From Thermofilum sp. (GTDB lineage: Archaea > Thermoproteota > Thermoprotei > Thermofilales > Thermofilaceae), in assembly GCA_038741495.1 (NCBI GenBank), contig JAVYKX010000001.1, forward strand, positions 242,918 to 306,917: a stretch of 64,000 nt of DNA, given 5' to 3'. The position numbers and the translations under genes were made by a program. This document shows, piece after piece, positions 1-64,000 of this stretch; position 1 is the first letter of the stretch; each line of letters starts with the position of its first letter. Under the pieces are notes generated by a model, which was given only the letters and a program-made list of their open reading frames with translations, made no database searches and was not told the DNA's origin.

Positions 1-18
1 AAGACAACCTCGACAACG

Positions 19-57
19 CTTAAATACCACACAGGTGCAGCACCCTGCAGCACCTGT
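19..57 (+). promoter_or_regulatory. Promoter with perfect inverted repeat over the start site
   Basis: A TATA-like box (TTAAATAC, 20-27) lies 34 nt before the ATG at 58. Between them is a perfect 8-bp inverted repeat, ACAGGTGC at 31-38 and GCACCTGT at 50-57, with an 11-nt spacer. The repeat covers the expected transcription start and abuts the start codon. That is a likely place for a repressor of the carboxylase operon to bind (inference). Confidence 0.6.
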
Positions 58-627
58 ATGACGCTCGTAGTACGCTCAGCAAGCAAAGCCTTCATCGTGC
101 CTAATCCCCTGCTCTCAGCAGATAAGTACCTTCACTCCGCAGCTAACGTGCTTTGCCTCAATCCGATCATGGCTCCCGCGATAGAGGTGGGGGGCGGGGA
201 CCTTTTCCTCGAAACCGACACACCGGTGCTTGCAGCTGTAGCGGGAGAGGCTGATGTGAGCGCCGATGGCCGGAGAGTATCTTCGTGGGCGGCTGTCCGC
301 TTCACTCGAAGCCTGGAGGTTCACGCAGGGAAGAAAGCTTACGTGTCTATTAAGGGGCTTCGCAGCGAGGCGGAGGGTAGAGCCCCCCTGCACAGCGGCC
401 ACTCTCTAGCTCTCAACTCGACCGAGCTGGACGGTGTCGAGCCGCGCTTGCTTGCGGCGCTCAAGGCTCCCCCCTCCCTTAGGGGCGACGGAGGGGATTG
501 GCTGCAGGCAGCTTCGAGGCTGCAGAGGTACCTTCAGTTCCTAGCGGATATCGTCCAGAGAGGTGCCGAGCTGGTGCGCGTAAACCTGGGAGGAGTTGAG
601 TACGAAGCTTGGGTTCTCGAGCTCTAA
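58..627 (+). CDS. Half-length KipA/PxpC-like (biotin-dependent carboxyltransferase family) protein
   Basis: This is a 189-residue protein. Roughly residues 10-105 follow the N-terminal pattern of the AHS2/KipA/PxpC family: an AAN-L-LNP stretch, then a -P-AIEV-GG- strand, AVAGEADV, a DG turn and a final AYVSIKGL strand. Known PxpC proteins have about 300 residues, so the second half of the domain is missing here. The tail (about 130-189) is unrelated and partly helical. It is first in an operon, 12 nt before a carboxyltransferase gene, which suggests an accessory role in carboxylase function. That role is inferred. The family match comes from pattern recognition and needs a profile search. Confidence 0.55.
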   Translation: MTLVVRSASKAFIVPNPLLSADKYLHSAANVLCLNPIMAPAIEVGGGDLFLETDTPVLAAVAGEADVSADGRRVSSWAAVRFTRSLEVHAGKKAYVSIKGLRSEAEGRAPLHSGHSLALNSTELDGVEPRLLAALKAPPSLRGDGGDWLQAASRLQRYLQFLADIVQRGAELVRVNLGGVEYEAWVLEL

Positions 628-639
628 CAGGGACCGCTT

Positions 640-2184
640 ATGAGCGATAAGCTAGCGCGTCTACTTGAGCTCAGGAAGAGAGCTGAGGTTGCCGACCCAG
701 CCGCTGCGCAGAAGCTGCGAGAGCAGGGTAAGCTCACGGCGTGGGAAAGGCTCAACCTGCTTCTCGATAGGGACTCCTTCGTTCCGATAGGGCGCTTCGT
801 CCTGCACAGGGCTACGGCATTCGGCATGGAGTCTAGGAAAGCTTACGGGGACGGCGTGCTAGCTGGTCTTGGGACGGTTGACGGCAGAAAAGTGGCCGTG
901 TACGCCCAGGATTTCACGTTCATGGGAGGTAGCGTAGGCGAAATGCACGCCTCTAAGATAGCTAGAGTGATCGAGCTCTCGCTGAAGATGGGCATCCCGC
1001 TGATTGGCCTCAATGAGTCGGGCGGTGCGAGGATACAGGAGGGTGTAGACTCCCTCAAGGGCTACGGCGAGATATTCTACAGGAACGTGCTCGCGAGCGG
1101 AGTGGTTCCTCAGATCGTCGCCATTCTCGGGCCCTGCGCCGGCGGCGCGGTTTACTCTCCGGCGCTGGCCGACTTCATAATCATGACTAGAGGCAGCTAC
1201 ATGTACATCACAGGCCCTAAGGTGGTGAAAGCCGCTGTCGGCGAGGACGTTACTCATGAGAGTCTCGGAGGAGCCGAGGTTCACGCCTCGAAGAGCGGGG
1301 TGGCGCACTTCGTCGTCGAGAGGGACGAGGATGCTATCCGCCTGATCAAGAAGCTTTTGAGCTACCTGCCCAGCAACAACGCTGAAGACCCACCCTTCCT
1401 TGACACCGGCGATGACCCGCTCCGGGAGGACGCGCAGCTGGACAGCGTGGTCCCCGACGACCCGGTGAAGCCTTACGACGTCCGCGAGGTCATCTCTAGA
1501 GTATTCGACGCGGGCTCTTTCCTCGAAGTGCACGTCCACTTCGCTCCCAGTGCGGTTGTAGGGTTCGCGCGGCTCGGAGGTTTCCCGGTCTGTGTAGTGG
1601 CTAACCAGCCGGCTTACATGGCTGGAAGCCTCGACATCGACTCGTCCGACAAGATTTCCAGGTTCGTGACCTTCTGCGACGCGTTCAACTTCCCAGTGAT
1701 AACGTTCGTGGACGTACCTGGTTTCTTGCCGGGCACTGTCCAGGAGCACGGCGGAGTGATACGCCACGGTGCCAAGATCATATACGCCTACTCCGACGCC
1801 ACCGTCCCCAAGCTCACCGTGATTCTGAGGAAAGCTTACGGCGGCGCTTACATCGCGATGGGCAGCAAGCACCTTGGCGCTGACTACGTCGTCGCGTGGC
1901 CCTCCGCCGAGATCGCGGTAATGGGACCGGAAGCAGCGATCGAGATAATCTACAGGAGGGAGCTCGAGAAGGCGCCTAACCCAGAAGAGTTGGTGAAGCA
2001 GTTCGCCGAGAAGTACAGAGCCGATATTGCGAGCCCGTACTACGCGGCTTCGAGGGGCTACGTCGACGACGTTATACAGCCTCGCGAGACCAGGCCCTGC
2101 CTCTACAGGGCTCTGCTGCACTTGCTTGACAAGAGGGAGAAGCTCCCGCGCCCCCCGAGAAAGCACGGCGTCCCTCCGGCATAG
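640..2184 (+). CDS. pccB: Acyl-CoA (propionyl/acetyl-CoA) carboxylase carboxyltransferase subunit
   Basis: The 514-residue protein is full length for the PccB/MmdA family. It transfers CO2 from carboxybiotin to an acyl-CoA. Visible motifs are ESGGARIQEG near residue 126, the acyl-CoA oxyanion segment GPCAGGAVYSP near 164, and GGAYIAMGSKHLGAD near 402 for the carboxybiotin half. It is followed by a small subunit and a biotin carrier gene, so the three form a carboxylase operon. The biotin carboxylase is encoded at 34241-35734 on the other strand. Propionyl-CoA, acetyl-CoA or methylmalonyl-CoA could be the substrate, and the sequence alone does not decide. No membrane decarboxylase (MmdB) is present in the window, which argues for a carboxylase. 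Confidence 0.93.
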   Translation: MSDKLARLLELRKRAEVADPAAAQKLREQGKLTAWERLNLLLDRDSFVPIGRFVLHRATAFGMESRKAYGDGVLAGLGTVDGRKVAVYAQDFTFMGGSVGEMHASKIARVIELSLKMGIPLIGLNESGGARIQEGVDSLKGYGEIFYRNVLASGVVPQIVAILGPCAGGAVYSPALADFIIMTRGSYMYITGPKVVKAAVGEDVTHESLGGAEVHASKSGVAHFVVERDEDAIRLIKKLLSYLPSNNAEDPPFLDTGDDPLREDAQLDSVVPDDPVKPYDVREVISRVFDAGSFLEVHVHFAPSAVVGFARLGGFPVCVVANQPAYMAGSLDIDSSDKISRFVTFCDAFNFPVITFVDVPGFLPGTVQEHGGVIRHGAKIIYAYSDATVPKLTVILRKAYGGAYIAMGSKHLGADYVVAWPSAEIAVMGPEAAIEIIYRRELEKAPNPEELVKQFAEKYRADIASPYYAASRGYVDDVIQPRETRPCLYRALLHLLDKREKLPRPPRKHGVPPA

Positions 2185-2192
2185 TGGTCACC

Positions 2193-2345
2193 ATGCTGAC
2201 TGGCAAGAGAGTGGTTATCCTCGCCGCGGTGATAGCTTACGTCAGGTCAAAGCGCTTGAAAGCGTCCCGCAGGGTAGAGCCCCGAAGCGTCTCGGGCTGG
2301 CGCTTGGCGAGAGTACTCGACATGGTGGACCCAGCGTCCCCGTGA
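2193..2345 (+). CDS. Small carboxylase-associated subunit (epsilon/OadG-like), 50 aa
   Basis: This ORF of 50 codons lies between the carboxyltransferase and biotin-carrier genes (8 nt after one, 9 nt before the other). An N-terminal helix (residues 6-17, VVILAAVIAYVR) is followed by basic residues and then SVSGWRLARVLDMVD (32-46). This resembles small proteins in other acyl-CoA carboxylase or decarboxylase clusters, which start with an ALA-rich helix and end in a W-LAGR-EL-M motif. Start ATG 2193. The likely job is stabilising or assembling the carboxylase (inference from position and pattern). Confidence 0.6.
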   Translation: MLTGKRVVILAAVIAYVRSKRLKASRRVEPRSVSGWRLARVLDMVDPASP

Positions 2346-2354
2346 GGTGGTTAA

Positions 2355-2711
2355 GTGAAGAAGCGTTTCCTCGTCGTGATGGATGGGGAAGCCTACGAGG
2401 TGGAGGTGGAGATCCCCGAGGGAGCAGCCCCCCTCGAGGCAATGCTCTCGGTGTTTCAAAGCGGCGTGGTCCGCAAGGTGGAGCCCCCTCCTTCGGGCAG
2501 AGGAGTCGTGCGCGCACCGATAACCGGTAGAGTCGCAGAGCTGAAGGTGCACAAAGGGGCGACCGTGCATAGGGGTGATCCGCTCGTCCTCATCGAGAGC
2601 ATGAAAACCATCGTGGAGGTGAAATCCGACGTTGACGGCGTAGTCGAGGATGTGATGGTGGAGCAAGGCGCCGCCGTCAAGCAGGGGGATCCTCTGCTCA
2701 GGATCTCGTAG
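2355..2711 (+). CDS. Biotin carboxyl carrier protein of acyl-CoA carboxylase
   Basis: The 118-residue protein has a C-terminal biotinyl domain (about 48-118) and a short N-terminal linker rich in Glu and Pro. Lys84 in ESMKT is the predicted biotin attachment site. The usual family motif is (E/A)-A-M-K-M, so Ser replaces Ala and Thr replaces the last Met, a change also seen in some archaeal carriers. GTG start preceded by GAGGTGGTTAA. It carries CO2 between the distant biotin carboxylase (34241-35734) and the adjacent carboxyltransferase. A biotin ligase gene is not in the window. Confidence 0.92.
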   Translation: MKKRFLVVMDGEAYEVEVEIPEGAAPLEAMLSVFQSGVVRKVEPPPSGRGVVRAPITGRVAELKVHKGATVHRGDPLVLIESMKTIVEVKSDVDGVVEDVMVEQGAAVKQGDPLLRIS

Positions 2712-2808
2712 CTGAAGAGCACCCTCCTGGGGTTCAGGCTCCCTCTCGCTCGTGAACCGCCGGATAAGGATATAGGTCTGGCTCGCTCAGAAAGCCCGGT
2801 GCAGGGCT

Positions 2809-3450
2809 GTGGAGCTTAACTACGGGGAGCTCACTATAAGGAGGCTTGCTCACGCAGCCTTCAGGGTTTCTGGCGCCGGTAGAGTAATCTACATCGATCC
2901 TTTCCGCATCGCGCAGGCGCCGCGCGACGGCGATATTGTTGTGTGCACCCACGACCACTACGACCACTGCAGCCCGGAAGACGTGCGCAAAGTTGCTAAG
3001 CCCGGTGCGACCATCATCGCCAGCGTGAACTGCGAGAGGAAGGTGAGGGGTATGGGCTTCGAGTACAAGCTACTGAGACCAGGCGACACGGTGGCTGTGC
3101 ACGGTGTCGAGATTAGAGCCGTCCCGGCCTACAACGTTGGGAAGCACTTCCACCCTAGGGATTACCACGGGATAGGGGTTCTGATCAAGCACGCGGGAGT
3201 AACTATCTACCATGCAGGTGACACCGACTTAATCCCCGAGATGGAGCAGCTCCGCGGGCAAGTCGACGTAGCCCTCCTACCCGTCAGCGGAGTGTACGTG
3301 ATGGACGCGGCGGAGGCTGCTAAGGCAGCTCTCCTCATCCAGCCGAGGGTAGCGGTACCTATGCACTACGGGGAGATAGTGGGCAGCGAGAGGGACGCGG
3401 AGGCTTTCCGGAGAGCGCTTGAGGGGCGAGTGCGCGTCGAGCTTCTCTAA
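2809..3450 (+). CDS. UPF0173-like metallo-beta-lactamase-fold hydrolase
   Basis: The 213-residue protein matches the single-domain UPF0173 (YtkL/TM1162) group in length and motifs. The metal-binding motif is H48-x-H50-x-D52-H53 in a THDHYDHCSP segment. A second His/Asp cluster, YHAGDTDLIP near residue 135, and PMHYGE near the C terminus complete the site. The substrate is unknown for this family. GTG start with a TATA-like GATATAGG about 40 nt upstream. The gene is followed 15 nt later by the PP-loop enzyme, so the two may be cotranscribed. Confidence 0.85.
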   Translation: MELNYGELTIRRLAHAAFRVSGAGRVIYIDPFRIAQAPRDGDIVVCTHDHYDHCSPEDVRKVAKPGATIIASVNCERKVRGMGFEYKLLRPGDTVAVHGVEIRAVPAYNVGKHFHPRDYHGIGVLIKHAGVTIYHAGDTDLIPEMEQLRGQVDVALLPVSGVYVMDAAEAAKAALLIQPRVAVPMHYGEIVGSERDAEAFRRALEGRVRVELL

Positions 3451-3468
3451 GCCGGGGACCGTAAAGTG

Positions 3469-4548
3469 ATGGAGCGCTACCCCTTCTTCAGAGGCGGCAG
3501 ACTCGAGGGGTTTGTAAGGACGTACGGCGACTACCTGGAAGTCACGCGACTGGAGCGGGAGGACGTGTACCTTTGGGAGGGGCGGGTCGGCGTCAGGTAC
3601 ACAGGTGGATCACCGTTCTTCAAAGCGTGCTACGAGCCTCCGACAGCCCCCTCCTCGGCTTCCCTCGACTCGCTCGAGGAGAGGTTGAAGCGCGTAGCAG
3701 ATTCCATTGGGAGCAAGTTGGCTGGGCGCAAGGTCATGGTAGACTTCAGCGGGGGTAAGGACAGCACGCTAAACCTTCTCCTTCTCAAGGCGCTCAGCGA
3801 GCGGGTGAGCTTCCAAGTGGTTCCCGTCTACGTTCACATGCCTTTTCTCGAGCCTCCCGAGAACATAGACCACGCCCAGTGGATAGCTGGGAAGCTCGGC
3901 TACGACTTGGAGGTTGTGGAGCCGAGCAGGCAGCAAATCCTCTTCTTCCTCCATAGGCACGGCCTGCCCCGCCGGGGCCAGAGGTGGTGCACATACCTGA
4001 AGATGAGAGCTCTCCGCGAGGCTCGGAAGAGGATATCGCCTAGCTACGAGGCAAGAGCGGAGAGAGTTGCAGAGTCCGGGAAAAGGGCCGAGTGGCTCTC
4101 GAGAGCTTACTCTAAAGCAGCCTTCCTTTCCGGTGCTTCTCTGAACCTCGTCTACGACTTGGGAATCGAGCAGGTAGCTTCGGTGCTGCGGGAACAGGGG
4201 CTTGTCCACCCACATTACCTGGATGGTTTACCAAGGGTCTCCTGCTCTCTCTGCCCCTACCGCAGTCTGTACGAGCTTGAGCTATCGTCGCGGTACCCTC
4301 TAGAGGATGAGGGTCTAGTCGAGCACGTAGCCTCCTCACTCTACAGGAGATTCTACTCGGTTCGCGTAAGCTGGGAGGAGTTTTGGAGTTACCGGCTGTG
4401 GCGCTTCCCTCCCTCTATAGCGCTAGCTAGGCTCGAGGAGCGTGCGCACACGAGGGTCGAGGACAGTCTTTCCCTCGAGGAGGCTCGAGAGATGTTTAGA
4501 AGTATATGGACCTCCAGCGCGGCGTCCAGGGTCGAGGACCATGGGTAG
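3469..4548 (+). CDS. PP-loop ATP pyrophosphatase, PAPS-reductase-like family
   Basis: About 359 residues. The N-terminal 65 residues form a small beta-rich domain. Then comes SGGKDS (about 95-100), the N-type PP-loop that adenylates its substrate, and a RWCTYLK segment near 173. A CxxC pair, C-SL-C-PY (about residues 259-262), lies near the C-terminal side. This layout matches the archaeal PAPS-reductase-like proteins, which may thiolate or reduce sulfur substrates. The exact substrate is unknown. A GTG lies directly before the chosen ATG. The last 8 nt overlap the start of the nuclease gene. Confidence 0.75.
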   Translation: MERYPFFRGGRLEGFVRTYGDYLEVTRLEREDVYLWEGRVGVRYTGGSPFFKACYEPPTAPSSASLDSLEERLKRVADSIGSKLAGRKVMVDFSGGKDSTLNLLLLKALSERVSFQVVPVYVHMPFLEPPENIDHAQWIAGKLGYDLEVVEPSRQQILFFLHRHGLPRRGQRWCTYLKMRALREARKRISPSYEARAERVAESGKRAEWLSRAYSKAAFLSGASLNLVYDLGIEQVASVLREQGLVHPHYLDGLPRVSCSLCPYRSLYELELSSRYPLEDEGLVEHVASSLYRRFYSVRVSWEEFWSYRLWRFPPSIALARLEERAHTRVEDSLSLEEAREMFRSIWTSSAASRVEDHG

Positions 4549-5170
4549 AGGCTTGTGGAGCGAGCTCCTTGCGGAGCTGGTGCTAGAGCTTGAGGGATTC
4601 GAGGTGGTTAAGCGCCAGGAGAAGATACTGCGCGGGGGTGAGGAAGTGGGCGAGGTCGACATAGTTGCGAGAAAGGGGAACGATCTTTTCGCCGTCGAGG
4701 TGAAGTCCGGTAAAATCAGTGTCGGCGATGTAAGGCAAGCTTACACGAACTCCGTTCTACTGGGTTTCAAGCCGCTCCTTATAGCTAGGGGCTTCTCGGA
4801 CAAAGCGGCGGAAGAGCTCGCGAAAGAGCTGGGTGTCGAGGTGTTCCTGCTGCCCGAGTACTTCCACTTCGTGAGCATGGAGGAGCTCACCGCTGCTATC
4901 GAGCAGGCAGTGGTCAGGGTCTTAGACCAGCTAGTGCCGGCTCAGGTAGAGGCTTTAAGCAGCGAGGACATCCTAGTTCTCGAGGCACTAGCGCTAAGCA
5001 GCGACTTCTCCGAGGCGGCTAGGCGTGCGAATTTCAGTGAAGCTGATCTGGGAAAGAGGCTTGACGAGATGAGAAGAAGGGGCGTACTCACACGCGTAAC
5101 AGGCTTTGCGGCACTACGCCTTCAAGCTAAGCTTATTCTGCTCGCTCGACGCGCGCTGAAGCCTACTTAA
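4541..5170 (+). CDS. RecB-like (COG4998-type) nuclease with C-terminal winged-helix-like region
   Basis: The 209-residue protein carries a restriction-endonuclease-like core: E-V-D40-I in GEVDIVARK, then A-V-E53-V-K55 in FAVEVKSGK, the D...E-x-K metal site, and a QAYTN helix. The last 60 residues look helical with a helix-turn-helix flavour. Similar archaeal proteins are annotated as RecB-family predicted endonucleases. The ATG at 4541 overlaps the upstream stop, which fits translational coupling. A longer ORF frame reaching to 4442 lies inside the previous gene and is unlikely to be used. The tail overlaps the convergent Lrp gene by 8 nt. Confidence 0.75.
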   Translation: MGRGLWSELLAELVLELEGFEVVKRQEKILRGGEEVGEVDIVARKGNDLFAVEVKSGKISVGDVRQAYTNSVLLGFKPLLIARGFSDKAAEELAKELGVEVFLLPEYFHFVSMEELTAAIEQAVVRVLDQLVPAQVEALSSEDILVLEALALSSDFSEAARRANFSEADLGKRLDEMRRRGVLTRVTGFAALRLQAKLILLARRALKPT

Positions 5171-5582
5171 GCCTCTCCAAAACTATCGCGGGGCATACTC
5201 TCTTAACTCCGCTCATGCTCCCTATCTCATCCACGATCTTTTTCAGCTCCATGCTGTGGCGGGCCCACACCTCCACCATTATCATGTGGTCACCTGTAGT
5301 CACGTAAACGGCCGCAGCGTAGTCTTTTTTCGAAAGCTCTTCAGCGACTTTCAGCACGTGATCCGACTCCGCGTCCACGCCGATGAGAGCTACACCGTTG
5401 TACCCGAGCTTCTTGGGGTCAGCGACCACCGTGTACCTTTTGATCACACCCTCCCTCTCGAGCTTGCTCAACCGCTTCTTCACAGCGACATCGCTGATTC
5501 CGAGGATTTTCGCCATCTCGGTAAGTGTTCTCCGCGCGTTCTCGGAAAGCAGCCTAACTATCTCGACATCTTTCTCGTCCAT
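5163..5582 (-). CDS. Lrp/AsnC family transcriptional regulator
   Basis: The 139-residue protein has the full Lrp layout. An N-terminal winged helix-turn-helix (about 2-58, starting MDEKDVEIV with AKILGISDVAVKKRLSKLE as recognition region) is followed by a RAM domain (about 65-139) for effector binding and oligomerisation. The ATG at 5582 gives the canonical N terminus and is preceded by GAGAGGGT. A GTG at 5615 would add 11 residues and make a GTGA overlap with the upstream gene, so it is a real alternative. It lies downstream of a secreted-protein gene on the same strand; its target is unknown. Confidence 0.9.
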   Translation of the reverse strand: MDEKDVEIVRLLSENARRTLTEMAKILGISDVAVKKRLSKLEREGVIKRYTVVADPKKLGYNGVALIGVDAESDHVLKVAEELSKKDYAAAVYVTTGDHMIMVEVWARHSMELKKIVDEIGSMSGVKRVCPAIVLERLK

Positions 5583-5611
5583 ACCCTCTCGAGAAGTGGT
5601 ATGAGCGCAAA

Positions 5612-7072
5612 TCACCTATAAACGTGTACTGCTTTCGGGTAGCTGCGCCTCCTCCTGAAAGCAGCTAGAATCAGCGAGGCGAAAATCACGAGCGCGGGGG
5701 AGAGAAGAAGGAGGGGGACGTTCCTCTCCAGCCAGCGCTGCACCAGAGTCCCGAGCTCTACCTTGCTCTTGTACTCCCCCGCGACAACCTTCAAGGAAGT
5801 TTCCCTCCACTTGAAGGTGGTTACTGTAGGCTCCAGCGGCCTTACACTTAGAAGGACGTTGCACGGCTTCTCCTCTACGATACCAGGTATGCTCCTCCAC
5901 CCGTAGAGAGCTCGCTCCATGGAAACTGCAAGCTGGGAGTGGTTCAAAAGCTCGAGCTGCGTAGTGTTCAGAGGGTGCATGGACCACGCTTTCCCGGCTC
6001 CATCTTTGACTCTAAAGAGGGAGTTGTTGCCCCAGAGGAACAACGCTCCTCCGCGTGCGCTAACTGGCATGAGCTTGAAGTTGTCCGCCTCGAGAACCTC
6101 TACTCGAGATAGCTCGAAGCTCCACCCGTATTTCTCGCTCAGTGTCAGCAGCACAGGAACTTTAACGCCTTCCTCGACCTCCGTCATCCCGAGAGCTTTT
6201 AGGACTCCGCCAGCGTAGTCGACCGAGACCAGGAAGGTGCTGCCGAAACCCTTGAAGGATCGGAGCCACACGAGCCCCCCAACGTCAGATACTCTTACCG
6301 CAAAACCGCTGTAGCCGTCTAAAGTAGTGGTGCCTACCACTACTAGATCGCCGTCTACGACTATTGCATCTTCAGGGGTTTCCGCGCCGGCACCTCCGAC
6401 CGCGTAGCTCGCCTTCACGCGCAAACCCTCATCGAGAACGAGAACCAGTATATCGCTCTGAGAGACGTTGTAGGCCCAAGTTTCGCCTACAAGCACGATC
6501 AGACTACCGCTTCGCAGCACTCGGCGGGGGAGGTCAGGGTAGCCAAGGCTCCCGTAGCACGCGTAAGTCTTTACCAACCCGCTGCTTGACAAGCGAATAG
6601 ATAGAACGTCCGAGTCCCCCGCGTAGCGGCTTGCGTACACGTACCCTGTGAGGATGAGCTCGTCTTCATCTAATGCTATTCCGTCAACTCCGTAGAAGCT
6701 GGCATTAGCGCTGACAGAGAAGGCAGCGTAAGAGTTATCGTAGTTTAAAAGCACCGCAATCGCTTGCGGAACCCACTCCTCGCCGACCATAAACCCAAAA
6801 CCTACCGCACCCTGCGGTGTCGGTTTCACGCTCAGTATTGCTCCTGCGCCGGGGAGTGCCAGGAGTGTGACCTCCCCACCTTTCACTACCCCCAGCACGG
6901 GCTGTCTAAAGTACCCTCTGCCTAGATAGCCCCCGAAGAAGATCCTCCCATCCTTCTCGATCGCTGCTAGGACGGAGAGCTCTGCTGGCTGAGCTTCAGC
7001 TAGGGTTTGACCCGCGAGGAGAGCGAGCAGGAGCGCAAAAAGGCTGGCTGCGAAAGCATTCCTCGATTTCAT
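5612..7072 (-). CDS. Secreted, membrane-anchored beta-propeller-like protein of unknown function
   Basis: The 486-residue protein has a signal peptide (about 1-27), a long ectodomain and a C-terminal transmembrane helix (about 451-472) followed by a basic tail (FRRRRS). The ectodomain contains repeated blocks of the type 'D-x-L-x-V-x-G' strands (for example around DGIALDEDELILTGYVY and EDAIVVDGDLVVVGTTT), which suggests a propeller fold. Several N-x-S/T sites could be glycosylated. No enzyme motif was seen. It is probably displayed on the outer face of the membrane. The Lrp regulator follows 29 nt downstream. It starts leaderless or nearly so. Confidence 0.75.
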   Translation of the reverse strand: MKSRNAFAASLFALLLALLAGQTLAEAQPAELSVLAAIEKDGRIFFGGYLGRGYFRQPVLGVVKGGEVTLLALPGAGAILSVKPTPQGAVGFGFMVGEEWVPQAIAVLLNYDNSYAAFSVSANASFYGVDGIALDEDELILTGYVYASRYAGDSDVLSIRLSSSGLVKTYACYGSLGYPDLPRRVLRSGSLIVLVGETWAYNVSQSDILVLVLDEGLRVKASYAVGGAGAETPEDAIVVDGDLVVVGTTTLDGYSGFAVRVSDVGGLVWLRSFKGFGSTFLVSVDYAGGVLKALGMTEVEEGVKVPVLLTLSEKYGWSFELSRVEVLEADNFKLMPVSARGGALFLWGNNSLFRVKDGAGKAWSMHPLNTTQLELLNHSQLAVSMERALYGWRSIPGIVEEKPCNVLLSVRPLEPTVTTFKWRETSLKVVAGEYKSKVELGTLVQRWLERNVPLLLLSPALVIFASLILAAFRRRRSYPKAVHVYR

Positions 7073-7093
7073 ACGCTTTCGCGCAGACAGCAG

Positions 7094-7104
7094 CCTAATA
7101 AGCC
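7094..7104 (-). promoter_or_regulatory. TATA-like promoter of the secreted propeller protein
   Basis: Read on the minus strand this is GGCTTATTAGG, centred 27 nt before the ATG at 7072. That spacing places transcription at the start codon, the leaderless pattern common in this window. Confidence 0.55.
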
Positions 7105-7199
7105 ATCGCTTTTACGAAATCTACTTAAATAGCATTCCTAGATAAGATATATGTGAAGTAAGTTTAAGGTGAAGCGCGTACAGCAGTCTTTGTAGTAAG

Positions 7200-7208
7200 G
7201 TTTAAATT
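7200..7208 (+). promoter_or_regulatory. TATA-like promoter of the ABC binding-protein gene
   Basis: GTTTAAATT is centred about 34 nt before ATG 7238, leaving a leader of under 10 nt. The 165-bp gap to the divergent gene at 7072 is otherwise AT-rich (7120-7215) and holds both promoters. Confidence 0.5.
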
Positions 7209-7237
7209 TCTGACGCCAGGAAAATACAGCGACAACG

Positions 7238-9937
7238 ATGAGAAGCAAGCTAGCCATAGCACTGGTCATAGCTTTAGTCCTTTCGGCAGCCTGTGGAGTT
7301 GTTCTCGCACAACCTCAGGGCCCCTGGGTCGACGAGGTTATCTTCTTCAGGGAGCCCGACCCTGCGAAAGTTGTGGACATGCTTGTTAAGGGTGACATGC
7401 ACATCTACTTCAGCGATGTGCGTGCAGACCCCGCGCTTCTCGAGAGGATAAGGACGGAGCCGGCTTTAGGCTACAAGTATTCCTACGGCTTGTACTTCGA
7501 GCTCACATTCAACCCTGTTGGCCCAGAGTTCCCGGCTACGGGGAAGTTGAACCCCTTCAGCAACCCGCGGATTAGAGAGGCCATGAACTGGCTGGTAGAC
7601 AGGAACTACATCGTGAACGAGATCATGGGCGGCTTCGCTAGGCCCAAGCTCCTACCGATAGTGTCAGCCTTCCCCGACTACGCTAGGCTGGCCGAAACCG
7701 CCAAGCTGCTGGAGGCCGAGTACAGCTACAACTTCGAGAAAGCGAAGGAGGTAATTTTCGAGGAAATGGTCAAGATGGGTGCAGAGTTCAAGGAAGGCAA
7801 GTGGTACTACAAGGGTGAACCAGTAACAGTAACCTTCCTGATCAGGGTTGAGGACCAGCGGAGGGCTATCGGCGACTACGTTGCAAGCCAGCTGGAGAAG
7901 CTCGGCTTCACGGTCGAGAGAAGGTACGGGAGAAGCAGAGAGCTCGCTCCCCTGTGGATCGCCGGGAACCCGGCAGACGGCAAGTGGCACATCTACACGG
8001 GAGGCTGGATCACCACGCTCATCTCTAGAGACGATGCCGATAACTTCGGCTTCTTCTACACGCCTCTAGGCGCGTTGGGCCCGCTCTGGAGCGCTTACAA
8101 GCCCGACCCCTTGTTCTACGAGGTAGCTACGAGGCTCTGGAACAGAGACTACAAGACTATAGAGGAGAGGCAAGAGCTCATGGCCAAGGCCGCTGTGATG
8201 GCTCTCAAGGACTCCGTGAGAGTGTGGCTCGTCGACCAGATCGTGCCCTGGGTCTACAGGAAGGAGGTCTCCTGCGCTGCCGACCTGTCCTCTGGCTTCG
8301 ACAACTACCTCTGGCCCATGACTCTGCGTTTCGTCGACAAGACTGGTGGATCCGTGAAGATCGGAATGAGGGAGGTGCTAGTCGACCCCTGGAACCCTGT
8401 GGCAGGCACAAACTGGATCTATGATGCAGTCATCATATGGGCTGTTAACGATTACTGGCAGAGGCCTAACCCGTACACTGGCTTGCCGATGGCGAACAGG
8501 CTGGTTAGCGCCGAAGTCTACGTGGAGAAGGGTGTGCCCACCGCAGCCAGCAGCGACTGGCTTAAGCTAACGTTCGTGGATAAGGTCGAGGTTCCCGCGG
8601 ACGCTTGGTGGGGCTACGACGTTGCGACCGGCAAGGTGATCACTTCCGGCGAAGCTGGTGTAAAGGTTGCTAAAGTTAAAGTCGTGGCTAACTACGGTAG
8701 CGTGATCGGCAAGATAAAGTACCACGACGGAACGGTGATGAGCCTTGCAGACTGGCTTATCGGCTGGCCTTTAACCTTCGCTAGAGTCGACCCGAAGAGC
8801 CCGCTGTACGATGAATCCGCGCTCGAGGCTTTCAACGCTTGGAGGAGCGTGTTCGCTGGCTGGAGGATTGTAAGCCAGGATCCGCTGATCATCGAGTACT
8901 ACGGTAACTACACAAGCCTCGACGCGGAGTACATCGTAGGGTACTTTGCCGGCTGGCCTGCTAACCCGTGGCACATGCTCGCAATCGGTATCAGAGCTGA
9001 GGAGAAGGGCCTGCTCGCCTTCAGCTCCGACAAGGCTGACAAGCTGAAGGTCGAGTGGATGAACTACATAGGCGGGCCGAGCCTCGAGGCCCTCTCCAAG
9101 ATGCTCGACGAAGCGATCGCGGAGAGCTACATACCCTTCAAGGAGTACTTCAGCAAGTACGTAACGCCTGCTGACGCGAAGAGCAGGTACGAGGCTCTGA
9201 AGCGCTGGTACTCGGAGCGCGGCCACTTCTGGGTTGGCAACGGTCCGTTCTACCTCTTCAAGGTGGACTATACCGCCGGCCAGGTGATTCTGAGAGCTAA
9301 CAGGGAGTATCCCGACAAGGCTGACCGCTGGGCTTTCCTCGCGGAGCCTCCTATCCCTGAGGTCAAGGTGACACCGCCGGAAGCCGTGGTGCCTGGCCTT
9401 GCTGCGGAGTTCAAGGTTAGCATCACGTTCAAGGGAGCCCCCTACCCCAACGCCAGAATGGACTTCGTCAGGTACCTCGTGATGGACGCGGCTGGAAACA
9501 TCCTTGCGAAAGGCTCTGCTAGCCCTGCTGCAGAGGGCGTCTGGTCAATCAAGCTGAGCGAGGTAGATACCGGCAAGATGACGCCCGGCGGCTACAGGAT
9601 CATGGTTATAGCGCTGAGCAGGGATGTGGCCATGCCGGCGACTATCGAAGCACCGTTCATAGCTACCTCACAGATAGCTTACTTCCAAACGCTCCTCGCA
9701 GCAGCGAGAAGCGCTCTAGAAGCTAGAATAGGTTCGCTCGAGGCCGGCATAAGCGACGTTAACAGGAAAGTTGGAGCTCTCGAGTCGAGTGCTGCCGCGC
9801 TCCAGAGCAACCTGACCATCGCCATAGCTCTCGCTGTGATCGCGCTGCTACTGTCAGCAGCAGGTATCGCAATGGTATTCAGGAAGCCCAAGGCAGCCTC
9901 TCCAGCTGGAGAAGGGACTGTAGCTAAGACCGCCTAA
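7238..9937 (+). CDS. ABC transporter substrate-binding protein, family 5 (oligopeptide/oligosaccharide type)
   Basis: The 899-residue protein begins with a signal peptide (about 1-24) and an SBP_bac_5 fold spanning most of the chain. Typical signs are the FNPVGPEF...NPRIREAMNWLVDR segment near 90-130 and the NGPFYL segment near 670. Beyond this lie a beta-rich domain (about 705-805), a short coiled-coil-like stretch (ARIGSLEAGISDVNRKVGAL, about 825-845) and a C-terminal transmembrane helix (about 860-882), which tethers it to the membrane. This C-terminal anchor replaces a lipid anchor and is usual for archaeal members. It feeds the permeases encoded downstream. Peptides or sugars are possible ligands. 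Confidence 0.9.
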   Translation: MRSKLAIALVIALVLSAACGVVLAQPQGPWVDEVIFFREPDPAKVVDMLVKGDMHIYFSDVRADPALLERIRTEPALGYKYSYGLYFELTFNPVGPEFPATGKLNPFSNPRIREAMNWLVDRNYIVNEIMGGFARPKLLPIVSAFPDYARLAETAKLLEAEYSYNFEKAKEVIFEEMVKMGAEFKEGKWYYKGEPVTVTFLIRVEDQRRAIGDYVASQLEKLGFTVERRYGRSRELAPLWIAGNPADGKWHIYTGGWITTLISRDDADNFGFFYTPLGALGPLWSAYKPDPLFYEVATRLWNRDYKTIEERQELMAKAAVMALKDSVRVWLVDQIVPWVYRKEVSCAADLSSGFDNYLWPMTLRFVDKTGGSVKIGMREVLVDPWNPVAGTNWIYDAVIIWAVNDYWQRPNPYTGLPMANRLVSAEVYVEKGVPTAASSDWLKLTFVDKVEVPADAWWGYDVATGKVITSGEAGVKVAKVKVVANYGSVIGKIKYHDGTVMSLADWLIGWPLTFARVDPKSPLYDESALEAFNAWRSVFAGWRIVSQDPLIIEYYGNYTSLDAEYIVGYFAGWPANPWHMLAIGIRAEEKGLLAFSSDKADKLKVEWMNYIGGPSLEALSKMLDEAIAESYIPFKEYFSKYVTPADAKSRYEALKRWYSERGHFWVGNGPFYLFKVDYTAGQVILRANREYPDKADRWAFLAEPPIPEVKVTPPEAVVPGLAAEFKVSITFKGAPYPNARMDFVRYLVMDAAGNILAKGSASPAAEGVWSIKLSEVDTGKMTPGGYRIMVIALSRDVAMPATIEAPFIATSQIAYFQTLLAAARSALEARIGSLEAGISDVNRKVGALESSAAALQSNLTIAIALAVIALLLSAAGIAMVFRKPKAASPAGEGTVAKTA

Positions 9938-9950
9938 AGTTCAAGCTTTA

Positions 9951-9969
9951 AAATTTTCTCTTTTTCTCT
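9951..9969 (+). terminator. T-rich terminator after the binding-protein gene
   Basis: Runs of T (AATTTTCTCTTTTTCTCT) begin 13 nt after the stop codon at 9937, the usual form of archaeal termination. It would separate the abundant binding-protein transcript from the permease operon. Confidence 0.5.
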
Positions 9970-10038
9970 ACCTTTTCCACTTCTCTGCTTTGAAACTTTC
10001 CGAGCAAGTCCAACTAACTAGGTAGGAATATCCAGATA

Positions 10039-10065
10039 AGTTTAATAAACTTTAATAATAAAGGC
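10039..10065. repeat. AT-rich inverted repeats in the binding protein-permease gap
   Basis: AGTTTAATAAACT (10039-10051) is a perfect palindrome with a 1-nt centre. It overlaps a second inverted pair, CTTTA and TAAAG (about 10050-10063). They sit between two T-runs in the 240-bp gap and could bind a regulator or affect transcript ends. No sRNA motif was found in the gap. Confidence 0.4.
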
Positions 10066-10086
10066 GGGCGCTCTCAAAACAGCTTA

Positions 10087-10094
10087 TTTTTTTT
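10087..10094 (+). terminator. T8 terminator-like run
   Basis: Eight consecutive T residues precede the probable permease promoter (AT-rich CATAAAACCTTTAAGG, about 10119-10134). This is the second T-run after the binding-protein gene, so read-through into the permeases is probably low. Confidence 0.45.
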
Positions 10095-10178
10095 GAAGAT
10101 AGTTTCCTTTCTCTGCTACATAAAACCTTTAAGGCCCCTGTTTGAAGGCGCTTGTAGACAACGAGCTAGGTGCACGGT

Positions 10179-11252
10179 ATGGTACCGGCTTCCTTGAAAG
10201 GCTTCCTAAAGTACAGCTTGATACGAGGTTCTATCCTCTTCCTCACGGTTGTAGCGGCGATATATTTAACCATAGTCATCGCGAACATGGGCGGCAAGGT
10301 AGATGAGATCGTTCTCAGTGAGCTACGCATGGCTATAACGCAGAGGGTGAACATGGACCCCCAGTACAAGAACTTGCCTGCCCCTGAGAGGGAGAAGCTG
10401 ATCGAAGCTATGCTGGAGAACGAGAAGAAGAGGCTGGGCTTGGACACACCCTTCTTTGTGAGGAGCTTGATTTACCTGAAAGACGCTATTACTCTTGATC
10501 TCGGTAGAGCGTTGTACATGACCAGCGACTCGGGATCGAGGCTTGTCAAGAACATTATCCTCGAGAGGTTACCCGCGACAGTCCTTCTATTCACAACTGT
10601 TACCGTCATCAACTTTTTTATTCACCTGTTTCTCGGCCTCTACCTGTCTAGGCACTACGGCAGCTTCTTCGACAAGCTCACAGTGGCGCTCGCGCCGACT
10701 TCGGTGATACCTGGCTGGTTCTACGGCATTCTCCTGATCCTAATCTTTTACACGTGGCTTCACGTACTGCCACCCGGCGGCTTCGTCGATGTCCCGCCAC
10801 CCGAGGAACCTGTGGCTTACGCTCTGAGCGTGCTTAAGCACATGATACTGCCTATGGCAGCTTGGATCATCTCCGGCTTCTTCCTGGGAGTCTACGGCAA
10901 CAGGACTTTCTTCCTCATATTCTCAACCGAGGATTACGTTGAAGCGGCTAAAGCGAAGGGCCTGCCACCCCGCCTCATCGAGACAAGGTACATACTTCGC
11001 CCCACCCTGCCGCCCATAGTAACGAGCTTCGCGCTCACGCTTATAGGCTCGTGGGGTGGCGCTATAATCACGGAGACCGTGTTCAACTGGCCCGGTCTCG
11101 GCCTCGTAACTTACGAGGCTATCTCGAGGTTTGACACCCCAGTAATCGTCGGCATAACCGTGATCTACGCCTACTTACTGGCAGCGACGGTCTTCATACT
11201 CGATATAATATACGGGCTGCTGGATCCCCGCATCAAGGTCCGTTTCGGCTGA
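10179..11252 (+). CDS. ABC transporter permease, DppB/OppB type
   Basis: About 357 residues. The first transmembrane helix (about 14-35) is followed by an extracytoplasmic segment (about 36-110) and then five more helices. The EAA loop is seen in EDYVEAAKAKGLPPRLIETRYILRPTLPP (about 250-278), which docks on the ATPases. ATG 10179 was chosen over the GTG at 10170. It is first of four transporter genes with gaps of 5-11 nt, plus a membrane protein at the end. It forms the membrane pore with the next gene product. Confidence 0.9.
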   Translation: MVPASLKGFLKYSLIRGSILFLTVVAAIYLTIVIANMGGKVDEIVLSELRMAITQRVNMDPQYKNLPAPEREKLIEAMLENEKKRLGLDTPFFVRSLIYLKDAITLDLGRALYMTSDSGSRLVKNIILERLPATVLLFTTVTVINFFIHLFLGLYLSRHYGSFFDKLTVALAPTSVIPGWFYGILLILIFYTWLHVLPPGGFVDVPPPEEPVAYALSVLKHMILPMAAWIISGFFLGVYGNRTFFLIFSTEDYVEAAKAKGLPPRLIETRYILRPTLPPIVTSFALTLIGSWGGAIITETVFNWPGLGLVTYEAISRFDTPVIVGITVIYAYLLAATVFILDIIYGLLDPRIKVRFG

Positions 11253-11262
11253 GGTGGGAGCC

Positions 11263-12687
11263 ATGAGCAGGCCGTCAAGAGCTGAGAGCTTGAGGAGAGT
11301 CCTCCAGGACATCATGTACTACAAGTCGGGCGTGGCGGGCCTCCTGCTGATCACACTCTTGGTGGCGTTATCTATCTACACTGTAATCGTCCTGCCCGTT
11401 GACAGGGCTATCTACCTCTGGAGGAGCAGCGAGATATGGCTAGATAACCCCAGAACGGCCGCCCCGGAGTGGGTTCAGTTCTTCGTGGGGCGAGAACTAC
11501 CGAAGACAGTGGTGCTAGACAGCAGAGCTGCTAGGCTCGGTGTGGCAAAGTCCTCCACGCCTATTTTCGGCACAAACATGAAGAAGATTCTCATAGAGTT
11601 CTCTTTCGAGTACAGCTACGACGACTTCCCAAGCGAGGTGAACGTTTTCCTGAACGCCAAAGCGGCTAAGCAGCTGCCAGTTCTCAAAGTGATCTGGGTG
11701 AAGCCTAGCGGGGATGCGATCACGCTGATCGAGACTGCGATGAGCGGGCCGAACATGAGCCTCTACGTTACAGCTAGCGAGCACGTGCTTAGGAACATGG
11801 TCGGCTACGTTACTGCTAAGTTTGGCTTCCAGCCGAGCGACAGGTGCACTCAGCTGAGGCTTCTCTTCGGCCAGTACACTCCTGACGCTCTCAGAACGGG
11901 CGACATGGTTATCGAGAAGGGGAGGTACAGGCTGATTATCGATGCGACGGTGTTTGATGAACAGGACGATCTTGACGCTAAGCTGGTGGTCTACGGCCTA
12001 GTGCACGGGATCGCGGGAACGGATCACCTGAGGAGGCCGCTCGAGATCGCGCTGCTCTGGGGTGCTCCCGTGGCTTTGGCTTTCGGGTTGACCGCTTCGC
12101 TCGTAACGTCCCTGGTCCAGATGATTATCGCGACCATAGGGGCCTACTACGGTGGACTCCTGGACTCCTTAATTCAGCGAATCACCGAGATCTACATGGT
12201 CCTCCCGTTCCTCCCGTTCCTGATAATGATCTCCGTGTTCTACCAGGTGAACATCTGGGTGATCTTAGTTGTGGTGATCGTGCTCAGTATTTTCGGAGGA
12301 GGGATAAAGTCGACGCGCGCCCTCGTCATGCAGATAAAGGAGTACCCCTACATAGAGGCAGCGCGCACCTACGGAGCATCGAACATGCGGATAATCTTCC
12401 TGTACATCATACCCAAGATCTTACCGCCCATAGTGCCCGGTCTTATCTCCGCGGTTCCGGGGTTCGTATTCCTCGAGGCCGCGCTAGCATTCCTTGGGCT
12501 CGGAGACCCTCTGCTTCCAACTTGGGGTAAGGTTATCAACGATGCTTTCGAAAACGGCGCAGTGTACAAGGGTTACTACTACTGGGTTCTCGAACCCTCG
12601 GCTCTACTCATCCTTACGGGTATAGCTTTCGCGCTCTTCGGTTTCGCGTTGGATAGGATTGTGAACCCGAGGTTGAGAGAGCTTTAG
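11263..12687 (+). CDS. ABC transporter permease, DppC/OppC type with large ectodomain
   Basis: About 474 residues against the usual 280-300 of DppC. The excess is an extracytoplasmic domain of roughly 210 residues between transmembrane helix 1 (about 25-45) and the permease core. The core carries the EAA loop YIEAARTYGASNMRIIFLYIIPKILPP and AALAFLGLGDPLLPTWG. The start is ATG 11263, placed 6 nt after the GAGGTGGG ribosome binding site; the nearby GTG at 11254 lies inside that site. The ectodomain could contact the large binding protein (inference). Confidence 0.9.
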   Translation: MSRPSRAESLRRVLQDIMYYKSGVAGLLLITLLVALSIYTVIVLPVDRAIYLWRSSEIWLDNPRTAAPEWVQFFVGRELPKTVVLDSRAARLGVAKSSTPIFGTNMKKILIEFSFEYSYDDFPSEVNVFLNAKAAKQLPVLKVIWVKPSGDAITLIETAMSGPNMSLYVTASEHVLRNMVGYVTAKFGFQPSDRCTQLRLLFGQYTPDALRTGDMVIEKGRYRLIIDATVFDEQDDLDAKLVVYGLVHGIAGTDHLRRPLEIALLWGAPVALAFGLTASLVTSLVQMIIATIGAYYGGLLDSLIQRITEIYMVLPFLPFLIMISVFYQVNIWVILVVVIVLSIFGGGIKSTRALVMQIKEYPYIEAARTYGASNMRIIFLYIIPKILPPIVPGLISAVPGFVFLEAALAFLGLGDPLLPTWGKVINDAFENGAVYKGYYYWVLEPSALLILTGIAFALFGFALDRIVNPRLREL

Positions 12688-12698
12688 AGGTGGGCGTT

Positions 12699-13667
12699 AT
12701 GTCTCCTGTGCTGAGCGTTAGGAACCTGAGGCTTTACTTCAGGACCAGGAAGGGAGTAGTGAGGGCAGTGGACGGAGTAAGCTTCGACCTCGATAAAGGG
12801 GAGACCTTAGCCATAGTGGGAGAATCGGGCTGCGGGAAGACCTCTCTTGCCCGAGCGATTATACGCCTGCTCCCGAGGAACGTGCACACCTACGATGGGC
12901 AAGTGCTTGTCGACGGAGTCGATGTGATGAAGCTAAGCGAGGAGGGCTTCAGGCGGCAGGTTCGCTGGAGGAAGATTGCGATGGTCTTCCAGGGTGCGCA
13001 GAACTCGCTGAACCCAGTGCTCAAGGTGGGCTTCCAGGTCGCGGAGCCGTTGATCATCCACATGGGCTTAAGCAAGGAAGAGGCGCTGATCGAAGCCAAG
13101 AGGTACTTGAGAATGGTGGGGATACACGAGAGCTTTGCCGACCGCTACCCGTTCGAGCTTAGCGGTGGAATGAAGCAGAGGGCTGTGATCGCGATGGCTC
13201 TCGTCACGAACCCGGAGGTAATCATCCTGGATGAGCCTACCTCTGCGCTAGACGTGATAACCCAAGCTAACATCATGAACTTGCTGAAGAGGATTAAGAA
13301 CGAGCTGGGCATCAGCTATCTGTTCATCACGCATGATGTCCCGCTGACGAGCGAGCTGGCGGATAGAGTTGCGGTAATGTACGCGGGCCAAATTGTAGAG
13401 CTTTCCGATGCGGATAGCTTCTACGTACAGCCGCGACACCCCTACGCTGAGAAGCTCATGGCCAGCGTGCCTACCCTGAGGACTGAGAAGAAGCTGGAGT
13501 ATATCCCTGGCACGCCGCCTAGCCTTATTAACCCGCCTCCCGGTTGTCGCTTCCACCCACGGTGCCCGCTCGCCTTCGAGAGGTGTACCCGAGAGGTTCC
13601 GCCGCCTTACGAATATAAGCCTGGGAATTACGCTGCTTGCTGGCTGGTTCACGAAGGTAAGAGGTGA
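12699..13667 (+). CDS. ABC transporter ATP-binding protein, DppD type
   Basis: About 322 residues. Walker A is GESGCGKT (about 40-47), the signature is LSGGMKQR (about 150-157), and Walker B is VIILDEPTSALD (about 172-183). The C-terminal oligopeptide_HY domain holds Cys residues (GCRFHPRCPLAFERC and a late AACW), which in related proteins can bind an iron-sulfur cluster. GAGGTG at 12687-12692 precedes ATG 12699, so the GTG at 12690 is part of the ribosome binding site. It powers transport together with the next gene product. Confidence 0.93.
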   Translation: MSPVLSVRNLRLYFRTRKGVVRAVDGVSFDLDKGETLAIVGESGCGKTSLARAIIRLLPRNVHTYDGQVLVDGVDVMKLSEEGFRRQVRWRKIAMVFQGAQNSLNPVLKVGFQVAEPLIIHMGLSKEEALIEAKRYLRMVGIHESFADRYPFELSGGMKQRAVIAMALVTNPEVIILDEPTSALDVITQANIMNLLKRIKNELGISYLFITHDVPLTSELADRVAVMYAGQIVELSDADSFYVQPRHPYAEKLMASVPTLRTEKKLEYIPGTPPSLINPPPGCRFHPRCPLAFERCTREVPPPYEYKPGNYAACWLVHEGKR

Positions 13668-13672
13668 AAGAG

Positions 13673-14659
13673 ATGAGTGCGGAGCCCCTGCTCAGGGTTG
13701 ATAACTTGAGGACGTGGTTCGAGCTCCGCAAGGGACTTTTCGGGCCGCCGGTATACCTGAAAGCCGTCGATGGAGTGTCCTTTACTCTCAGAGAAGGCGA
13801 GGCGGTGTCTCTCGTCGGGGAGTCCGGAAGCGGTAAAACCACCCTTGGTAAGACTATCTTGAGGTTGTACGAGCCAACGGATGGAAAGCTCGTATTCAAG
13901 GGTCGTGACATAACCCACGATGATGAGAAGAACCTCATGTGGTACAAAAGAGAAACAGGTCTCGTGCAGCAGGACCCCTACGGCGCGATGCCATCGTTCA
14001 TGACCATACAGAGGATCCTCGAGGAGCCCCTTATAGTGCACAAGGTCGGCAGCAAGGCGGAAAGGCTCGAGAGGGTCTATAAAGCCCTCGAGGAGGTTAA
14101 GCTGACACCAGTAGAGGATTTCGCTCACAAGTATCCCCACATGTTAAGCGGCGGACAGCTTCAGCGGGTAGCAATTGCAAGAGCCCTTATCCTCCAGCCG
14201 AGCCTCGTAGTTGCGGATGAACCCGTTTCGATGCTCGACGCCTCAGTGCGCATCGAGATACTTTACCTGATGCGTGAGCTTCAGGAGAAAAGGAAGATCA
14301 GCTTCATATACATCACACACGACCTCTCGACAACCAGGTACTTCAGCGAGTGGATCTTCATCATGTACGCGGGCCACCTCGTGGAAAGAGCGCCCACGAG
14401 GGAGCTGCTGAAGAACCCGCTGCACCCCTACACTAAGGCTCTTCTGGCGGCTATACCGGATCCAGACCCCGAGAACCGTAAGCGGTACCGAGAGGTTCCA
14501 CCTGGAGAGCCTCCAAGCCTCATCAACCCGCCTAGAGGATGCCGCTTCCAGCCCAGGTGCCCTTACGCTTTCGAGAGGTGCCGCGCGGAGGAGCCTCCCG
14601 AGTTCGAAGTCGAGCCCGGGCACTTCGTCAAGTGCTGGCTCTACGTGGGCCGTGGGTAG
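13673..14659 (+). CDS. ABC transporter ATP-binding protein, DppF/OppF type
   Basis: About 328 residues, with Walker A GESGSGKTTLGK (about 47-58), signature LSGGQLQR (about 158-165) and Walker B LVVADEPVSMLDASV. The C-terminal domain repeats the GCRFQPRCPYAFERC Cys pattern of its partner. The start is ATG 13673, after GAGGTGAAAGAG; the GTG at 13664 lies in the ribosome binding site and in the end of the preceding gene. It pairs with DppD as a heterodimer. Confidence 0.93.
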   Translation: MSAEPLLRVDNLRTWFELRKGLFGPPVYLKAVDGVSFTLREGEAVSLVGESGSGKTTLGKTILRLYEPTDGKLVFKGRDITHDDEKNLMWYKRETGLVQQDPYGAMPSFMTIQRILEEPLIVHKVGSKAERLERVYKALEEVKLTPVEDFAHKYPHMLSGGQLQRVAIARALILQPSLVVADEPVSMLDASVRIEILYLMRELQEKRKISFIYITHDLSTTRYFSEWIFIMYAGHLVERAPTRELLKNPLHPYTKALLAAIPDPDPENRKRYREVPPGEPPSLINPPRGCRFQPRCPYAFERCRAEEPPEFEVEPGHFVKCWLYVGRG

Positions 14660-14665
14660 AGATTC

Positions 14666-15292
14666 TTGGAGAGAAGAGAAGAGCACGCTAAGAGGCGCAG
14701 GAAACTTATTCTTTTGATCGTGATCGGCCTCGCAGCGTTCTTAGTTGGAGCGCTTGTGCTTCTATACAGTAGCTACTACACGTCGCTCAGGTTTAAAGCC
14801 TCGGTAACGCTCGTCTACCCAGAGAATTTCTCAAGCAGGGTGGAACTCAGGGGCGCTTCGTCGGAAAAGGTCTACTACACCGTGGGGGCGCGGGGCGGCC
14901 CCTTCAACATCACACTGGTTTTCGAGGACGTTAACGGTTCTGCGATCGGACTCACGCAGCTGGAGAGGGTATCGGGGAACCGAACAGGCTTTCTACGCTT
15001 AGACGGCATCCCCGCTGCTTTCGTAGCTACCGCCCAGTGCCCTTCATGTAGAGGAGAGGTGAACCTAAGCGTTGTTTATGCAAGCTTCGACCGCGGCGTG
15101 TACACTGCCATTGTCGTGCTCGGGAGCATTCTGGCTATGAGCGGCGCTATCGCTCTAGGGCTGGGGTCTTGGCTCATAGTTTACGAGGAGCGATCGGTCA
15201 GCTTAAGCGGTGCCACGCAGCTTCCCGGCGAGCACTCTAGCAGCGACGACGAGGGGGTCCCAGACGGGAGCGAAGGGCGGAGCGTAACCTAG
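14666..15292 (+). CDS. Two-helix membrane protein of unknown function at the end of the transporter operon
   Basis: The 208-residue protein has a basic N terminus, a transmembrane helix (about 13-34), an outward domain with N-x-S/T sites and a CPSC motif, a second helix (about 148-172), and an acidic/Ser-rich tail (SSSDDEGVPDGSE). Start TTG 14666, 6 nt after the OppF stop. The last 90 nt overlap the convergent oxidoreductase gene, and the low-complexity tail is encoded there, so it may be a recent extension. Function unknown; position suggests a transporter accessory. Confidence 0.65.
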   Translation: MERREEHAKRRRKLILLIVIGLAAFLVGALVLLYSSYYTSLRFKASVTLVYPENFSSRVELRGASSEKVYYTVGARGGPFNITLVFEDVNGSAIGLTQLERVSGNRTGFLRLDGIPAAFVATAQCPSCRGEVNLSVVYASFDRGVYTAIVVLGSILAMSGAIALGLGSWLIVYEERSVSLSGATQLPGEHSSSDDEGVPDGSEGRSVT

Positions 15293-16555
15293 GTCGCTGA
15301 AGAACACGTCTTTGTATGTCGCGCCGGCGGAGAGCAGGGTTGCTGCCGCGTTTATCCTTGCTAATACGCCTTCTCTTCCCACCGCCTGAGCGCCTAGCAG
15401 TCTCCCCGTCTCCGAGTCAACCACGAGTTTCACCTTAATCTCGGAAGCTCCCGGGTAATAGCTGGGCTTAGTTCTAGCCGTAATCAAAGCAGAAACGGGA
15501 TTGTAACCTTCGCGCTTAGCTTGCTCTTCCGTGAGCCCAGTTCTCCCAACCTCCAGGTCGAACACCTTAGTCACCGCGGTTCCCACAGCGCCGGGGAACT
15601 CTTCGGGCACTCCAGCGAGGTTCGCGCCCGCCACGTAACCCATCTTGTTCGCGATAGGGGCTAGGGGGAACCAGTCCGGCTTGCCTGTAACAAGGTTCAA
15701 CGCTTGCGCAACATCACCGGCGGCGTAAACATCCTCCAAGCTCGTCTGCATGCGCTTATCGACCTCTACTGCGCCTGTCTGCCCCAGCTTGAGCCCAAGC
15801 TGCTTGGCAAGCTCTACTTCAGGTGCTACGCCTATCGCAACGAAGACCGCGTCGACGGTGTACTCTCCCTTATCGGTAATTACTCTGTTGACCGAAGAGC
15901 TACCGGACAGCTCTAAGACCTTCTCACCAGTGTGAACTTCAACACCGCCTCTGCGCAGCTCTCCCTCCACGGTTTCAGAAATCTCTGGGTCCAGCTGCGG
16001 CATGACATGCTGCATGACTTCTATGAGAATAACTTCCTTACCAATCTTCGCGAGGTTTTCCGCTAGCTCTACACCGATGTACCCTGCTCCTACCACGGCG
16101 ACGCGGCGCGCACGCGATAAAGCATCCCTAGCTGCTTCAGCATCCTCTAGGGTTCGAAGGTAGAAAGTGCCCGGAAGGTGGCTCCCAGGGACGTTCAGCC
16201 TCCTAGGTTTAGCCCCTGTAGCTATGAGTAGCTTGCTCCACTCGAAGGTTAAGGTCTCGCCCGTGTGCCTCCTAGCTTTGAGGTAGCCATCCCCGACCTC
16301 TGTCACCTCTGTCCTCACGTAGACTTCTATACCTCTCTCCTCCGTGAAGACTCTCAACGGGTAATGAACTAGGTCATCGATGCTTGCCGCTAGTCCGCCG
16401 AGATAGTAGGGGATACCGCACGGCGCGTAGCTGACGTAAGAGCTTCTCTCGAAGACTGCCACTCTAAGCGAGGGTTTTAGCCGCTTTGCTCTCGAGGCTG
16501 CCGTCATCCCGGCAGGTCCTCCACCTATGACGGCGACATCTAAGTGCTCTGGCAC
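15203..16555 (-). CDS. CoA-disulfide reductase-like FAD/NAD(P)H oxidoreductase
   Basis: About 450 residues with the FAD-binding GGGPAG motif at about 11-16, a second nucleotide motif VVGAGYIGVELAENL (about 160-175), and a C-terminal dimerisation domain ending DLGYAPPFAPVWDPLVVAARV. The active-site Cys46 in YAPCGIPYY matches the single redox Cys of class III members such as CoA-disulfide reductase and NADH oxidase. Probable role: recycling of CoA disulfide or polysulfide with NAD(P)H. GTG 16555 gives a proper N terminus; the frame opens to 16627, but that would run into surE. It follows surE by 25 nt. Confidence 0.85.
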   Translation of the reverse strand: MPEHLDVAVIGGGPAGMTAASRAKRLKPSLRVAVFERSSYVSYAPCGIPYYLGGLAASIDDLVHYPLRVFTEERGIEVYVRTEVTEVGDGYLKARRHTGETLTFEWSKLLIATGAKPRRLNVPGSHLPGTFYLRTLEDAEAARDALSRARRVAVVGAGYIGVELAENLAKIGKEVILIEVMQHVMPQLDPEISETVEGELRRGGVEVHTGEKVLELSGSSSVNRVITDKGEYTVDAVFVAIGVAPEVELAKQLGLKLGQTGAVEVDKRMQTSLEDVYAAGDVAQALNLVTGKPDWFPLAPIANKMGYVAGANLAGVPEEFPGAVGTAVTKVFDLEVGRTGLTEEQAKREGYNPVSALITARTKPSYYPGASEIKVKLVVDSETGRLLGAQAVGREGVLARINAAATLLSAGATYKDVFFSDLGYAPPFAPVWDPLVVAARVLAGKLRGTA

Positions 16556-16580
16556 GCGTTTACGCTTTGAGAGCCGGCAC

Positions 16581-17336
16581 TTATCTCTTTCCCACCGCAA
16601 GCTGTCTACTAAACCACTCCAAGTCACCGACGCTGAGCAAGCCGAGGGGGGTGAGCGAAGTAAAGCCTTGCTGAACTGCGCAAACGTCGCTCCCTGGGGT
16701 CAAGCACCTGTACGTCCGGTAGAGGTCCCACTCTTCTGCTTCGCAGAACCCACTGTAGCACCGGTAGATCCTGCCTGGACCACCGCCTGCTTCGGGAAAT
16801 GTAACCTGGATGCCGCGGTGGCCGAATGACGGCACGTTAAGGTTGAGGGCGGGGGAGGGCCAGCTGGCGGGGAGCTGCTCAATTATATCGTAAGCTGTTC
16901 GCGCAGCCGGGAGAAATTGCTCCTCTGTAAAGGTCCTGTACTCCGCTCTTGTGCGGGCAGCGAGGGATACTGCCATTCCTCTCAACCCGTGGAGGGCCGC
17001 TTCGAGCACAGCTCCTACGGTTCCCGAGGACATGATGTCCCAAAAGCCCAGGTTAGCTCCCTCGTTTATACCGCTAAGCACTAGCTCGATGCTTTTCGAG
17101 ATGTTTTGCAGGGCAAATGCTACAGCGGAAGCGGGAGTGGAGTCGATGAAGTACGCGGGGCAACCCAGCAGCTCGTCCTCCCTGTACTTGAAGCGGAACG
17201 CTACAGACTTGGATGAAGCGCTACGCTGCCCCTCCGTAGTTACCACGAAGACCTCGTGACCTCTCTGGAGCCCCTCTTTAACGAGGGCTAAGAGGCCCTT
17301 CGAGGGTCCATCGTCGTTGGTTATTAAGATGCGCAC
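16581..17336 (-). CDS. surE: SurE 5'/3'-nucleotidase
   Basis: The 251-residue protein has all SurE metal and phosphate residues: N7-D8-D9-G10, S39, and N91 within SGINEGANLG (88-97). It removes phosphate from nucleoside monophosphates and short polyphosphates. The chain is within the family range (about 250). A TATA-like box 26 nt upstream supports the ATG at 17336 as a leaderless start. It lies 25 nt before the oxidoreductase gene on the same strand and diverges from dcd. Confidence 0.95.
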   Translation of the reverse strand: MRILITNDDGPSKGLLALVKEGLQRGHEVFVVTTEGQRSASSKSVAFRFKYREDELLGCPAYFIDSTPASAVAFALQNISKSIELVLSGINEGANLGFWDIMSSGTVGAVLEAALHGLRGMAVSLAARTRAEYRTFTEEQFLPAARTAYDIIEQLPASWPSPALNLNVPSFGHRGIQVTFPEAGGGPGRIYRCYSGFCEAEEWDLYRTYRCLTPGSDVCAVQQGFTSLTPLGLLSVGDLEWFSRQLAVGKR

Positions 17337-17356
17337 AGCGGGTGACTACAGCTGCT

Positions 17357-17368
17357 CTATTTAATACC
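17357..17368 (-). promoter_or_regulatory. TATA-like promoter of surE
   Basis: The minus strand reads GGTATTAAATAG, centred 26 nt before ATG 17336. The gap between surE and dcd (136 bp) also has a GC-rich GCCGG/CCGGC hairpin near 17390-17407 with no clear role. Confidence 0.55.
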
Positions 17369-17444
17369 GTCGCGTCGAGGGGGCCGGCGGCCGGGGCTTG
17401 CACCGGCTGGAGGCAGTAGACTCCTACAGTGCTAAAAGATACTT

Positions 17445-17452
17445 CTTTAAAG
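17445..17452 (+). promoter_or_regulatory. TATA-like promoter of dcd
   Basis: CTTTAAAG is centred about 24 nt before the GTG at 17473, so the transcript probably begins at the start codon. Confidence 0.55.
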
Positions 17453-17472
17453 TGGCCGATCCTTAACGGCGT

Positions 17473-17988
17473 GTGCTGTCGGGGAGAGAGATTAGGCGAC
17501 TGATCGATGAGGGTAGACTTGTGATAGAGCCCTTTAGCGAGGAAATCGTTCGGGAAAACGGTGTAGATCTCAGGATCGGTTCAGAGGTAGCGGTGCTGCT
17601 GAACAACCCAGAGCCCCTGGATCCTGATAAGCTCGGCGAAACTGACCTGGGAAGCTACTACAAAGTGTTCCAGACAGATTCTTTCGTCCTCCAGCCCTAC
17701 ATGAAAGTGTTAGTGACGACGCTCGAGTATGTTAAAATGCCTGAAGATATCGCCGGGCTCATCGGAGTGCGGAGTACATTTGCCCGGTTAGGCATCTCGA
17801 TTCCTCCAACTCTCATAGATGCGGGTTTTGAAGGCGAGCTGACGATAGAGATACACGGAGGAGCTTTCCCGGTAGTTCTTAGGAGAGGCATGCGCTTCGC
17901 TCACGTAGCCTTCTACAGGATTGAGGGAGAGCCCGTCACCTATAGGGGTAGGTACCTTAGGCAGCGTGGTGTGACTCTACCGCGCTAG
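17473..17988 (+). CDS. dcd: dCTP deaminase
   Basis: The 171-residue protein fits the archaeal Dcd family, which converts dCTP to dUTP, the precursor for dTMP. The signatures are LSGREIRRLIDEGRL at the start, ENGVDLRIG (about 29-37), IGVRSTFARLGISIPPT (about 97-113) and GFEGELTIEIHG (about 117-128), where the Glu in FEGE is catalytic. GTG start. DUF429 gene follows 9 nt later. A dual dCTP deaminase/dUTPase activity as in Methanocaldococcus is possible. Confidence 0.92.
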   Translation: MLSGREIRRLIDEGRLVIEPFSEEIVRENGVDLRIGSEVAVLLNNPEPLDPDKLGETDLGSYYKVFQTDSFVLQPYMKVLVTTLEYVKMPEDIAGLIGVRSTFARLGISIPPTLIDAGFEGELTIEIHGGAFPVVLRRGMRFAHVAFYRIEGEPVTYRGRYLRQRGVTLPR

Positions 17989-17997
17989 TGAAGAGCG

Positions 17998-18555
17998 ATG
18001 TACGAAGCGTACATAGGCTTAGATCTTTCCGCATCACCTAAGAGGAAGTCAGCGTACGCGGTTCTATCAGAGGATCTTCGCTGCAGAGCTGCTCTTTTCC
18101 GCGGGGATGAGGAGCTGCTAAGCGTTGCGAGAAATTACAGGCACGCACTGGTCGCGATAGACGCTCCTTTATCGCTCCCCGTAAGCGGAAGCCTTCGAGG
18201 TTGCGAGAAAGCACTTGCAAGGCTAGGGATCCGTGCTTTTCCGCCGGCGCTGCCGGGGATGCGGCAGCTTGCGGAGAGGGCTATTTCCCTATCGGAGAAG
18301 CTGCGCGAGCAGGGGCTTAGAGTGGTTGAGGTTTACCCCGGCGGCGCTCAGGATGTTCTAGGCTTGCCGAGAAAGAAAAACCCAGAGGGCCTCCTGAAGG
18401 GTTTACTCTCGCTGGGGATGGTTCTCGAGGCGCAGACTATAAACGGTGATATCTTGGACGCTGCCACCGCTGCTTATACTGCCTGGAGCTACGCTCATGG
18501 CAAGTATATCATGATCCGAACTGGTGACTGCGAGCTAATACTACCAGCGCCCTAG
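17998..18555 (+). CDS. DUF429-family protein (predicted RNase H-fold nuclease)
   Basis: The 185-residue protein begins with YIGLDLSASPKRKSAYAVL (about 4-22), an RNase H-like first strand with an acidic residue. It continues with ALVAIDAPLSLP (about 51-62), then VEVYPGGAQDVLGLP and DILDAATAAYTAW, all typical of DUF429. The function of this family is not established; acidic residues suggest metal-dependent nuclease activity. It is in an operon with dcd. GTP-binding gene follows 65 nt later with its own promoter. Confidence 0.75.
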   Translation: MYEAYIGLDLSASPKRKSAYAVLSEDLRCRAALFRGDEELLSVARNYRHALVAIDAPLSLPVSGSLRGCEKALARLGIRAFPPALPGMRQLAERAISLSEKLREQGLRVVEVYPGGAQDVLGLPRKKNPEGLLKGLLSLGMVLEAQTINGDILDAATAAYTAWSYAHGKYIMIRTGDCELILPAP

Positions 18556-18620
18556 TGCTCTAGCCCGATTAATCAAGGGAAACTCTAATATCGCCCACTG
18601 CTCATGGATCGTGTAGCAAG

Positions 18621-20201
18621 GTGGATCTCGGGCAGAAGCTACCGCGGGAGGCTGAAGACGGGAACGTAGAGTACAAGATAGCACTGCATAGGCTGGACGA
18701 GGAGAGAGTCGAGCGTCTCGCGTCTCAGATGAAGTACAGGCTTTTTGAAGGAGGAGGTGAGGCCATTTACGTTCTTGGGGTGGACGACCAGGGGAATGTT
18801 ATCGGCCTGAGCGAGGAAGAGGAGAGGGAAAGCATAAGCATCCTGGAGAAGGTTTCCGGGAAGATCGGCGCCAAGATCCGTATCCTTTCCCGCGAAATCG
18901 TTCAAGGGAAGCATATCGTGAGAGTTCTCGTCCGCTCCAGCCGGGAGGAGAGCCCCCCGGTTCAGGTGACTGTAGCTGTTGTCGGAAACGTGGATGCTGG
19001 GAAGAGCACGACCGTCGGGGTTCTCTGTACCGGACAGCTAGACGACGGTAGAGGAAGCAGCATGAGGAGGGTTGCCCGCTATGTTCACGAGATTCTCACC
19101 GGGAGAACCTCGTCGGTCACGACTAGGCTTCTCGGATTCGATCTAGGGGGACCACCGGTTAACTGGTCGTTGCCTAACCCCTTAGATGAGGCTCAGATAT
19201 TTCTCGCCTCGAGAAAAGTCATCTATTTTGTCGATGTAGGTGGTCACGAGCGGTACTTGAGGACAGCGCTTCGTGGCATACTCTCGAGGGAGCCGGACTA
19301 CGTGATGCTGGTTGTCGCTTCAAACGCTGGCCTTCAGGTTATGGGCCGCGAGCATCTCGGGCTATGCTTGGCGCTTCGCCTACCGTTGATAGTAGTATTT
19401 ACGAAGACGGATTTGGTCGATGAAACTGTTTTCAAGAGAAACCTGGAAGACACGTTGACGCTGCTGCGGAAGCTTGACAGAAAGCCTGTCCTCGTGCATA
19501 CTCCTCAGGACGCTCACCGCATAGCGGGCTTGATCTCGAGCGGTAGAGTTGTTCCAGTGCTATCGATCTCGAACGTAACCGGGCGGGGTCTTGATTCTCT
19601 ACTTGAGCTTCTCAATCTTCTGCCGCCGAGGTTGAGGTGGGTCGAGAAGGCCGGAGAGCCCGTTCTCGCTTACGTTTCGGATATTTTCAACGTTAGAGGA
19701 GTGGGGCTCGTGGTAGCAGTATCCATTCTGAAAGGCGCGGTTAAGGAGGATTCCACTCTCTTCATCGGCCCACTGCAGGATGGGGGCTGGAAACAAGTTC
19801 GCGTGAAGTCTATCCACGTGAACCGCGTGCCCGTAAGTACCGCTAGGGCTGGCGAGGAGGCGACACTAGCTCTCTCGGGGATTGATGAGGAGGAGGTGGA
19901 GAAGGGGATGGTGCTGCGCACCAGCCCCGCGAAGCCTATTAGGAGAATCCTCGCGGACGTGCTGATATTAAGACACCCTACCACCATCAGGGTCGGGTAC
20001 CAGACTGTGCTGCACGCGTACTCTATAAGAAGCCCGGTCGTCTTCGAGCAGATGGGGAAGGAGCCTATGCGCACAGGCGACCGCGGCACTGTGACGCTGA
20101 AGTTCCTGTACCACCCCTGGTACATTGAGAGGGGAGAGAGATTTGTCTTGAGGGATTCGAGAACACGCGCGATCGGCACAGTGCTGGAAACGCTCGAGTA
20201 G
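18621..20201 (+). CDS. GTPBP1-like translation-factor GTPase
   Basis: The 526-residue protein has an N-terminal domain of about 110 residues and then a GTPase domain with G1 GNVDAGKST (about 122-130), G3 DVGGHE (about 204-209) and G4 TKTD (about 260-263). Two beta-barrel domains similar to EF-Tu domains II and III follow. This is the layout of eukaryotic GTPBP1 and archaeal relatives, implicated in translation or mRNA decay. The function in archaea is not known. GTG 18621 has a TATA-like CTCTAATATC about 31 nt upstream. Confidence 0.87.
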   Translation: MDLGQKLPREAEDGNVEYKIALHRLDEERVERLASQMKYRLFEGGGEAIYVLGVDDQGNVIGLSEEEERESISILEKVSGKIGAKIRILSREIVQGKHIVRVLVRSSREESPPVQVTVAVVGNVDAGKSTTVGVLCTGQLDDGRGSSMRRVARYVHEILTGRTSSVTTRLLGFDLGGPPVNWSLPNPLDEAQIFLASRKVIYFVDVGGHERYLRTALRGILSREPDYVMLVVASNAGLQVMGREHLGLCLALRLPLIVVFTKTDLVDETVFKRNLEDTLTLLRKLDRKPVLVHTPQDAHRIAGLISSGRVVPVLSISNVTGRGLDSLLELLNLLPPRLRWVEKAGEPVLAYVSDIFNVRGVGLVVAVSILKGAVKEDSTLFIGPLQDGGWKQVRVKSIHVNRVPVSTARAGEEATLALSGIDEEEVEKGMVLRTSPAKPIRRILADVLILRHPTTIRVGYQTVLHAYSIRSPVVFEQMGKEPMRTGDRGTVTLKFLYHPWYIERGERFVLRDSRTRAIGTVLETLE

Positions 20202-20237
20202 TATGCTCGGCGGTGTGCCGCTCTCCTTTCAGAAGAG

Positions 20238-20246
20238 CTTATTAAG
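20238..20246 (+). promoter_or_regulatory. TATA-like promoter of the pyrophosphatase operon
   Basis: CTTATTAAG is centred 32 nt before ATG 20274 and overlaps the earlier ATG at 20247. The earlier codon therefore cannot be the start if this box is used, so the shorter protein is preferred. Confidence 0.5.
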
Positions 20247-20273
20247 ATGTTTCCCGAGAGAACATTGACTGTT

Positions 20274-20813
20274 ATGAAGTTCGCGATAGGTCCCGGCAAG
20301 AACCCTCCTGAAGATATTTACGTCGTAGTTGAAATACCTATGGGAAGCAACGTAAAATACGAGGTGGATAAGGAAACAGGGCTCATACACGTTGACCGAG
20401 TTCTCTTCACTTCCATGGTATTCCCCTTTAACTACGGCTTCATCCCCTCTACGCTCGAGGAAGACGGAGACCCCGTCGATGTGGTTCTTCTCAGCAATGA
20501 CCCCTTCGTGCCGGGAAGCGTTGTGAGGGCTAAGCCCGTAGCGCTTCTCGAGATGGAGGACGAGAACGGCTACGACGCAAAGGTTATCGCGGTACCTCAC
20601 GAGAAAATCGATAATCGGTTCGAGCACGTTAGGGATCTCAGTGACATATGCGAAGCCACTCGTGAGAGGATCAAGCACTTTTTTGAGCACTACAAAGAGC
20701 TGGAGAAGGGTAAATGGGTAAGGGTCAGGGGCTGGAAGGGTAGAGAGCACGCGGTAGAAGTGATAAGCAGAGCGATTCAGCGGTACAATGCTAAAGCGTC
20801 GGGTTCTCCATGA
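20274..20813 (+). CDS. ppa: Inorganic pyrophosphatase, soluble family I
   Basis: About 179 residues, the usual length. It begins [14 protein letters not shown], followed by [16 protein letters not shown] (substrate Lys and Arg sites) and the metal motif DGDPVDVV (about 75-82). It drives biosynthesis by hydrolysing pyrophosphate in the cytoplasm. The upstream ATG at 20247 would add 9 residues. The stop overlaps the ATG of the GH57 gene (ATGA), which suggests coupled translation. Confidence 0.95.
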
Positions 20814-22378
20814 GAGATATAGTACTCGTTTTCGAAGTTCACCAGCCTGCGCGGCTCGCCAGGAACTTTAAGCAGCGCATACGTGAGCTTGCGGCGAAAG
20901 GTGTTAGGATAACTCCTGATCTTCTGGAACACATTTACTTCGACGAGGAGCTGAACCGCCGCATACTTGAAAGGGTATCCAGGAAGTGCTACCTGCCGGC
21001 AAACGAAGTTATACTGCAGCAGCTAGATAACTTTCGGCACTCTGGGAAGAAGTTCAAGGTCTCGTTCAGCCTCTCCGGGGTTTTTCTCGAGCAGGCCAGG
21101 AAGTGGGTCCCGGAAGTTCTCGAGAGCTTCCAGCGCCTGAGTGATACGGGCCTTGTCGAGTTTCTGGACCAAACCTACTACCACAGCCTTGCCAGCCTGC
21201 TATCCGAGGAGGAGTTTACCGAGCAGGTGCTGGAGCACCGGCAGTTGATGAAGGACTACTTTGGGCGCGAGCCCACATCTGTCGAGAACACGGAGTTCAT
21301 CTACAACACGAGAATCGCCTGCGTTCTGGGCCGATTGGGATACAAGGTCGTACTGACTGAAGGTGTGGAGCGGATTCTCGGCTGGAGAAGTCCCAACTAC
21401 CTTTACAAAGCTCGAGGCTGCGGCATCAAGGTCTTGATGAGAAACTACAGGCTTTCAGATGACATTGGTTTCCGCTTCGCCTCGCGGGAGTGGAGCGAGT
21501 ATCCTCTTACCGCTGACAAGTATGCTGCCTGGCTCGCGGCCACTCCTGGAGACGTTATACTCATCGCTGTAGACTACGAGACCTTCGGCGAGCACTTTCC
21601 ACGCGAAACAGGCATCTTTGAGTTCCTGAGGTGGCTTCCGGGCGAGGTTCTGAAGTGGGAGAACTTAAGGTTCGCGACACCCTCCGAAGTCGCGGACAGC
21701 AAGCCTGTGAGAGACGAGATCGAGGTGCCGGAGGCCCACACGATCTCTTGGGCCGACATCGAGAAGGATATTTCCGCTTGGCTTGGCAATGAGCTCCAGA
21801 GGGAAAGCTTCGAGAGGCTTCGTCACCTCCGGTGCATCGTCCGGGCGCTACCTCAGCACTCCTGGAAGAGAGTGTGGAAACTGCTTTCCACCAGCGACCA
21901 CCTGTACTACATGTCCACTAAAACCGGGGGGCCTGGCGAGGTGCACGCGTACTTTAGCCACTTCGCAACAGCTTACGAAGCCTATGCAGCGTACCTTGAG
22001 GTGGTCTCAGATTTCGAAGCCAGAGCCATCGAGGCTTTGCTCGGCTGCGAGCGGGCCAGGGTTAGGTACGCGTGGATGAGAGACGTGCCTGCAGGACAGG
22101 AATTCTTCTTCTACGAGGCTGACGGCAAGCCTGCGCACTCAGCTGCCAGGAACATGTTCGAATTCGCAGATGCGCTGGCGAAGCAGCCGGCATCAGTAGC
22201 GCAGTACCACCAGGAGAGGGGGGATTTCGCATCCTGGGTAGAGAGCGTTGTAGGAGATCTCGTGCTGGCCCAGGAGTTTCGTAAGGTGGGCGTATCTCGA
22301 GATCCGGAGGAGACTAAAGCCCGGCTTCTTCAAGCGGTGGAAGCGAGGAGGAGGGAAATCTTCGAGCATGACTGCTGA
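20810..22378 (+). CDS. Glycoside hydrolase family 57 protein (alpha-amylase-like)
   Basis: The 522-residue protein begins with FEVHQPARL (GH57 region 1). The catalytic nucleophile is likely E162 in ENTEFIYN, and the acid/base is D255 in [10 protein letters not shown]. The end is helical. These motifs match the MJ1611-type alpha-amylase subgroup; alpha-glucan substrates are likely. No signal peptide is visible, so it is intracellular, where it could act on glycogen. The start overlaps the pyrophosphatase stop; the end overlaps the small winged-helix gene by 11 nt. Confidence 0.9.
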
Positions 22379-22640
22379 ACTAGTAGAGCTGCTTGAGAAA
22401 TTGCTCCCGGAGAGCAGGAAGAGCATACGTGTGCTTGCCCTTTTCCTGGAGAACCCTAAGGAGGCTTACACCAAGTACATGGTTGAGAAGCTTACCGCGA
22501 CTAATAAGGTTGGAGTAGTTCTCGAGAGGTTTCGAGAGCTTAATATACTTGAAGTGGTGGACGAGGAACCACGCGCTTACCGGCTAAACCTCAGGAATCC
22601 TCTTGTGCGTAGTTTGTTAAGACTCGTCGAGCATACTTAA
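22368..22640 (+). CDS. Small winged-helix protein
   Basis: The 90-residue protein has a winged-helix pattern, with ENPKEAYTKYMVEKLTATNKVGVVLERFRELNIL (about 30-63) as HTH and wing start. It is predicted to bind DNA. It overlaps the GH57 gene by 11 nt and is presumably in the same operon as ppa and GH57, so it may regulate glucan metabolism (inference). The end overlaps the convergent CcdA-like gene by 24 nt. Confidence 0.6.
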   Translation: MTAELVELLEKLLPESRKSIRVLALFLENPKEAYTKYMVEKLTATNKVGVVLERFRELNILEVVDEEPRAYRLNLRNPLVRSLLRLVEHT

Positions 22641-23867
22641 CACGGCAAGAGCCGCACTTGTTTTCCTCCACGCAGGCAGTATGCTGAGATGTAGCGGTAA
22701 AATCAGCGCTGCCACTACTGGCTTCACCGGGTCGGGTATCGAATAGAGGAGGTCGCTCACCGCTGATGCTACGAAGAAAAGTGTCGAGAATGCAAGTAAC
22801 CTATCTCTCTTAATCCACTCTGCAAACCACAAAGCCGCAACTAGAGCGTCTACTAGCGGTGGAGAAGCTGCTGGGTACGTCGGCAGCAATAGCAGCACCT
22901 CGGAGAACCCCCTCCCAAGCGCCGCAAAGCTGATGAGAGAACAGAGCAACACCAGGCGTGAAGCTATGAAGAGAACCTCGGTCGGCGGGGCCCACTGAGC
23001 CGCTCCAAGATACGGGAGCAGCGCGGACAAACGCTGAATACTCATCAGCGTTAATCCTGCTCCAAGCAGCATAGGTGTTGCCGAGTTAAGGTATATGCCA
23101 ACCCTGAGTACGCCCAGAGCAGCCAGGATTCCCGAAAAAACACCCACCGCTTCAGCTGCAATGATGAAAGTTTCCGCGCCTCTAACTGCAGCAATCTCGA
23201 AGTTTTCTCCTGCAACGATGGTGAGCACTCCCAAAACCATGAGCAAGATTCCCGAAAACTTGGCCTGGTGCTTTACGATTCCTCTTCTGGTCAGCTCCTC
23301 TACCATCCTCCTCCCTGCCATCACACTCGCAACTCCTATCAGGAGCAAGGTCAACCCAATTCCAGCACTGAACGAAAGAATCAGAGGGATCGCGTTACCT
23401 CCTCTGGCCCCCTCTAAACCCACAGCCATGAGGAAGGCTACCAGCGGTGCGAAGGAGCAGGGAGCTGCTGCCAGCGAGAAGACCAGGCCGGCGAGAAGCG
23501 ACTGCGCTAGCCCTGCTCTCTTGAGCCTCAGAGAGAACGTTGGAAGAACCGCGAACACTTCTCGTATGGGAGTGAACTCCATCAGCCCGAGCCCTATGAG
23601 CAGGTAACCTGCCAGCGTGGGGAGCTGACTAAGTCTTGTTTCAGCGAAAACATTAAAGATATTTGTTGAAACAATTGCAGTTAAACCGTATATTATTATA
23701 CTTATGCTTGCTCCCAGCGAGAAGAGAAAGGCTGCTAAAGCCCCCCTCCTAGTACTATACCTTGAAGTTACAGCAACGAGTATAGGGATTACCGGCAGGT
23801 AGCACGGGCTGAAAGAAACAGCTACCCCGAGTAGATAAAGAGTTAGCAGTTGCGCAGCATCTACCAT
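22617..23867 (-). CDS. CcdA-like thiol-transport membrane protein with extra C-terminal membrane domain
   Basis: The 416-residue protein begins with a CcdA/DsbD-type six-helix unit. The redox Cys residues are C22 in FSPCYLP and a second in AAPCSFAP (about 136-142), which move electrons across the membrane. After about residue 245 come several further helices with no known motif, which is longer than the usual CcdA (about 220). No thioredoxin-like partner with CxxC is present nearby. It follows the NEW3-type secreted protein by 4 nt on the same strand. Confidence 0.75.
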   Translation of the reverse strand: MVDAAQLLTLYLLGVAVSFSPCYLPVIPILVAVTSRYSTRRGALAAFLFSLGASISIIIYGLTAIVSTNIFNVFAETRLSQLPTLAGYLLIGLGLMEFTPIREVFAVLPTFSLRLKRAGLAQSLLAGLVFSLAAAPCSFAPLVAFLMAVGLEGARGGNAIPLILSFSAGIGLTLLLIGVASVMAGRRMVEELTRRGIVKHQAKFSGILLMVLGVLTIVAGENFEIAAVRGAETFIIAAEAVGVFSGILAALGVLRVGIYLNSATPMLLGAGLTLMSIQRLSALLPYLGAAQWAPPTEVLFIASRLVLLCSLISFAALGRGFSEVLLLLPTYPAASPPLVDALVAALWFAEWIKRDRLLAFSTLFFVASAVSDLLYSIPDPVKPVVAALILPLHLSILPAWRKTSAALAVLSMLDES

Positions 23868-23871
23868 ACTC

Positions 23872-25593
23872 CTACCTTCTACTTCTTCTCTGGCTAAAAA
23901 GTACTATCATAAAGCTGAGCGCAGCTAGAGGCGCAGCCAGTGCAAAGAATCCTAGTTGAGCTTCACCCGTCACCTCTACAACGATTACTCTATACTCTCT
24001 CAGGCCGTCGGCCTCTACTAAAAACATCACATTGTAGAACCCCTCCGAAGCGTTGCTGGGAACCAACACTGAGACTGAAAGCACAAGCTTTTCTCCCGGC
24101 CGTAGAGTAGCGGAACTAGGTATAGGAGTGACCGAGAACTTCGGCGGCGCTGAGACAACCCTTGCAGTTACGTTAAGAGGCATGGTTCCCGTATTAGCTA
24201 TGTTCACGTTCGCAACGCCAGCGGAGCCCGGAGCAGCTACTATAAAGAGATTAGCTGTACCGACCTCTAGAGCTTTAGAACCCTCCACCCTCACTACTAT
24301 GCTTTTCTCCACCCTGCTCGACGAGCCTGCTGCTGTCAAGGTGACTAGGTAGTCACCCGCTTGAGCTCCGGGCAGCGCCTCCACAAGGAGAGGAATAATC
24401 TTCTCTTCGCCGGGGAGGACGTACGTCGACATTTCGCTCGTTCCCGTGGCCTGGAAGCGGCATAAGATATCCGGTGCTTGGCTTTTAGCTGAGATGAAAG
24501 CAGTAGTGGGGGCGTTGCCTATGTTCTTCAGAGCTAGCGTGACCTGAGCCGCGCTGCCGCCCGTCACGTTGAGCCTTTCACCCGGTATCGTTAAGTTTAG
24601 CAGGTCGTACCTGCTCTCCACGCTGACCGCCACCTCCCTCACCGTCTTCGAGAAGTCCGAGGCGACGAGCACCACTAGCTTGTAGTTTCCGGAAGCTGTC
24701 GCCGGGTGAACGTACACGATTAGGGTGAGATTCCTTGAAGAGCCAGGTGGTAGAGTAAGCCTCGAGACCGATACGCCACTTGGATCCAGAAGCGTTGCGA
24801 TCCAGCCTGCAGGGCCTGAGACAGCGAGAGTGAACGTCGTCTCAATTGGGAAGAGGTTCCAGAGCCTCAGCGGTATCTTAATCAAAGCGCCGGGATAGCT
24901 GGCAACCTCCTTAAGCGGTAGCTCTAGGATGACTAGCTGTTTTTCCTCAACATTGAACTTGAATTCGTAGGATTTCTGGAGACCAGCCCATCTCGCGATC
25001 AGCCGAACCGTGGCTGTGCTAGTAGCGTTGTACGGTATAGATACCAGCAGGGTTAAGTTCCTCGACGAGCCTGGAAGCACGTATACTTCGCTCGTGCTTA
25101 ATCCCTCCGGGGTGACTATCCTGCAGTCCCAGCCGGCCGGAGCTTCCAAGTAAAAAGTTACAGGGATAGGGTCGAGCCCCTTGTTCGAGACGGAAAACCG
25201 TATAGGTATTCGGTCTCCTTGGTGTACTGTGAACCTCAGGGCTTCAGGAGTTACCTCCACGCCTTCTCTGAGCACGAAGCTTCCTATGCTGCCGCCCCTC
25301 TCGGGTGTTGCGGAGAAAGAGACGAAGACCGGCTGGTAGCCAAGCTTGTAGACTCTCAGCACGTAATCTCCTCGAGGCAGCTGCAGCTGGAAACTACCGT
25401 CAGGGGATGTCGAGACTGTCGTGACGAGAAGGTTGTCTTTCAGGACGGCGAGCTCGGCGCCAGCGATGGGCTTCCCCTCGGAATCAACGACACTACCGTA
25501 AAACAGGATCGCCTGACCTGAAGTTTTCGTGAGTGCGAACATGAGTAGTAGCAGGAGGAAAGCCGTCCAGATCCGCCTCAAGCCTCTCTCCAC
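23872..25593 (-). CDS. Secreted protein with carboxypeptidase-regulatory-like and NEW3-type domains
   Basis: The 573-residue protein has a signal peptide (about 1-27), a carboxypeptidase-regulatory-like domain (about 28-110, with the VVDSEGKPIAGAELAVL pattern), then about four repeated Ig-like NEW3-type domains with LPPGSSRNLTL and LRPGEKLVLSVSV motifs, and a C-terminal transmembrane helix (about 548-566). N-x-S/T sites are frequent. It is probably anchored on the cell surface. GTG 25593 has a TATA-like box 28 nt upstream. Operon partner of the CcdA-like protein; the functional link is unknown. Confidence 0.8.
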   Translation of the reverse strand: MERGLRRIWTAFLLLLLMFALTKTSGQAILFYGSVVDSEGKPIAGAELAVLKDNLLVTTVSTSPDGSFQLQLPRGDYVLRVYKLGYQPVFVSFSATPERGGSIGSFVLREGVEVTPEALRFTVHQGDRIPIRFSVSNKGLDPIPVTFYLEAPAGWDCRIVTPEGLSTSEVYVLPGSSRNLTLLVSIPYNATSTATVRLIARWAGLQKSYEFKFNVEEKQLVILELPLKEVASYPGALIKIPLRLWNLFPIETTFTLAVSGPAGWIATLLDPSGVSVSRLTLPPGSSRNLTLIVYVHPATASGNYKLVVLVASDFSKTVREVAVSVESRYDLLNLTIPGERLNVTGGSAAQVTLALKNIGNAPTTAFISAKSQAPDILCRFQATGTSEMSTYVLPGEEKIIPLLVEALPGAQAGDYLVTLTAAGSSSRVEKSIVVRVEGSKALEVGTANLFIVAAPGSAGVANVNIANTGTMPLNVTARVVSAPPKFSVTPIPSSATLRPGEKLVLSVSVLVPSNASEGFYNVMFLVEADGLREYRVIVVEVTGEAQLGFFALAAPLAALSFMIVLFSQRRSRR

Positions 25594-25686
25594 GAGACGT
25601 GAGTAACGAACAATTATCTATTTATCGCGCACCTGACGGGTGAGGAGCGTTTTTACCAGGCTAGTTGTGCTGTACGTTGGGTGCCT

Positions 25687-26397
25687 ATGGAGGTATACGT
25701 GGGTACGTCTGGATGGAACTATGACTGGAACCCGGGCGGCTTGAAGTGGTACGCAGATGAGAGCGGCTTCAACGCAATAGAGCTGAACATGAGCTTCTAC
25801 AGCTTCCCAAAACCCTCGACTGTAATCAAGTGGCTTGAAGAAGGGGCTAAGCTCAGGTGGGCGGTGAAGGTCCACAGAAGCATCACTCACTTGAGGAGAA
25901 TGAACGAGAAGTCTTTAGCAACTTGGAAGAGGTTCAGGGAAGTTTTTAAGCCTCTCGAGGAAAGCATCGACTTCTACCTTTTCCAGCTTCCCCCCCAGAT
26001 GCCATTCAGCGAGGAGGTCGAGCGGAGGCTCCGCCTCTACGCAGGTATTTGCGAGAAAGCTGCCGTAGAGCCACGCCATGCAAGCTGGTTCAACGACGAG
26101 GTGCTACGCTTCTTCGAGGAGCTGGGCATGGTTTTCGTCACTCCTGACTCGCCTCTATTCGAAGGTTTACCGCACGGTAAAGTCTACAACGTGAGAGGCG
26201 TGTGCTATGTGAGGATGCACGGACGCCTTACCTGGTACAACTACGGTTATCTAGACGAGGAACTTGAAGAGGTCGCAGACGCACTTATCAGAGCATCGCC
26301 AGGGAGGGCTTACGTCTTCTTCAACAATAACCACGATATGCTTTCGGACGGGAGGAGAATGCTGGAAATCTTAAGAAAGAAAGCTGCCCTTAAGTAG
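25687..26397 (+). CDS. DUF72 family protein
   Basis: About 236 residues. The N terminus EVYVGTSGWNYDWN, ELNMSFYSFP, WAVKVHRSITH (about 55-65), RHASWF and VYVFFNNNH-like VFFNNNHD near the end are all typical of DUF72, a TIM-barrel fold of unknown function. A TATA-like CGTTTTTACC (about 25648-25657) lies 28 nt before GTG 25681 and 34 nt before ATG 25687. Both starts are possible and differ by two residues. Ends 8 nt inside the convergent ileS. Confidence 0.85.
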   Translation: MEVYVGTSGWNYDWNPGGLKWYADESGFNAIELNMSFYSFPKPSTVIKWLEEGAKLRWAVKVHRSITHLRRMNEKSLATWKRFREVFKPLEESIDFYLFQLPPQMPFSEEVERRLRLYAGICEKAAVEPRHASWFNDEVLRFFEELGMVFVTPDSPLFEGLPHGKVYNVRGVCYVRMHGRLTWYNYGYLDEELEEVADALIRASPGRAYVFFNNNHDMLSDGRRMLEILRKKAALK

Positions 26398-29300
26398 CTC
26401 TGCGGACACCGATCACCGCTTTAGTTTCCTCTATTTCCCACTCCCTTACCAGGTCTCCGGAGACAAGGTCTTCGCTATCGAGAACCTCGATATCTCTAGC
26501 CCGCGCTTCTGAGCGAATGTAGCCTAGCATCGGGTACAGCAAGTGGCGCACGCTTTCATCGACGTACAACTTCACGTCAATGAACGCGTCTACCGGGAGG
26601 TTGAGCTCTTTCCTCATGAACTGGATACGCCTCAGCACGTCACGCGCTAACCCTTCAGCAAGCTCCCTCTCGCTTAGCTTGAAGTCGAGAACCACGTAAG
26701 AGCTCTCCCACTTCTCCCCAGCGAATGTCTCTAGCCACTCGAGGTTGGCTGTAACCATGTCCCGCTCGAGCTTAAAGGTCTCCTGCCCTACCGAAACCTC
26801 CAGGACACCTTCTTTCTCGAAGCGTTCAAAATGCTCAAAGGACGTCATCTCCTCTAGGGCTTTCACCACGAGAGCTGTTTTCTCTCTGTAAGCGGGCCCG
26901 AGCTTCTGGTAGTTAGGGGTAAACCTCACCTTCACGTACTCCTTAATAGCCTGCGTGGGCTTTACAGCAACCTCCTTCACATTCACCTGCTCCCTCAAAA
27001 TGTGCAATAGCCGGGAAACAGCTTCAGCAACTGTTGGGTCATCGGTGAGCACGAAAAGCCGCGGGAGCGGTTGACGCACTTTAACTCCCTTTCTCATTCG
27101 TAAGGCTAGAGCACGCTCCACAATGTTTCTCACAATGTCCATCTGCTTCTCGAGAGCGGGGTCCTCTAGCGAGGCGTCGGGCACGGGCCACTGCAGGAAG
27201 TTGACGCTGATAGGACTTTCCTCTGACCTGAACGCTGACTGGTAAATCTTCTCGGCCGTGAAGGGTAGAATGGGCGTGAGCACGGGGAGAAGGTTGTAGA
27301 GGATGTAGTGCAACGTAGCGTACGCGGCCATCTTGCTTTTCTCCTCTTCCTCGACCCAAACCCTAGGTCTAACTAGTCTAACGTACCAGTGGCTCAAATC
27401 TTCTATGACAAATTCCCTTAGAAGCCGCGCAGCCTTGTGCAAGTGGTACTCTTCGAAATTTTGTGAGTACTCTCTGAGAAACCTAGTGAAGCGCGAAAGA
27501 ATCCAGCGGTCCTCAGGCCTCATGCTCTCCCTAAGTTCATCGAGAGGCCAGCGCTCGGGAGCGAACCTGTCTATGCTCATGTACAGTGTGGCGAAGTAGT
27601 ACACATTCCAGAGGACGTTGAGGTCCGAGTAAGCTTCCGAGAGCCCACGCCACGAGAAGCGTAAATCCTCCCAAACCGTGTTCTTAAGGACAAACCACCT
27701 GAACGCATCCCGGCTTCCTTGCTCGTATGCTAAGACCTGGCTCGGCTCCACGTAGTTACCCAGCGACTTGTGCATCTCGCGGCCCTGCTCGTCGAGCGCG
27801 AAACCATGCATGAGAACAGTCCTGTAAGGCACCTCGCCGAAAGCGATAAGCCCTGCCCGCAGAAGCGAGTAGAACCATCCAGCGATCTGGTCGTGCCCTT
27901 CCACGATAAAGTCCACGGGCCACATTTCTGCAAGCTTGCTCTTTTCCAGAGGGTAGCCAAGCGAAGCGAAGAAAGATATCCCGGAGTCCAGCCACACGTC
28001 GAGCACGTCAGGTACTCTCTGCATCTGCCCACCGCACCTCGGGCACTTCAACACGATCCTGTCAACCCACGGCCTGTGCAGATCCTGCAGCTCGATTTTC
28101 GCCCCTGAAAGCTCTTCGAGTTCTTTCACAGAGCTAACCACTAATCTGTGCCCGCAGGACCCGCACACCCATATAGGAGCTGGAATACCCCAGTACCTCT
28201 GCCTGGAGATTATCCAGTCTCTCAGCCCCTCTAGCCAGTTCTTAAACCTGGCGTAGCCCGCCCAGGGCGGTATCCACTTTACTCTCTCAGCCTCCCTAAG
28301 CATTTCCTCCTTCAGCCTCGTAACCCTGATGAACCACTGCCGCGTAGCCCTGAGCAGTAAAGGCGTCTTGCAGCGCCAGCAGACAGGGTACCTATGCCGT
28401 ATCGAACCCGCGTGGAAGAGTAAGCCCTTCTTCCTAAGGGTCTCCACTATGCGCGCGCTAGCCTCTCTAGCCGGAATACCCGCGTAAACCCCAGCTTCCT
28501 CCGTCATCGTCCCTTTCTCGTCAACGAGCACGAGCACCGGCGCACCATAGCGGCTTCCTACCACGTAGTCCTCCTCACCGTGCCCCGGGGCGCCGTGGAC
28601 TAGCCCCGTGCCCTCGCTAGCCGAAACAAACTCGCGTGAGAGAACTACGGTGTGGATACCTCTCTCCCCCTTCTGCGCGAGAACTTCCTCGCTGAGAGGG
28701 TGTACGTACTTAAGTCCTTCCAGCTCCTCGCCTTTAAGCGTCCCGGCAACCCTGTAGTTTTGCACTCCAGCCTCCCTCATCACCTCTTCTAGGCGGGATG
28801 CTGCAAGCAGAAGCTGCTCGCCGCCTATATCGACCCAAACGTACTCGAGATCCGGGTTCACCATCACGAAGGTGTTAGCCGGTATGGTCCAGGGGGTAGT
28901 AGTCCATATGAGCAGGTACTTCTTCTCTTCGTTAAGCAGCGGGAATTTGACGTAGATAGACGGGTCTTCCAGCTCGACGTACTCGGTGACTTCGTAGTCA
29001 GCGAGCGACGTTTCGCACCTGGGGCACCAGTGAACAACCTTCACACCGTAGTCCAGGAGACCCCTCTCTTCCGCCTTCTTGACAAACCACCACGCCCCCT
29101 CGATGTAGTCCTTGTTGAGGGTTAAGTAGGGGTTCTCCCAGTCCATCGACACTCCAAACTCCTTGAAGTAGCTGCTCATCGACTTCACGTTGCTAAGCAC
29201 GAAGGACCTGCACTCCTCGATGAACTTCTCCACCCCGTAGCTTTCGATATCCTTCTTCGTCTTGAACCCAAGCTTCTTCTCTACCTGCACCTCGATGGGG

Positions 29301-29578
29301 AGGCCGTGGCAGTCATAGCCAGGCTGGTCGTGCACCCTGTAACCCCGGAACCTCCAGAACCGTATAACCGCGTCCTTGAGCACCTTGTTCCACAAAGTCC
29401 CAACGTGCGGCACACCGCTTGAAGCGTACGGCGGGCCGTCTAGGAAGTAGAACTTCTCCCTCCCTCTGCTCTTCTCCCTCAGAAGCTCGTAGACTCTGTT
29501 CTTCTCCCAGAACTCTAGGATTTCCTTCTCGTACTCTTTGGGCTTGAAGGCCTGAGGTATGCTCCTTACCACAGACAC
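26390..29578 (-). CDS. ileS: Isoleucyl-tRNA synthetase
   Basis: The 1062-residue protein is full length. HIGH is HVGT (58-61, in PPYASSGVPHVGT). KMSKS appears as MHKSLGN (about 600-606), a variation found in other archaeal IleRS. The editing domain with TTPWTIPANT (about 225-235) is present. Zinc-type motifs occur (WCPRC, CWRC, CGSCG, CPRCGG). The C-terminal anticodon-binding part is complete. GTG start after GGAGGGGGTGGT, a strong ribosome binding site. Convergent with DUF72 (8-nt overlap). Confidence 0.97.
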   Translation of the reverse strand: MSVVRSIPQAFKPKEYEKEILEFWEKNRVYELLREKSRGREKFYFLDGPPYASSGVPHVGTLWNKVLKDAVIRFWRFRGYRVHDQPGYDCHGLPIEVQVEKKLGFKTKKDIESYGVEKFIEECRSFVLSNVKSMSSYFKEFGVSMDWENPYLTLNKDYIEGAWWFVKKAEERGLLDYGVKVVHWCPRCETSLADYEVTEYVELEDPSIYVKFPLLNEEKKYLLIWTTTPWTIPANTFVMVNPDLEYVWVDIGGEQLLLAASRLEEVMREAGVQNYRVAGTLKGEELEGLKYVHPLSEEVLAQKGERGIHTVVLSREFVSASEGTGLVHGAPGHGEEDYVVGSRYGAPVLVLVDEKGTMTEEAGVYAGIPAREASARIVETLRKKGLLFHAGSIRHRYPVCWRCKTPLLLRATRQWFIRVTRLKEEMLREAERVKWIPPWAGYARFKNWLEGLRDWIISRQRYWGIPAPIWVCGSCGHRLVVSSVKELEELSGAKIELQDLHRPWVDRIVLKCPRCGGQMQRVPDVLDVWLDSGISFFASLGYPLEKSKLAEMWPVDFIVEGHDQIAGWFYSLLRAGLIAFGEVPYRTVLMHGFALDEQGREMHKSLGNYVEPSQVLAYEQGSRDAFRWFVLKNTVWEDLRFSWRGLSEAYSDLNVLWNVYYFATLYMSIDRFAPERWPLDELRESMRPEDRWILSRFTRFLREYSQNFEEYHLHKAARLLREFVIEDLSHWYVRLVRPRVWVEEEEKSKMAAYATLHYILYNLLPVLTPILPFTAEKIYQSAFRSEESPISVNFLQWPVPDASLEDPALEKQMDIVRNIVERALALRMRKGVKVRQPLPRLFVLTDDPTVAEAVSRLLHILREQVNVKEVAVKPTQAIKEYVKVRFTPNYQKLGPAYREKTALVVKALEEMTSFEHFERFEKEGVLEVSVGQETFKLERDMVTANLEWLETFAGEKWESSYVVLDFKLSERELAEGLARDVLRRIQFMRKELNLPVDAFIDVKLYVDESVRHLLYPMLGYIRSEARARDIEVLDSEDLVSGDLVREWEIEETKAVIGVRRAT

Positions 29579-29635
29579 GCGACCACCCCCTCCTTAAGAA
29601 CCTTATACACACTAACTAAAACCCGTCCCGCCAGC

Positions 29636-29676
29636 GGGTGCTTCCCGCGGGTCAAATTTGGCGAGTCATAGCACCC
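29636..29676 (-). promoter_or_regulatory. Hairpin-forming inverted repeat upstream of ileS
   Basis: A perfect 7-bp inverted repeat, GGGTGCT at 29636-29642 and AGCACCC at 29670-29676, encloses two palindromes, CCCGCGGG and CAAATTTG. It is about 58 nt upstream of the ileS GTG. A palindromic CTTTTAAGG near 29697-29706 could be a promoter on either strand. It might be an RNA leader or operator; an H/ACA RNA was considered, but no ACA box was seen. Confidence 0.35.
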
Positions 29677-29796
29677 ACTCCCCCCACGCAAGGTACCTTT
29701 TAAGGGTTATGCTTTCAGAGCTTCCGGCGGTGAAGCCTTCCTTGAAGTTGTGCGTTAAACATTTAGATTAGTGCGTGAAGCGCAATAGCGGTACAC

Positions 29797-30036
29797 ATGC
29801 CAAGATTCAAGGTTGTCATCGATAGGGACCAGTGCATCAGCGACATGGCTTGCGTGAGCTTGTGCCCCGAAGTTTTTGAGATGAACGAGGAGGACGGCAA
29901 AAGCGCGATTGTCGCTAAATACAGGCTTGGAGGAAAACTGGAGGAGGGCGAGGTTCCCGGGGAGCTAGAAGACTGCGTGAAGAGCGCTGCTGAGGCTTGC
30001 CCGGTCTCCATAATTCACGTATCGAAGGTTGATTAA
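29797..30036 (+). CDS. Ferredoxin, single-cluster Pyrococcus type with Asp ligand
   Basis: The 79-residue protein matches the Pyrococcus furiosus ferredoxin pattern: C13-x2-D16-x2-C19-x3-C23-P, and later DC-x7-ACP. Here C13, D16, C19 and the last Cys (in ACPV) are the likely cluster ligands, while C23 and the Cys in EDCVK probably form the known disulfide. An Asp ligand allows reversible [3Fe-4S]/[4Fe-4S] exchange. It carries electrons in the cytoplasm, for example for oxidoreductases such as the one at 51323. A TATA-like ATTTAGATT lies about 32 nt upstream. Confidence 0.93.
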   Translation: MPRFKVVIDRDQCISDMACVSLCPEVFEMNEEDGKSAIVAKYRLGGKLEEGEVPGELEDCVKSAAEACPVSIIHVSKVD

Positions 30037-30046
30037 TCCCGCTTTT

Positions 30047-30058
30047 ACCGCTTTTTTC
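30047..30058 (+). terminator. T-rich terminator after ferredoxin
   Basis: T-runs (CTTTTACCGCTTTTTTC) start 8 nt after the ferredoxin stop and end at the stop of the convergent metallopeptidase gene. It serves the ferredoxin transcript. Confidence 0.5.
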
Positions 30059-31528
30059 TTATCTAGAGAACTCTCGGTTTCCTGCGAGGAGCTCGAGTTC
30101 TCTCCTAACCCTAGTGTTGAGAATGTACACGAGCGCTCCCGCAGCGATGCCCAGAAGCACTAGAGCTGCCGCGAGCTGTCTTTCAGCCACTCCGCCGCTC
30201 AGCGGGTCCTGCCAGTCCTCGATGTTAGAGAACCCCCACTCCCTGAAGAGGGGAGCGAGATTCGTGCGGGCAGCTTCGCTCATAGCTAGAACTATTTCAC
30301 GCGTAGTCTTAGCCCCTCCCCTACTACTCAAGGCGCTGAAGAGCCTAGCTATGTAGCTGGCCTGTCCATACCTCGATGAGATGTTGGCGATGATGTAGTA
30401 GCTTGCGAGGTAAGCGGCAGCCTCCTCTTCGCTCCCGCTCGGCCATTTCTCTATGAAAGAGAGCTTACCGCGGTACGCGTTGAGAACAGCTCTCGAACCG
30501 TTCTCCAGATCTCGGTGGTACTCGGAGACGTTGACGCCTATCCTCTCTGCTACGATCAGGGAAACGTACTGGGCTACTCCTTCATGAAACCACCGCGTGT
30601 TTGCGTTTGCCTCGACGCCTGCAGCTCCGAGAAACACGTGGATCATCTCGTGCACGACTGTGGTCTCGTGGTACCCAGGAGCGAACCTGATCAAAGCAAG
30701 GTTCAGCATGATGGGCCCCCTCCCGCCCGCGTTCACGTCTTCTCCCCGCACGAAACCTAAGGCCCCCAAGCCGCCCATCTGCTGCTCCGGAAGGTAAAAG
30801 CGTAAATCTACTCTCTGAACCTCGATGCCCGTCAGATCGCGAAGCTGGCTATAGGCCTGGGTAGCTATCTCTAGCGTTTTGTTTGCTATAGAGGTGTAAG
30901 GTTGCGGGTACTCAACCCTCACTCTACCGTCCATTGAGCTGATGAAAGCGGAGGGTACGCTACTCCTCATCGTGTACTCGACAACCACACGCCCCTGCAG
31001 GTCGGCCTGTGCAGTTCTCGAGAGGATGTAGACCCGGTAGTCGCCAGTCTGGTTCACAGAGCTCGGGCTCTCCCGCACGACGCTCTTAAGTAGAGGTAAC
31101 TTGACGAAGACGGCGATGCTTATCGAACTGTGCGCTGTCAGAAGCGGTGACATGAACCAAGCTCTGTCACCCTGCATAAGGACAGCGTAAGGGAAGCTGA
31201 AGCAGAGCCTTAACTCGTAGCTTCCGTCGTCGGACGGGTGTAGAGTGACAGTCGTGTTGTAGTAGAAATATGCTCCCGAAGTCTCATTGTAAAGTGCGTA
31301 CCCGCCTTTTAATCCGCACAGGCGAACCTTCTCGAACTTTGGCAGCGTGATCCAGAAAGTGAAAAAACCTCTGCCGCTAAACACTAGAGTCACATTCGCG
31401 TTCCCGTTCTCCCCGACGTCGATGTATGCAGAAGCGCTGGGAAGATTAACGGGCTGAGCCGCCGAGCTGACCGGGCTGAAAGAGACCAGGATTACGGCCA
31501 GCAGAGCTGCGGAAATTGCCTTACGCAT
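30059..31528 (-). CDS. Surface-anchored zinc metallopeptidase-like protein (gluzincin type)
   Basis: The 489-residue protein has a signal peptide (about 1-24), an N-terminal beta-rich domain, a peptidase-like region with HEMIH (about 293-297), a downstream WFHEGVAQYV (about 312-321) whose Glu is the third zinc ligand, and a C-terminal transmembrane helix (about 452-471). The HExxH plus E arrangement is that of M1-like gluzincins. The substrate is unknown. It would sit on the outer face of the membrane. ATG 31528 is supported by a TATA-like box 28 nt upstream. Confidence 0.75.
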   Translation of the reverse strand: MRKAISAALLAVILVSFSPVSSAAQPVNLPSASAYIDVGENGNANVTLVFSGRGFFTFWITLPKFEKVRLCGLKGGYALYNETSGAYFYYNTTVTLHPSDDGSYELRLCFSFPYAVLMQGDRAWFMSPLLTAHSSISIAVFVKLPLLKSVVRESPSSVNQTGDYRVYILSRTAQADLQGRVVVEYTMRSSVPSAFISSMDGRVRVEYPQPYTSIANKTLEIATQAYSQLRDLTGIEVQRVDLRFYLPEQQMGGLGALGFVRGEDVNAGGRGPIMLNLALIRFAPGYHETTVVHEMIHVFLGAAGVEANANTRWFHEGVAQYVSLIVAERIGVNVSEYHRDLENGSRAVLNAYRGKLSFIEKWPSGSEEEAAAYLASYYIIANISSRYGQASYIARLFSALSSRGGAKTTREIVLAMSEAARTNLAPLFREWGFSNIEDWQDPLSGGVAERQLAAALVLLGIAAGALVYILNTRVRRELELLAGNREFSR

Positions 31529-31535
31529 GACACAA

Positions 31536-31560
31536 CCTTATAGCCAGTCTAGTATAATCT
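31536..31560. promoter_or_regulatory. Interleaved divergent promoters
   Basis: The plus strand has CTTATAGC (31538-31545), 32 nt before ATG 31573. The minus strand has GATTATAC (31552-31559 region), 28 nt before ATG 31528. The two boxes cross over within 25 bp, so the divergent genes probably compete for or share promoter binding. Confidence 0.45.
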
Positions 31561-31572
31561 GTTTCGCCCAGC

Positions 31573-32247
31573 ATGTTCACTCTCGAGGTCTCGGAGAAGC
31601 ACGAAAGCTGTGTCCTATGCTCCGATCTCCACTGCGAGGAGGAGTCAGAATGCTGGCAGCTGCAAGCAGTGCTTAACTTCGCTGCAAACGAGAAGGTGGA
31701 CTGCCTGCTTATCCTTGGAGACCTGTTTGATCGATTACACTACAGGCTCCCAGCCGAAGAGCTGAAAAAGCACTTCGAGAAACTCACCGGTGAGGCCGAG
31801 CTTCCGCGCTACGTTTACTACACTACGAGCTTAAGCTCGCACGACCCCATTCTCCCAGCTCCCGCGAAGTTGAAGCTGAAATCTTCTGAGCTTCTAGCAG
31901 TGCCTGGAGTTCTCCGTCTCCGCGTCGGTGGGCACAGTGTATGTGGGCTTCACGGAGACCTGGTGGTCAGCAGCGGCGTTCTAGCGTTCTTACTGAACAA
32001 GCTAGCTTCCGCGGCGAGCAGGGAGCTGCTCTTAGAGGAGATAGCTAAGCGGAGGTTCTGCAGCAACCGGGAATGGGTCTTCGCAGGCCACACCCACTTA
32101 CCGGGGCTGGATCCGGTCAGGAGGCTAGGCAACCCAGGCTCCTGGAAAGCGACCTGGAGCGGTAAGATACCGTACTGGAAGCCCTCCTCGTTCTCGGTGA
32201 TAAAAGTCTCCGCCAACGAGGTGAAGCTCCTACGGGTTCGCTTGTAA
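31573..32247 (+). CDS. Metallophosphoesterase (calcineurin-like)
   Basis: The 224-residue protein has D18-L-H20, GDLFD (49-53), GLHGDLV (about 124-130) and GHTHLPG (about 170-176), the motifs of the calcineurin-like fold. The usual GNHD motif is instead SLSSHD, so the conserved Asn is lacking and activity may be altered. Substrate unknown. Its stop codon is about 45 nt before Taw3. Confidence 0.75.
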   Translation: MFTLEVSEKHESCVLCSDLHCEEESECWQLQAVLNFAANEKVDCLLILGDLFDRLHYRLPAEELKKHFEKLTGEAELPRYVYYTTSLSSHDPILPAPAKLKLKSSELLAVPGVLRLRVGGHSVCGLHGDLVVSSGVLAFLLNKLASAASRELLLEEIAKRRFCSNREWVFAGHTHLPGLDPVRRLGNPGSWKATWSGKIPYWKPSSFSVIKVSANEVKLLRVRL

Positions 32248-32291
32248 AGGCGTCAGACTGGGACGCACTCAAAGGAAAGGCTATCGAAAGG

Positions 32292-32825
32292 TTGAGAAGG
32301 CATTTGGAGGAGGGTGCTGTGGATAGCGACATCGTCGAGCTTCTCGAGCTTGTAAACAGCTCCCGAGACTACTACACTACTTCTAGCTGCAGTGGGAGAA
32401 TTCAGCTAGCAGCTTGCAGCCACCCCGGAGAGAAAGGGAAACTGAGAGTTTTGGCGAAGTGGCACCGGCCTATCGAGGTTTGGGAGCTTACACTTGCTCT
32501 CGCCGCCTCCCGAGAGCCCGGCGTGTGGTTTTCCGTCCACCCCCCGATCTTCCACATAGTTGCGAGGAACTTGAAGGCTGCTCACCGCCTTCTTGTCGCC
32601 GCTCGCAACAGCGGCTTCAAGCACAGCGGGATCCAGGGGCTCGGAAAGCGTATTGTCGTCGAGATAATGACTATGGAGAGGCTGGAGATGCCGCTCAGGC
32701 TGAACGGTGTTGACCTTGTTCATCCGTGGAGTTACCCTAGTATAGTGAAAACTGCTAATGACTTGTTGTCCAGATCAAAAAAGAGGTTAAAGAAGCTGGA
32801 GGAGGTTTTTCAGCTTCAGCAATGA
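32292..32825 (+). CDS. taw3: tRNA wybutosine-synthesis methyltransferase Taw3 (TYW3)
   Basis: The 177-residue reading has the TYW3 motifs TTSSCSGRI (about 29-37), KWHRP (about 56-60), FSVHPPIFHIVA (about 79-90) and HSGIQG (about 110-115). It methylates the tricyclic wyosine base at position 37 of tRNA-Phe. The TTG at 32292 is the first standard start, yet the frame stays open upstream and encodes family-like residues (DWDALKGKAIER, from about 32256), so the true N terminus may be earlier with a non-standard codon. Other wyosine genes are absent from the window. Confidence 0.85.
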   Translation: MRRHLEEGAVDSDIVELLELVNSSRDYYTTSSCSGRIQLAACSHPGEKGKLRVLAKWHRPIEVWELTLALAASREPGVWFSVHPPIFHIVARNLKAAHRLLVAARNSGFKHSGIQGLGKRIVVEIMTMERLEMPLRLNGVDLVHPWSYPSIVKTANDLLSRSKKRLKKLEEVFQLQQ

Positions 32826-32937
32826 TGTTCTATATGTCTCTCAGCTCTACGTTCTGGATTCTGAGAAGTAAGACGGATGAATGCTTTTTAGCAAAAAGTT
32901 CCTAAAGAGTAACCTAAATTAATCACCTACGGTTTTG

Positions 32938-33183
32938 ATGAACAGAGAGCGTATGTCAGCCTCTTCTCGAAAGCCAGACGAGGTTGCTGTTGCGATACTG
33001 AAAGCTTTAGTAGAGCTTGGCGGAGGGCCTGTAAGCTGCAAGGAGATAGCAGCTAAAGCCGGCCTAGATGTGAGGAGAGTGGCTGGAAAGATTAGAGGGC
33101 TGGTGAACACAGGTTACGTGGAGAAGGTAGAGGAAGGAAAGTACAGGGTCACCGATAAGGGTAGAGAGCTGGTTTCTGCCTAG
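32938..33183 (+). CDS. Small winged-helix DNA-binding protein
   Basis: The 81-residue protein is a single winged helix: CKEIAAKAGLDVRRVAGKIRGLVNTGYVEKVEEGKYRVTDKG spans HTH and wing (residues about 36-77). ATG 32938 has a TATA-like CTAAATTA about 21 nt upstream, which supports leaderless transcription. A TTG 3 nt earlier adds one residue. Function is unknown; it is close to the C/D RNA gene. Confidence 0.7.
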   Translation: MNRERMSASSRKPDEVAVAILKALVELGGGPVSCKEIAAKAGLDVRRVAGKIRGLVNTGYVEKVEEGKYRVTDKGRELVSA

Positions 33184-33204
33184 AAAGAGTTGCGAGCCAG
33201 GAAC

Positions 33205-33213
33205 CTTAAAAAC
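33205..33213 (+). promoter_or_regulatory. TATA-like promoter of the C/D box sRNA gene
   Basis: CTTAAAAAC lies 25 nt before the terminal stem of the sRNA at 33234 and 31 nt before box C. It is 12 nt or more from any gene start, and serves the RNA rather than the aminopropyltransferase gene. Confidence 0.55.
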
Positions 33214-33233
33214 TAGCAATGTTTTTCTACTCG

Positions 33234-33293
33234 GCTGGGATGAAGAGCGCTGGAACTGCTGATACGTGACGAGGGCTAGGACACCTGACCAGC
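33234..33293 (+). ncRNA. C/D box sRNA (2'-O-methylation guide)
   Basis: All elements are in order. Box C is ATGAAGA (33240-33246), then a 12-nt guide GCGCTGGAACTG, box D' CTGA (33259-33262), a 3-nt spacer, box C' GTGACGA (33266-33272), a 12-nt guide GGGCTAGGACAC and box D CTGA (33285-33288). The ends pair as a 5-bp stem, GCTGG (33234-33238) with CCAGC (33289-33293). The 12-nt guides and 3-nt spacer match archaeal C/D RNAs, which direct fibrillarin to rRNA or tRNA. By the N+5 rule, targets would be U5 of CAGUUCCAGCGC and C5 of GUGUCCUAGCCC. The targets were not identified. Confidence 0.85.
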
Positions 33294-33355
33294 TTGGCGA
33301 ACGAGATAAAAGGCCCCTTGCTTTTTTGCTCTCCGTGGCTGCGAATTACCATGGC

Positions 33356-34246
33356 ATGAGTGTTATGTGGTACTCTGAGTGGCTGAGCCCCCATGAAGCT
33401 CACATTCACGGAATTCTCGAGCTGATCTACGACGGTTATACAAAGTACCAGAGAGTGACTATCGCGAGAACAGGGTCTTTCGGCATGGCTCTCTTTCTCG
33501 ATGGTTTCCTCCAGAGCTCCGAGTATGATGAGTTCATCTACCACGAATGCTTAGTTCACCCAGCGATGATTACACACGGCAATCCTCGCCGAGTCCTTAT
33601 CATAGGGGGCGGCGAGGGGGCGACTGCTCGCGAGGTTTTGAAACACGAGAGTGTCGAGCGAGTAGTCATGGTCGATATTGACGAAGAGCTCGTAAACCTA
33701 GCGAGGAAGCACATGAGAGAGTGGCACCAGGGTGCTTTCGACGACCCGCGCCTCGAGCTGATCTTCGAGGACGGGAGAAAGTACGTCGAGGAAACAGGAG
33801 AAAAGTTTGACGTGATAATCCTGGACATTACAGACCCCGTAAGAGGAACGCCGGGGGTATACCTCTACACGAAAGAGTTCTACGAGAAAGTTCGAGAGAG
33901 ACTTGGTGCTGGCGGTGTAGCAGTCACTCAAGCAACGTCTTTGCGTTACTACGAGAGAGCGTTCGCCGTGATTTATAACACATTCGCTAGAGTGTTCCCC
34001 GTATCGCGGCGGTACAAAGTGTTCGTGCCCTCTTTTTACAGCGAGTGGGGGTTCGTGATGGGGTCAATGGGTAGGGATCCGCTGGAGGTGCCCCCGCATG
34101 AGGTGAGAGAGAAGCTTTCACGCTTGAGGCTTCAATTCTTGGACGAGGAGCAGTACAGGCATCTCTTCACCATGCCGAGGTACCTTGCGAACAGGCTCAG
34201 CAGGTACACGGAAGTTTCCACGTTGAGTAGCCCACTGGAGCTATAA
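33356..34246 (+). CDS. speE: Polyamine aminopropyltransferase (spermidine synthase-like)
   Basis: About 296 residues from ATG 33356. The Rossmann methyltransferase-like fold is visible in VLIIGGGEGATAREVLKH (about 81-98), the substrate motif in FLDGFLQSSEYDEFIYHE (about 46-63), and VDIDEEL and FEDGRKYV after them. The enzyme transfers aminopropyl groups to make spermidine or longer polyamines typical of hyperthermophiles. A frame extending up to 33266 is rejected because it enters the C/D sRNA. ATG 33365 is an alternative start. The end overlaps the convergent biotin carboxylase gene by 6 nt. Confidence 0.9.
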   Translation: MSVMWYSEWLSPHEAHIHGILELIYDGYTKYQRVTIARTGSFGMALFLDGFLQSSEYDEFIYHECLVHPAMITHGNPRRVLIIGGGEGATAREVLKHESVERVVMVDIDEELVNLARKHMREWHQGAFDDPRLELIFEDGRKYVEETGEKFDVIILDITDPVRGTPGVYLYTKEFYEKVRERLGAGGVAVTQATSLRYYERAFAVIYNTFARVFPVSRRYKVFVPSFYSEWGFVMGSMGRDPLEVPPHEVREKLSRLRLQFLDEEQYRHLFTMPRYLANRLSRYTEVSTLSSPLEL

Positions 34247-35734
34247 GCTGGCGGATCCAGCTCGAGCGAGCAGCCTCCAGTAGTTTACTCTTTCTGGCTG
34301 CTCCACTCTCTTCTGGGCGGCTCCGCCTTTCTCTGCCTCTCTCCCACTTGGAAGGAGAGGCGCCTCGTCGGTATTCCTCAAGCCGCGGAGGAGCTCGCCG
34401 TCCTCGAGCATTCTCGTAGTGTAGTTAGCTTCGCGGAAAGCAGGGTGCTCGAGTATTTTCAGAATCAGGTACTTGTTGTGTCTAATGCCTCCTATTCTCA
34501 GCTCGCTTACTGCTCTCAGTAGCCTGCTGAGCGCTTGTGCTCGCGAAGAGCCCCAGGTGATTACCTTCATAATCAAGGGATCGTAGAAGTGCGGGATCTC
34601 GTAGCCTTCGTAAACTCCGCTATCAACCCTAACCCAGGGGCCTTGAGGTATCTCGAGAAAAGTTATCTTGCCCGGCGAAGGAGCGAAGCTGTTCATGGGG
34701 TCTTCTGCGTAGATCCTCGCCTCGATCGCGTGAGCATGAATTTCGACGTTTCCTTGCTGCACTGTAGGCTTACCTTCTCCCGCTATGCGTATCTGCTGCT
34801 CCACTATATCTACCCCTGTCACCGCTTCCGTGACCGGGTGCTCAACCTGTATTCTCGAGTTCACTTCTAGCAAGTAGAAGCTTCTCGTATCCAAGTCGAA
34901 GATGAATTCAAAGGTTCCCGCGTTAGTGTATCCGCAGCTGCTCGCAGCTCTTACAGCTAACTCGCATACGTGCTTTCTCTCGTCCCAGGATAGCGAAGGC
35001 GAAGGAGCCTCTTCAATAACCTTCTGGAACCTTCTCTGAACGCTGCACTCCCTCTCAAAGAGGTGGATAACTCCTCCCCGCCACCCGAGCACCTGAACTT
35101 CGATGTGCTTCGCTTTAGGGAAGTACTTCTCCAGGTAAACTGAAGCGTTCTTGAAGTACGCGTGAGCCAAGTGAGCTGCTTGTTTCATTTTCTCTTCTAG
35201 CTCTTCCTCCGACCAGGCGACGAACATGCCTATACCTCCTCCACCGCCAGCAGGCTTCACGACGACGGGGTAGCCGATCTCCTCAGCGTAGCTCGCCGCG
35301 TCTCTCAGATCCACAGGGTTAAGCCCCCCCGGGACGATGGGTATTCCCTGGCTGCTGAAGAACCGGCGCGCGCCAAGTTTATCCCCGACGAGCTTGATGA
35401 CATCGGGGTGGGGGCCGATCCAAACCAACCCGTTTTCCACCACCTTCTCCGCAAAGAGCGCATTCTGCGCTAGAAAGCCGTAACCCGGGTGTACAGCCTC
35501 CGCTCCACTCTTCAAAGCCACGTCGATGATCGCATCCATGTTAAGGTAGCTGGCTCCCGGCTCCCCTGGGCCCAAGCGGTACTTCTCATCCGCTAAGAGA
35601 GCATGAAGAGCGTTGGCGTCTGCATCGCTGTACACAGCGACTGTTCTTATACCCATATCCCTCGCGGTTCTAATAATCCTGACAGCTATCTCTCCCCTGT
35701 TAGCGATCAGGATCTTACGGAAGGGAGGCTCCAT
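34241..35734 (-). CDS. accC: Biotin carboxylase subunit of acyl-CoA carboxylase
   Basis: The 497-residue protein carries the whole biotin carboxylase domain set: ILIANRGEIAVRIIRTA at the start, HPGYGFLAQN, ATP-grasp loop GGGGGIGM (about 163-170), EVNSRIQVEHPVTEAVTGVDIVEQQ (about 293-317) and YDPLIMKVITWG. There is no biotinyl domain, so it depends on the carrier at 2355. It carboxylates biotin with ATP and bicarbonate. The gene overlaps tatD upstream by 20 nt and is thus in an operon with it rather than with its carboxylase partners. Confidence 0.95.
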   Translation of the reverse strand: MEPPFRKILIANRGEIAVRIIRTARDMGIRTVAVYSDADANALHALLADEKYRLGPGEPGASYLNMDAIIDVALKSGAEAVHPGYGFLAQNALFAEKVVENGLVWIGPHPDVIKLVGDKLGARRFFSSQGIPIVPGGLNPVDLRDAASYAEEIGYPVVVKPAGGGGGIGMFVAWSEEELEEKMKQAAHLAHAYFKNASVYLEKYFPKAKHIEVQVLGWRGGVIHLFERECSVQRRFQKVIEEAPSPSLSWDERKHVCELAVRAASSCGYTNAGTFEFIFDLDTRSFYLLEVNSRIQVEHPVTEAVTGVDIVEQQIRIAGEGKPTVQQGNVEIHAHAIEARIYAEDPMNSFAPSPGKITFLEIPQGPWVRVDSGVYEGYEIPHFYDPLIMKVITWGSSRAQALSRLLRAVSELRIGGIRHNKYLILKILEHPAFREANYTTRMLEDGELLRGLRNTDEAPLLPSGREAEKGGAAQKRVEQPERVNYWRLLARAGSASL

Positions 35735-36539
35735 GAGGTTTCAGCCCCGCAGCAAGCTTCCCCTCCAGGCCGAAAAACTTGATGGCGTTCCCGGTCGTGG
35801 CTTCATCGACCTCCTCTACAGAGGTGCCTCGGAGCCTAGCAACTTCTTCCGCGACGCGCCGAACCGATAATGGTGTGTTGATGCCACTGTCCGGCGATAG
35901 AAAAGGTGCGTCAGTCTCCACTAGTATCGCTTCCATCGGAAAGTTCCTGGCTATTTTGCGCATAGTTTTCGTGTTCGTCACGCGGTAGTTCACAGAGAAC
36001 AGGTAGCCTCGATCGAGCGCTTCTCTAGCAGCGGTCATGCTTCCTGTGAAAGAGTGCATCAGAACTTTCTTTAGCGAATAGGAGGATAGTACAGCGATGG
36101 CCTCCTCCTCGGCTTTCCTGCTGTGAATGACAACGGGTTTCCCAAGCTTCTCGGCGAGGTTAAGAAATTTCTCAAAAACTTCCTGTGCTCTCTTGTGCTC
36201 CAGCTCGTCCTTTATCCAGAAGCGGTCAAGCCCTATCTCGCCGATTCCAACTATGTCGTCTCTCCTGGACTCGACAAACGCCAGGTATTCCTCTACCTCC
36301 TCATCCGACATCTCGCTAACTTGAGTAGGGTGAAGCCCCAGCGTTACGAAGACGAAGCCAGAGTACCTGCGTGCGAGCTTCAAGGATTCGAGAGCGCCTG
36401 GAAACCCTGGTGCTTTCTCCCGGTCGAAAGGTAGACCGCAGGTTATGATGGCGTCGAGCGCTTCTCGCGCGCTCTCGAGGACTTCGTCTACTTTCTCTCG
36501 TAAGCCTGGGTAGAGGAGGTGGCAGTGCGAGTCGATCAT
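35715..36539 (-). CDS. TatD family metal-dependent hydrolase
   Basis: The 274-residue protein has the TIM-barrel amidohydrolase motifs: MIDSHCHL (metal His5 and His7), GEIGLDR (about 102-108), VIHSRKAEEE (about 132-141), LMHSFTG (about 154-160) and VETDAPFLSP (about 204-213). TatD proteins are DNases or exonucleases with repair roles. ATG 36539 is preferred because it follows a TATA-like box by 27 nt; an ORF frame up to 36608 would run into the divergent gene. Overlaps accC by 20 nt. Confidence 0.9.
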   Translation of the reverse strand: MIDSHCHLLYPGLREKVDEVLESAREALDAIITCGLPFDREKAPGFPGALESLKLARRYSGFVFVTLGLHPTQVSEMSDEEVEEYLAFVESRRDDIVGIGEIGLDRFWIKDELEHKRAQEVFEKFLNLAEKLGKPVVIHSRKAEEEAIAVLSSYSLKKVLMHSFTGSMTAAREALDRGYLFSVNYRVTNTKTMRKIARNFPMEAILVETDAPFLSPDSGINTPLSVRRVAEEVARLRGTSVEEVDEATTGNAIKFFGLEGKLAAGLKPHGASLP

Positions 36540-36560
36540 CGCGGTCAGCTCTCTCGTAGG

Positions 36561-36579
36561 TAGCTTAAAGTTAATATTG
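36561..36579. promoter_or_regulatory. Divergent promoters of tatD and the prenyl synthase gene
   Basis: The minus strand has CTTTAAGC (about 36562-36569), 27 nt before ATG 36539. The plus strand has GTTAATATT (36570-36578), about 34 nt before ATG 36608. Confidence 0.5.
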
Positions 36580-36607
36580 CTTCCGTCAACAAGGAGAGGT
36601 TGGTTCA

Positions 36608-37522
36608 ATGCTGAGCGCTAAGGCCACTCCAGAGAGTGTAGTTGAGAAGCTGAACCTGCTACGCTTAGAGCTGAAAGCGTACTTTCAAGAGCAGCTACCG
36701 CTATTGTTTCCCGAGATCCACGATGAGGTTAGCTACATGGTTGCTGGTGGCAAGTTCCTCCGCGGCGCTCTCTCACTTTTCTCGGCAGATGTTGCAGGCT
36801 GTGATAAAACCCGAGCTCTCCCGATAGCCTTGGCTGTCGAGCTGATGCATGCTTCAAGCCTCGTCTACGATGACATTTCAGACTCCACCGAGAGTAGGAG
36901 AGGCCAGCCGAGCTTCTGGAAGAAGTACGGGCTCGACGAGGCTGTTATCGTGCCTCACGCAGCTATGGCGACCGCCATATCGTTGATAGCCCGGTACGGT
37001 GGACCTGAAGCTGTTATTGCCAGCATGGGTGCCTGGAGAGAGGCCGCAGTAGGGCAACTGTGGGATTTGAGAGCAGCGAAGAAGAACATGAGAGTAGTAG
37101 CTTCTTACCGCGAAGTTGTCTCAAAGAAAACAGGAGAAGTTTTCGGCGCTGCATGCACTCTTCCGCTCTACGCTGCTGGGAAACGCAACCTAGCGGACAT
37201 CTTTAAAAATTACGGCGTTACGCTCGGTGCAGCGTACCAGGTCATCGACGATATGTCTGACCTTTCACGTGGGGTAAAAGACAGCGGGAGCGCGCTCCTG
37301 CTTCTCGAAGAGTCTCAAGGAGATTACCTCCAGTATGGCTCCCGAGTGCTCCATCAGCTTATAACGGAACTGCTCCAACTCTCAGGAAGACTCCCGGCGG
37401 AGTGCGGGCTACTGGCCGCTGAGATACTGAGAACTTTCGCCGAAGAGGCCGGCGGGGAGGTTAGAGAGCATGTCTTCAGGATACTCGGAGGATTTGCGAG
37501 AAGCCCGCGGGCTCCCTATTAA
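36608..37522 (+). CDS. Polyprenyl diphosphate synthase (GGPP/polyprenyl synthase type)
   Basis: The 304-residue protein has both Asp-rich motifs: D88-D89-I-S-D92 (in VYDDISDSTESRRG) and D214-D215-M-S-D218 (in VIDDMSDL). Substrate motif GGKFLRGAL is near residue 49. It condenses isopentenyl diphosphate into prenyl chains for archaeal lipids or quinones. Chain length cannot be read with certainty. A UbiE/MenG-like methyltransferase gene starts 2 nt after the stop, and a geranylgeranyl reductase gene lies 1.2 kb later, which points to lipid or menaquinone synthesis. Confidence 0.9.
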   Translation: MLSAKATPESVVEKLNLLRLELKAYFQEQLPLLFPEIHDEVSYMVAGGKFLRGALSLFSADVAGCDKTRALPIALAVELMHASSLVYDDISDSTESRRGQPSFWKKYGLDEAVIVPHAAMATAISLIARYGGPEAVIASMGAWREAAVGQLWDLRAAKKNMRVVASYREVVSKKTGEVFGAACTLPLYAAGKRNLADIFKNYGVTLGAAYQVIDDMSDLSRGVKDSGSALLLLEESQGDYLQYGSRVLHQLITELLQLSGRLPAECGLLAAEILRTFAEEAGGEVREHVFRILGGFARSPRAPY

Positions 37523-37523
37523 C

Positions 37524-38189
37524 ATGTGGTTGAAAGTCGAGGAGACTTTGAGAGCCTTATTCAAGAGTGGTGCGTACAGGTTAGGCAACGCCGCAATGAG
37601 CATGGGGCTAGACTCCCTAGCCAGGAGACACGCTCTCTCCCTGCCCTCCGGGCTCGTCCTCGACATCGGGTGCGGCGACGGCTACTACTCGAGAGAGCTT
37701 GAGGAGAAAGGAGCCGAGGTGGTGTGCCTCGACCCCCTTGAGGATGTCCTCAAGGAGGCAAGGACAACTCACGCAGTAGTAGCTGTCGCTGAGTACCTTC
37801 CCTTCAGAGAAGGGAGCTTTGACTTCGTGCTAGCTATGTTTAGTGTGAGAGATTTTCTAGATAAGCCGAAGGGCTTGTGGGGCATGAGAAAGGTTTCTCG
37901 CAGAGGTGCTGTCGTTCTAGATATTTTCAATCCTAGGAGTGCTCTCCTGAGACTGCTGTTCTGGGCTTATGTCGCAGGCGTAGCACCCCTCCTAGGCTTC
38001 TTAGCATCCGGCGTGGCGCGTAGGTGGCGCTTACTTTACCCGACACTGAGATACATGCCTACCACCGCGGCCTTAGAGCGTGGAGGCGGTAGAACAATTC
38101 TCAGGTTGATGGGAGGGATCTTATCCGTTGTGTTTATTCCAAGTTTTTCCCGAGCTTCACCGGGCAACCGCTCCCGTCGGGTGGGTTGA
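37524..38189 (+). CDS. Class I SAM-dependent methyltransferase, UbiE/MenG-like
   Basis: About 221 residues. Motif I is VLDIGCGDGYYSREL (about 49-63), motif II region VVCLDPLEDV and EYLPFREGSFDFVLAMF (about 91-107), and VLDIFNP (about 132-138) follows. The last half resembles UbiE/MenG, which methylates the quinone ring. The match to quinone C-methyltransferases is reasoned from context with the prenyl synthase. The ATG immediately follows the previous stop (TAACATG). The C-terminal tail after residue about 205 is basic and unlike the family. Confidence 0.7.
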   Translation: MWLKVEETLRALFKSGAYRLGNAAMSMGLDSLARRHALSLPSGLVLDIGCGDGYYSRELEEKGAEVVCLDPLEDVLKEARTTHAVVAVAEYLPFREGSFDFVLAMFSVRDFLDKPKGLWGMRKVSRRGAVVLDIFNPRSALLRLLFWAYVAGVAPLLGFLASGVARRWRLLYPTLRYMPTTAALERGGGRTILRLMGGILSVVFIPSFSRASPGNRSRRVG

Positions 38190-38249
38190 ATCGATGATAT
38201 GTAACGGAAAATAAATTTAAGAGTTGAAGAAAGAAGTGAAGGAACTTCG

Positions 38250-38597
38250 ATGTCTGCTGAGCAGCTCGACCGGCTGAAGAGTATAAGGGTCAACACAGTG
38301 GTGAAGCTCTACACACTCGTGCTTCTAGCGGAAGAGGAAAGGCATGGCTACGAGCTTATGAAGCTGCTAGCGGAGATGCTCGGTGCCCCTATAGGTCCAT
38401 CGCAAGTATACCCTTTCCTTAACAAGCTGGAGAAGGCAGGGCTTCTCGGATCTAGAATCTCTGGGAGCAGGGAGAAGAAAGTCTACTACCTTACGCCTCA
38501 AGGCTACGAGTTCGTGAAAGAGCTGCTTGAAAAATCTCTATCTGTGCTTCACACAGCTGTGAAAATCCTCGGAAAGGAGAAGGTTTGCCTCCCATAG
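38250..38597 (+). CDS. PadR family transcriptional regulator
   Basis: The 115-residue protein is a winged helix of PadR type: LLAEEERHGYELMKLLAEMLG (about 25-45), IGPSQVYPFLNKLEKAGLLGSR (about 48-69) and KKVYYLTPQGYEF (about 76-88). PadR proteins usually repress nearby genes. A TATA-like AAATAAATTTAAG is about 36 nt upstream. It sits between the methyltransferase and the reductase, so it may control the lipid/quinone genes (inference). Confidence 0.85.
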   Translation: MSAEQLDRLKSIRVNTVVKLYTLVLLAEEERHGYELMKLLAEMLGAPIGPSQVYPFLNKLEKAGLLGSRISGSREKKVYYLTPQGYEFVKELLEKSLSVLHTAVKILGKEKVCLP

Positions 38598-38688
38598 CCT
38601 CCTCCGGGAGCTAGACCCGCTTTCGGAGCCGTAGCTAGTACTGCTGGAGAGGGTTTTAAGAAGCTCTACACACCATGCTGTTGCCCGT

Positions 38689-39879
38689 ATGAGGTACAAA
38701 GCAGTCGTGGTGGGGCTGGGCCCTGCCGGTGCTGCTGCTTTAAAGCGCCTTAGCGAGCTAGGTGTTCGGGCGGTCGGCTTTGACCGTAGACCCCAACCCG
38801 AGAGGCCTGCTGTTTGCGGCGAGTTTCTCCCAGAGCCTGAAGCCATAAGCTTCATTTCTAGAAAGCCGTCTGTAGCTAAAGCGTTCAGCTACGTGGCTAT
38901 GGCTAGGCGGCGTAACAGCGTGTCGAGAGTGGTGCTCGAATTCGCGGGAGGGCGCGTCTACAATCTACCCATACCGGGGTTTACGATCAGCCGGGCGGAG
39001 CTCGTTGAGAAGCTTGTAGGCGAGGCAGAGCACTACACTGGAGAAGACGTTGTCAGCGTTAAAAAAGTAGGGAGCGAGTACGTAGTCAGAACCAGGAAGG
39101 GTAGAGAAGTTTCCGCCGATTACGTCATCGCGTGTGACGGCTACCCTTCAACCGTCAGGAAGCTTGTGGACCGAGAGATCCTCCTACCCGAGAACGACGT
39201 GGCCGTGGCTGCTAACGCGAAGTTTCACACCCCTGAGATGCCGAAAAACATCGTGTATATGCTTGCTTCACCCGAAACCCCCGGAGGGTACGCATGGATA
39301 ATACCTTTCGAGAAGGATATCTCCAACGTAGGTGTGGGTGTGCGTCTCTCCTCTCTCCGCGAAGGCGGGGGCAGTCTCAAGAAGTTCTTCTCGCTCTTCG
39401 TTAATCTCAACGTGCATGGTTACCTCTCCAACGTGAAGCAGATCGAGGAGATGAGAGCCAGATGGGTGCCTGTCAGCGGCTTCTACGCTGAACCAGCTAT
39501 GGAGAGAGTACTGTTCGCAGGTGACTCCCTGGGAGCTGTGAACCCGATTAACGGCGGCGGTATTTTTCCCGCTATGGCTCTCGGGATACTCGCAGCCGAA
39601 GCTGTCTGGCTGGAGGCTCCGGGAGCCTATAGTGAGAGAGCTTGGAGCGAGATTGGCTCGATTCTGGATATCGGGAAACAGTATCGCAAGCTTGTTGATG
39701 CTCTTTACGCGAACTGGAGCGCTGTCGTGAAGCTATCCTACCTTATCCCTACTTCTCTGATGGTGAAGATACTCAAGGGAGAGAAAACAGGTCTGTACAG
39801 GGCCCTCAGCCTTCTTGGAACAAGTAGGAGAACCAAGCATCTACGTCGTGAGGCTCCAGCTTCTCGTAAGCTTCCGTAG
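38689..39879 (+). CDS. Geranylgeranyl reductase family FAD-dependent oxidoreductase
   Basis: The 396-residue protein begins with an FAD-binding motif, VVGLGPAGAAALKRL (about 6-20). It continues with CGEFLPEPEA (about 43-52), ADYVIACDGYPSTVRK (about 143-158), GGYAWIIPF (about 200-208) and LFAGDSLGAVNPINGGGIFPAM (about 275-296). This is the geranylgeranyl/DGGGPL reductase layout, which saturates isoprenoid chains of membrane lipids or quinones. A TATA-like GTTTTAAG lies about 32 nt before ATG 38689. The end overlaps the convergent gene by 74 nt. Confidence 0.85.
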   Translation: MRYKAVVVGLGPAGAAALKRLSELGVRAVGFDRRPQPERPAVCGEFLPEPEAISFISRKPSVAKAFSYVAMARRRNSVSRVVLEFAGGRVYNLPIPGFTISRAELVEKLVGEAEHYTGEDVVSVKKVGSEYVVRTRKGREVSADYVIACDGYPSTVRKLVDREILLPENDVAVAANAKFHTPEMPKNIVYMLASPETPGGYAWIIPFEKDISNVGVGVRLSSLREGGGSLKKFFSLFVNLNVHGYLSNVKQIEEMRARWVPVSGFYAEPAMERVLFAGDSLGAVNPINGGGIFPAMALGILAAEAVWLEAPGAYSERAWSEIGSILDIGKQYRKLVDALYANWSAVVKLSYLIPTSLMVKILKGEKTGLYRALSLLGTSRRTKHLRREAPASRKLP

Positions 39880-40573
39880 AGCCCAGGTCGAACCAGAAAG
39901 AGTCCGTTAAGTAGCCTCCGACTTTAAACCCTCTTTCAAGGAACCTTCTGATGAGATCGCCCATGATGTCAATGTCCTTCTTCTCCTCACTCAGCTCCTC
40001 AAGGTACTTCATCCCCTCGACTTTCACCGCAAGAATCCCGATGGTGACCGGCTTGCCGAGGGGTGGCTTCTCTACTAGTTTAACGACCTGGCTACCCTCC
40101 AGCTCCGCTACTCCTACAGCCACCCTGTAGTTCGGAGAAAGAGCCAGCGTGGCTATAAACCCTCCCTCTCTGTGAAACCTCAGAAGCTCCGTCAAGCTAA
40201 TGTTTGAGAGAATATCTCCGTAGTATATGAGCAGGTTCCTCGCTCCCTCGAAGCTTCCATTTAGGTATGCGTTGAGCAGAGCCCCTCCGTTGCCGCCATA
40301 CTCGGGGTTGTCCCAGACATAGCTTATATCTACACCGTACCTCTCTCCCTTGTTAAAGTAGTTCACGATTTGCTGTCCCTTGTAGCCTATGAGCATGGTG
40401 ATTTTAGTGATCCCGTGGAACTTCATAAGGCGGACAATGTACTCGAGAAGCGGCTTCTGCTGTGAACCGACGGGTATCATAGCCTTCTGGAAGTAGTACG
40501 TGAGGGGTCTAAGCCTCTTCCCCTCGCCTCCGCAAAGAATAACTCCGATCGTGTCTTCCGAAGAGTGTTTCAT
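39806..40573 (-). CDS. Sugar nucleotidyltransferase (NDP-sugar pyrophosphorylase)
   Basis: About 255 residues. The nucleotide motif is GVILCGGEGKRLRPLT (about 9-24), followed by KPLLEYIVRLMKFHGI, GGNGGALLNAYLNG and IYYGDILSNI (about 117-126). The end, SFWFDLGSTEAYEKL, is conserved in this family. It makes NDP-sugars from sugar phosphates. ATG 40573 follows a TATA-like GTATAAAAAG by 29 nt, so longer starts up to 40699 are unlikely. Convergent overlap of 74 nt with the reductase. Confidence 0.88.
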   Translation of the reverse strand: MKHSSEDTIGVILCGGEGKRLRPLTYYFQKAMIPVGSQQKPLLEYIVRLMKFHGITKITMLIGYKGQQIVNYFNKGERYGVDISYVWDNPEYGGNGGALLNAYLNGSFEGARNLLIYYGDILSNISLTELLRFHREGGFIATLALSPNYRVAVGVAELEGSQVVKLVEKPPLGKPVTIGILAVKVEGMKYLEELSEEKKDIDIMGDLIRRFLERGFKVGGYLTDSFWFDLGSTEAYEKLEPHDVDAWFSYLFQEG

Positions 40574-40597
40574 CGGAGAGAGTATTCCTTTCATTCT

Positions 40598-40606
40598 TTT
40601 TATACT
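40598..40606 (-). promoter_or_regulatory. TATA-like promoter of the nucleotidyltransferase gene
   Basis: The minus strand reads GTATAAAAA here, centred about 29 nt before ATG 40573, giving a leaderless start. Confidence 0.6.
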
Positions 40607-40646
40607 TTTCATCCCGTGAGGCTCGCTAATTATCAAGGATACAGGT

Positions 40647-40679
40647 GAATAACGGGCATTATGAAGATACCTGTTATTC
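40647..40679. promoter_or_regulatory. Inverted repeat between the nucleotidyltransferase and enolase genes
   Basis: GAATAAC (40647-40653) and GTTATTC (40673-40679) form a perfect 7-bp inverted repeat with a 19-nt spacer. The right arm lies about 26 nt before the enolase ATG, where the TATA box would be. It may be a regulator site. Confidence 0.35.
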
Positions 40680-40701
40680 GCGGTGAGCAACTCGAGCACG
40701 T

Positions 40702-42012
40702 ATGCCGTTGAAAGCCGCTCGCGATGAGGACTTTACCATAGCGTCCGTTAAGGGAAGGTGGGTTCTGGACTCTAGAGGAAACCCCACCGTCGAAGCTGAA
40801 GTTGTCACGAGGGGAGGAGGGCTCGGAAGAGCTATTGTGCCTTCAGGAGCCTCGACGGGAAAGCATGAAGCGCTGGAGCTCCGCGATGGAGGAAGAGAGT
40901 TCCAGGGCAAGGGCGTGAGGAAAGCCGTCGAGAACATCAACTCGATCATCGCGAAAGAGATAGTCGGCATGGACGCGAGGATGCAGAGCAGCGTTGACCG
41001 GCGCATGATAGACCTTGATGGCACGAGGAACAAGTCCCACCTGGGAGCGAACGCTATTCTCGCAGTTTCTCTAGCGACCGCTCACGCCGCGGCTAACACT
41101 TACGCGATGCCACTTTACCGCTACCTTGGGGGCGTAAGCGCGCGCACGCTTCCCGTACCCCTTATGAACGTGCTTAATGGAGGGAAGCATGCCGGCAACG
41201 AGCTGAAGATTCAGGAATTCATGATCGTGCCTGTAGGGGCGGGCAGCTTCTCCGAGGCTTTGAGGATCGGCGCGGAGGTCTACTACTCCTTGAAGAAACA
41301 CTTGGCCGAGAAGTACGGAGTAGGAGCAGTCAACGTGGGGGACGAGGGAGGGTTCGCTCCCCCCATGAGGGAAACGAGAGAGGCTCTCGACGCATTAATA
41401 GCAGCGATAAAGGCTGCGGGCTACGATCCGGGCACCGACGTTGCATTGGCGCTCGACGCTGCCGCTTCGAACTTCTACGATGAGAAGAGGCAGGTCTACG
41501 TAATAGACTCGCGCGAGCTCGATAAGTCCAAGTTGATGGAGTTCTACGAGAGACTCGTCGACGAGTACCCTATAATATCGATAGAGGATCCGCTACAGGA
41601 GGAGGACTTCGAAGGCTTTGCGGAACTCACGAGGTCCCTGAAGATCCAGGTCGTAGGCGACGATATATTCGTGACGAACGTCGAGCGCTTTACCAGGGGC
41701 ATAGAGAAAGGCGCCGCGAACGCTCTCCTTCTCAAGGTCAACCAGATCGGAACCCTTACGGAGGCACTTGAAGCAGCCTACCTTGCCTTTAACCGTAACT
41801 ACTCCGTGGTTGTTAGTCACAGGAGCGGTGAGACGGAGGACTCTACCATCTCGCACGTAGCTGTGGCGCTGAACACGGGCCAGATAAAAACCGGCGCTCC
41901 CGCTAGAGGCGAGAGGACAGCCAAGTACAACGAGCTTCTGAGGATTGAAGAAGAGCTCGGAACCTGGGCGAGGTACCCGGGTATCCGGGCCTTCCCGCAT
42001 TACCGGCGATAG
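40702..42012 (+). CDS. eno: Enolase
   Basis: The 436-residue protein is full length. Signatures are [14 protein letters not shown] (about 21-34), [18 protein letters not shown] (about 46-63), the glycine-rich [16 protein letters not shown] (about 341-356) and [21 protein letters not shown] (about 371-391). It converts 2-phosphoglycerate to phosphoenolpyruvate. An upstream ATG at 40702 gives about 12 extra N-terminal residues against some homologues. Divergent from the nucleotidyltransferase gene. Confidence 0.97.
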
Positions 42013-42022
42013 CGTCATCCTT

Positions 42023-42030
42023 TTTAAAAC
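42023..42030 (+). promoter_or_regulatory. TATA-like promoter of the HD-DegT operon
   Basis: TTTAAAAC is centred 28 nt before ATG 42054 in a T-rich stretch that can also end the enolase transcript. Confidence 0.55.
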
Positions 42031-42053
42031 CTCTTTTTCCTTTTCAACCCTCC

Positions 42054-42854
42054 ATGACAGCTGAGAGCGTGGTCGTGAGTAAAGATCTTCTCAAGCACTG
42101 GGTTGAGCGCGACAGCTTCGTAGCTTCGCTCGTCAAGGCGATCGAAGAGGACGAGGAGGTCAGAGAACTCCTCTACATGAGCAACGTAAACGCTGTGCTG
42201 AGGCTGGGCTACAACGACCACGGACCCGTTCACGCCAAAATTGTAGCTGGAACGGCGCTAGAGCTAATGCGCCTTCTCGCTCTGAGAGGGGCATCGTTTT
42301 CATCTCTACAGCACGATACTGCGGCAAACCTTGACGATGTAAAGCTAATTCTCGTCGCCTCCAGCTACCTTCACGATATAGGTAACGCTGTTCACCGCGA
42401 CTTTCACGAGTTGATAGGAGCGATCCTCGCCAAAGATATTGTAGATAGGGTGATCGATAGAGTCAGGCCGGGGATCGGTGCGAGGAAGATTAGGCTGCGC
42501 CAGGAGGTTCTTTCAGCAATCTACAGCACTGCTATGGAAGCGAAGCCCCTCACGGTGGAGGCGAGCATTGTTCGGCTTGCTGACGGGCTGGACATGTCTG
42601 AGGGTAGAGCGAGGCTTCCCTACAAGCTTGGGAAGCATGATATGCATTCACTATCCGCTCTCAGCATCAGGAAGGTGGAGCTGCGGCCGGGTGCGGAGAC
42701 GCCGATCGAGGTTCTCGTGTACATGAGCGACATGGCGGGCTTCTTCCAGGTGGAGAGAGTGCTAATGCCCAAGATTGAGGGTGGTAAGCTCAAAGGGCTA
42801 GTTAAAGTGTTCGTGTTTAGCGAGCGGGACGGGAGGTCGATCACTCTAGCGTGA
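42054..42854 (+). CDS. HD-domain phosphohydrolase-like protein
   Basis: The 266-residue protein has HD motifs: NDHGPVHAKIVAG (about 59-71), YLHDIGNAVHRDFHELIGA (about 104-122) and VRLADGLDMSEGRARL (about 169-184). It is a metal-dependent phosphohydrolase of unknown substrate; a nucleotide is likely. The last codons overlap the GTG before the DegT gene. It is first in an operon with a sugar aminotransferase and an acyl-CoA synthetase subunit. Confidence 0.8.
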   Translation: MTAESVVVSKDLLKHWVERDSFVASLVKAIEEDEEVRELLYMSNVNAVLRLGYNDHGPVHAKIVAGTALELMRLLALRGASFSSLQHDTAANLDDVKLILVASSYLHDIGNAVHRDFHELIGAILAKDIVDRVIDRVRPGIGARKIRLRQEVLSAIYSTAMEAKPLTVEASIVRLADGLDMSEGRARLPYKLGKHDMHSLSALSIRKVELRPGAETPIEVLVYMSDMAGFFQVERVLMPKIEGGKLKGLVKVFVFSERDGRSITLA

Positions 42855-42898
42855 GAACGGCAGCAATAATAAGACTGGGCAGCCCGTGTATCGGGTTG

Positions 42899-44122
42899 AT
42901 GTCAAGCTTGCCAGCGATAGAGGGGGGAAGACCCCAGAGACCCTACTTTAAGGAGTATTTTCCCACGTTCACTCAGGAGGAGAAAGAGCTCGTGCTGAAG
43001 GTTTTGGAGAGCGGGAGGCTCTCCTCGACTGCGGGAAGCATCACTAGGAAATTCGAGGAGGAGTTTAGCAAGTACATCAAGGTTAGGTATTCGCTAGCGG
43101 TGTCTAACGGGACGGCCGCTCTGCACACTGCTGTAGCGAGCCTAGGGATAGGAGCCGGTGACGAGGTGATCACCACGCCTTTTAGCTTCGTTGCCTCGGC
43201 TACTGCGATTCTCCACAATAACGCGGTACCAGTTTTCGCGGATATAGACCTAGAGACGCTTAACATAGATCCCGAGACCATCGAGGATAGGATAACTCCT
43301 AGAACAAGAGCGATTCTCGCAGTTCACATCGCCGGGCACCCTGCCGAGATGGACGAGATCATGAAAATAGCTCGGGAGCACGGCCTCGCGGTGATAGAAG
43401 ACTGCGCGCAGGCTATAGGTAGCGAGTATAGAGGAAGGAAGGTTGGAGGCATTGGCGATGTGGGCGGCTTCAGCTTCTACCAGTCGAAGAACATCACTAC
43501 CGGCGAGGGCGGGATGGTTACTACCAATAGCGAAGAAATCTACAGGAAAGCTAGGCTCTTCGTAAATCACGGCCAGGAGGATAGGTACTACCATGTTCTT
43601 CTCGGGTGGAACTACCGGATTACAGAGCTTCAAGCGGCCGTTGGTCTGGCTCAGCTCGCGAAGATCGACGAGCTGAATGCTCAAAGAGAGAGAATAGCCA
43701 GGATCTACACGGAGGAGCTGGAGAGCCTAGACGGTGATCTGGTCCAGCTACCTAAGGCGCGAAGCCACGTGAAGCACACTTGGCACATCTACCAGGTGCT
43801 TTTAAAGCTCGAGAAGTTGAGGGTGAGTCGAGACCGTATTGTGGAGGCTCTGAGGGCGGAGAACGTCCTGGCTCTAGTAGCCTACCCTCGCGTGATATAC
43901 GAGAACCCGCTGTTCCTGCAGCTAGTGGGATACGGGAGGGGCTGTCCCTGGGCATGCCCCTTCCGGGGCGCTGGAGTTTCCTACAAGAAGGGTATGTCGC
44001 CGCGCGCCGAGCTGGCTGCGAGAAGCGTTGTAACATTGCCGACTCTAGCGGGGATGAGTGAGGAGGACGCGCTCGATACAGCAGCTGCATTTAAGAAGGT
44101 GCTATTCTACTACAAGGTGTGA
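42899..44122 (+). CDS. DegT/DnrJ/EryC1 family PLP-dependent sugar aminotransferase
   Basis: About 407 residues. Pyridoxal-binding features include SNGTAALHTAVASLGIG (about 78-94), TTPFSFVASATAILH, EDCAQAIGSEYRGRKVG (about 166-182) and the Schiff-base lysine in FYQSKNITTGEGGM (about 193-206). These enzymes aminate keto-sugars for glycan synthesis. GTG 42851 is an alternative that overlaps the HD stop (GTGA), but its extra 16 residues match nothing. The end overlaps the next gene by 4 nt. Confidence 0.88.
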   Translation: MSSLPAIEGGRPQRPYFKEYFPTFTQEEKELVLKVLESGRLSSTAGSITRKFEEEFSKYIKVRYSLAVSNGTAALHTAVASLGIGAGDEVITTPFSFVASATAILHNNAVPVFADIDLETLNIDPETIEDRITPRTRAILAVHIAGHPAEMDEIMKIAREHGLAVIEDCAQAIGSEYRGRKVGGIGDVGGFSFYQSKNITTGEGGMVTTNSEEIYRKARLFVNHGQEDRYYHVLLGWNYRITELQAAVGLAQLAKIDELNAQRERIARIYTEELESLDGDLVQLPKARSHVKHTWHIYQVLLKLEKLRVSRDRIVEALRAENVLALVAYPRVIYENPLFLQLVGYGRGCPWACPFRGAGVSYKKGMSPRAELAARSVVTLPTLAGMSEEDALDTAAAFKKVLFYYKV

Positions 44123-44823
44123 AAGAGGCGAGAATTCCCGATATTCTCGCAAGAGCCGTGAGAGAGGGAAGAAGCTTCCTCTCCCTCTCTGAATCGCTTG
44201 AAGTGCTCAGAGCCTACGATCTCCCCGTAGCCAACTATGCTGTGATCAGAAGCTTGGACGACATCTCCGCGGCAGGGAAGGTAGGGTACCCCCTTGTCCT
44301 CAAGCTCGATTCACCAGACATAGTTCACAAGACCGAGTTCGGCGGGGTTAAAGTGGGCATCCAGTCCCCCGAAGAGCTGAGGAAGAGCATGGAGGACATG
44401 CTTTCACGTGTGCGTAGTGCCAGTCCGAATGTCCGCTTAACGGGCTTCGTCGTCCAGGAGCTTGTCCGAAATGCTCACGAGGTTATCATTGGCGGATTGA
44501 ACGACGCACAGTTCGGCCCGCTGATAGTTTTCGGGCTGGGAGGAATCTTCGTCGAGATATTGAAAGATGTGGTCTTCGACCTCGCACCCGTCAGCGTAGA
44601 GGAGGCTCTAGAGATGATAAAGAAGATTAAAGGGTACAGGCTTCTCGAGGGCTACAGGGGTCTCGAGAAGGCAAACTTCGAGCTCCTAGCCGAAACGATT
44701 AGCAAGGCATCTTTCATGTTCAGCGAGCTATCGCCCTATGTCGATGAAATGGACCTCAACCCCACTTTCGTGAGCAGCTCATGGGTAAAGATCGTGGACG
44801 CGCGTTTCAAACTCAGGACGTAA
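44119..44823 (+). CDS. ADP-forming acyl-CoA synthetase, beta subunit
   Basis: The 234-residue ATP-grasp protein matches the beta subunit of ADP-forming acetyl/acyl-CoA synthetase in length. Motifs are YPLVLKLDSPDIVHKTEFGGV (about 56-77), FVVQELVRNAHEVIIGG (about 115-131), FGPLIVFGLGGIFVEI and DEMDLNP (about 213-219). The enzyme makes ATP from acyl-CoA during fermentation. The alpha subunit is not in the window and could be elsewhere. The GTG overlaps the DegT stop. Confidence 0.85.
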   Translation: MKEARIPDILARAVREGRSFLSLSESLEVLRAYDLPVANYAVIRSLDDISAAGKVGYPLVLKLDSPDIVHKTEFGGVKVGIQSPEELRKSMEDMLSRVRSASPNVRLTGFVVQELVRNAHEVIIGGLNDAQFGPLIVFGLGGIFVEILKDVVFDLAPVSVEEALEMIKKIKGYRLLEGYRGLEKANFELLAETISKASFMFSELSPYVDEMDLNPTFVSSSWVKIVDARFKLRT

Positions 44824-44870
44824 AGCGAGCTGGAAAAGTTTTTGAGGTTTTAAGGGAAGATCGCCAGGGG

Positions 44871-44975
44871 ATGATGTCACGACGGTCTCTCGAGTTGGTG
44901 AGGAGTCTTCTCGCGGCTGACCCGTCTCTTCTCGCGGCTGTACTTTCTCCTTCCCTGAGACGCAAAAGGCTTTAA
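44871..44975 (+). CDS. Possible 34-residue leaderless small protein (or RNA gene)
   Basis: A TATA-like GTTTTAAG (44847-44854) lies 20-24 nt before ATG ATG at 44871/44874, followed by a 34-residue frame rich in Leu and Arg, with the repeated unit SLLAADP/SLLAAVL. The repeat is a 14-nt direct repeat at 44906-44919 and 44927-44940. The same stretch has C/D-like motifs (see findings), so coding status is uncertain. Confidence 0.3.
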   Translation: MMSRRSLELVRSLLAADPSLLAAVLSPSLRRKRL

Positions 44976-45011
44976 GGGGAGGAGCGCCTCTGGTTTAGGC
45001 GAAGTGAGTTA

Positions 45012-45677
45012 ATGTCGCGCGAAATCGGGAAGGAAACATTTCTCAAGGCTGTGCTCCGCAGGTATCTTCTCAGACAGTTCCCCGACCTGACTTCTCAAGA
45101 GCTCGATTTCATGGTCGGGGTAGCACTAGAGGACCTCCTGAACTACGTTGCCTTCTCAGGTAACTACATCTATGAAGCTAGCTACAGAGAGAGGGCTGTT
45201 GAGCAGCTTGCCGGGCTCGCCGAGAGCGACCCGATCGGCTTCGACAGGCTGGTCACAGAGCACATGGAGGTTTGGAGCATCAAGTGGAACCAACGTGTCA
45301 AACTTGTACTGGGTAAGGATGCCCAGGATTCCCGCGGCAGCGAGAATTTAGAGAGAAAGGTAGGGCAGCTCATACCCCTCCTCAAGGATCTCTACAGCTG
45401 GCTGCAGCGCTTCGCCGTAGGATCGCTTATCAGCAACGGAGAAGTCTGCTTTACGAATCTGATCGCCGAGACTGTTGTGAAGGAAGTTCTCTACAAGCTG
45501 GTTTCCTCGATGTCTATCCAGGAGGCGGCGAAGTTCGTTGCAGAAAACCCAGCTTTCCTCATAAGCGAGATCGTTCAAAGGGCTCGCGGCGCTGCCCGCT
45601 ATAGAGGGAACCTCGTTATCGTCCGCGTGAACCCGAGCTTCTTTGAAGAGAACAGGGGTGAGGTCATTGAGTGGTAG
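45012..45677 (+). CDS. Helical protein of unknown function
   Basis: The 221-residue protein is mostly helical and has no recognised motif. The N terminus is FLKAVLRRYLLRQFPDLTSQELDFMVGVALEDLLNYVAF, a charged helix pair. A single Cys occurs near the middle. ATG 45012 has a TATA-like GCTTTAAGG about 38 nt upstream. It overlaps the BFN-type nuclease gene by about 11 nt, so they form an operon with xerA downstream. Confidence 0.6.
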   Translation: MSREIGKETFLKAVLRRYLLRQFPDLTSQELDFMVGVALEDLLNYVAFSGNYIYEASYRERAVEQLAGLAESDPIGFDRLVTEHMEVWSIKWNQRVKLVLGKDAQDSRGSENLERKVGQLIPLLKDLYSWLQRFAVGSLISNGEVCFTNLIAETVVKEVLYKLVSSMSIQEAAKFVAENPAFLISEIVQRARGAARYRGNLVIVRVNPSFFEENRGEVIEW

Positions 45678-46149
45678 GAGCGATGCTGGAAGTGAGTACC
45701 TCAAGGCGGAGGTCGTAAACGTCTACCCGGTCATTACTAGTGGGGGAGGCTCAGCTTATGTAATGCTTCTAGAGGCTGCGGAGTGGAAGGGGAGGGTTCT
45801 ACCCATATTTATTGGAGTCAGCGAGGGTCTGGCTATTCAGAGCGTCCTGCTGGGTATTAGGTACGAGAGGCCTATGACTCATGACCTTCTCGTTAACATT
45901 CTCGAAGCGCTCGGCGTATCGGTCGAGAAGGTGACGATCGACGCTTTGCTGGGCAACTCGGTGTACACGGCGACGCTCTTTCTCATCCGCGAGGTCGGAG
46001 GGAGGACCGAGCGGATACAGATCGACGCCCGCCCCAGCGATAGCGTCGCGATAGCCCTTAGGACGGGCGCACCCATCTACGTTGCGAAACACTTAGAAGT
46101 AAACACGAGAAAGCCTGAAGAGCTAGGGCTAGGCTATGAAGAGCGGTGA
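45667..46149 (+). CDS. Bifunctional nuclease (DUF151/BFN) family protein
   Basis: About 160 residues. Typical features: VLPIFIGVSEGLAIQSVLLG (about 42-61), RPMTHDLLVNILEALG (about 65-80) and the conserved IQIDARPSDSVAIALRTGAPIYV (about 117-139). Plant and bacterial BFN proteins cut RNA and DNA. TTG 45667 is placed after GGTGAGGT; GTG 45658 and a TTG at 45643 are alternatives. The stop overlaps the xerA start by 14 nt. Confidence 0.85.
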   Translation: MSGRSDAGSEYLKAEVVNVYPVITSGGGSAYVMLLEAAEWKGRVLPIFIGVSEGLAIQSVLLGIRYERPMTHDLLVNILEALGVSVEKVTIDALLGNSVYTATLFLIREVGGRTERIQIDARPSDSVAIALRTGAPIYVAKHLEVNTRKPEELGLGYEER

Positions 46150-47041
46150 AGGCACTTACGAACTGCTTGGGAGTAAGACGAACTCGGAGCTTCTGGAGCT
46201 GTACATATCCCACCTGGTGGCAAGGAACAGATCCAGTAAAACGATCAAGAGCTTCCGAAGCATACTCAAAATGTTCCTTGAATTTCTGGGCAGCAAGCAC
46301 GTACGCGAAGTAACTGTTTACGACATAGATCTATTCCTCGCGAAGCTCCGCGAGATGGGGTGGGGGCCTAGTAGCCTCTACACTGCCGCCGTGGCGGTAA
46401 AGCGCTACCTGGAGTTTCTCGGCCTGGGAGACCAGATAGCGGGTTTCGAGCTTCCGCGGAGGGAAAAGAGGCTGCCGCGCTACCTGGAACCCGATGAGGT
46501 TGCGAGGATGGCAGCTTCGTGCAGTAATCTGAGAGACAGGCTGATTCTTCTACTCCTGTACACTACGGGGCTGCGCGTGAGCGAGCTGGTATCGCTAAAG
46601 CGAGATGACATAGATCTCGAAAGGCGTGCAATCAGAGTGAGGGGTAAAGGTGGGAAAGAGAGGATAGTGTTCTTTCCTGAGAGCTTAGCGAGCATTCTTG
46701 GGAACTATCTTTCATCCCTCGGAGACGGGAGCGAGTACGTATTCCCCTCGTCATCAGGGCACATCCACTACACCACCGTTGAGCGCATCGTTCGCAGAGC
46801 AGCTGAGGCTGCCGGTATCAAGAAGAAGGTTTCCCCTCATGTTCTCAGGCACTCTTTCGCTACTCATAGCCTAGCTATGGGGCTCGATATCAGGGAGATA
46901 CAGGAGCTGCTCGGTCACTCGAGCTTGAGCACGACGCAAGTCTACGCGCACATCTCTAAAGAGAGGTTGAAACGCGACTACGACCGTGTGTGGAGTAAGG
47001 CTGTCCCGCTAGAGGGCACGGGCCGCGTTACTCTGGAGTAA
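46136..47041 (+). CDS. xerA: Tyrosine recombinase XerA-like
   Basis: The 301-residue protein has an N-terminal SAM-like core-binding domain (about 15-105) and a catalytic domain with R147 (TTGLRVSEL), K174 (GKGGKER), H235-x-x-R238 (HVLRHSFATH), H261 (LGHSS) and the nucleophile Y270 (TQVYAH). All active-site residues are present. In archaea XerA resolves chromosome dimers at dif. No candidate dif was identified near it. No phage or element genes flank it, which supports a chromosomal role. The end overlaps the convergent regulator by 14 nt. Confidence 0.93.
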   Translation: MKSGEGTYELLGSKTNSELLELYISHLVARNRSSKTIKSFRSILKMFLEFLGSKHVREVTVYDIDLFLAKLREMGWGPSSLYTAAVAVKRYLEFLGLGDQIAGFELPRREKRLPRYLEPDEVARMAASCSNLRDRLILLLLYTTGLRVSELVSLKRDDIDLERRAIRVRGKGGKERIVFFPESLASILGNYLSSLGDGSEYVFPSSSGHIHYTTVERIVRRAAEAAGIKKKVSPHVLRHSFATHSLAMGLDIREIQELLGHSSLSTTQVYAHISKERLKRDYDRVWSKAVPLEGTGRVTLE

Positions 47042-47342
47042 ATACTCTCATTCTTGGTTTGAGCTCTTCCTCCAACTGCCTCAGCAGCGCTGCTAAGCGG
47101 GCTCCGCGCGGAGTTAGCTTGATGAACCTGTTGGCCGGGCTCCCGCTTCTTCTCTCCTCGACTAAACCTGCGCTTAAGAGCTTGTCCACGTTCCGGTATA
47201 TCGCGGTGGTAGAGAGACCTGTTATTTCCCTCAGCTTGCTAATCATCTTTTCCCCATCGTACAGCGCGAGAAGGATGAGATCCGCTTCAGTGAATATTAG
47301 TTTTTTCTCGATTTCAGATACGTTCTCCAAATCGACCCCCAC
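47028..47342 (-). CDS. MarR/PadR-like winged-helix regulator
   Basis: About 104 residues from GTG 47342. A winged helix is visible in EADLILLALYDGEKMISKLREITGLSTTAIYRNVDKLLSAGLVEERR and KLTPRGARLAALLRQLEEEL. GTG 47342 is 26 nt from a TATA-like box also used by the divergent gene. The frame extends to a GTG at 47390, only 5 nt from the divergent start at 47396, which would put its promoter inside that gene. Confidence 0.75.
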   Translation of the reverse strand: MGVDLENVSEIEKKLIFTEADLILLALYDGEKMISKLREITGLSTTAIYRNVDKLLSAGLVEERRSGSPANRFIKLTPRGARLAALLRQLEEELKPRMRVFTPE

Positions 47343-47360
47343 AGGGGCTAGCTCTTCTGC

Positions 47361-47373
47361 GATAAAAATTATA
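47361..47373. promoter_or_regulatory. Bidirectional TATA-like region
   Basis: GATAAAAATTATA reads as a TATA box on both strands. It is about 30 nt before GTG 47396 on the plus strand and about 26 nt before GTG 47342 on the minus strand, so one site may direct both genes. Confidence 0.5.
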
Positions 47374-47395
47374 GCGCTGACCCCCTTCACGCGGT

Positions 47396-47725
47396 GTGAC
47401 TACAGTCAAGCTCGATGTTTTCAAGCAACTAGATATTAGAGTCGCTAGGGTGATCAGCGCGGAGAGAATTAAGAGAAGCGATAAACTTCTTCTGCTGAAA
47501 GTAGACATAGGAGGTGGTGAGGTTAGGCAGATTGTCGCGGGGCTCGCCCCCCACTACTCGCCCGAGCAGCTTGTGGGCAGAGAGGTTATCGTCTTGGTCA
47601 ACCTTGAGCCAAAGACTCTCATGGGGTACATCTCTCAGGGTATGCTCCTCGCTGCCGTAGAAGATGATAAGCCTGTGCTGATAGTGCCTGAAAGCGAAGT
47701 GAAGGTTGGGGCTAAAATTACCTAA
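47396..47725 (+). CDS. tRNA-binding (OB-fold) protein, MetRS beta-like
   Basis: The 109-residue protein is an EMAP II/CsaA-like tRNA-binding domain: DIRVARVISAERIKRSDKLLLLKVDIGG (about 13-40), VAGLAPHYSPEQLVGREVIVLVNLEPKTLMGYISQGMLLAA. It may be the separate C-terminal subunit of methionyl-tRNA synthetase or a free tRNA chaperone. MetG itself is not in the window. GTG start, near leaderless. Confidence 0.85.
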   Translation: MTTVKLDVFKQLDIRVARVISAERIKRSDKLLLLKVDIGGGEVRQIVAGLAPHYSPEQLVGREVIVLVNLEPKTLMGYISQGMLLAAVEDDKPVLIVPESEVKVGAKIT

Positions 47726-47777
47726 TGCAGCCAGATTCGAGCAGAGAAAAGGGATTAAAGAGAGGAAAAAGGTATGT

Positions 47778-48029
47778 TTACCTGATTCCGAGCATTAAGC
47801 TCCTGTTAAACTTTTGCGTGTCAAGGTCCCTGTAGCTAGCGAGCAGCTTCCTTATAGCTTCTCTAATAGCGTCGCTTCGATTCTGGAAATAACCTCTCTC
47901 GATCAGCTCGTCGAGAACCTCGAGCAAGCCGACGGGAAGCTTTACGCTGATTACACGGGTAACTGCCGTGTAATCCTCGCGGCGTGTTACGTACTCACTT
48001 CCACGTTTCTGCCGTGGTGATGACATCAT
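47778..48029 (-). CDS. Ribbon-helix-helix (CopG-like) DNA-binding protein
   Basis: The 83-residue protein carries the RHH fold: TRVISVKLPVGLLEVLDELIERGYFQNRSDAIREAIRKLLASY (about 24-66), a beta strand and two helices. The N-terminal tail is basic. ATG 48029 or the next ATG (48026) is about 25 nt from a TATA-like TTAATTAC. It may regulate itself, since a TGATG-A-CATCA palindrome covers its start. Confidence 0.8.
   Translation of the reverse strand: MMSSPRQKRGSEYVTRREDYTAVTRVISVKLPVGLLEVLDELIERGYFQNRSDAIREAIRKLLASYRDLDTQKFNRSLMLGIR
48018..48028. promoter_or_regulatory. Palindrome at the start codon of the RHH gene
   Basis: TGATG-A-CATCA is a perfect 5-bp inverted repeat with a 1-nt centre that lies over the ATG codons. 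RHH proteins bind such short palindromes, so self-repression is possible (inference). TATA-like TTAATTAC is at 48051-48058 (minus). Confidence 0.35.
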
Positions 48030-48108
48030 TCCCTCTATTTCCGAGGAGAGTAATTAAGGTGAATCAATACGCCATGGAGACTGTTGTAGGACATTTGAAA
48101 ATAGGGGC

Positions 48109-48149
48109 TCCGGGAAACGTTATAACTCCCTGGTAGGGAGTATCCCGGA
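48109..48149 (+). promoter_or_regulatory. Nested hairpin upstream of the folate cyclo-ligase gene
   Basis: TCCGGGA (48109-48115) pairs with TCCCGGA (48143-48149). Inside, ACTCCC (48125-48130) pairs with GGGAGT (48136-48141) around a 5-nt loop. The whole 41-nt structure ends 6 nt before the ATG at 48156. It could be an RNA leader, an operator, or both. Confidence 0.45.
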
Positions 48150-48155
48150 TTAACC

Positions 48156-48896
48156 ATGCACTCTAGTGCCGCTGCGAACTACGAGAAGATAAAGAGCGAG
48201 CTGAGAAAACAGGCATGGGCGAGGCTGGAGTCTTACGAGGTTGTTGTAGGGCCGAGACCCTGCTACGGTAAGGTTCCGGGCTTTCTCGGCGGGATAAGCG
48301 CTGCCGGGAAGATCGCTAAGACGAGCTTCTTCAAGCAGGCAAGAGCAGTATACTTCACATCTGACGGGGCCAGCAGGCCTCTTAGAGAGGAAGCCCTTCG
48401 GAGGGGTAAAACGATAGTGCTCTCGCAACCCCTGCTGAAAGGCTACGTGGTCGTCCACGGGTCGGAAGTTAGCGCGAGAGAAGCGCGCATGCTATCAACG
48501 CTGAGAGGTGCACTCCAGATGGGTGAGAAGCTGACTCTGCTGGAAGGGATAAAGGTGGATATGGTCGTTATCGGCAGCGTTGCTGTCGACAAAAGCGGTG
48601 GAAGGTTGGGTAGGGGAGATGGGCTCTACGACCTCGAGTACGCGCTCCTAAGGGAGATGCGTGCAGCAGAGGAGAAGACCCCGGTTGTGACCCTTGTGCA
48701 TGACGTTCAGGTTCTCGACGCAGAGATACCGATGCTACCTCACGATGTACCTGTGGATATTATCGCCACCCCTTCATCTCTCCTCATGATCACTGCCCGG
48801 AAGTACCCTAAGCCGAGTGGTGTAATCTGGGATCTTCTCCCCATTCAAAAGATAAAGAGTAGCCGTGTTCTCAGCATGCTTTTCGGCTTATCCTAG
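48156..48896 (+). CDS. 5-formyltetrahydrofolate cyclo-ligase family protein
   Basis: The 246-residue protein has the family signatures GRLGRGDGLYDLEYALL (about 148-164) and VTLVHDVQVLDAEIPMLPHDVPVDIIATP (about 178-206). It is a methenyl-THF synthetase fold that uses ATP, and in archaea may act on a modified folate. GKTIVLSQPLLKG occurs in the middle. Convergent with the archaemetzincin gene by 3 nt. Confidence 0.85.
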   Translation: MHSSAAANYEKIKSELRKQAWARLESYEVVVGPRPCYGKVPGFLGGISAAGKIAKTSFFKQARAVYFTSDGASRPLREEALRRGKTIVLSQPLLKGYVVVHGSEVSAREARMLSTLRGALQMGEKLTLLEGIKVDMVVIGSVAVDKSGGRLGRGDGLYDLEYALLREMRAAEEKTPVVTLVHDVQVLDAEIPMLPHDVPVDIIATPSSLLMITARKYPKPSGVIWDLLPIQKIKSSRVLSMLFGLS

Positions 48897-48899
48897 CGG

Positions 48900-49463
48900 C
48901 TAAACGCGGAGTAAACCGGGGGCTGCGAGACTCAGTTCTCTCACGCACCTACTACAGAAGAACGCACTCTTCCTGTCGACATCCACTACAGAGTTGCTGA
49001 ATCTCATCACGCAATTGTTGGGGCAGTGCTGCAACCCGAAGCTGTGGCCTAGCTCGTGAAGAGCCTCCTTAAGCAACCGAGCCCGAAACAGCGCATCGCT
49101 GGGCGTCTCGTGGTAAAGCTCTGGGCGCAGCCTCTCGGTGAACACTACGCCGCCCCAGCCCTCAGCAGCTATGCCGAAGACGAAGTTCAACCCCTCCACG
49201 TAACCATCCCCATTAATCACCACTAGGACTCTCTGGTAGGGCAGTACTCCGAACTTTGAGTGCAACGCGTGTAAAAGCTCGTCAGCACGGATCTGTCCTC
49301 TATCCTCGTCAAGGTGTTCGAGAATCAAGCCCATCGGCAGGGAGCCTGCCGCTATCACCTTGATGTTTAGTAGGCGCGTTAGGCTCTGCGTGAGAAAGTC
49401 CACGTATTGCTTCTCAAGCTGAACAGAGTACAGTACCAGGCTGTAGCTACTGCCAGCCGCCAC
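48900..49463 (-). CDS. amzA: Archaemetzincin
   Basis: The 187-residue protein has the zinc motif HELGHSFGLQHC (HExxHxxGxxxC) and a further C-x4-CVM-FSNS and FCSRC, which forms the extra zinc site of the family. The length is right with GTG 49463. A longer frame to 49592 would overlap the divergent gene start and exceed the usual size. It is a metalloprotease whose physiological substrate is not known. TATA-like ATTAT-type boxes lie between it and the divergent gene. Confidence 0.93.
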   Translation of the reverse strand: MAAGSSYSLVLYSVQLEKQYVDFLTQSLTRLLNIKVIAAGSLPMGLILEHLDEDRGQIRADELLHALHSKFGVLPYQRVLVVINGDGYVEGLNFVFGIAAEGWGGVVFTERLRPELYHETPSDALFRARLLKEALHELGHSFGLQHCPNNCVMRFSNSVVDVDRKSAFFCSRCVRELSLAAPGLLRV

Positions 49464-49553
49464 GGTAGTAACACCACCGTAATCTCCCAGTTTTCCACGG
49501 CTAGAATAAAGTGTTGCTTTATCACCTCCGCTCCACCGCTTCCGCTTACGGGT

Positions 49554-49940
49554 ATGAACTGGAGGGATGCTGTCGACACAGCTGTAATTCACGCTGAAAG
49601 GAGCACTTACCTGCTGCTCACCCTCTCGGTTATACTCATCCCTATTTACGGTGTAACGGGCGAGCCGCAGTTTCTACTTCTCCCCTCGCAGCTTACCGCT
49701 TCCGCATTCGTAGGGTTGCTCGCCTACAGCTACCTTAAGAGGTTCTTCGAAGAGCAGCAACCAGGTAGGCGGGCTTTTGCAGCGATCATCCCATCATACT
49801 CGGCCTTGCTGGGGGTCTTCGTTCCACTCCTCAACAGCACACCAGCCTCACTAGTTATGATCTCCACCGTGCTGGGAGTTATCCTGAGCCTCAAACTGTA
49901 CTCTGCCGTGAGGGAGTACGAGGTAATTATGAAGGTTTGA
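49554..49940 (+). CDS. Small multi-helix membrane protein of unknown function
   Basis: The 128-residue protein has about four transmembrane helices (about 18-38, 43-60, 76-93 and 97-117) and a short helical N terminus. No motif is recognised. ATG 49554 is 34 nt after a TATA-like GCTTTATC. Divergent from the archaemetzincin gene and 51 nt before ribK; no functional link is clear. Confidence 0.6.
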   Translation: MNWRDAVDTAVIHAERSTYLLLTLSVILIPIYGVTGEPQFLLLPSQLTASAFVGLLAYSYLKRFFEEQQPGRRAFAAIIPSYSALLGVFVPLLNSTPASLVMISTVLGVILSLKLYSAVREYEVIMKV

Positions 49941-49958
49941 GGAGGCGGTGAACTAACT

Positions 49959-49967
49959 GATATATTA
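49959..49967 (+). promoter_or_regulatory. TATA-like promoter of ribK
   Basis: GATATATTA is centred 29 nt before ATG 49992, a leaderless arrangement. Confidence 0.6.
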
Positions 49968-49991
49968 GGGCTTCATGGAATTACGCCCAAT

Positions 49992-50678
49992 ATGACCCCC
50001 AACCCCGATAACGAAGTACTCCCTCTCCTTCTAGAGCTCGCCCGCAGGGGATGTCTCTACGCGCCGAGAAGGATCAGCAAGGTCGAGGTAGCTAAGATTC
50101 TAGGCATGAGTCCATGGAAGCTGAACAAACTTCTCCAGTTCGCAGAGGAGGATGGCTATGTGGAGAAGAAGAGGATTGGGAGAACGTTCTCGTACCAGCT
50201 AACTCCACGAGCGGTAATATTGCTACACCGCGTTCACAGGCTTCTTTCATCGGTTCTCAGAGGTCAGCCTTTCGCCAGGCTGAGGGGCTTCGCCGTAGCG
50301 GGCTTAGGCGAGGGGGCTTACTATATGAGCATCCCCAGGTATGTGGAAGCGTTTAAGGAGGTGTTGGGGTACCAACCGTACGCGGGAACACTCAACGTAA
50401 AGCTCGATGAGGAGAGCGTTAAGGTTAGGAGGGATTTAAGATCCCAAGGTGTAGGCTGCAGGATAGAGGGTTTCACTTTAGATGACCGAGAATTCTGTGG
50501 GGTAACTGTGTACAGAGCGGTGATCACGGGCAACGGTATCAGTGTGTCGGGCGCTGCTCTAGACATAGATAAGACCAAGCACGGCGACGATATCCTCGAG
50601 CTGATCGCACCTGTAAAGCTAAGAGACGTTCTCAAGCTGCGCGATGGAGACCCGGTAGAGGTTCTAATCCTGGAGTGA
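49992..50678 (+). CDS. ribK: CTP-dependent riboflavin kinase with N-terminal winged helix
   Basis: The 228-residue protein has a winged helix (about 28-70: KVEVAKILGMSPWKLNKLLQFAEEDGYVEKKR) fused to the archaeal RibK domain (about 97-228). The RibK signatures are GLGEGAYYMS (about 104-113), GYQPYAGTLNV (about 125-135) and the late EFCGVTVYRAVITG. It phosphorylates riboflavin with CTP to make FMN. The regulatory domain may also let it repress its own gene as in related RbkR proteins (known family feature). Confidence 0.9.
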   Translation: MTPNPDNEVLPLLLELARRGCLYAPRRISKVEVAKILGMSPWKLNKLLQFAEEDGYVEKKRIGRTFSYQLTPRAVILLHRVHRLLSSVLRGQPFARLRGFAVAGLGEGAYYMSIPRYVEAFKEVLGYQPYAGTLNVKLDEESVKVRRDLRSQGVGCRIEGFTLDDREFCGVTVYRAVITGNGISVSGAALDIDKTKHGDDILELIAPVKLRDVLKLRDGDPVEVLILE

Positions 50679-50689
50679 TCAGGGAACCT

Positions 50690-51073
50690 TTACTGCAGCA
50701 TGTACCTTATAGTGCACTCGCCCGCGCCCCTAACCTCGTGGCTTGCGAGAGCTACACGCCTGGAGGTTGCTTTTCTCACGTAAGCGGCAATGTAGAACGG
50801 TAAGGGGCACACTTCCTCTAGACTGCACTCAGCCCCGCACTTCACGTCGACGCGCAGCCCCCCCTCCTCTATAGCTGCTCTGCAGTCGGCACAAAGCTCT
50901 CGCACCGCGTTGCTTACCGCTTCTGCCACGTCGCTACCTCGCGCCTCTACTTTCTCCATGACGTACAGCTCAGTAGCGATAGCTATCTGCCCACGCGTGA
51001 GGGAAAGCCTCCCGTAGAGTACTTTAAGAACTTGTGGAAGCAGGTTCTCGGCAACTTTGCATCCACCGCCCAT
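50690..51073 (-). CDS. Cys-rich protein of unknown function in the oxidoreductase operon
   Basis: The 127-residue protein has an N-terminal helical half and a Cys-rich half: ELCADC (about 58-63), KCGAECSLEEVCPLP (about 77-92) and GECTIRYML near the end. Cys spacing could hold a metal centre or an iron-sulfur cluster. It follows the MoaD-like gene by 7 nt in the aldehyde:ferredoxin oxidoreductase operon, which suggests a role in cofactor handling or electron transfer. No family is recognised. Confidence 0.6.
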   Translation of the reverse strand: MGGGCKVAENLLPQVLKVLYGRLSLTRGQIAIATELYVMEKVEARGSDVAEAVSNAVRELCADCRAAIEEGGLRVDVKCGAECSLEEVCPLPFYIAAYVRKATSRRVALASHEVRGAGECTIRYMLQ

Positions 51074-51080
51074 TCGCTTA

Positions 51081-51317
51081 TCATCCTCCCCCGACGTGAG
51101 GCAAGACCTTAACAGTATCGCCCGCTTTCACGAGAGCCTCCAGCGTGGAAGGGGTGTCGTTCACCAGGATTATCAGGGAGCTCTCGCCGAGCTTGATTAC
51201 TCTCTCGGCTATCAGTTCGCGCACGCGCACCGAGGCCCCGTCTCTAACGCTAACTACGTTTTCTCGAGTGCCGGCTAAGTCGGAGAGGTAGCCGTAGTAC
51301 ACTACCTTAACGCTCAT
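51081..51317 (-). CDS. MoaD/ThiS-like sulfur-carrier protein
   Basis: The 78-residue protein has the ubiquitin-like fold pattern VKVVYYGYLSDLAGTRENV (about 3-21) and ends in VGGG, where the C-terminal Gly-Gly is activated to carry sulfur. It probably supplies sulfur to the molybdopterin of the oxidoreductase encoded just upstream (5 nt). An activating E1 (MoeB) is not in the window. Confidence 0.88.
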   Translation of the reverse strand: MSVKVVYYGYLSDLAGTRENVVSVRDGASVRVRELIAERVIKLGESSLIILVNDTPSTLEALVKAGDTVKVLPHVGGG

Positions 51318-51322
51318 GGCGA

Positions 51323-53158
51323 TTACGGTGTCAGCCGGATGTACTTTTCAAGATCACTCTTCACGTCCGCTAAGCCCAGAGCTTCCAGTGTGGAGGCGCG
51401 CGGAACACCCCTGAAGTCCCAGCCCCTCATGCTGTAGTAGTAGCCGAGAAGCTCATCATACTTTACCGGGTCTAGCCGGGCGCCCCTCAGCGGGCCTGCT
51501 GTAAGCGGTTTCTTGAACCACTTTGCAGGTGGGTGGTCTAAAACTCTAGACCACTCCCGCCCCTCAGCAGTATACTCCCTGACCCAGAAGGCTCTGATCA
51601 GGTTATAGATCCTGTCAGCAACTTGGAAGTGGTCGGATAGGCTCCAGCTTAAGCCTGTGACCGCATTGAAAATTCTCATATACCAGTCGAGCTCTAGTCC
51701 GACTTCGACCCAGGGCAGCCTGCAGGCCACAAGGGTCTCGAATATTCCTCCCCTGATCCTCTGAAGCTCGATTATGCGCGCGGCTTTTCCTCGGCTGTAC
51801 TCGAACCGGCCGTGGGCAACCTCCCAGGAAATGATCCATGCATCCTTGTGGTGAGCACCAATGGGGCTTACACCGTAAGACAGTGCCATGCCGGGGGCAG
51901 CATGGCAGTCGTAAGCGGAGATGCTTAACCCCTTTACGTGCATCGCGTACTCGGACCCCCCGAGCTTGGAGGAAGCTTCGAGAAGGCCTCGAGCAAGAAC
52001 ATCGCCGACTCCGCTTCTCTCCACAATATCGCGTGCAAGCGCGAGAATCTGGTCGAAATCACCCCACTCAATCCGCTCACCCAGCAGACCGTTCTGCGAA
52101 GCCTCCACAGCGTAGCTGAGCACCGCTCCTAAGTTAATGGTGTCTACACCCCACATGTCTGCAAGCCTGTTCAGCCTCGCTACTTTCGCGAGGTCCCCTA
52201 TGCCCAGGTTCGAGCCCAGCATCGCCACGTTCTCGTAGTCCAGCTCGGACACCTCTCCCTCGTCGTCGAGGACGTAGTTTCCGCACGCCATGTTGCAGTT
52301 GGGGCAACCCCTCTGCCCTTTCTTCACCTTCTCCATCGCGTAGCCGTCGATCGAGCCGCTTTCCTCGAACACCCCCTCGCTGAAGTTAAACGTTGGGAGA
52401 ACGCTATTCTCCTGAGACCACTGAATCGTCATCATTGTTCCCTGCCTCATCCAGAAACCGTACTGAGGTCTCCGCTTAATCTCCCTGTAGGAGTCTGCTG
52501 CCAAGCGTCTCAATGCTCCTTCATCAGCTACCTCTACTCCCTCCCTACCATTGAACACCACAGCTTTCAAGTTCTTGCTACCCATCACTGCGCCTACTCC
52601 CACTCTTCCGCCGCTACGCCCCTCCTGCGAGATCACTGTGGCGTAAGCAACTAGCCTCTCACCCGCTGGACCTATAACGAGGGCTCCCGCTGCTTTACCG
52701 TGTTTCTCAAGCAGCTTTCTCTCAGCGGAAAACGCGTCGAGACCCCACAAGTCCTCTGCGCTAAGTACCTCGGCTTTCCCGTCCTCAACGTACAGGTAGA
52801 CAGGCTTCTCCGCTCTACCTTTAACTACGACAGCATCAAATCCCGCGCGCCTCATCCCGACTGCTGCACGTGTACCGATGTTCCCGTCCCCGTAGCCGTG
52901 CGTGAGAGGGCTCTTCGTCGCTACTACAAGCTTACCGGTGCTGGGGCCGGGCAGCCCTGTCAGTGGTCCTGCTGCGAAAACCAGAAGGTTCTGGGGTGAG
53001 AGCGGGTCTGTCCCTGCTGGTACGTGGTCCCACAAAATCCTTGCGGCGAAACCTCTCCCCCCTACATACCTGCGCGCGAAATCCCCAGAGTACTCCTGAA
53101 TCTGGATCTTCCGGGAAGAAAGGTCAATCCAGAGAATCCTACCTGTCCATCCCTTCAT
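51323..53158 (-). CDS. aor: Aldehyde:ferredoxin oxidoreductase (tungsten-containing family)
   Basis: The 611-residue protein has the AOR layout: N-terminal pterin domain (GWTGRILWIDL, YVGGRGFAARIL), then C285-x2-C288-x3-C292 in CPNCNMAC and a fourth Cys in LVACRLPW (about 468) that bind [4Fe-4S], and DCHAAPGMALSYG. It oxidises aldehydes to acids with ferredoxin as acceptor, so the ferredoxin at 29797 is a possible partner. Substrate specificity (AOR, FOR or GAPOR) cannot be decided. ATG 53158 is 27 nt from a TATA-like AGCTAATAAC. Confidence 0.93.
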   Translation of the reverse strand: MKGWTGRILWIDLSSRKIQIQEYSGDFARRYVGGRGFAARILWDHVPAGTDPLSPQNLLVFAAGPLTGLPGPSTGKLVVATKSPLTHGYGDGNIGTRAAVGMRRAGFDAVVVKGRAEKPVYLYVEDGKAEVLSAEDLWGLDAFSAERKLLEKHGKAAGALVIGPAGERLVAYATVISQEGRSGGRVGVGAVMGSKNLKAVVFNGREGVEVADEGALRRLAADSYREIKRRPQYGFWMRQGTMMTIQWSQENSVLPTFNFSEGVFEESGSIDGYAMEKVKKGQRGCPNCNMACGNYVLDDEGEVSELDYENVAMLGSNLGIGDLAKVARLNRLADMWGVDTINLGAVLSYAVEASQNGLLGERIEWGDFDQILALARDIVERSGVGDVLARGLLEASSKLGGSEYAMHVKGLSISAYDCHAAPGMALSYGVSPIGAHHKDAWIISWEVAHGRFEYSRGKAARIIELQRIRGGIFETLVACRLPWVEVGLELDWYMRIFNAVTGLSWSLSDHFQVADRIYNLIRAFWVREYTAEGREWSRVLDHPPAKWFKKPLTAGPLRGARLDPVKYDELLGYYYSMRGWDFRGVPRASTLEALGLADVKSDLEKYIRLTP

Positions 53159-53180
53159 CGCGTGGTTTACGCCTCAATGA

Positions 53181-53212
53181 GTTATTAGCTTTTTGATAGA
53201 AATGCTTATAAA
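53181..53212. promoter_or_regulatory. Divergent promoters of aor and AMP phosphorylase
   Basis: The minus strand has AGCTAATAAC (53181-53190), 27 nt before ATG 53158. The plus strand has CTTATAAA (53205-53212), 30 nt before ATG 53239 but only about 10 nt before ATG 53218, so 53239 is the better start. Confidence 0.55.
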
Positions 53213-53238
53213 CCCACATGGAGTTACTACCCCCCTCC

Positions 53239-54774
53239 ATGAAGCTGAGAGTTGTCCTGATACCCTACGAGCTCCCCCAGAGCCTGGCAGTAGTGAGCCC
53301 GGACACCGCTGCGCGCCTCGAGCTGAGAGCCAACGATAGGGCTAAGATCTCGTGGAATGGTAGGACGGTGACCGCTTTCGTGGCTGTAGCCCCCGGCTTT
53401 CCCGAGGGGGCTGTAGGCTTATACGTGAACGTGGCTAGAGCTCTGGGCGCCGAGGAGGGTTCTGAAGTTCACGTCGAGGCCTGCGAGCCTCCCGTTTCAG
53501 CTAAGGCGATCAGGAGAAAGCTTGCCGGAGCTAGGCTCGCACCAGAGGAGATTCACCAGCTAGTCCGCGACATCGTCGAAGGGAGGTTGAGCGAAGTGGA
53601 GCTTACAGCGCTCGTGACTTCGCTTCACTTTACTGGCATGTCCCTGGAGGAGGCCAAGGCGTTCACGGTGGCGATGGTTGAAACCGGCACTAGGCTTGTG
53701 CTGAACCGGAAGCCTGTCCTGGATAAGCACAGCTTGGGCGGTGTACCAGGGGATAAGACGAGCCTACTTATAGTTCCGATAATCGCCTCGCTGGGATACA
53801 CTATACCTAAGACCTCCTCGAGGGCGATCACCTCGCCGGCAGGCACTGCCGACAGAATGGAGGTGCTCGCACCTGTCAACTTATCTTTGGAGGAGATGAA
53901 GCGAGTGGTGGAGAAGGCTAATGGCTGTATCGTCTGGGGAGGGAACCTGAACCTCGCTCCTGCCGATGACATCATCATTCGAGTAGAGTACCCTCTCGGC
54001 ATAGACCCCTTCTTCGTCCCCTCTATTCTGGCGAAGAAGCTGGCAGTCGGCTCTACTCACATGGTTCTAGACATCCCGACCGGCAGGGGGACGAAAGCGC
54101 CCACGCTTGAGGATGCTACGAGGGTCTCTCGCGACTTTCTCGAGCTCGGGAGCGCGCTAGGGCTCTCAATAGAGGCTGTCGCCACGTACGCGGAGGAGCC
54201 TATCGGTTACGCTGTGGGGCCCGCGCTAGAGGCGCGCGAGGCTTTAGAGGCTCTCTCAACGCTAAAGCCCGGGGACTTGGTCGAGAAGGCTGCCGCGATA
54301 GCGGGGATTCTCCTCGAGATGGTGGGCGTCGAGCAGGGATACGAGGCAGCGCTCCGGGCACTATCTTCGAGAAAGGCTGAGATGAAGCTCAGGGAGATAA
54401 TCGAGCTTCAGGGCGGTGATCCGGGGGTGAAGCCTTCCGACGTGCCTGTCGGCGATAAAACACTCACTATTTACTCGGAGGACGAGGGGCTGGTACAGTA
54501 CGTCGATAATGCCGCTATCGCGCTGCTAGGCAAGCTTGCTGGCGCGCCGTCCGACAAGGGGGCCGGAGTCCTGCTTCATGTGAAGATAGGGCAGCATGTG
54601 AGGAAAGGTGACCCGCTGATGACTATCTATTCCTCGAGCTCGGCCAGGATCCAGGCCGTAGAGAAGTCGATCGCTGACGGCTTCCCGGTCTTCAGGGTCA
54701 GCCGCACGGTAGGTAGGAGAATGCTGCTGGAGAGGTATCCCTCAGCGCCCCAGCGGATCGGGCTCGAGAGATAG
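53239..54774 (+). CDS. deoA: AMP phosphorylase
   Basis: About 511 residues, matching archaeal AMP phosphorylase rather than bacterial thymidine phosphorylase (about 440). An N-terminal domain of about 80 residues precedes the phosphorylase core. Motif K163-HSLGGVPGDKTSLL and SSRAITSPAGTADRME follow. The C terminus (HVKIGQHVRKGDPLMTIYS) has the swivel-like fold. It converts AMP and phosphate to adenine and ribose 1,5-bisphosphate for the archaeal nucleoside pathway, which feeds form III Rubisco. Neither ribose-1,5-bisphosphate isomerase nor Rubisco is in the window. Confidence 0.93.
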   Translation: MKLRVVLIPYELPQSLAVVSPDTAARLELRANDRAKISWNGRTVTAFVAVAPGFPEGAVGLYVNVARALGAEEGSEVHVEACEPPVSAKAIRRKLAGARLAPEEIHQLVRDIVEGRLSEVELTALVTSLHFTGMSLEEAKAFTVAMVETGTRLVLNRKPVLDKHSLGGVPGDKTSLLIVPIIASLGYTIPKTSSRAITSPAGTADRMEVLAPVNLSLEEMKRVVEKANGCIVWGGNLNLAPADDIIIRVEYPLGIDPFFVPSILAKKLAVGSTHMVLDIPTGRGTKAPTLEDATRVSRDFLELGSALGLSIEAVATYAEEPIGYAVGPALEAREALEALSTLKPGDLVEKAAAIAGILLEMVGVEQGYEAALRALSSRKAEMKLREIIELQGGDPGVKPSDVPVGDKTLTIYSEDEGLVQYVDNAAIALLGKLAGAPSDKGAGVLLHVKIGQHVRKGDPLMTIYSSSSARIQAVEKSIADGFPVFRVSRTVGRRMLLERYPSAPQRIGLER

Positions 54775-54807
54775 CTAACTATTTTAGGTACCGGCCAGTA
54801 GCCGCTT

Positions 54808-55233
54808 GTGGCTGAGATGGTGTCCGAGGATTTTGTGAAGATATTCGCTGCAAACCTCACGAACTGGATAGAAGCGCAGAAGAACTTCCTCAACTCCGCT
54901 ACCCTCATGGAGAAGCAGCTTGAGAAGGCGGACCGACTGGAGCTGGTGCTCGCAACTAGAGCTGCTTTCGCCCACATAGTGAAGACTGTTGAGGCTTTTG
55001 ACAAGTGGCTTCAAGACCCCTTCATCGTGGGACACATGCCGAGGGAGATGCTGATAGAGATACAGAAAAGCGTGTGGGAGACTTTGAAGAAGCTGCTCGA
55101 GCTAGACATTAAGCACACGTCAGAGTTCCGGGACTTGATACTGAGGCTTGCTGAGAGAGGGCAGCTGCACCCCCTCCTCTTCATGCCTCGAGAGAAAGCG
55201 GGAAGAGAGGATAGATTCTACATAAGCTACTGA
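54808..55233 (+). CDS. DUF2153-family protein
   Basis: The 141-residue helical protein contains the segment AAFAHIVKTVEAFDKWLQDPFIVGHMPREMLIEI (about 51-84), characteristic of the Thermoproteota-restricted DUF2153. Its function is unknown. GTG 54808 has a TATA-like TATTTTAG about 24 nt upstream (54780-54787). It is followed 15 nt later by the UbiD-like gene. Confidence 0.7.
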   Translation: MAEMVSEDFVKIFAANLTNWIEAQKNFLNSATLMEKQLEKADRLELVLATRAAFAHIVKTVEAFDKWLQDPFIVGHMPREMLIEIQKSVWETLKKLLELDIKHTSEFRDLILRLAERGQLHPLLFMPREKAGREDRFYISY

Positions 55234-55248
55234 GCGCTGGGGGTAGGC

Positions 55249-56673
55249 TTGTCCTTCCCGTCCTTCCGGGAAGCTTTCCAGAGGTTAGAAGCTCTCGGGA
55301 AAGTGCTGAGAGTAGATGAGGAGGTATCTGCCGACTTCGAAGCACCGCTACTCGTGCGCGAGGTTTCTCGCAGAGTAGGTAAGGCGGTCCTGCTCACCCG
55401 CGTTCGGGGGAAGGAGGCGTCTCTCGTTTCAGGCATCTACTTCGGCAAATCGCCTAGGGACTTGGGTCTCGGCAGCTTGGAAGAACTGTGCCAGAGGTAT
55501 TCATCCTGGGTCTCACTCTTCGACAAGTTGCCCATGGACGCATCCGATAGGCTGACAGTCTTAGCATCGGTTTCCTGGATTGCTGAGCGTTTTCCCAGGG
55601 TTGTGCAGTTTCCCTCAAGCGAGTACGAGGTAAAGCAAGGTTACGACCTAGATCTAACGAGTTTTCCGGCGATCAGGCATTCTCCTAGAGAGGAGGCCCC
55701 CTCAGTAGTCAACCCGGTTATCGTGATAAGGCTGCCGCAGCTGAAGAACTTCATAGCTGTTTCCCACCCTGTTGAAGTAGTGGACGAGAAAACCATGCTC
55801 ATTGCCGCACCTGCGAGATCGCCTCTGCATGACGTTCTGAGCGAAGCTGCCGCTACCCGAAGCCGAGTCAGCGCCGAAGTAGTCATCGGCGCGCCACCTC
55901 CCGCGCAGCTTGCCTCTGCGATTGAGTGGGTGGTACCGGCCGACACATTTACTTTCATGGGTGTTCTCGCGGGTTCCCCAGCAATTCTCGCGAAAACTGA
56001 GGAAGAACTCCCTGTTCTTCTAGGATCGGAGGTCGTGCTTCTCGGCGAGATCGAGCCCGGGGATAGCAGACCGGGAGGCAGGCTTCTCCAGGAGGACGGC
56101 TACCTGGCTGAGGAGGTTGCACTGCCTGTTTTCAAGCCGAGAAAAGCGTTGATACGCAGGAAGGCCCTTTTCTACACGTCGATAGTTAGCAGGGTTTTCA
56201 GCGATACCGTACAGATAAGCAAGTGGCGCGACAAGCTTTTGCTAGTTTACCTTCAGAGGCTAAGCCCCGTCGTTAAAGACGTAAGGGTGCTGCCTGAAAC
56301 AGCTTTCAGAGCGATAGCTGTAGCTGTGAAACGATCTTCAACGCGCGATCTCTTAAGGCTAGGCATGCACATACTCTCGATGAGGGTTTCCTCAAGGCTT
56401 AACACAGTTATTTTTGTCGACGAGGATGTCGATGTTGACTCCCCCGCATCCGTCCTTTCCTCGATAATCCGATACGCGGATCCCGAGAGGGGAGTGTACA
56501 GGCTTTCCCACTCTCAGGGGAAGGAGTCCCCGCAGGAAGAAGCTGAGGTTATAATCTTTGCAACCTCATTCTCAGGAGAGCATCTAGCCGAGAGACCGGA
56601 AGACGAAGTGGTTCGCCGAGTAGAGAACCTTATCAAGCGGCTACTTTCAGAATCTCGGGTCGAGAAGATCTGA
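55249..56673 (+). CDS. UbiD-family protein (decarboxylase-like) with divergent active site
   Basis: The 474-residue protein follows UbiD: FREAFQRLEALGKVLRVDEEVS at the start, then a DLTSFPAIRHSPREEA block (about 133-148), NPVIVIRLPQLKNF and later a dimer domain. The usual prenyl-FMN motif region (EGPFGE-GY) reads GEIEPGDSRPGGRLLQEDGYLAEE, so key acidic residues appear shifted or lost. It may be inactive, or it may be a divergent enzyme such as anhydromevalonate phosphate decarboxylase of the archaeal mevalonate pathway (possible, not shown). TTG start after GGGGGTAGG. Ends 41 nt inside the convergent regulator gene. Confidence 0.7.
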   Translation: MSFPSFREAFQRLEALGKVLRVDEEVSADFEAPLLVREVSRRVGKAVLLTRVRGKEASLVSGIYFGKSPRDLGLGSLEELCQRYSSWVSLFDKLPMDASDRLTVLASVSWIAERFPRVVQFPSSEYEVKQGYDLDLTSFPAIRHSPREEAPSVVNPVIVIRLPQLKNFIAVSHPVEVVDEKTMLIAAPARSPLHDVLSEAAATRSRVSAEVVIGAPPPAQLASAIEWVVPADTFTFMGVLAGSPAILAKTEEELPVLLGSEVVLLGEIEPGDSRPGGRLLQEDGYLAEEVALPVFKPRKALIRRKALFYTSIVSRVFSDTVQISKWRDKLLLVYLQRLSPVVKDVRVLPETAFRAIAVAVKRSSTRDLLRLGMHILSMRVSSRLNTVIFVDEDVDVDSPASVLSSIIRYADPERGVYRLSHSQGKESPQEEAEVIIFATSFSGEHLAERPEDEVVRRVENLIKRLLSESRVEKI

Positions 56674-56953
56674 TAGTTCTGCAGATCTCGCAGAGCACAG
56701 CGTTCTTGTCGACACCCCCCTCCACCAGTTTTCGAGCTGCATCTCTTAACCACTCAAGCACTTCTGGTCTATCTGCACCCGTCCACGTGCCTCTCTGCTC
56801 ATTGAGGTACCTGCTCACGCTGGACTGGCTCACGCCGAGAAGCTGGGAGATTTGCAGCTGTGTCAACCGGTACTCGTGGTACAGAATGTTCACTAGCAGG
56901 CTCTTGATCCTGGGTATTAAACGCCTGCTGACAGCTTCGCAAGGAGCCCTCAT
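56633..56953 (-). CDS. HTH transcriptional regulator, COG2522-like
   Basis: The 106-residue protein starts MRAPCEAVSRRLIPRIKSLL, then an HTH in LTQLQISQLLGVSQSSVSRYL (about 30-50), and ends with a CEICRTIRSS Cys pair (about 88-97). This matches archaeal COG2522 regulators (without the ThiN sensor domain). A TATA-like AGATATACT lies about 31 nt upstream of ATG 56953. Target unknown. Confidence 0.8.
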   Translation of the reverse strand: MRAPCEAVSRRLIPRIKSLLVNILYHEYRLTQLQISQLLGVSQSSVSRYLNEQRGTWTGADRPEVLEWLRDAARKLVEGGVDKNAVLCEICRTIRSSRPEILKVAA

Positions 56954-57136
56954 GAGCCCTCTACTCCCTGTGATGACTGAGTCAAGTATATCTACTTTTC
57001 CTGGCTGTCAAACAAGCTTTAAAAAATCTCTGTTTAAAATACCCCGAGGCGACCAATTGCAACAGAAAATCTCTTTTTACGTTCAATGGCAGTATCAGCT
57101 TACTGTTGGAGTTTTTCAGAATTTTAGGGAGCAAAG
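56954..57136. other. Unassigned AT-rich intergenic stretch
   Basis: This stretch precedes the zinc-ribbon gene. It has promoter-like sites on the plus strand (GCTTTAAAAAATC near 57014 and GTTTAAAATACC near 57033) and T-runs near 57070. A transcript from here would carry only a 13-codon frame. No tRNA, C/D sRNA or hairpin was recognised. Confidence 0.3.
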
Positions 57137-57177
57137 GATAAATACCTCCAATGTGTGGTTACTCATGGTGAAAGCCA

Positions 57178-57339
57178 GTGAGCCAGAAAGTGACAGCATA
57201 CTGCGTTAAGTGCCGGAAAACCGTCGATATGAAGAACCCCCAGCAGGTTACTCTGAAGAACGGCAGGCTGGCTTACAAGGGCACGTGCCCCACCTGCGGC
57301 ACCACGGTCTATAGATTCGTCGGCAGAGTAAAGCAGTAA
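57178..57339 (+). CDS. Small zinc-ribbon protein (DUF5679-like), 53 aa
   Basis: A 53-residue protein with CVKC (about 9-12) and CPTCG (about 37-41) pairs for one zinc, a KNGRLAYKGT block between them and TVYRFVGR after. This fits the archaeal DUF5679 pattern. GTG 57178 follows GGTGA by 5 nt, and a TATA-like GATAAATA (57137-57144) lies 37 nt upstream. It stands alone between two unrelated genes. Function unknown; nucleic acid binding is plausible. Confidence 0.75.
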   Translation: MSQKVTAYCVKCRKTVDMKNPQQVTLKNGRLAYKGTCPTCGTTVYRFVGRVKQ

Positions 57340-57368
57340 GAGACCGCACTCGCTAGGGTGCACGAAAA

Positions 57369-57381
57369 TATTTTTTATTTC
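57369..57381 (+). terminator. T-rich terminator after the zinc-ribbon gene
   Basis: TATTTTTTATTTC follows a short GCAC/GTGC hairpin (about 57347-57362) downstream of the stop at 57339. Confidence 0.45.
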
Positions 57382-57453
57382 TCCCGTGAGGTGCCTTCTA
57401 CCTCTGTCGGCAGAAATAATAGTTTCCTCTGCTCCGTTGAGCTGTGATAGGTG

Positions 57454-57939
57454 ATGTCCGAGGCAGATGTCCTCGAGAAGCTTGAGCGGATAGTACCGGG
57501 GTTTCGGGGTTACCGGGATAAGGACTTCTGGAAGGAGGATGACGCGCTTATCCGAAAAAGAGTGGCGGAGATTCTCGACGAGGCGAAATTGAGGGTGGAG
57601 CGTCTCATAACGGTTATGAAGAAGAAGAGCGTAGGAGCTGCACTCAGGCTCGATGACTTGAGGCTGGAGCTTATCAAAGCGTCCCAGATGCTCAAGCACG
57701 CTGAGAGAAATGAGGCAACGATTCTTGAAGGAGAGCATGTGGAGAGCAAGGTTCTCGAAGAGCTTGTGCAGCGCGACTACGAGCTGGTAAGCGTAGCGTT
57801 GAGGATCATGGAGAGGGTTGTTAGCCTCGGTATGATGACTGACAGCAGAGAATTCATGGAGCGGCTTAACGAGACTATTGAAGTGGTTTACACGCTCGAG
57901 GACAGCATAAGGAAGCGGGAGGCTCTCGTCCGGAGGTAG
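57454..57939 (+). CDS. Helical protein of unknown function
   Basis: The 161-residue protein is almost all helix, with charged stretches (EILDEAKLRVERLITVMKKK; EELVQRDYELVSVALRIMERVV). No motif is recognised. ATG 57454 follows GTGATAGGTG. It lies convergent to a C/D sRNA gene that starts 2 nt after its stop codon. Confidence 0.6.
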   Translation: MSEADVLEKLERIVPGFRGYRDKDFWKEDDALIRKRVAEILDEAKLRVERLITVMKKKSVGAALRLDDLRLELIKASQMLKHAERNEATILEGEHVESKVLEELVQRDYELVSVALRIMERVVSLGMMTDSREFMERLNETIEVVYTLEDSIRKREALVRR

Positions 57940-57941
57940 AG

Positions 57942-57990
57942 TCAGCCTCTAGTGTAGTCTTCACCCCTCAGCCGTCTCTTCCCTCATCAT
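57942..57990 (-). ncRNA. C/D box sRNA (2'-O-methylation guide)
   Basis: On the minus strand the order is box C ATGATGA (57990-57984), a 12-nt guide GGGAAGAGACGG, box D' CTGA (57971-57968), a 3-nt spacer, box C' GTGAAGA (57964-57958), a 12-nt guide CTACACTAGAGG and box D CTGA (57945-57942). The geometry and 49-nt length equal those of the sRNA at 33240-33288. Box C is a perfect consensus. N+5 targets would be C5 of CCGUCUCUUCCC and U5 of CCUCUAGUGUAG. The terminal stem is weak. Targets were not identified. Confidence 0.85.
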
Positions 57991-58013
57991 CAGGCAGTTA
58001 ATTCGCGTAAGCG

Positions 58014-58021
58014 ATTTTAAA
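58014..58021 (-). promoter_or_regulatory. TATA-like promoter of the C/D box sRNA gene
   Basis: The minus strand reads TTTAAAAT, centred about 27 nt before box C at 57990, within the 116-bp gap after the GlmU-like gene. Confidence 0.55.
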
Positions 58022-58055
58022 CCATTCCCAGAGCCTCTGGGCGCGTAGACGGCTG

Positions 58056-59231
58056 CTAAGACTGAGCCCGGAGCGTATCCAATACTCCGTTTCTGTGAAC
58101 TAAAGCGGCTGGGCCCACCAGCGAGCCTGCTCGTAGTCTAGCTCCAGGAGCGACGAACACGCCGAGCTTTCTCTTCCTTTGGAGGACCCCCTGGAGAGGA
58201 AGCTCTCGAATAACATCTTCCTCCTCCTTAAGCGAGCTTATCACAGTCACCCTCGGCTCAGCTACGCTGCGAGGACCTAGAACGCTATCCACTATCAGCG
58301 AATAGCTACCCACAGTGGCTTCAGGCTGGAGAACGCTGCGCTTAACTTCGGCGAAAGCGCCTACCACGGCACCCTTCTCAATGAGAGTGTATTCGCGAAT
58401 AAAAGCCCCCTTGCCAATGAAAGCATTCTTGCCGATGTAGGCGGGTCCCTTTATAACCGCGAAGTGGTCCACTACGGCACCCCTCTCTATTATCACGCTC
58501 CCTTCGATGACGGCTGTAGGGGACACTTTAGCTTCAGGGCTTATCATCGAGTACGGTGTGTTGAGTACGATGTACGCGGCGGAGATCAAATCCCATGGGT
58601 AGTCTACCGCGACCCAATCACCAGTCCAGAGCGCTGCTGCAACTCCTTGCTTCTCTACGAGCGTGTTCAGCGCCTCGAAGAAGGAGCCATACCGCTCCAC
58701 AAGCCTGAAAACATGCCTAGGAAGAACGAAAGCTCCCCCAACCGCGTAGCCACCTCCCTCCCCGCGCCTTTCAGAGAACGTGATGACGCGGCCGCCCGCC
58801 ACTGCTGCAGCACCGTAAGACTTGATCTGAGGCACAGGGACAACTAATGCTGAAGGGCTTTCATTCTCACTGTGAGCTTCGAGAAGCAGCCTGTAGGCTT
58901 CAGGTGGTGCGACGATATCCCCGTACGCCAGCATAAACCAGTCATCGCTGCCCACCCACTCTTCCGCTGTCAGCAGCGCTGCCTCAACGCCTTCGCCGCG
59001 CTGCAGGAGAACGGTGGCCCTGCCGGAAAGCCCTCTCTCGGAGAGGAATCCTGCCACATCCTCCATCCCCTCAGAGACCACTAGAGCAGCTCTGCTAACC
59101 AGCTCTAGCGGATTCAGCAGTGCGTAGGAGCAAAGAGGTCTCCCGGCCAGATGGAGAAGTGCCTTGGGGTAGCCCTCCGAGAGCGGTTTCATCTTCTCGT
59201 CTCTCCCCCCGGCTAGAACCACGAGCTTCAT
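58056..59231 (-). CDS. Nucleotidyltransferase with left-handed beta-helix (GlmU-like)
   Basis: The 391-residue protein has a nucleotidyltransferase domain (about 1-230; VLAGGRDEKMKPLSEGYPKALLHLAG, LAYGDIV) and a hexapeptide-repeat domain (about 232-391) typical of GlmU-like acetyltransferases. GGRDEKMKPL departs from the common GxGxRxxP form. It starts directly after the glmS stop (0-nt gap), so the two likely make UDP-GlcNAc from fructose 6-phosphate. Whether the second domain still acetylates is unknown. Confidence 0.82.
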   Translation of the reverse strand: MKLVVLAGGRDEKMKPLSEGYPKALLHLAGRPLCSYALLNPLELVSRAALVVSEGMEDVAGFLSERGLSGRATVLLQRGEGVEAALLTAEEWVGSDDWFMLAYGDIVAPPEAYRLLLEAHSENESPSALVVPVPQIKSYGAAAVAGGRVITFSERRGEGGGYAVGGAFVLPRHVFRLVERYGSFFEALNTLVEKQGVAAALWTGDWVAVDYPWDLISAAYIVLNTPYSMISPEAKVSPTAVIEGSVIIERGAVVDHFAVIKGPAYIGKNAFIGKGAFIREYTLIEKGAVVGAFAEVKRSVLQPEATVGSYSLIVDSVLGPRSVAEPRVTVISSLKEEEDVIRELPLQGVLQRKRKLGVFVAPGARLRAGSLVGPAALVHRNGVLDTLRAQS

Positions 59232-61046
59232 TCACTCCACCGTCACAGTCTTCGCGAGGTTTCTGGGCTTATCCGGGTCGAGCCCCCTCTCAACTGCTGC
59301 GTAGTAAGCCACCAGCTGGAGAGGAATAACGCCGAGAACGGGCACCAGCAGCTCATCATTCGTGGGTAGCGTGGCTGCCACGTTGAGGGTTTCGGAAAGC
59401 TCCGAATCCTTAGGTAGAATACCGACTGTAAAAGCGCCGCGCGCTTTCATCTCCTCGATGTTACCGGCTAACTTTCTCTCAAGCTTCCTCTCAACCGAGA
59501 CGAAAAACACCGGGAAGTCTTTCTCGACGAGCGCTATAGGGCCGTGCTTACTCTCACCTGCAGGGTAGCCTTCTGCGTGAACGTAGGCTATCTCCTTCAG
59601 CTTAAGCGCCCCTTCCAGAGCGATTGGTAGTGCTAGTCCGCGCCCCAGGTAGTACGCACTTTGCTTCTGGGCGATATCCCGGCTTAGTTTCTTTGCCCAG
59701 CCACTGAACTCTGCGAGTACGCTATCGGCTAAGTCGGGAAGGCGTCGGAGTCTTTCGAGTACCTCCGCTTTTTCACTCTCAAGGATTTCTCCCCTCTCGG
59801 CGGCTACGAGATACGCGATCCAGGTTAGCGCAGTGAGCTGCACCGTGAAGGTTTTGGTTGCCGCAACCCCGATTTCAGGTCCTGCTTTCGTGTATATAGC
59901 CACGTCGCTCTCTCTCGCAATTACGCTGCCTACTACGTTCGTAAGCGACACGATCCTGCAGCCCCGGCTTCTGAAGGCTCTGAGAGCCGATAGCGTGTCT
60001 ATTGTCTCACCGCTCTGAGAAACGGCGAGAAACGTATCTCCCGGCCTCGCCGCGTTGGCGTAGACCTCGTACTCGCTCGAGATTAGCGGGATAACTCTCA
60101 CTCCAGCGAGCTTGGTGAGAAGCAGAGCGAAGTACAGAGAAGCGTGAAAGCTAGTACCCGCTGCAGCGACGAAAATCACGTCGCTGGAGGCTAGCTCCCT
60201 AGCCCCTCTCAGGTAGTCCTCGCCGAAGCCGCTTAGAGTCTCGGCGATGGCTCTCGGCTGCTCGTGAATCTCCTTTATCATGTAATGAGGGAAGCCCCCC
60301 TTCCTAGCCTGCTCGGGCTTCCAATCCACAACGGAAATTCGGCTGGTAGGGTCGACCGCTCTCCCCTCACGCTCGAGGACAATGCTGCTTGGGGTTACGT
60401 AGCCGACCTCTCCATCTACTAAGATTATCACCTTCCGCGTGTACTCAAGGATTGCAGGAAGATCCGATGCAACGAAGTTGACCCCATCCCCCAGGCCCAC
60501 GAGCAGAGGGGAGAGCCTCCTCGCGAAGTATATCCTTCCAGGGGTGCTGCTCACCAGTGCGGCTAGGGCGTAGCTCCCCTTAAGACGCTTCACAGCGGCT
60601 TTAAAAGCCTCGAAGGCCTCACTACAGCCTTTAAGCTCCTCCTCTATGAGGTGCGCAATAACCTCTGTATCCGTATCGCTTCTGAACACGTGCCCGCGCG
60701 AAACCAGCTCGCGCTTGATTTCGGCGTAGTTCTCGATAATCCCGTTATGGACGACTGCTACCCTACCCGTGCAGTCCGTGTGAGGGTGTGCGTTATCATC
60801 GGTGGGCGGTCCGTGGGTAGCCCACCTAGTATGGCCAATTCCGGCAGTACCCGGCATCGACTTAAAGTTTAAGCGCGCATTAACCGCCTCTATCTTCCCC
60901 GCCCCTTTACGCAGGACTAGTATCTCACCGTTCAAAGTCGCGACTCCAACGCTGTCGTAACCCCTGTACTCGAGCCTTCTCAAGCACTCTAGAATAATAC
61001 CCGCCACGGGAGTTTTCTCACTCACTACACCTACGATGCCGCACAT
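59232..61046 (-). CDS. glmS: Glutamine--fructose-6-phosphate aminotransferase
   Basis: The 604-residue protein begins MCGIVGVVSEK with the nucleophile Cys2 of the glutaminase domain. It has GIGHTRWATHGPPTDDNAHPH (about 74-94), FRSDTDTEVIAHL, two SIS sugar isomerase domains (AAGTSFHASL, SQSGETIDTL, ATKTFTVQLTAL) and the conserved C terminus LDPDKPRNLAKTVTVE. It makes glucosamine 6-phosphate. A TATA-like GCTTATTAA (61073-61081) and GGTGGTAG precede the ATG. It is first in the operon with the GlmU-like enzyme. Confidence 0.96.
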   Translation of the reverse strand: MCGIVGVVSEKTPVAGIILECLRRLEYRGYDSVGVATLNGEILVLRKGAGKIEAVNARLNFKSMPGTAGIGHTRWATHGPPTDDNAHPHTDCTGRVAVVHNGIIENYAEIKRELVSRGHVFRSDTDTEVIAHLIEEELKGCSEAFEAFKAAVKRLKGSYALAALVSSTPGRIYFARRLSPLLVGLGDGVNFVASDLPAILEYTRKVIILVDGEVGYVTPSSIVLEREGRAVDPTSRISVVDWKPEQARKGGFPHYMIKEIHEQPRAIAETLSGFGEDYLRGARELASSDVIFVAAAGTSFHASLYFALLLTKLAGVRVIPLISSEYEVYANAARPGDTFLAVSQSGETIDTLSALRAFRSRGCRIVSLTNVVGSVIARESDVAIYTKAGPEIGVAATKTFTVQLTALTWIAYLVAAERGEILESEKAEVLERLRRLPDLADSVLAEFSGWAKKLSRDIAQKQSAYYLGRGLALPIALEGALKLKEIAYVHAEGYPAGESKHGPIALVEKDFPVFFVSVERKLERKLAGNIEEMKARGAFTVGILPKDSELSETLNVAATLPTNDELLVPVLGVIPLQLVAYYAAVERGLDPDKPRNLAKTVTVE

Positions 61047-61166
61047 CTACCACCAACTCCTTGGCTCTTCGTTAATAAGCTTGTAGCACGAACGAAGGAA
61101 TTTTGCAGGAGAGCAGCGAATTTTCTGCCACTGATATCTTAATGTGAAGCCTCAGAGGTAGCGGTG

Positions 61167-61307
61167 ATGGAAATGGAGGAAATAACCTTAGATGCTTTCA
61201 TGAGGAAGTTGGCTGGTAAGAGCATCAGGATTCGGGGTATCTGTGCTCCTCCCCCTTGCGTGATAGTGGAGTCCCTGGGTCAAGTGTACAAAGTTAGGGT
61301 GAAGTAG
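61167..61307 (+). CDS. Hypothetical small protein with CAPPPC motif, 46 aa
   Basis: The 46-residue protein has an N-terminal helix and a beta-like half with GICAPPPCVIVESLGQVYKV, where two Cys are 4 residues apart. ATG 61167 has GAGGT (61155-61159) as ribosome binding site and a TATA-like GATATCTTA about 30 nt upstream. It is outside any known operon and overlaps the convergent gene by 14 nt. Function unknown; metal binding or disulfide formation is possible. Confidence 0.55.
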   Translation: MEMEEITLDAFMRKLAGKSIRIRGICAPPPCVIVESLGQVYKVRVK

Positions 61308-61794
61308 CTGAAGCACTTGCATGGGTAGCTGCTAGATCGAGCTTCAGTATCCCTTCGAGCTCAAAGTAGAATATGCGAGCTTCTTTCAAGGAAAGGTACC
61401 TCATCCCTCCTTCCTCTTTCACCTCGTATGTAACGATGATTTTTGACGGAGTTTCAGACAAGCCCCTCTTCTCGTACTCCTCGATTATTCTGGAGACAGC
61501 ACTCCTCCACTCCTCCAAGCTTTTCTCCCTGTTAAGGCCTTTTTCCTTCACAAGTCTTGAAAGAGTCGCATAGTAAGCTTTCCTCAGGTTGAAGAGAGCG
61601 CTGCGAGAGCTCGGACTTATCGGTGTCTGTATCGTGTTTTCCCGGACGCTTACCTCCACAGCGGTCATGAACTCTTTCATTCGCCTACCAAGCTGCTGGA
61701 CGTACAGCCGGACAGTCTCGGGGTATTTCTTCTCCCTTATACCAGTCTCCATGCTTTCGAGAAGCGAATTGAGCTGCTTCAGCAGCTCCTCCAT
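61294..61794 (-). CDS. Hypothetical helical protein
   Basis: The 166-residue protein is helical in its first 115 residues, with a beta part after about 115 (KIIVTYEVKEEGGMRYLSLKEARIFYFEL). No motif was recognised. ATG 61794 is in an AT-rich region with a TATA-like AGTATACTT. It is convergent with the 46-residue gene by 14 nt overlap. Confidence 0.55.
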   Translation of the reverse strand: MEELLKQLNSLLESMETGIREKKYPETVRLYVQQLGRRMKEFMTAVEVSVRENTIQTPISPSSRSALFNLRKAYYATLSRLVKEKGLNREKSLEEWRSAVSRIIEEYEKRGLSETPSKIIVTYEVKEEGGMRYLSLKEARIFYFELEGILKLDLAATHASASATSP

Positions 61795-61913
61795 AGGATT
61801 CCGTGCATAAAGTATACTTGCATCTATTTTAACTTTTTTACTAAGCTTAAAGGCTAGGCTTCAAGGTCCAACCGGCTCGCCTCCGAAAAATGTAGAGAAA
61901 ACTCAATGTAAAG

Positions 61914-61921
61914 TAATATAG
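61914..61921 (+). promoter_or_regulatory. TATA-like promoter of the aminotransferase gene
   Basis: TAATATAG is centred about 26 nt before GTG 61944, giving a leaderless start. Confidence 0.55.
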
Positions 61922-61943
61922 AGGGCGGGGCTGCAGCTTTCTC

Positions 61944-63170
61944 GTGCGCTTAGCAGGCAGCTTTCAGCTAAACGAGAGTGTGCTCCGCCTTGGTGCAGAG
62001 GAGGCGTTCGTGTACCTTGCGAGGAGCTTAGAGCTGAAGAGGAAAGGGGTAGATGTGGTATCCTTCGGTATAGGGCAGCCCGATTTTCAGCCTCCCAGCT
62101 TTGTTATCGAGGAAGCCTACAAGGCTATGAGGGAAGGTTTCAACGGGTACGGTCCTAGCCTGGGCATGCCTGAGCTGCGCGAAGCTATAGCGGAGTTTTT
62201 AAGTGAAAAGTACAAGGTTGACGTTAAGCCTAGCGAGGTTGCCGTGACTGTCGGCGCTAAGGCTGCGATTTTCATCGGCATGCTGTCACTCCTAAATCCT
62301 GGGGACGAGGTGATAGTCCCTGATCCAAGCTACCCGCTGTACGAGTCGGTAGCAAGATTCGTCGGCGCTAGGCCCGTGTTCCTGAGGCTTCACAGAGGTA
62401 ACAACTACAAGATCAGGTACGAGGACGTTGAGCGCCTTCTCTCCGACAAGACCAGGATGATAGTTTTGAACTACCCCGAGAACCCTGTCGGGACGACGAT
62501 GGACAGGGCTGACGTCGAGGAGATAGTGGAGCTTGCTGCTAAGAGGGGTATCGTGGTCGTCAGCGACGAGATTTACGATCACTTCGTCTACGAGGGTGAG
62601 CACTTCTCAACTCTCCAGACTAGCGCTTGGCGAGACTGCGTTTACTACGTGAATGGCTTCTCGAAGACCTACGGGATGACTGGCTGGAGGCTTGGATACG
62701 TGGTCGCGAACGAAAAGCTAATCGAGAGACTTTCTGTCGTAGCGAACAACATGTACTCGTGCCCTCCCACCTTTGCTCAGGTAGCGGCTGCGAGAGCGTT
62801 AAGGTACGGTCTCTCCTGGTTTAAGCCGATACTGGAAGGTTACTTGAGGAGAAGGGATCTGATATACGAGAAGCTCAGCCGGATTCCAGGGGTCAAGGTC
62901 AGGAAGCCTGAGGGAGCTTTCTACATATTCCCTGACTTCAGTGAAGTGATAGAGTCGATGAAGCTGAAAAGCGAGAGGGAGCTCGCCGACCGCCTGCTAT
63001 ACGAGAAAGGTGTTGTCGCGCTGCCTGGTACTGCTTTCCCGAAAGAGGGTGGAGTGGGGCACCTGCGGTTGTCGTTTGCTGTTAGCGAGGCAGATATAGA
63101 GAAGGGTATTGAGAGAATAAAAGAGTGGATCAGCGAGAGCGTGAGCTCTAAGCACGAGATTACTTTTTAA
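61944..63170 (+). CDS. Class I/II aminotransferase (aspartate aminotransferase-like)
   Basis: The 408-residue protein has SFGIGQPDFQPP (about 40-51), GYGPSLGMPELREAIAEF (about 73-90), VLNYPENPVG (about 173-182), VVSDEIYDHFVYEG (about 200-213) and the PLP lysine K241 in NGFSKTYGMTGWRLGY. The C-terminal LRLSFAV motif is present. It is probably an aspartate or aromatic/alanine aminotransferase; specificity cannot be decided. It stands alone. GTG start with a TATA-like box 26 nt upstream. Confidence 0.9.
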   Translation: MRLAGSFQLNESVLRLGAEEAFVYLARSLELKRKGVDVVSFGIGQPDFQPPSFVIEEAYKAMREGFNGYGPSLGMPELREAIAEFLSEKYKVDVKPSEVAVTVGAKAAIFIGMLSLLNPGDEVIVPDPSYPLYESVARFVGARPVFLRLHRGNNYKIRYEDVERLLSDKTRMIVLNYPENPVGTTMDRADVEEIVELAAKRGIVVVSDEIYDHFVYEGEHFSTLQTSAWRDCVYYVNGFSKTYGMTGWRLGYVVANEKLIERLSVVANNMYSCPPTFAQVAAARALRYGLSWFKPILEGYLRRRDLIYEKLSRIPGVKVRKPEGAFYIFPDFSEVIESMKLKSERELADRLLYEKGVVALPGTAFPKEGGVGHLRLSFAVSEADIEKGIERIKEWISESVSSKHEITF

Positions 63171-63215
63171 TTCAGTTACCGCTAACGGTGCTGGGGAGGT
63201 AAGCTGTCTAGGAGT

Positions 63216-63719
63216 GTGATCAAGATCTCTCTATGCGGTGCTGGGGGTGTCGGGAAAACTAGCTTAGCGAAGGTTTTCACGGGGCAGGGTTTCAACCCCC
63301 GGGAAAGGCTGACGGTGGGTGTTCAGCACTTCTTCACCAAGATCTACATGGGTGGTGAAGATAGGGCAGTCGCTATCTGGGATATAGGTGGAGAGCACAG
63401 GTTCCGCTTATTGGCACCCGCGCTAATCAGGGGAAGTCAGGGCGTAGTCTATGTTTTCGATATAACCAGAGAGGAGACGTTTCTAGAGCTGGACAAATGG
63501 GTAGAGATCGTGAAGCTGGTTTTGGGGAACGTACCCTCGGTTCTTATAGGTAATAAGGCAGACCTGCAGCCGATGAGGACCGTTTTCCGGGACGTTGCCG
63601 AGAAGTACGCTGAAAGGAATGGTATGCTCGCATACTTCGAAGTTTCAGCAAAGAATTCATTCGATGTCGATAAACCTTTTATACTGTTACTACAGAAAAT
63701 AGTTACTTCGAGAGGGTGA
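63216..63719 (+). CDS. Ras-like small GTPase
   Basis: The 167-residue protein has G1 GAGGVGKTS (about 8-16), G3 DIGGEHRFR (about 56-64), G4 GNKADL (about 112-117) and G5 SAKNS (about 144-148). The switch II DxGG replaces the DxxGQ of classic Ras, like Arf and other archaeal GTPases. GTG 63216 overlaps an earlier GTG by one base. The stop overlaps the next gene (GTGA). Archaeal Ras-like GTPases may act with roadblock-type partners; none is seen in the window. Function unknown. Confidence 0.85.
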   Translation: MIKISLCGAGGVGKTSLAKVFTGQGFNPRERLTVGVQHFFTKIYMGGEDRAVAIWDIGGEHRFRLLAPALIRGSQGVVYVFDITREETFLELDKWVEIVKLVLGNVPSVLIGNKADLQPMRTVFRDVAEKYAERNGMLAYFEVSAKNSFDVDKPFILLLQKIVTSRG

Positions 63720-64000
63720 TTTTCACGAGCTTTACCTTGAAGGTGCTGAAAGTACGCTGCCCCCAGTGCGGTGCTGAATTCACGCTCGATGTGACGACGG
63801 CGGTGCTTAACGAAGCGTCTCAGAGCCCGATGGGCCTAGCCGGTGTGGCTCTCCCGCACGGTGACCACGTGCTAGTAGTCTACGTCGACAGCTCGGGGGG
63901 AGAGAGGGGCCTTCGCGTTTTCAAATCGTTCCAGACGCCTGCTGCTAGGCAGATGACAGAGGTGCTCGTTCCCAGCGACGCGCTTAAGGGTTTGAGGAAT
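63716..64000 (+). CDS. Zinc-ribbon protein, partial at window end
   Basis: The frame runs off the end at 64000 with 95 codons seen. It has CPQCG (about 15-19) near the N terminus, then VLVVYVDSSGGERGLRVFKSF and TEVLVPSDALK. Only one Cys pair is visible so far. GTG 63716 overlaps the GTPase stop (GTGA), which implies coupled translation and a shared function. The rest of the gene is outside the window; it could be a GTPase regulator. Confidence 0.6.
   Translation, partial: MIFTSFTLKVLKVRCPQCGAEFTLDVTTAVLNEASQSPMGLAGVALPHGDHVLVVYVDSSGGERGLRVFKSFQTPAARQMTEVLVPSDALKGLRN

Follow-up and report, generated by a model that had tools for sequence, protein, structure and literature searches.

A Thermofilum dual-guide C/D box sRNA predicted to direct 2'-O-methylation at two positions of the 23S rRNA

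The closest described systems are the archaeal C/D box sRNAs surveyed by Dennis et al. (2015; PMC4644070), with which the locus studied here shares the order and consensus of the boxes, the guide length, a short spacer between D' and C', and the N+5 rule. One of its two predicted targets, the equivalent of Escherichia coli C2510, also falls in the helix 90-93 region named in that survey as a hotspot. The locus differs in its pair of guides (C2510 and U2684 equivalents) and in its host, a Thermofilum-type lineage outside the seven species of the survey. Thermoproteus tenax sR50 has one listed target at alignment position 2783 (PMC4644070, Table 3), which we convert to approximately E. coli 2509 by the 274-nt offset of position 2880 (C2606), assuming no gaps in between; this would lie one base from the D' target of our sRNA, and the D' guides of several relatives address 2509. 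The other targets listed for sR50 differ. In the open literature searched, we found no published mention of the two exact sites C2510 and U2684. The sRNA is absent from the records checked; its class is well known, and it is an ordinary representative of that class.

The window analyzed here is a continuous stretch of 64 kb that forms part of the 1.6-Mb genome of a heat-loving archaeon. Inspection of its minus strand from position 57990 to position 57942 gives ATGATGA-GGGAAGAGACGG-CTGA-GGG-GTGAAGA-CTACACTAGAGG-CTGA, 49 nt in all (Table 1). The arrangement that defines the class, in which the 5' end is marked by a box C (RUGAUGA) and the 3' end by a box D (CUGA), is present and is kept in four orthologues. 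The initial annotation had proposed a C/D box sRNA on this strand, with boxes, 12-nt guides, and a 3-nt spacer in order, and a motif scan, shuffles, and the four orthologues bear this out. Box C' (GUGAAGA) is one base off the RUGAUGA consensus, and bases compatible with a k-loop are present (G at position 6 of C' and C at position 1 of D', in CUGA-GGG-GUGAAGA). The mature sRNA is likely a few nucleotides longer at both ends than the span from box C to box D. The gene sits in a 116-base gap between a nucleotidylyltransferase gene and a convergent gene. A TATA-like box had been noted 27 nt upstream, and TTTAAAAT is found there, with TTTAA at a comparable distance in all four orthologues. Because a TTTAA element stands ∼30 to 34 nt before box C in all five genomes, the sRNA likely has its own promoter, and transcription would proceed from TTTAAAAT; scanning for sigma-70 promoters has no meaning in an archaeal genome.

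Table 1. Positions of the predicted sRNA, its parts, and its neighbors in the window
Feature	Position	Strand	Basis
C/D box sRNA, box C to box D	57942..57990	-	Sequence; orthologues in 4 congeners
Box C, AUGAUGA	57984..57990	-	Sequence; GTGATGA in orthologues
D' guide GGGAAGAGACGG, 12 nt	57972..57983	-	Pairs with 23S UCGUCUCUUCCC
Box D', CUGA	57968..57971	-	Sequence; invariant in orthologues
D'-C' spacer GGG, 3 nt	57965..57967	-	Sequence; orthologues 4 nt
Box C', GUGAAGA	57958..57964	-	Sequence; RUGACGA in orthologues
D guide CUACACUAGAGG, 12 nt	57946..57957	-	Pairs with 23S CCUCUAGUGUAC
Box D, CUGA	57942..57945	-	Sequence; invariant in orthologues
TATA-like element TTTAAAAT	58014..58021	-	Sequence; centered ∼27 nt upstream of box C
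Sugar-1-phosphate nucleotidylyltransferase with hexapeptide repeats; same-strand upstream neighbor	58056..59231	-	Orthologue on same side of sRNA in 4 congeners
Conserved gene, 162 aa, convergent with sRNA	57451..57939	+	Stop codon (57937-57939) 2 nt from box D

The strict full C/D motif occurs once in the 64-kb window, at 57942-57990, and the relaxed motif occurs twice. The second relaxed site, 33240-33288 on the plus strand, has complete boxes and the same 49-nt geometry, as had been annotated. By target evidence, it ranks below the sRNA at 57942-57990; its D guide has no good match in rRNA or tRNA. The D' guide of this second candidate, GCGCUGGAACUG, has a fair 23S match at gene positions 2108 to 2119, with a G-U.

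No Rfam family matched in the window at its gathering threshold. In a 161-base search, the models sR1, sR5, sR14, and sR23 gave low E values (0.0004 to 0.016) on the same strand and span, with scores of 17 to 22 bits against gathering scores of 38 to 45 (22.3 versus 45 for sR1, 20 versus 40 for sR5, and 19.1 versus 38 for sR14). The boxes align across the whole of each model, whereas the guides are unrelated, so the sRNA is a member of none of these families; scores below gathering are expected because the guides differ. Single-strand folding of the sRNA gave a z-score of -2.87, which we do not count as evidence because the function of C/D sRNAs depends on protein-bound k-turns.

Each guide has a match, in the correct register with D' or D, in the 23S rRNA of its own genome. 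The D' guide GGGAAGAGACGG pairs with UCGUCUCUUCCC through 11 Watson-Crick pairs and one G-U pair, and the D guide CUACACUAGAGG pairs with CCUCUAGUGUAC through 11 contiguous Watson-Crick pairs. The duplex energy at the best rRNA site is -22.4 kcal/mol for the D' guide (next site, -13.8) and -17.2 kcal/mol for the D guide (next site, -9.9). The bases at N+5, a C and a U, are Watson-Crick paired, and the N+5 rule places the D' guide site at 23S gene position 2663 (E. coli C2510 equivalent, in helix 90 near the peptidyl transferase center) and the D guide site at 2838 (E. coli U2684 equivalent), with the two targets 175 nt apart. The sRNA thus very probably directs methylation at the C2510 and U2684 equivalents of the large rRNA, two specific and checkable 23S positions, one of them close to the peptidyl transferase center. 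The initial annotation had named the N+5 bases correctly as C and U but had one letter of each target wrong: the real 23S targets are UCGUCUCUUCCC (not CCGU...) and CCUCUAGUGUAC (not ...UAG). The guide matches in rRNA or tRNA on which it had made its own prediction depend both exist in the 23S studied here, where each guide forms 11 Watson-Crick pairs. In its peptidyl transferase region and immediately behind the sarcin-ricin loop (CAGUACGAGAGGAACGG), this 23S sequence (L003:4061-4400) differs from the usual anchor words.

Orthologues of the sRNA were found in four congeneric genomes (G011, G013, G014, and G016); they are 82 to 88% identical to it and keep the boxes and both guides. The gene neighborhood is also conserved in these congeners on the side of the sugar nucleotidylyltransferase. 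We extracted the 23S sequence of each congener and aligned it for a test of covariation. At the equivalent of E. coli 2688, the rRNA carries G in the genome studied here, U in G011 and G016, and C in G013 and G014, and the guide carries C, A, and G, respectively. The D guide and rRNA are CACUAGAGG and CCUCUAGUG in our genome, AACUAGAGG and CCUCUAGUU in G011 and G016, and GACUAGAGG and CCUCUAGUC in G013 and G014. Each D guide forms 11 pairs with the rRNA of its own genome and 10 with the others, a covariation confined to a single rRNA position, at which the five genomes show three states. No other observation argues as strongly as this compensatory change that the sRNA works by pairing with rRNA, and such guide-rRNA covariation offers strong, purely genomic evidence of a predicted function.

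Three other explanations have to be weighed. The boxes are short and degenerate, and they might have come into order by chance. Dinucleotide-preserving shuffles of the window, however, gave 0 sites in 60 for the strict and the relaxed motif alike, and shuffled guides had an rRNA or tRNA match of at least 11 nt in 12 of 4,000 and 1 of 4,000 cases (product, about 1e-6), rates that were computed before any requirement that the match abut a box. With orthologues in existence and a guide-rRNA covariation that already contradicts chance, we give a fortuitous arrangement practically no weight. Another explanation is that the sRNA is, or yields through a 3'-extended transcript, an antisense regulator of 57451-57939. 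Box D does start 2 nt beyond the stop codon of that convergent gene, in agreement with the initial annotation, and a simple scan found no terminator-like site just after box D, so some read-through is conceivable. In all four congeners, however, this placement is absent while the guides and boxes persist: a Band 7 gene and a small ORF separate the sRNA from the convergent-gene orthologue, which is ∼2 kb away. The order there is convergent-gene orthologue, Band 7 gene, small ORF, CinA-like gene (other strand), sRNA, glycosyltransferase, and nucleotidylyltransferase, and the sRNA is directly upstream of, or overlaps the start of, the CinA-like gene, which encodes a molybdopterin-binding domain. 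None of the four intervening genes (Band 7, small ORF, CinA-like, and glycosyltransferase) is in the 64-kb window; the CinA-like homologue of our genome is elsewhere, at C1:161448. Because the adjacency is absent in the four congeners, it is specific to the genome studied here, and the differing gene order traces it to a rearrangement that sets this lineage apart from the congeners. Moreover, conservation follows rRNA complementarity rather than antisense overlap, and archaeal C/D sRNA genes are described as commonly overlapping ORF ends or lying close to them (PMC7994747). We thus find antisense regulation very improbable, and the meaning initially read into the placement against a gene end does not hold. 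The conserved features of the sRNA appear to be unrelated to the adjacency, and its position next to a gene end appears accidental. Since none of the four congeners keeps the antisense placement, we also reject, on their gene order, a classification of the sRNA as a cis-antisense regulator of the convergent gene.

The remaining explanation is that the main role of the sRNA is that of an RNA chaperone, which would hold both 23S segments while they fold; methylation would then be secondary, or lacking at one of the sites. The 175-nt spacing of the targets exceeds the spacing usual for Pyrobaculum dual guides, whose targets are given as usually within 100 nt in the part of Lui et al. 2018 relayed by PMC7994747, and a chaperone role has been proposed for long-range dual guides (PMC4644070). 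Both guides, however, are Watson-Crick paired at N+5, as methylation needs, and holding two segments is compatible with methylation and not exclusive of it. Relatives join the same D' guide to a guide for the 2573-2582 region, which we take to contain the other strand of helix 90; this favors a chaperone, but the change of partner between genera also means that no fixed bridge is conserved. We consider a primarily chaperoning role unlikely.

We are highly confident, instead, that 57942-57990 encodes a dual-guide archaeal C/D box sRNA that would direct 23S methylation, and that its closeness to the convergent gene would be incidental. This reading draws on box anatomy, in-register complementarity, conservation, and compensatory change, which are seen in the sequence; from these we infer transcription, sRNP assembly, and methylation. 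L7Ae, Nop5, and fibrillarin would bind the sRNA at the C/D k-turn and the C'/D' k-loop, and the genome has a fibrillarin gene (G000:C2:26748-27422) adjoined by the aNop56 (Nop5) gene. The sRNA would then pair with the two 23S stretches during assembly of the large subunit, the D' guide leading to 2'-O-methylation at the C2510 equivalent and the D guide to the same modification at the U2684 equivalent. For a lineage that the published RNA-seq survey of seven archaea does not include, it would supply a methylation guide with good support.

The product of the convergent gene (162 aa) had no match in Pfam or NCBIfam. It is 50 to 55% identical to its orthologues in the four congeners, one of which has a weak, subthreshold NCBIfam match to the LIMLP_15305 family; in the congeners, this orthologue precedes a Band 7/zinc-ribbon gene.

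Outside this clade, the same D' guide was found with other D guides. The partner guide in G009, G010, and G015 is complementary to E. coli 2573-2582, with N+5 at 2577, and that in G012 has no clear rRNA match. Further, the D' box lies one base further along in G009, G012, and G015, giving a predicted site of 2509 and not 2510; in G008 and G010, the D' guide is in the 2510 register. Dennis et al. (PMC4644070) describe for archaeal sRNAs both indels that shift a site by one base and the recombination of guide modules. We suggest, tentatively and as a somewhat doubtful reading, that, across the order, the helix 90 guide (2509/2510) has been repeatedly re-paired (with U2684 in this clade and with ∼2577 in others) as an exchangeable module subject to one-base drift, and that the pair of this clade may bridge helix 90 and the U2684 region. 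The exchange of partners together with the one-base shift of register illustrates on a small scale how guide RNAs of archaea may evolve, in what is otherwise ordinary biology.

Three loci in other genomes carry related guides. One of the same genus (L046, G012:C2:753261-753298, plus strand) combines a D' guide in the 2509 register with a D' box that is degenerate (CAGA), and its D guide has no clear target in rRNA; the locus possibly represents a decaying or retargeting guide. In a genome of another family (L091, G022:C55:5084-5115, plus strand), the same U2684 D guide (GUAGACUAGAGG) occurs with a different D' guide. The third (L096, G007:C8:2755-2805, minus strand) has a D guide that resembles the U2684 guide, and the G007 23S reads N at the U2684 site; its D' guide, GGGUACCAAAGC, matches the 23S at the E. 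coli 2493 equivalent, ∼17 nt upstream of the C2510 site, with 11 of 12 positions paired.
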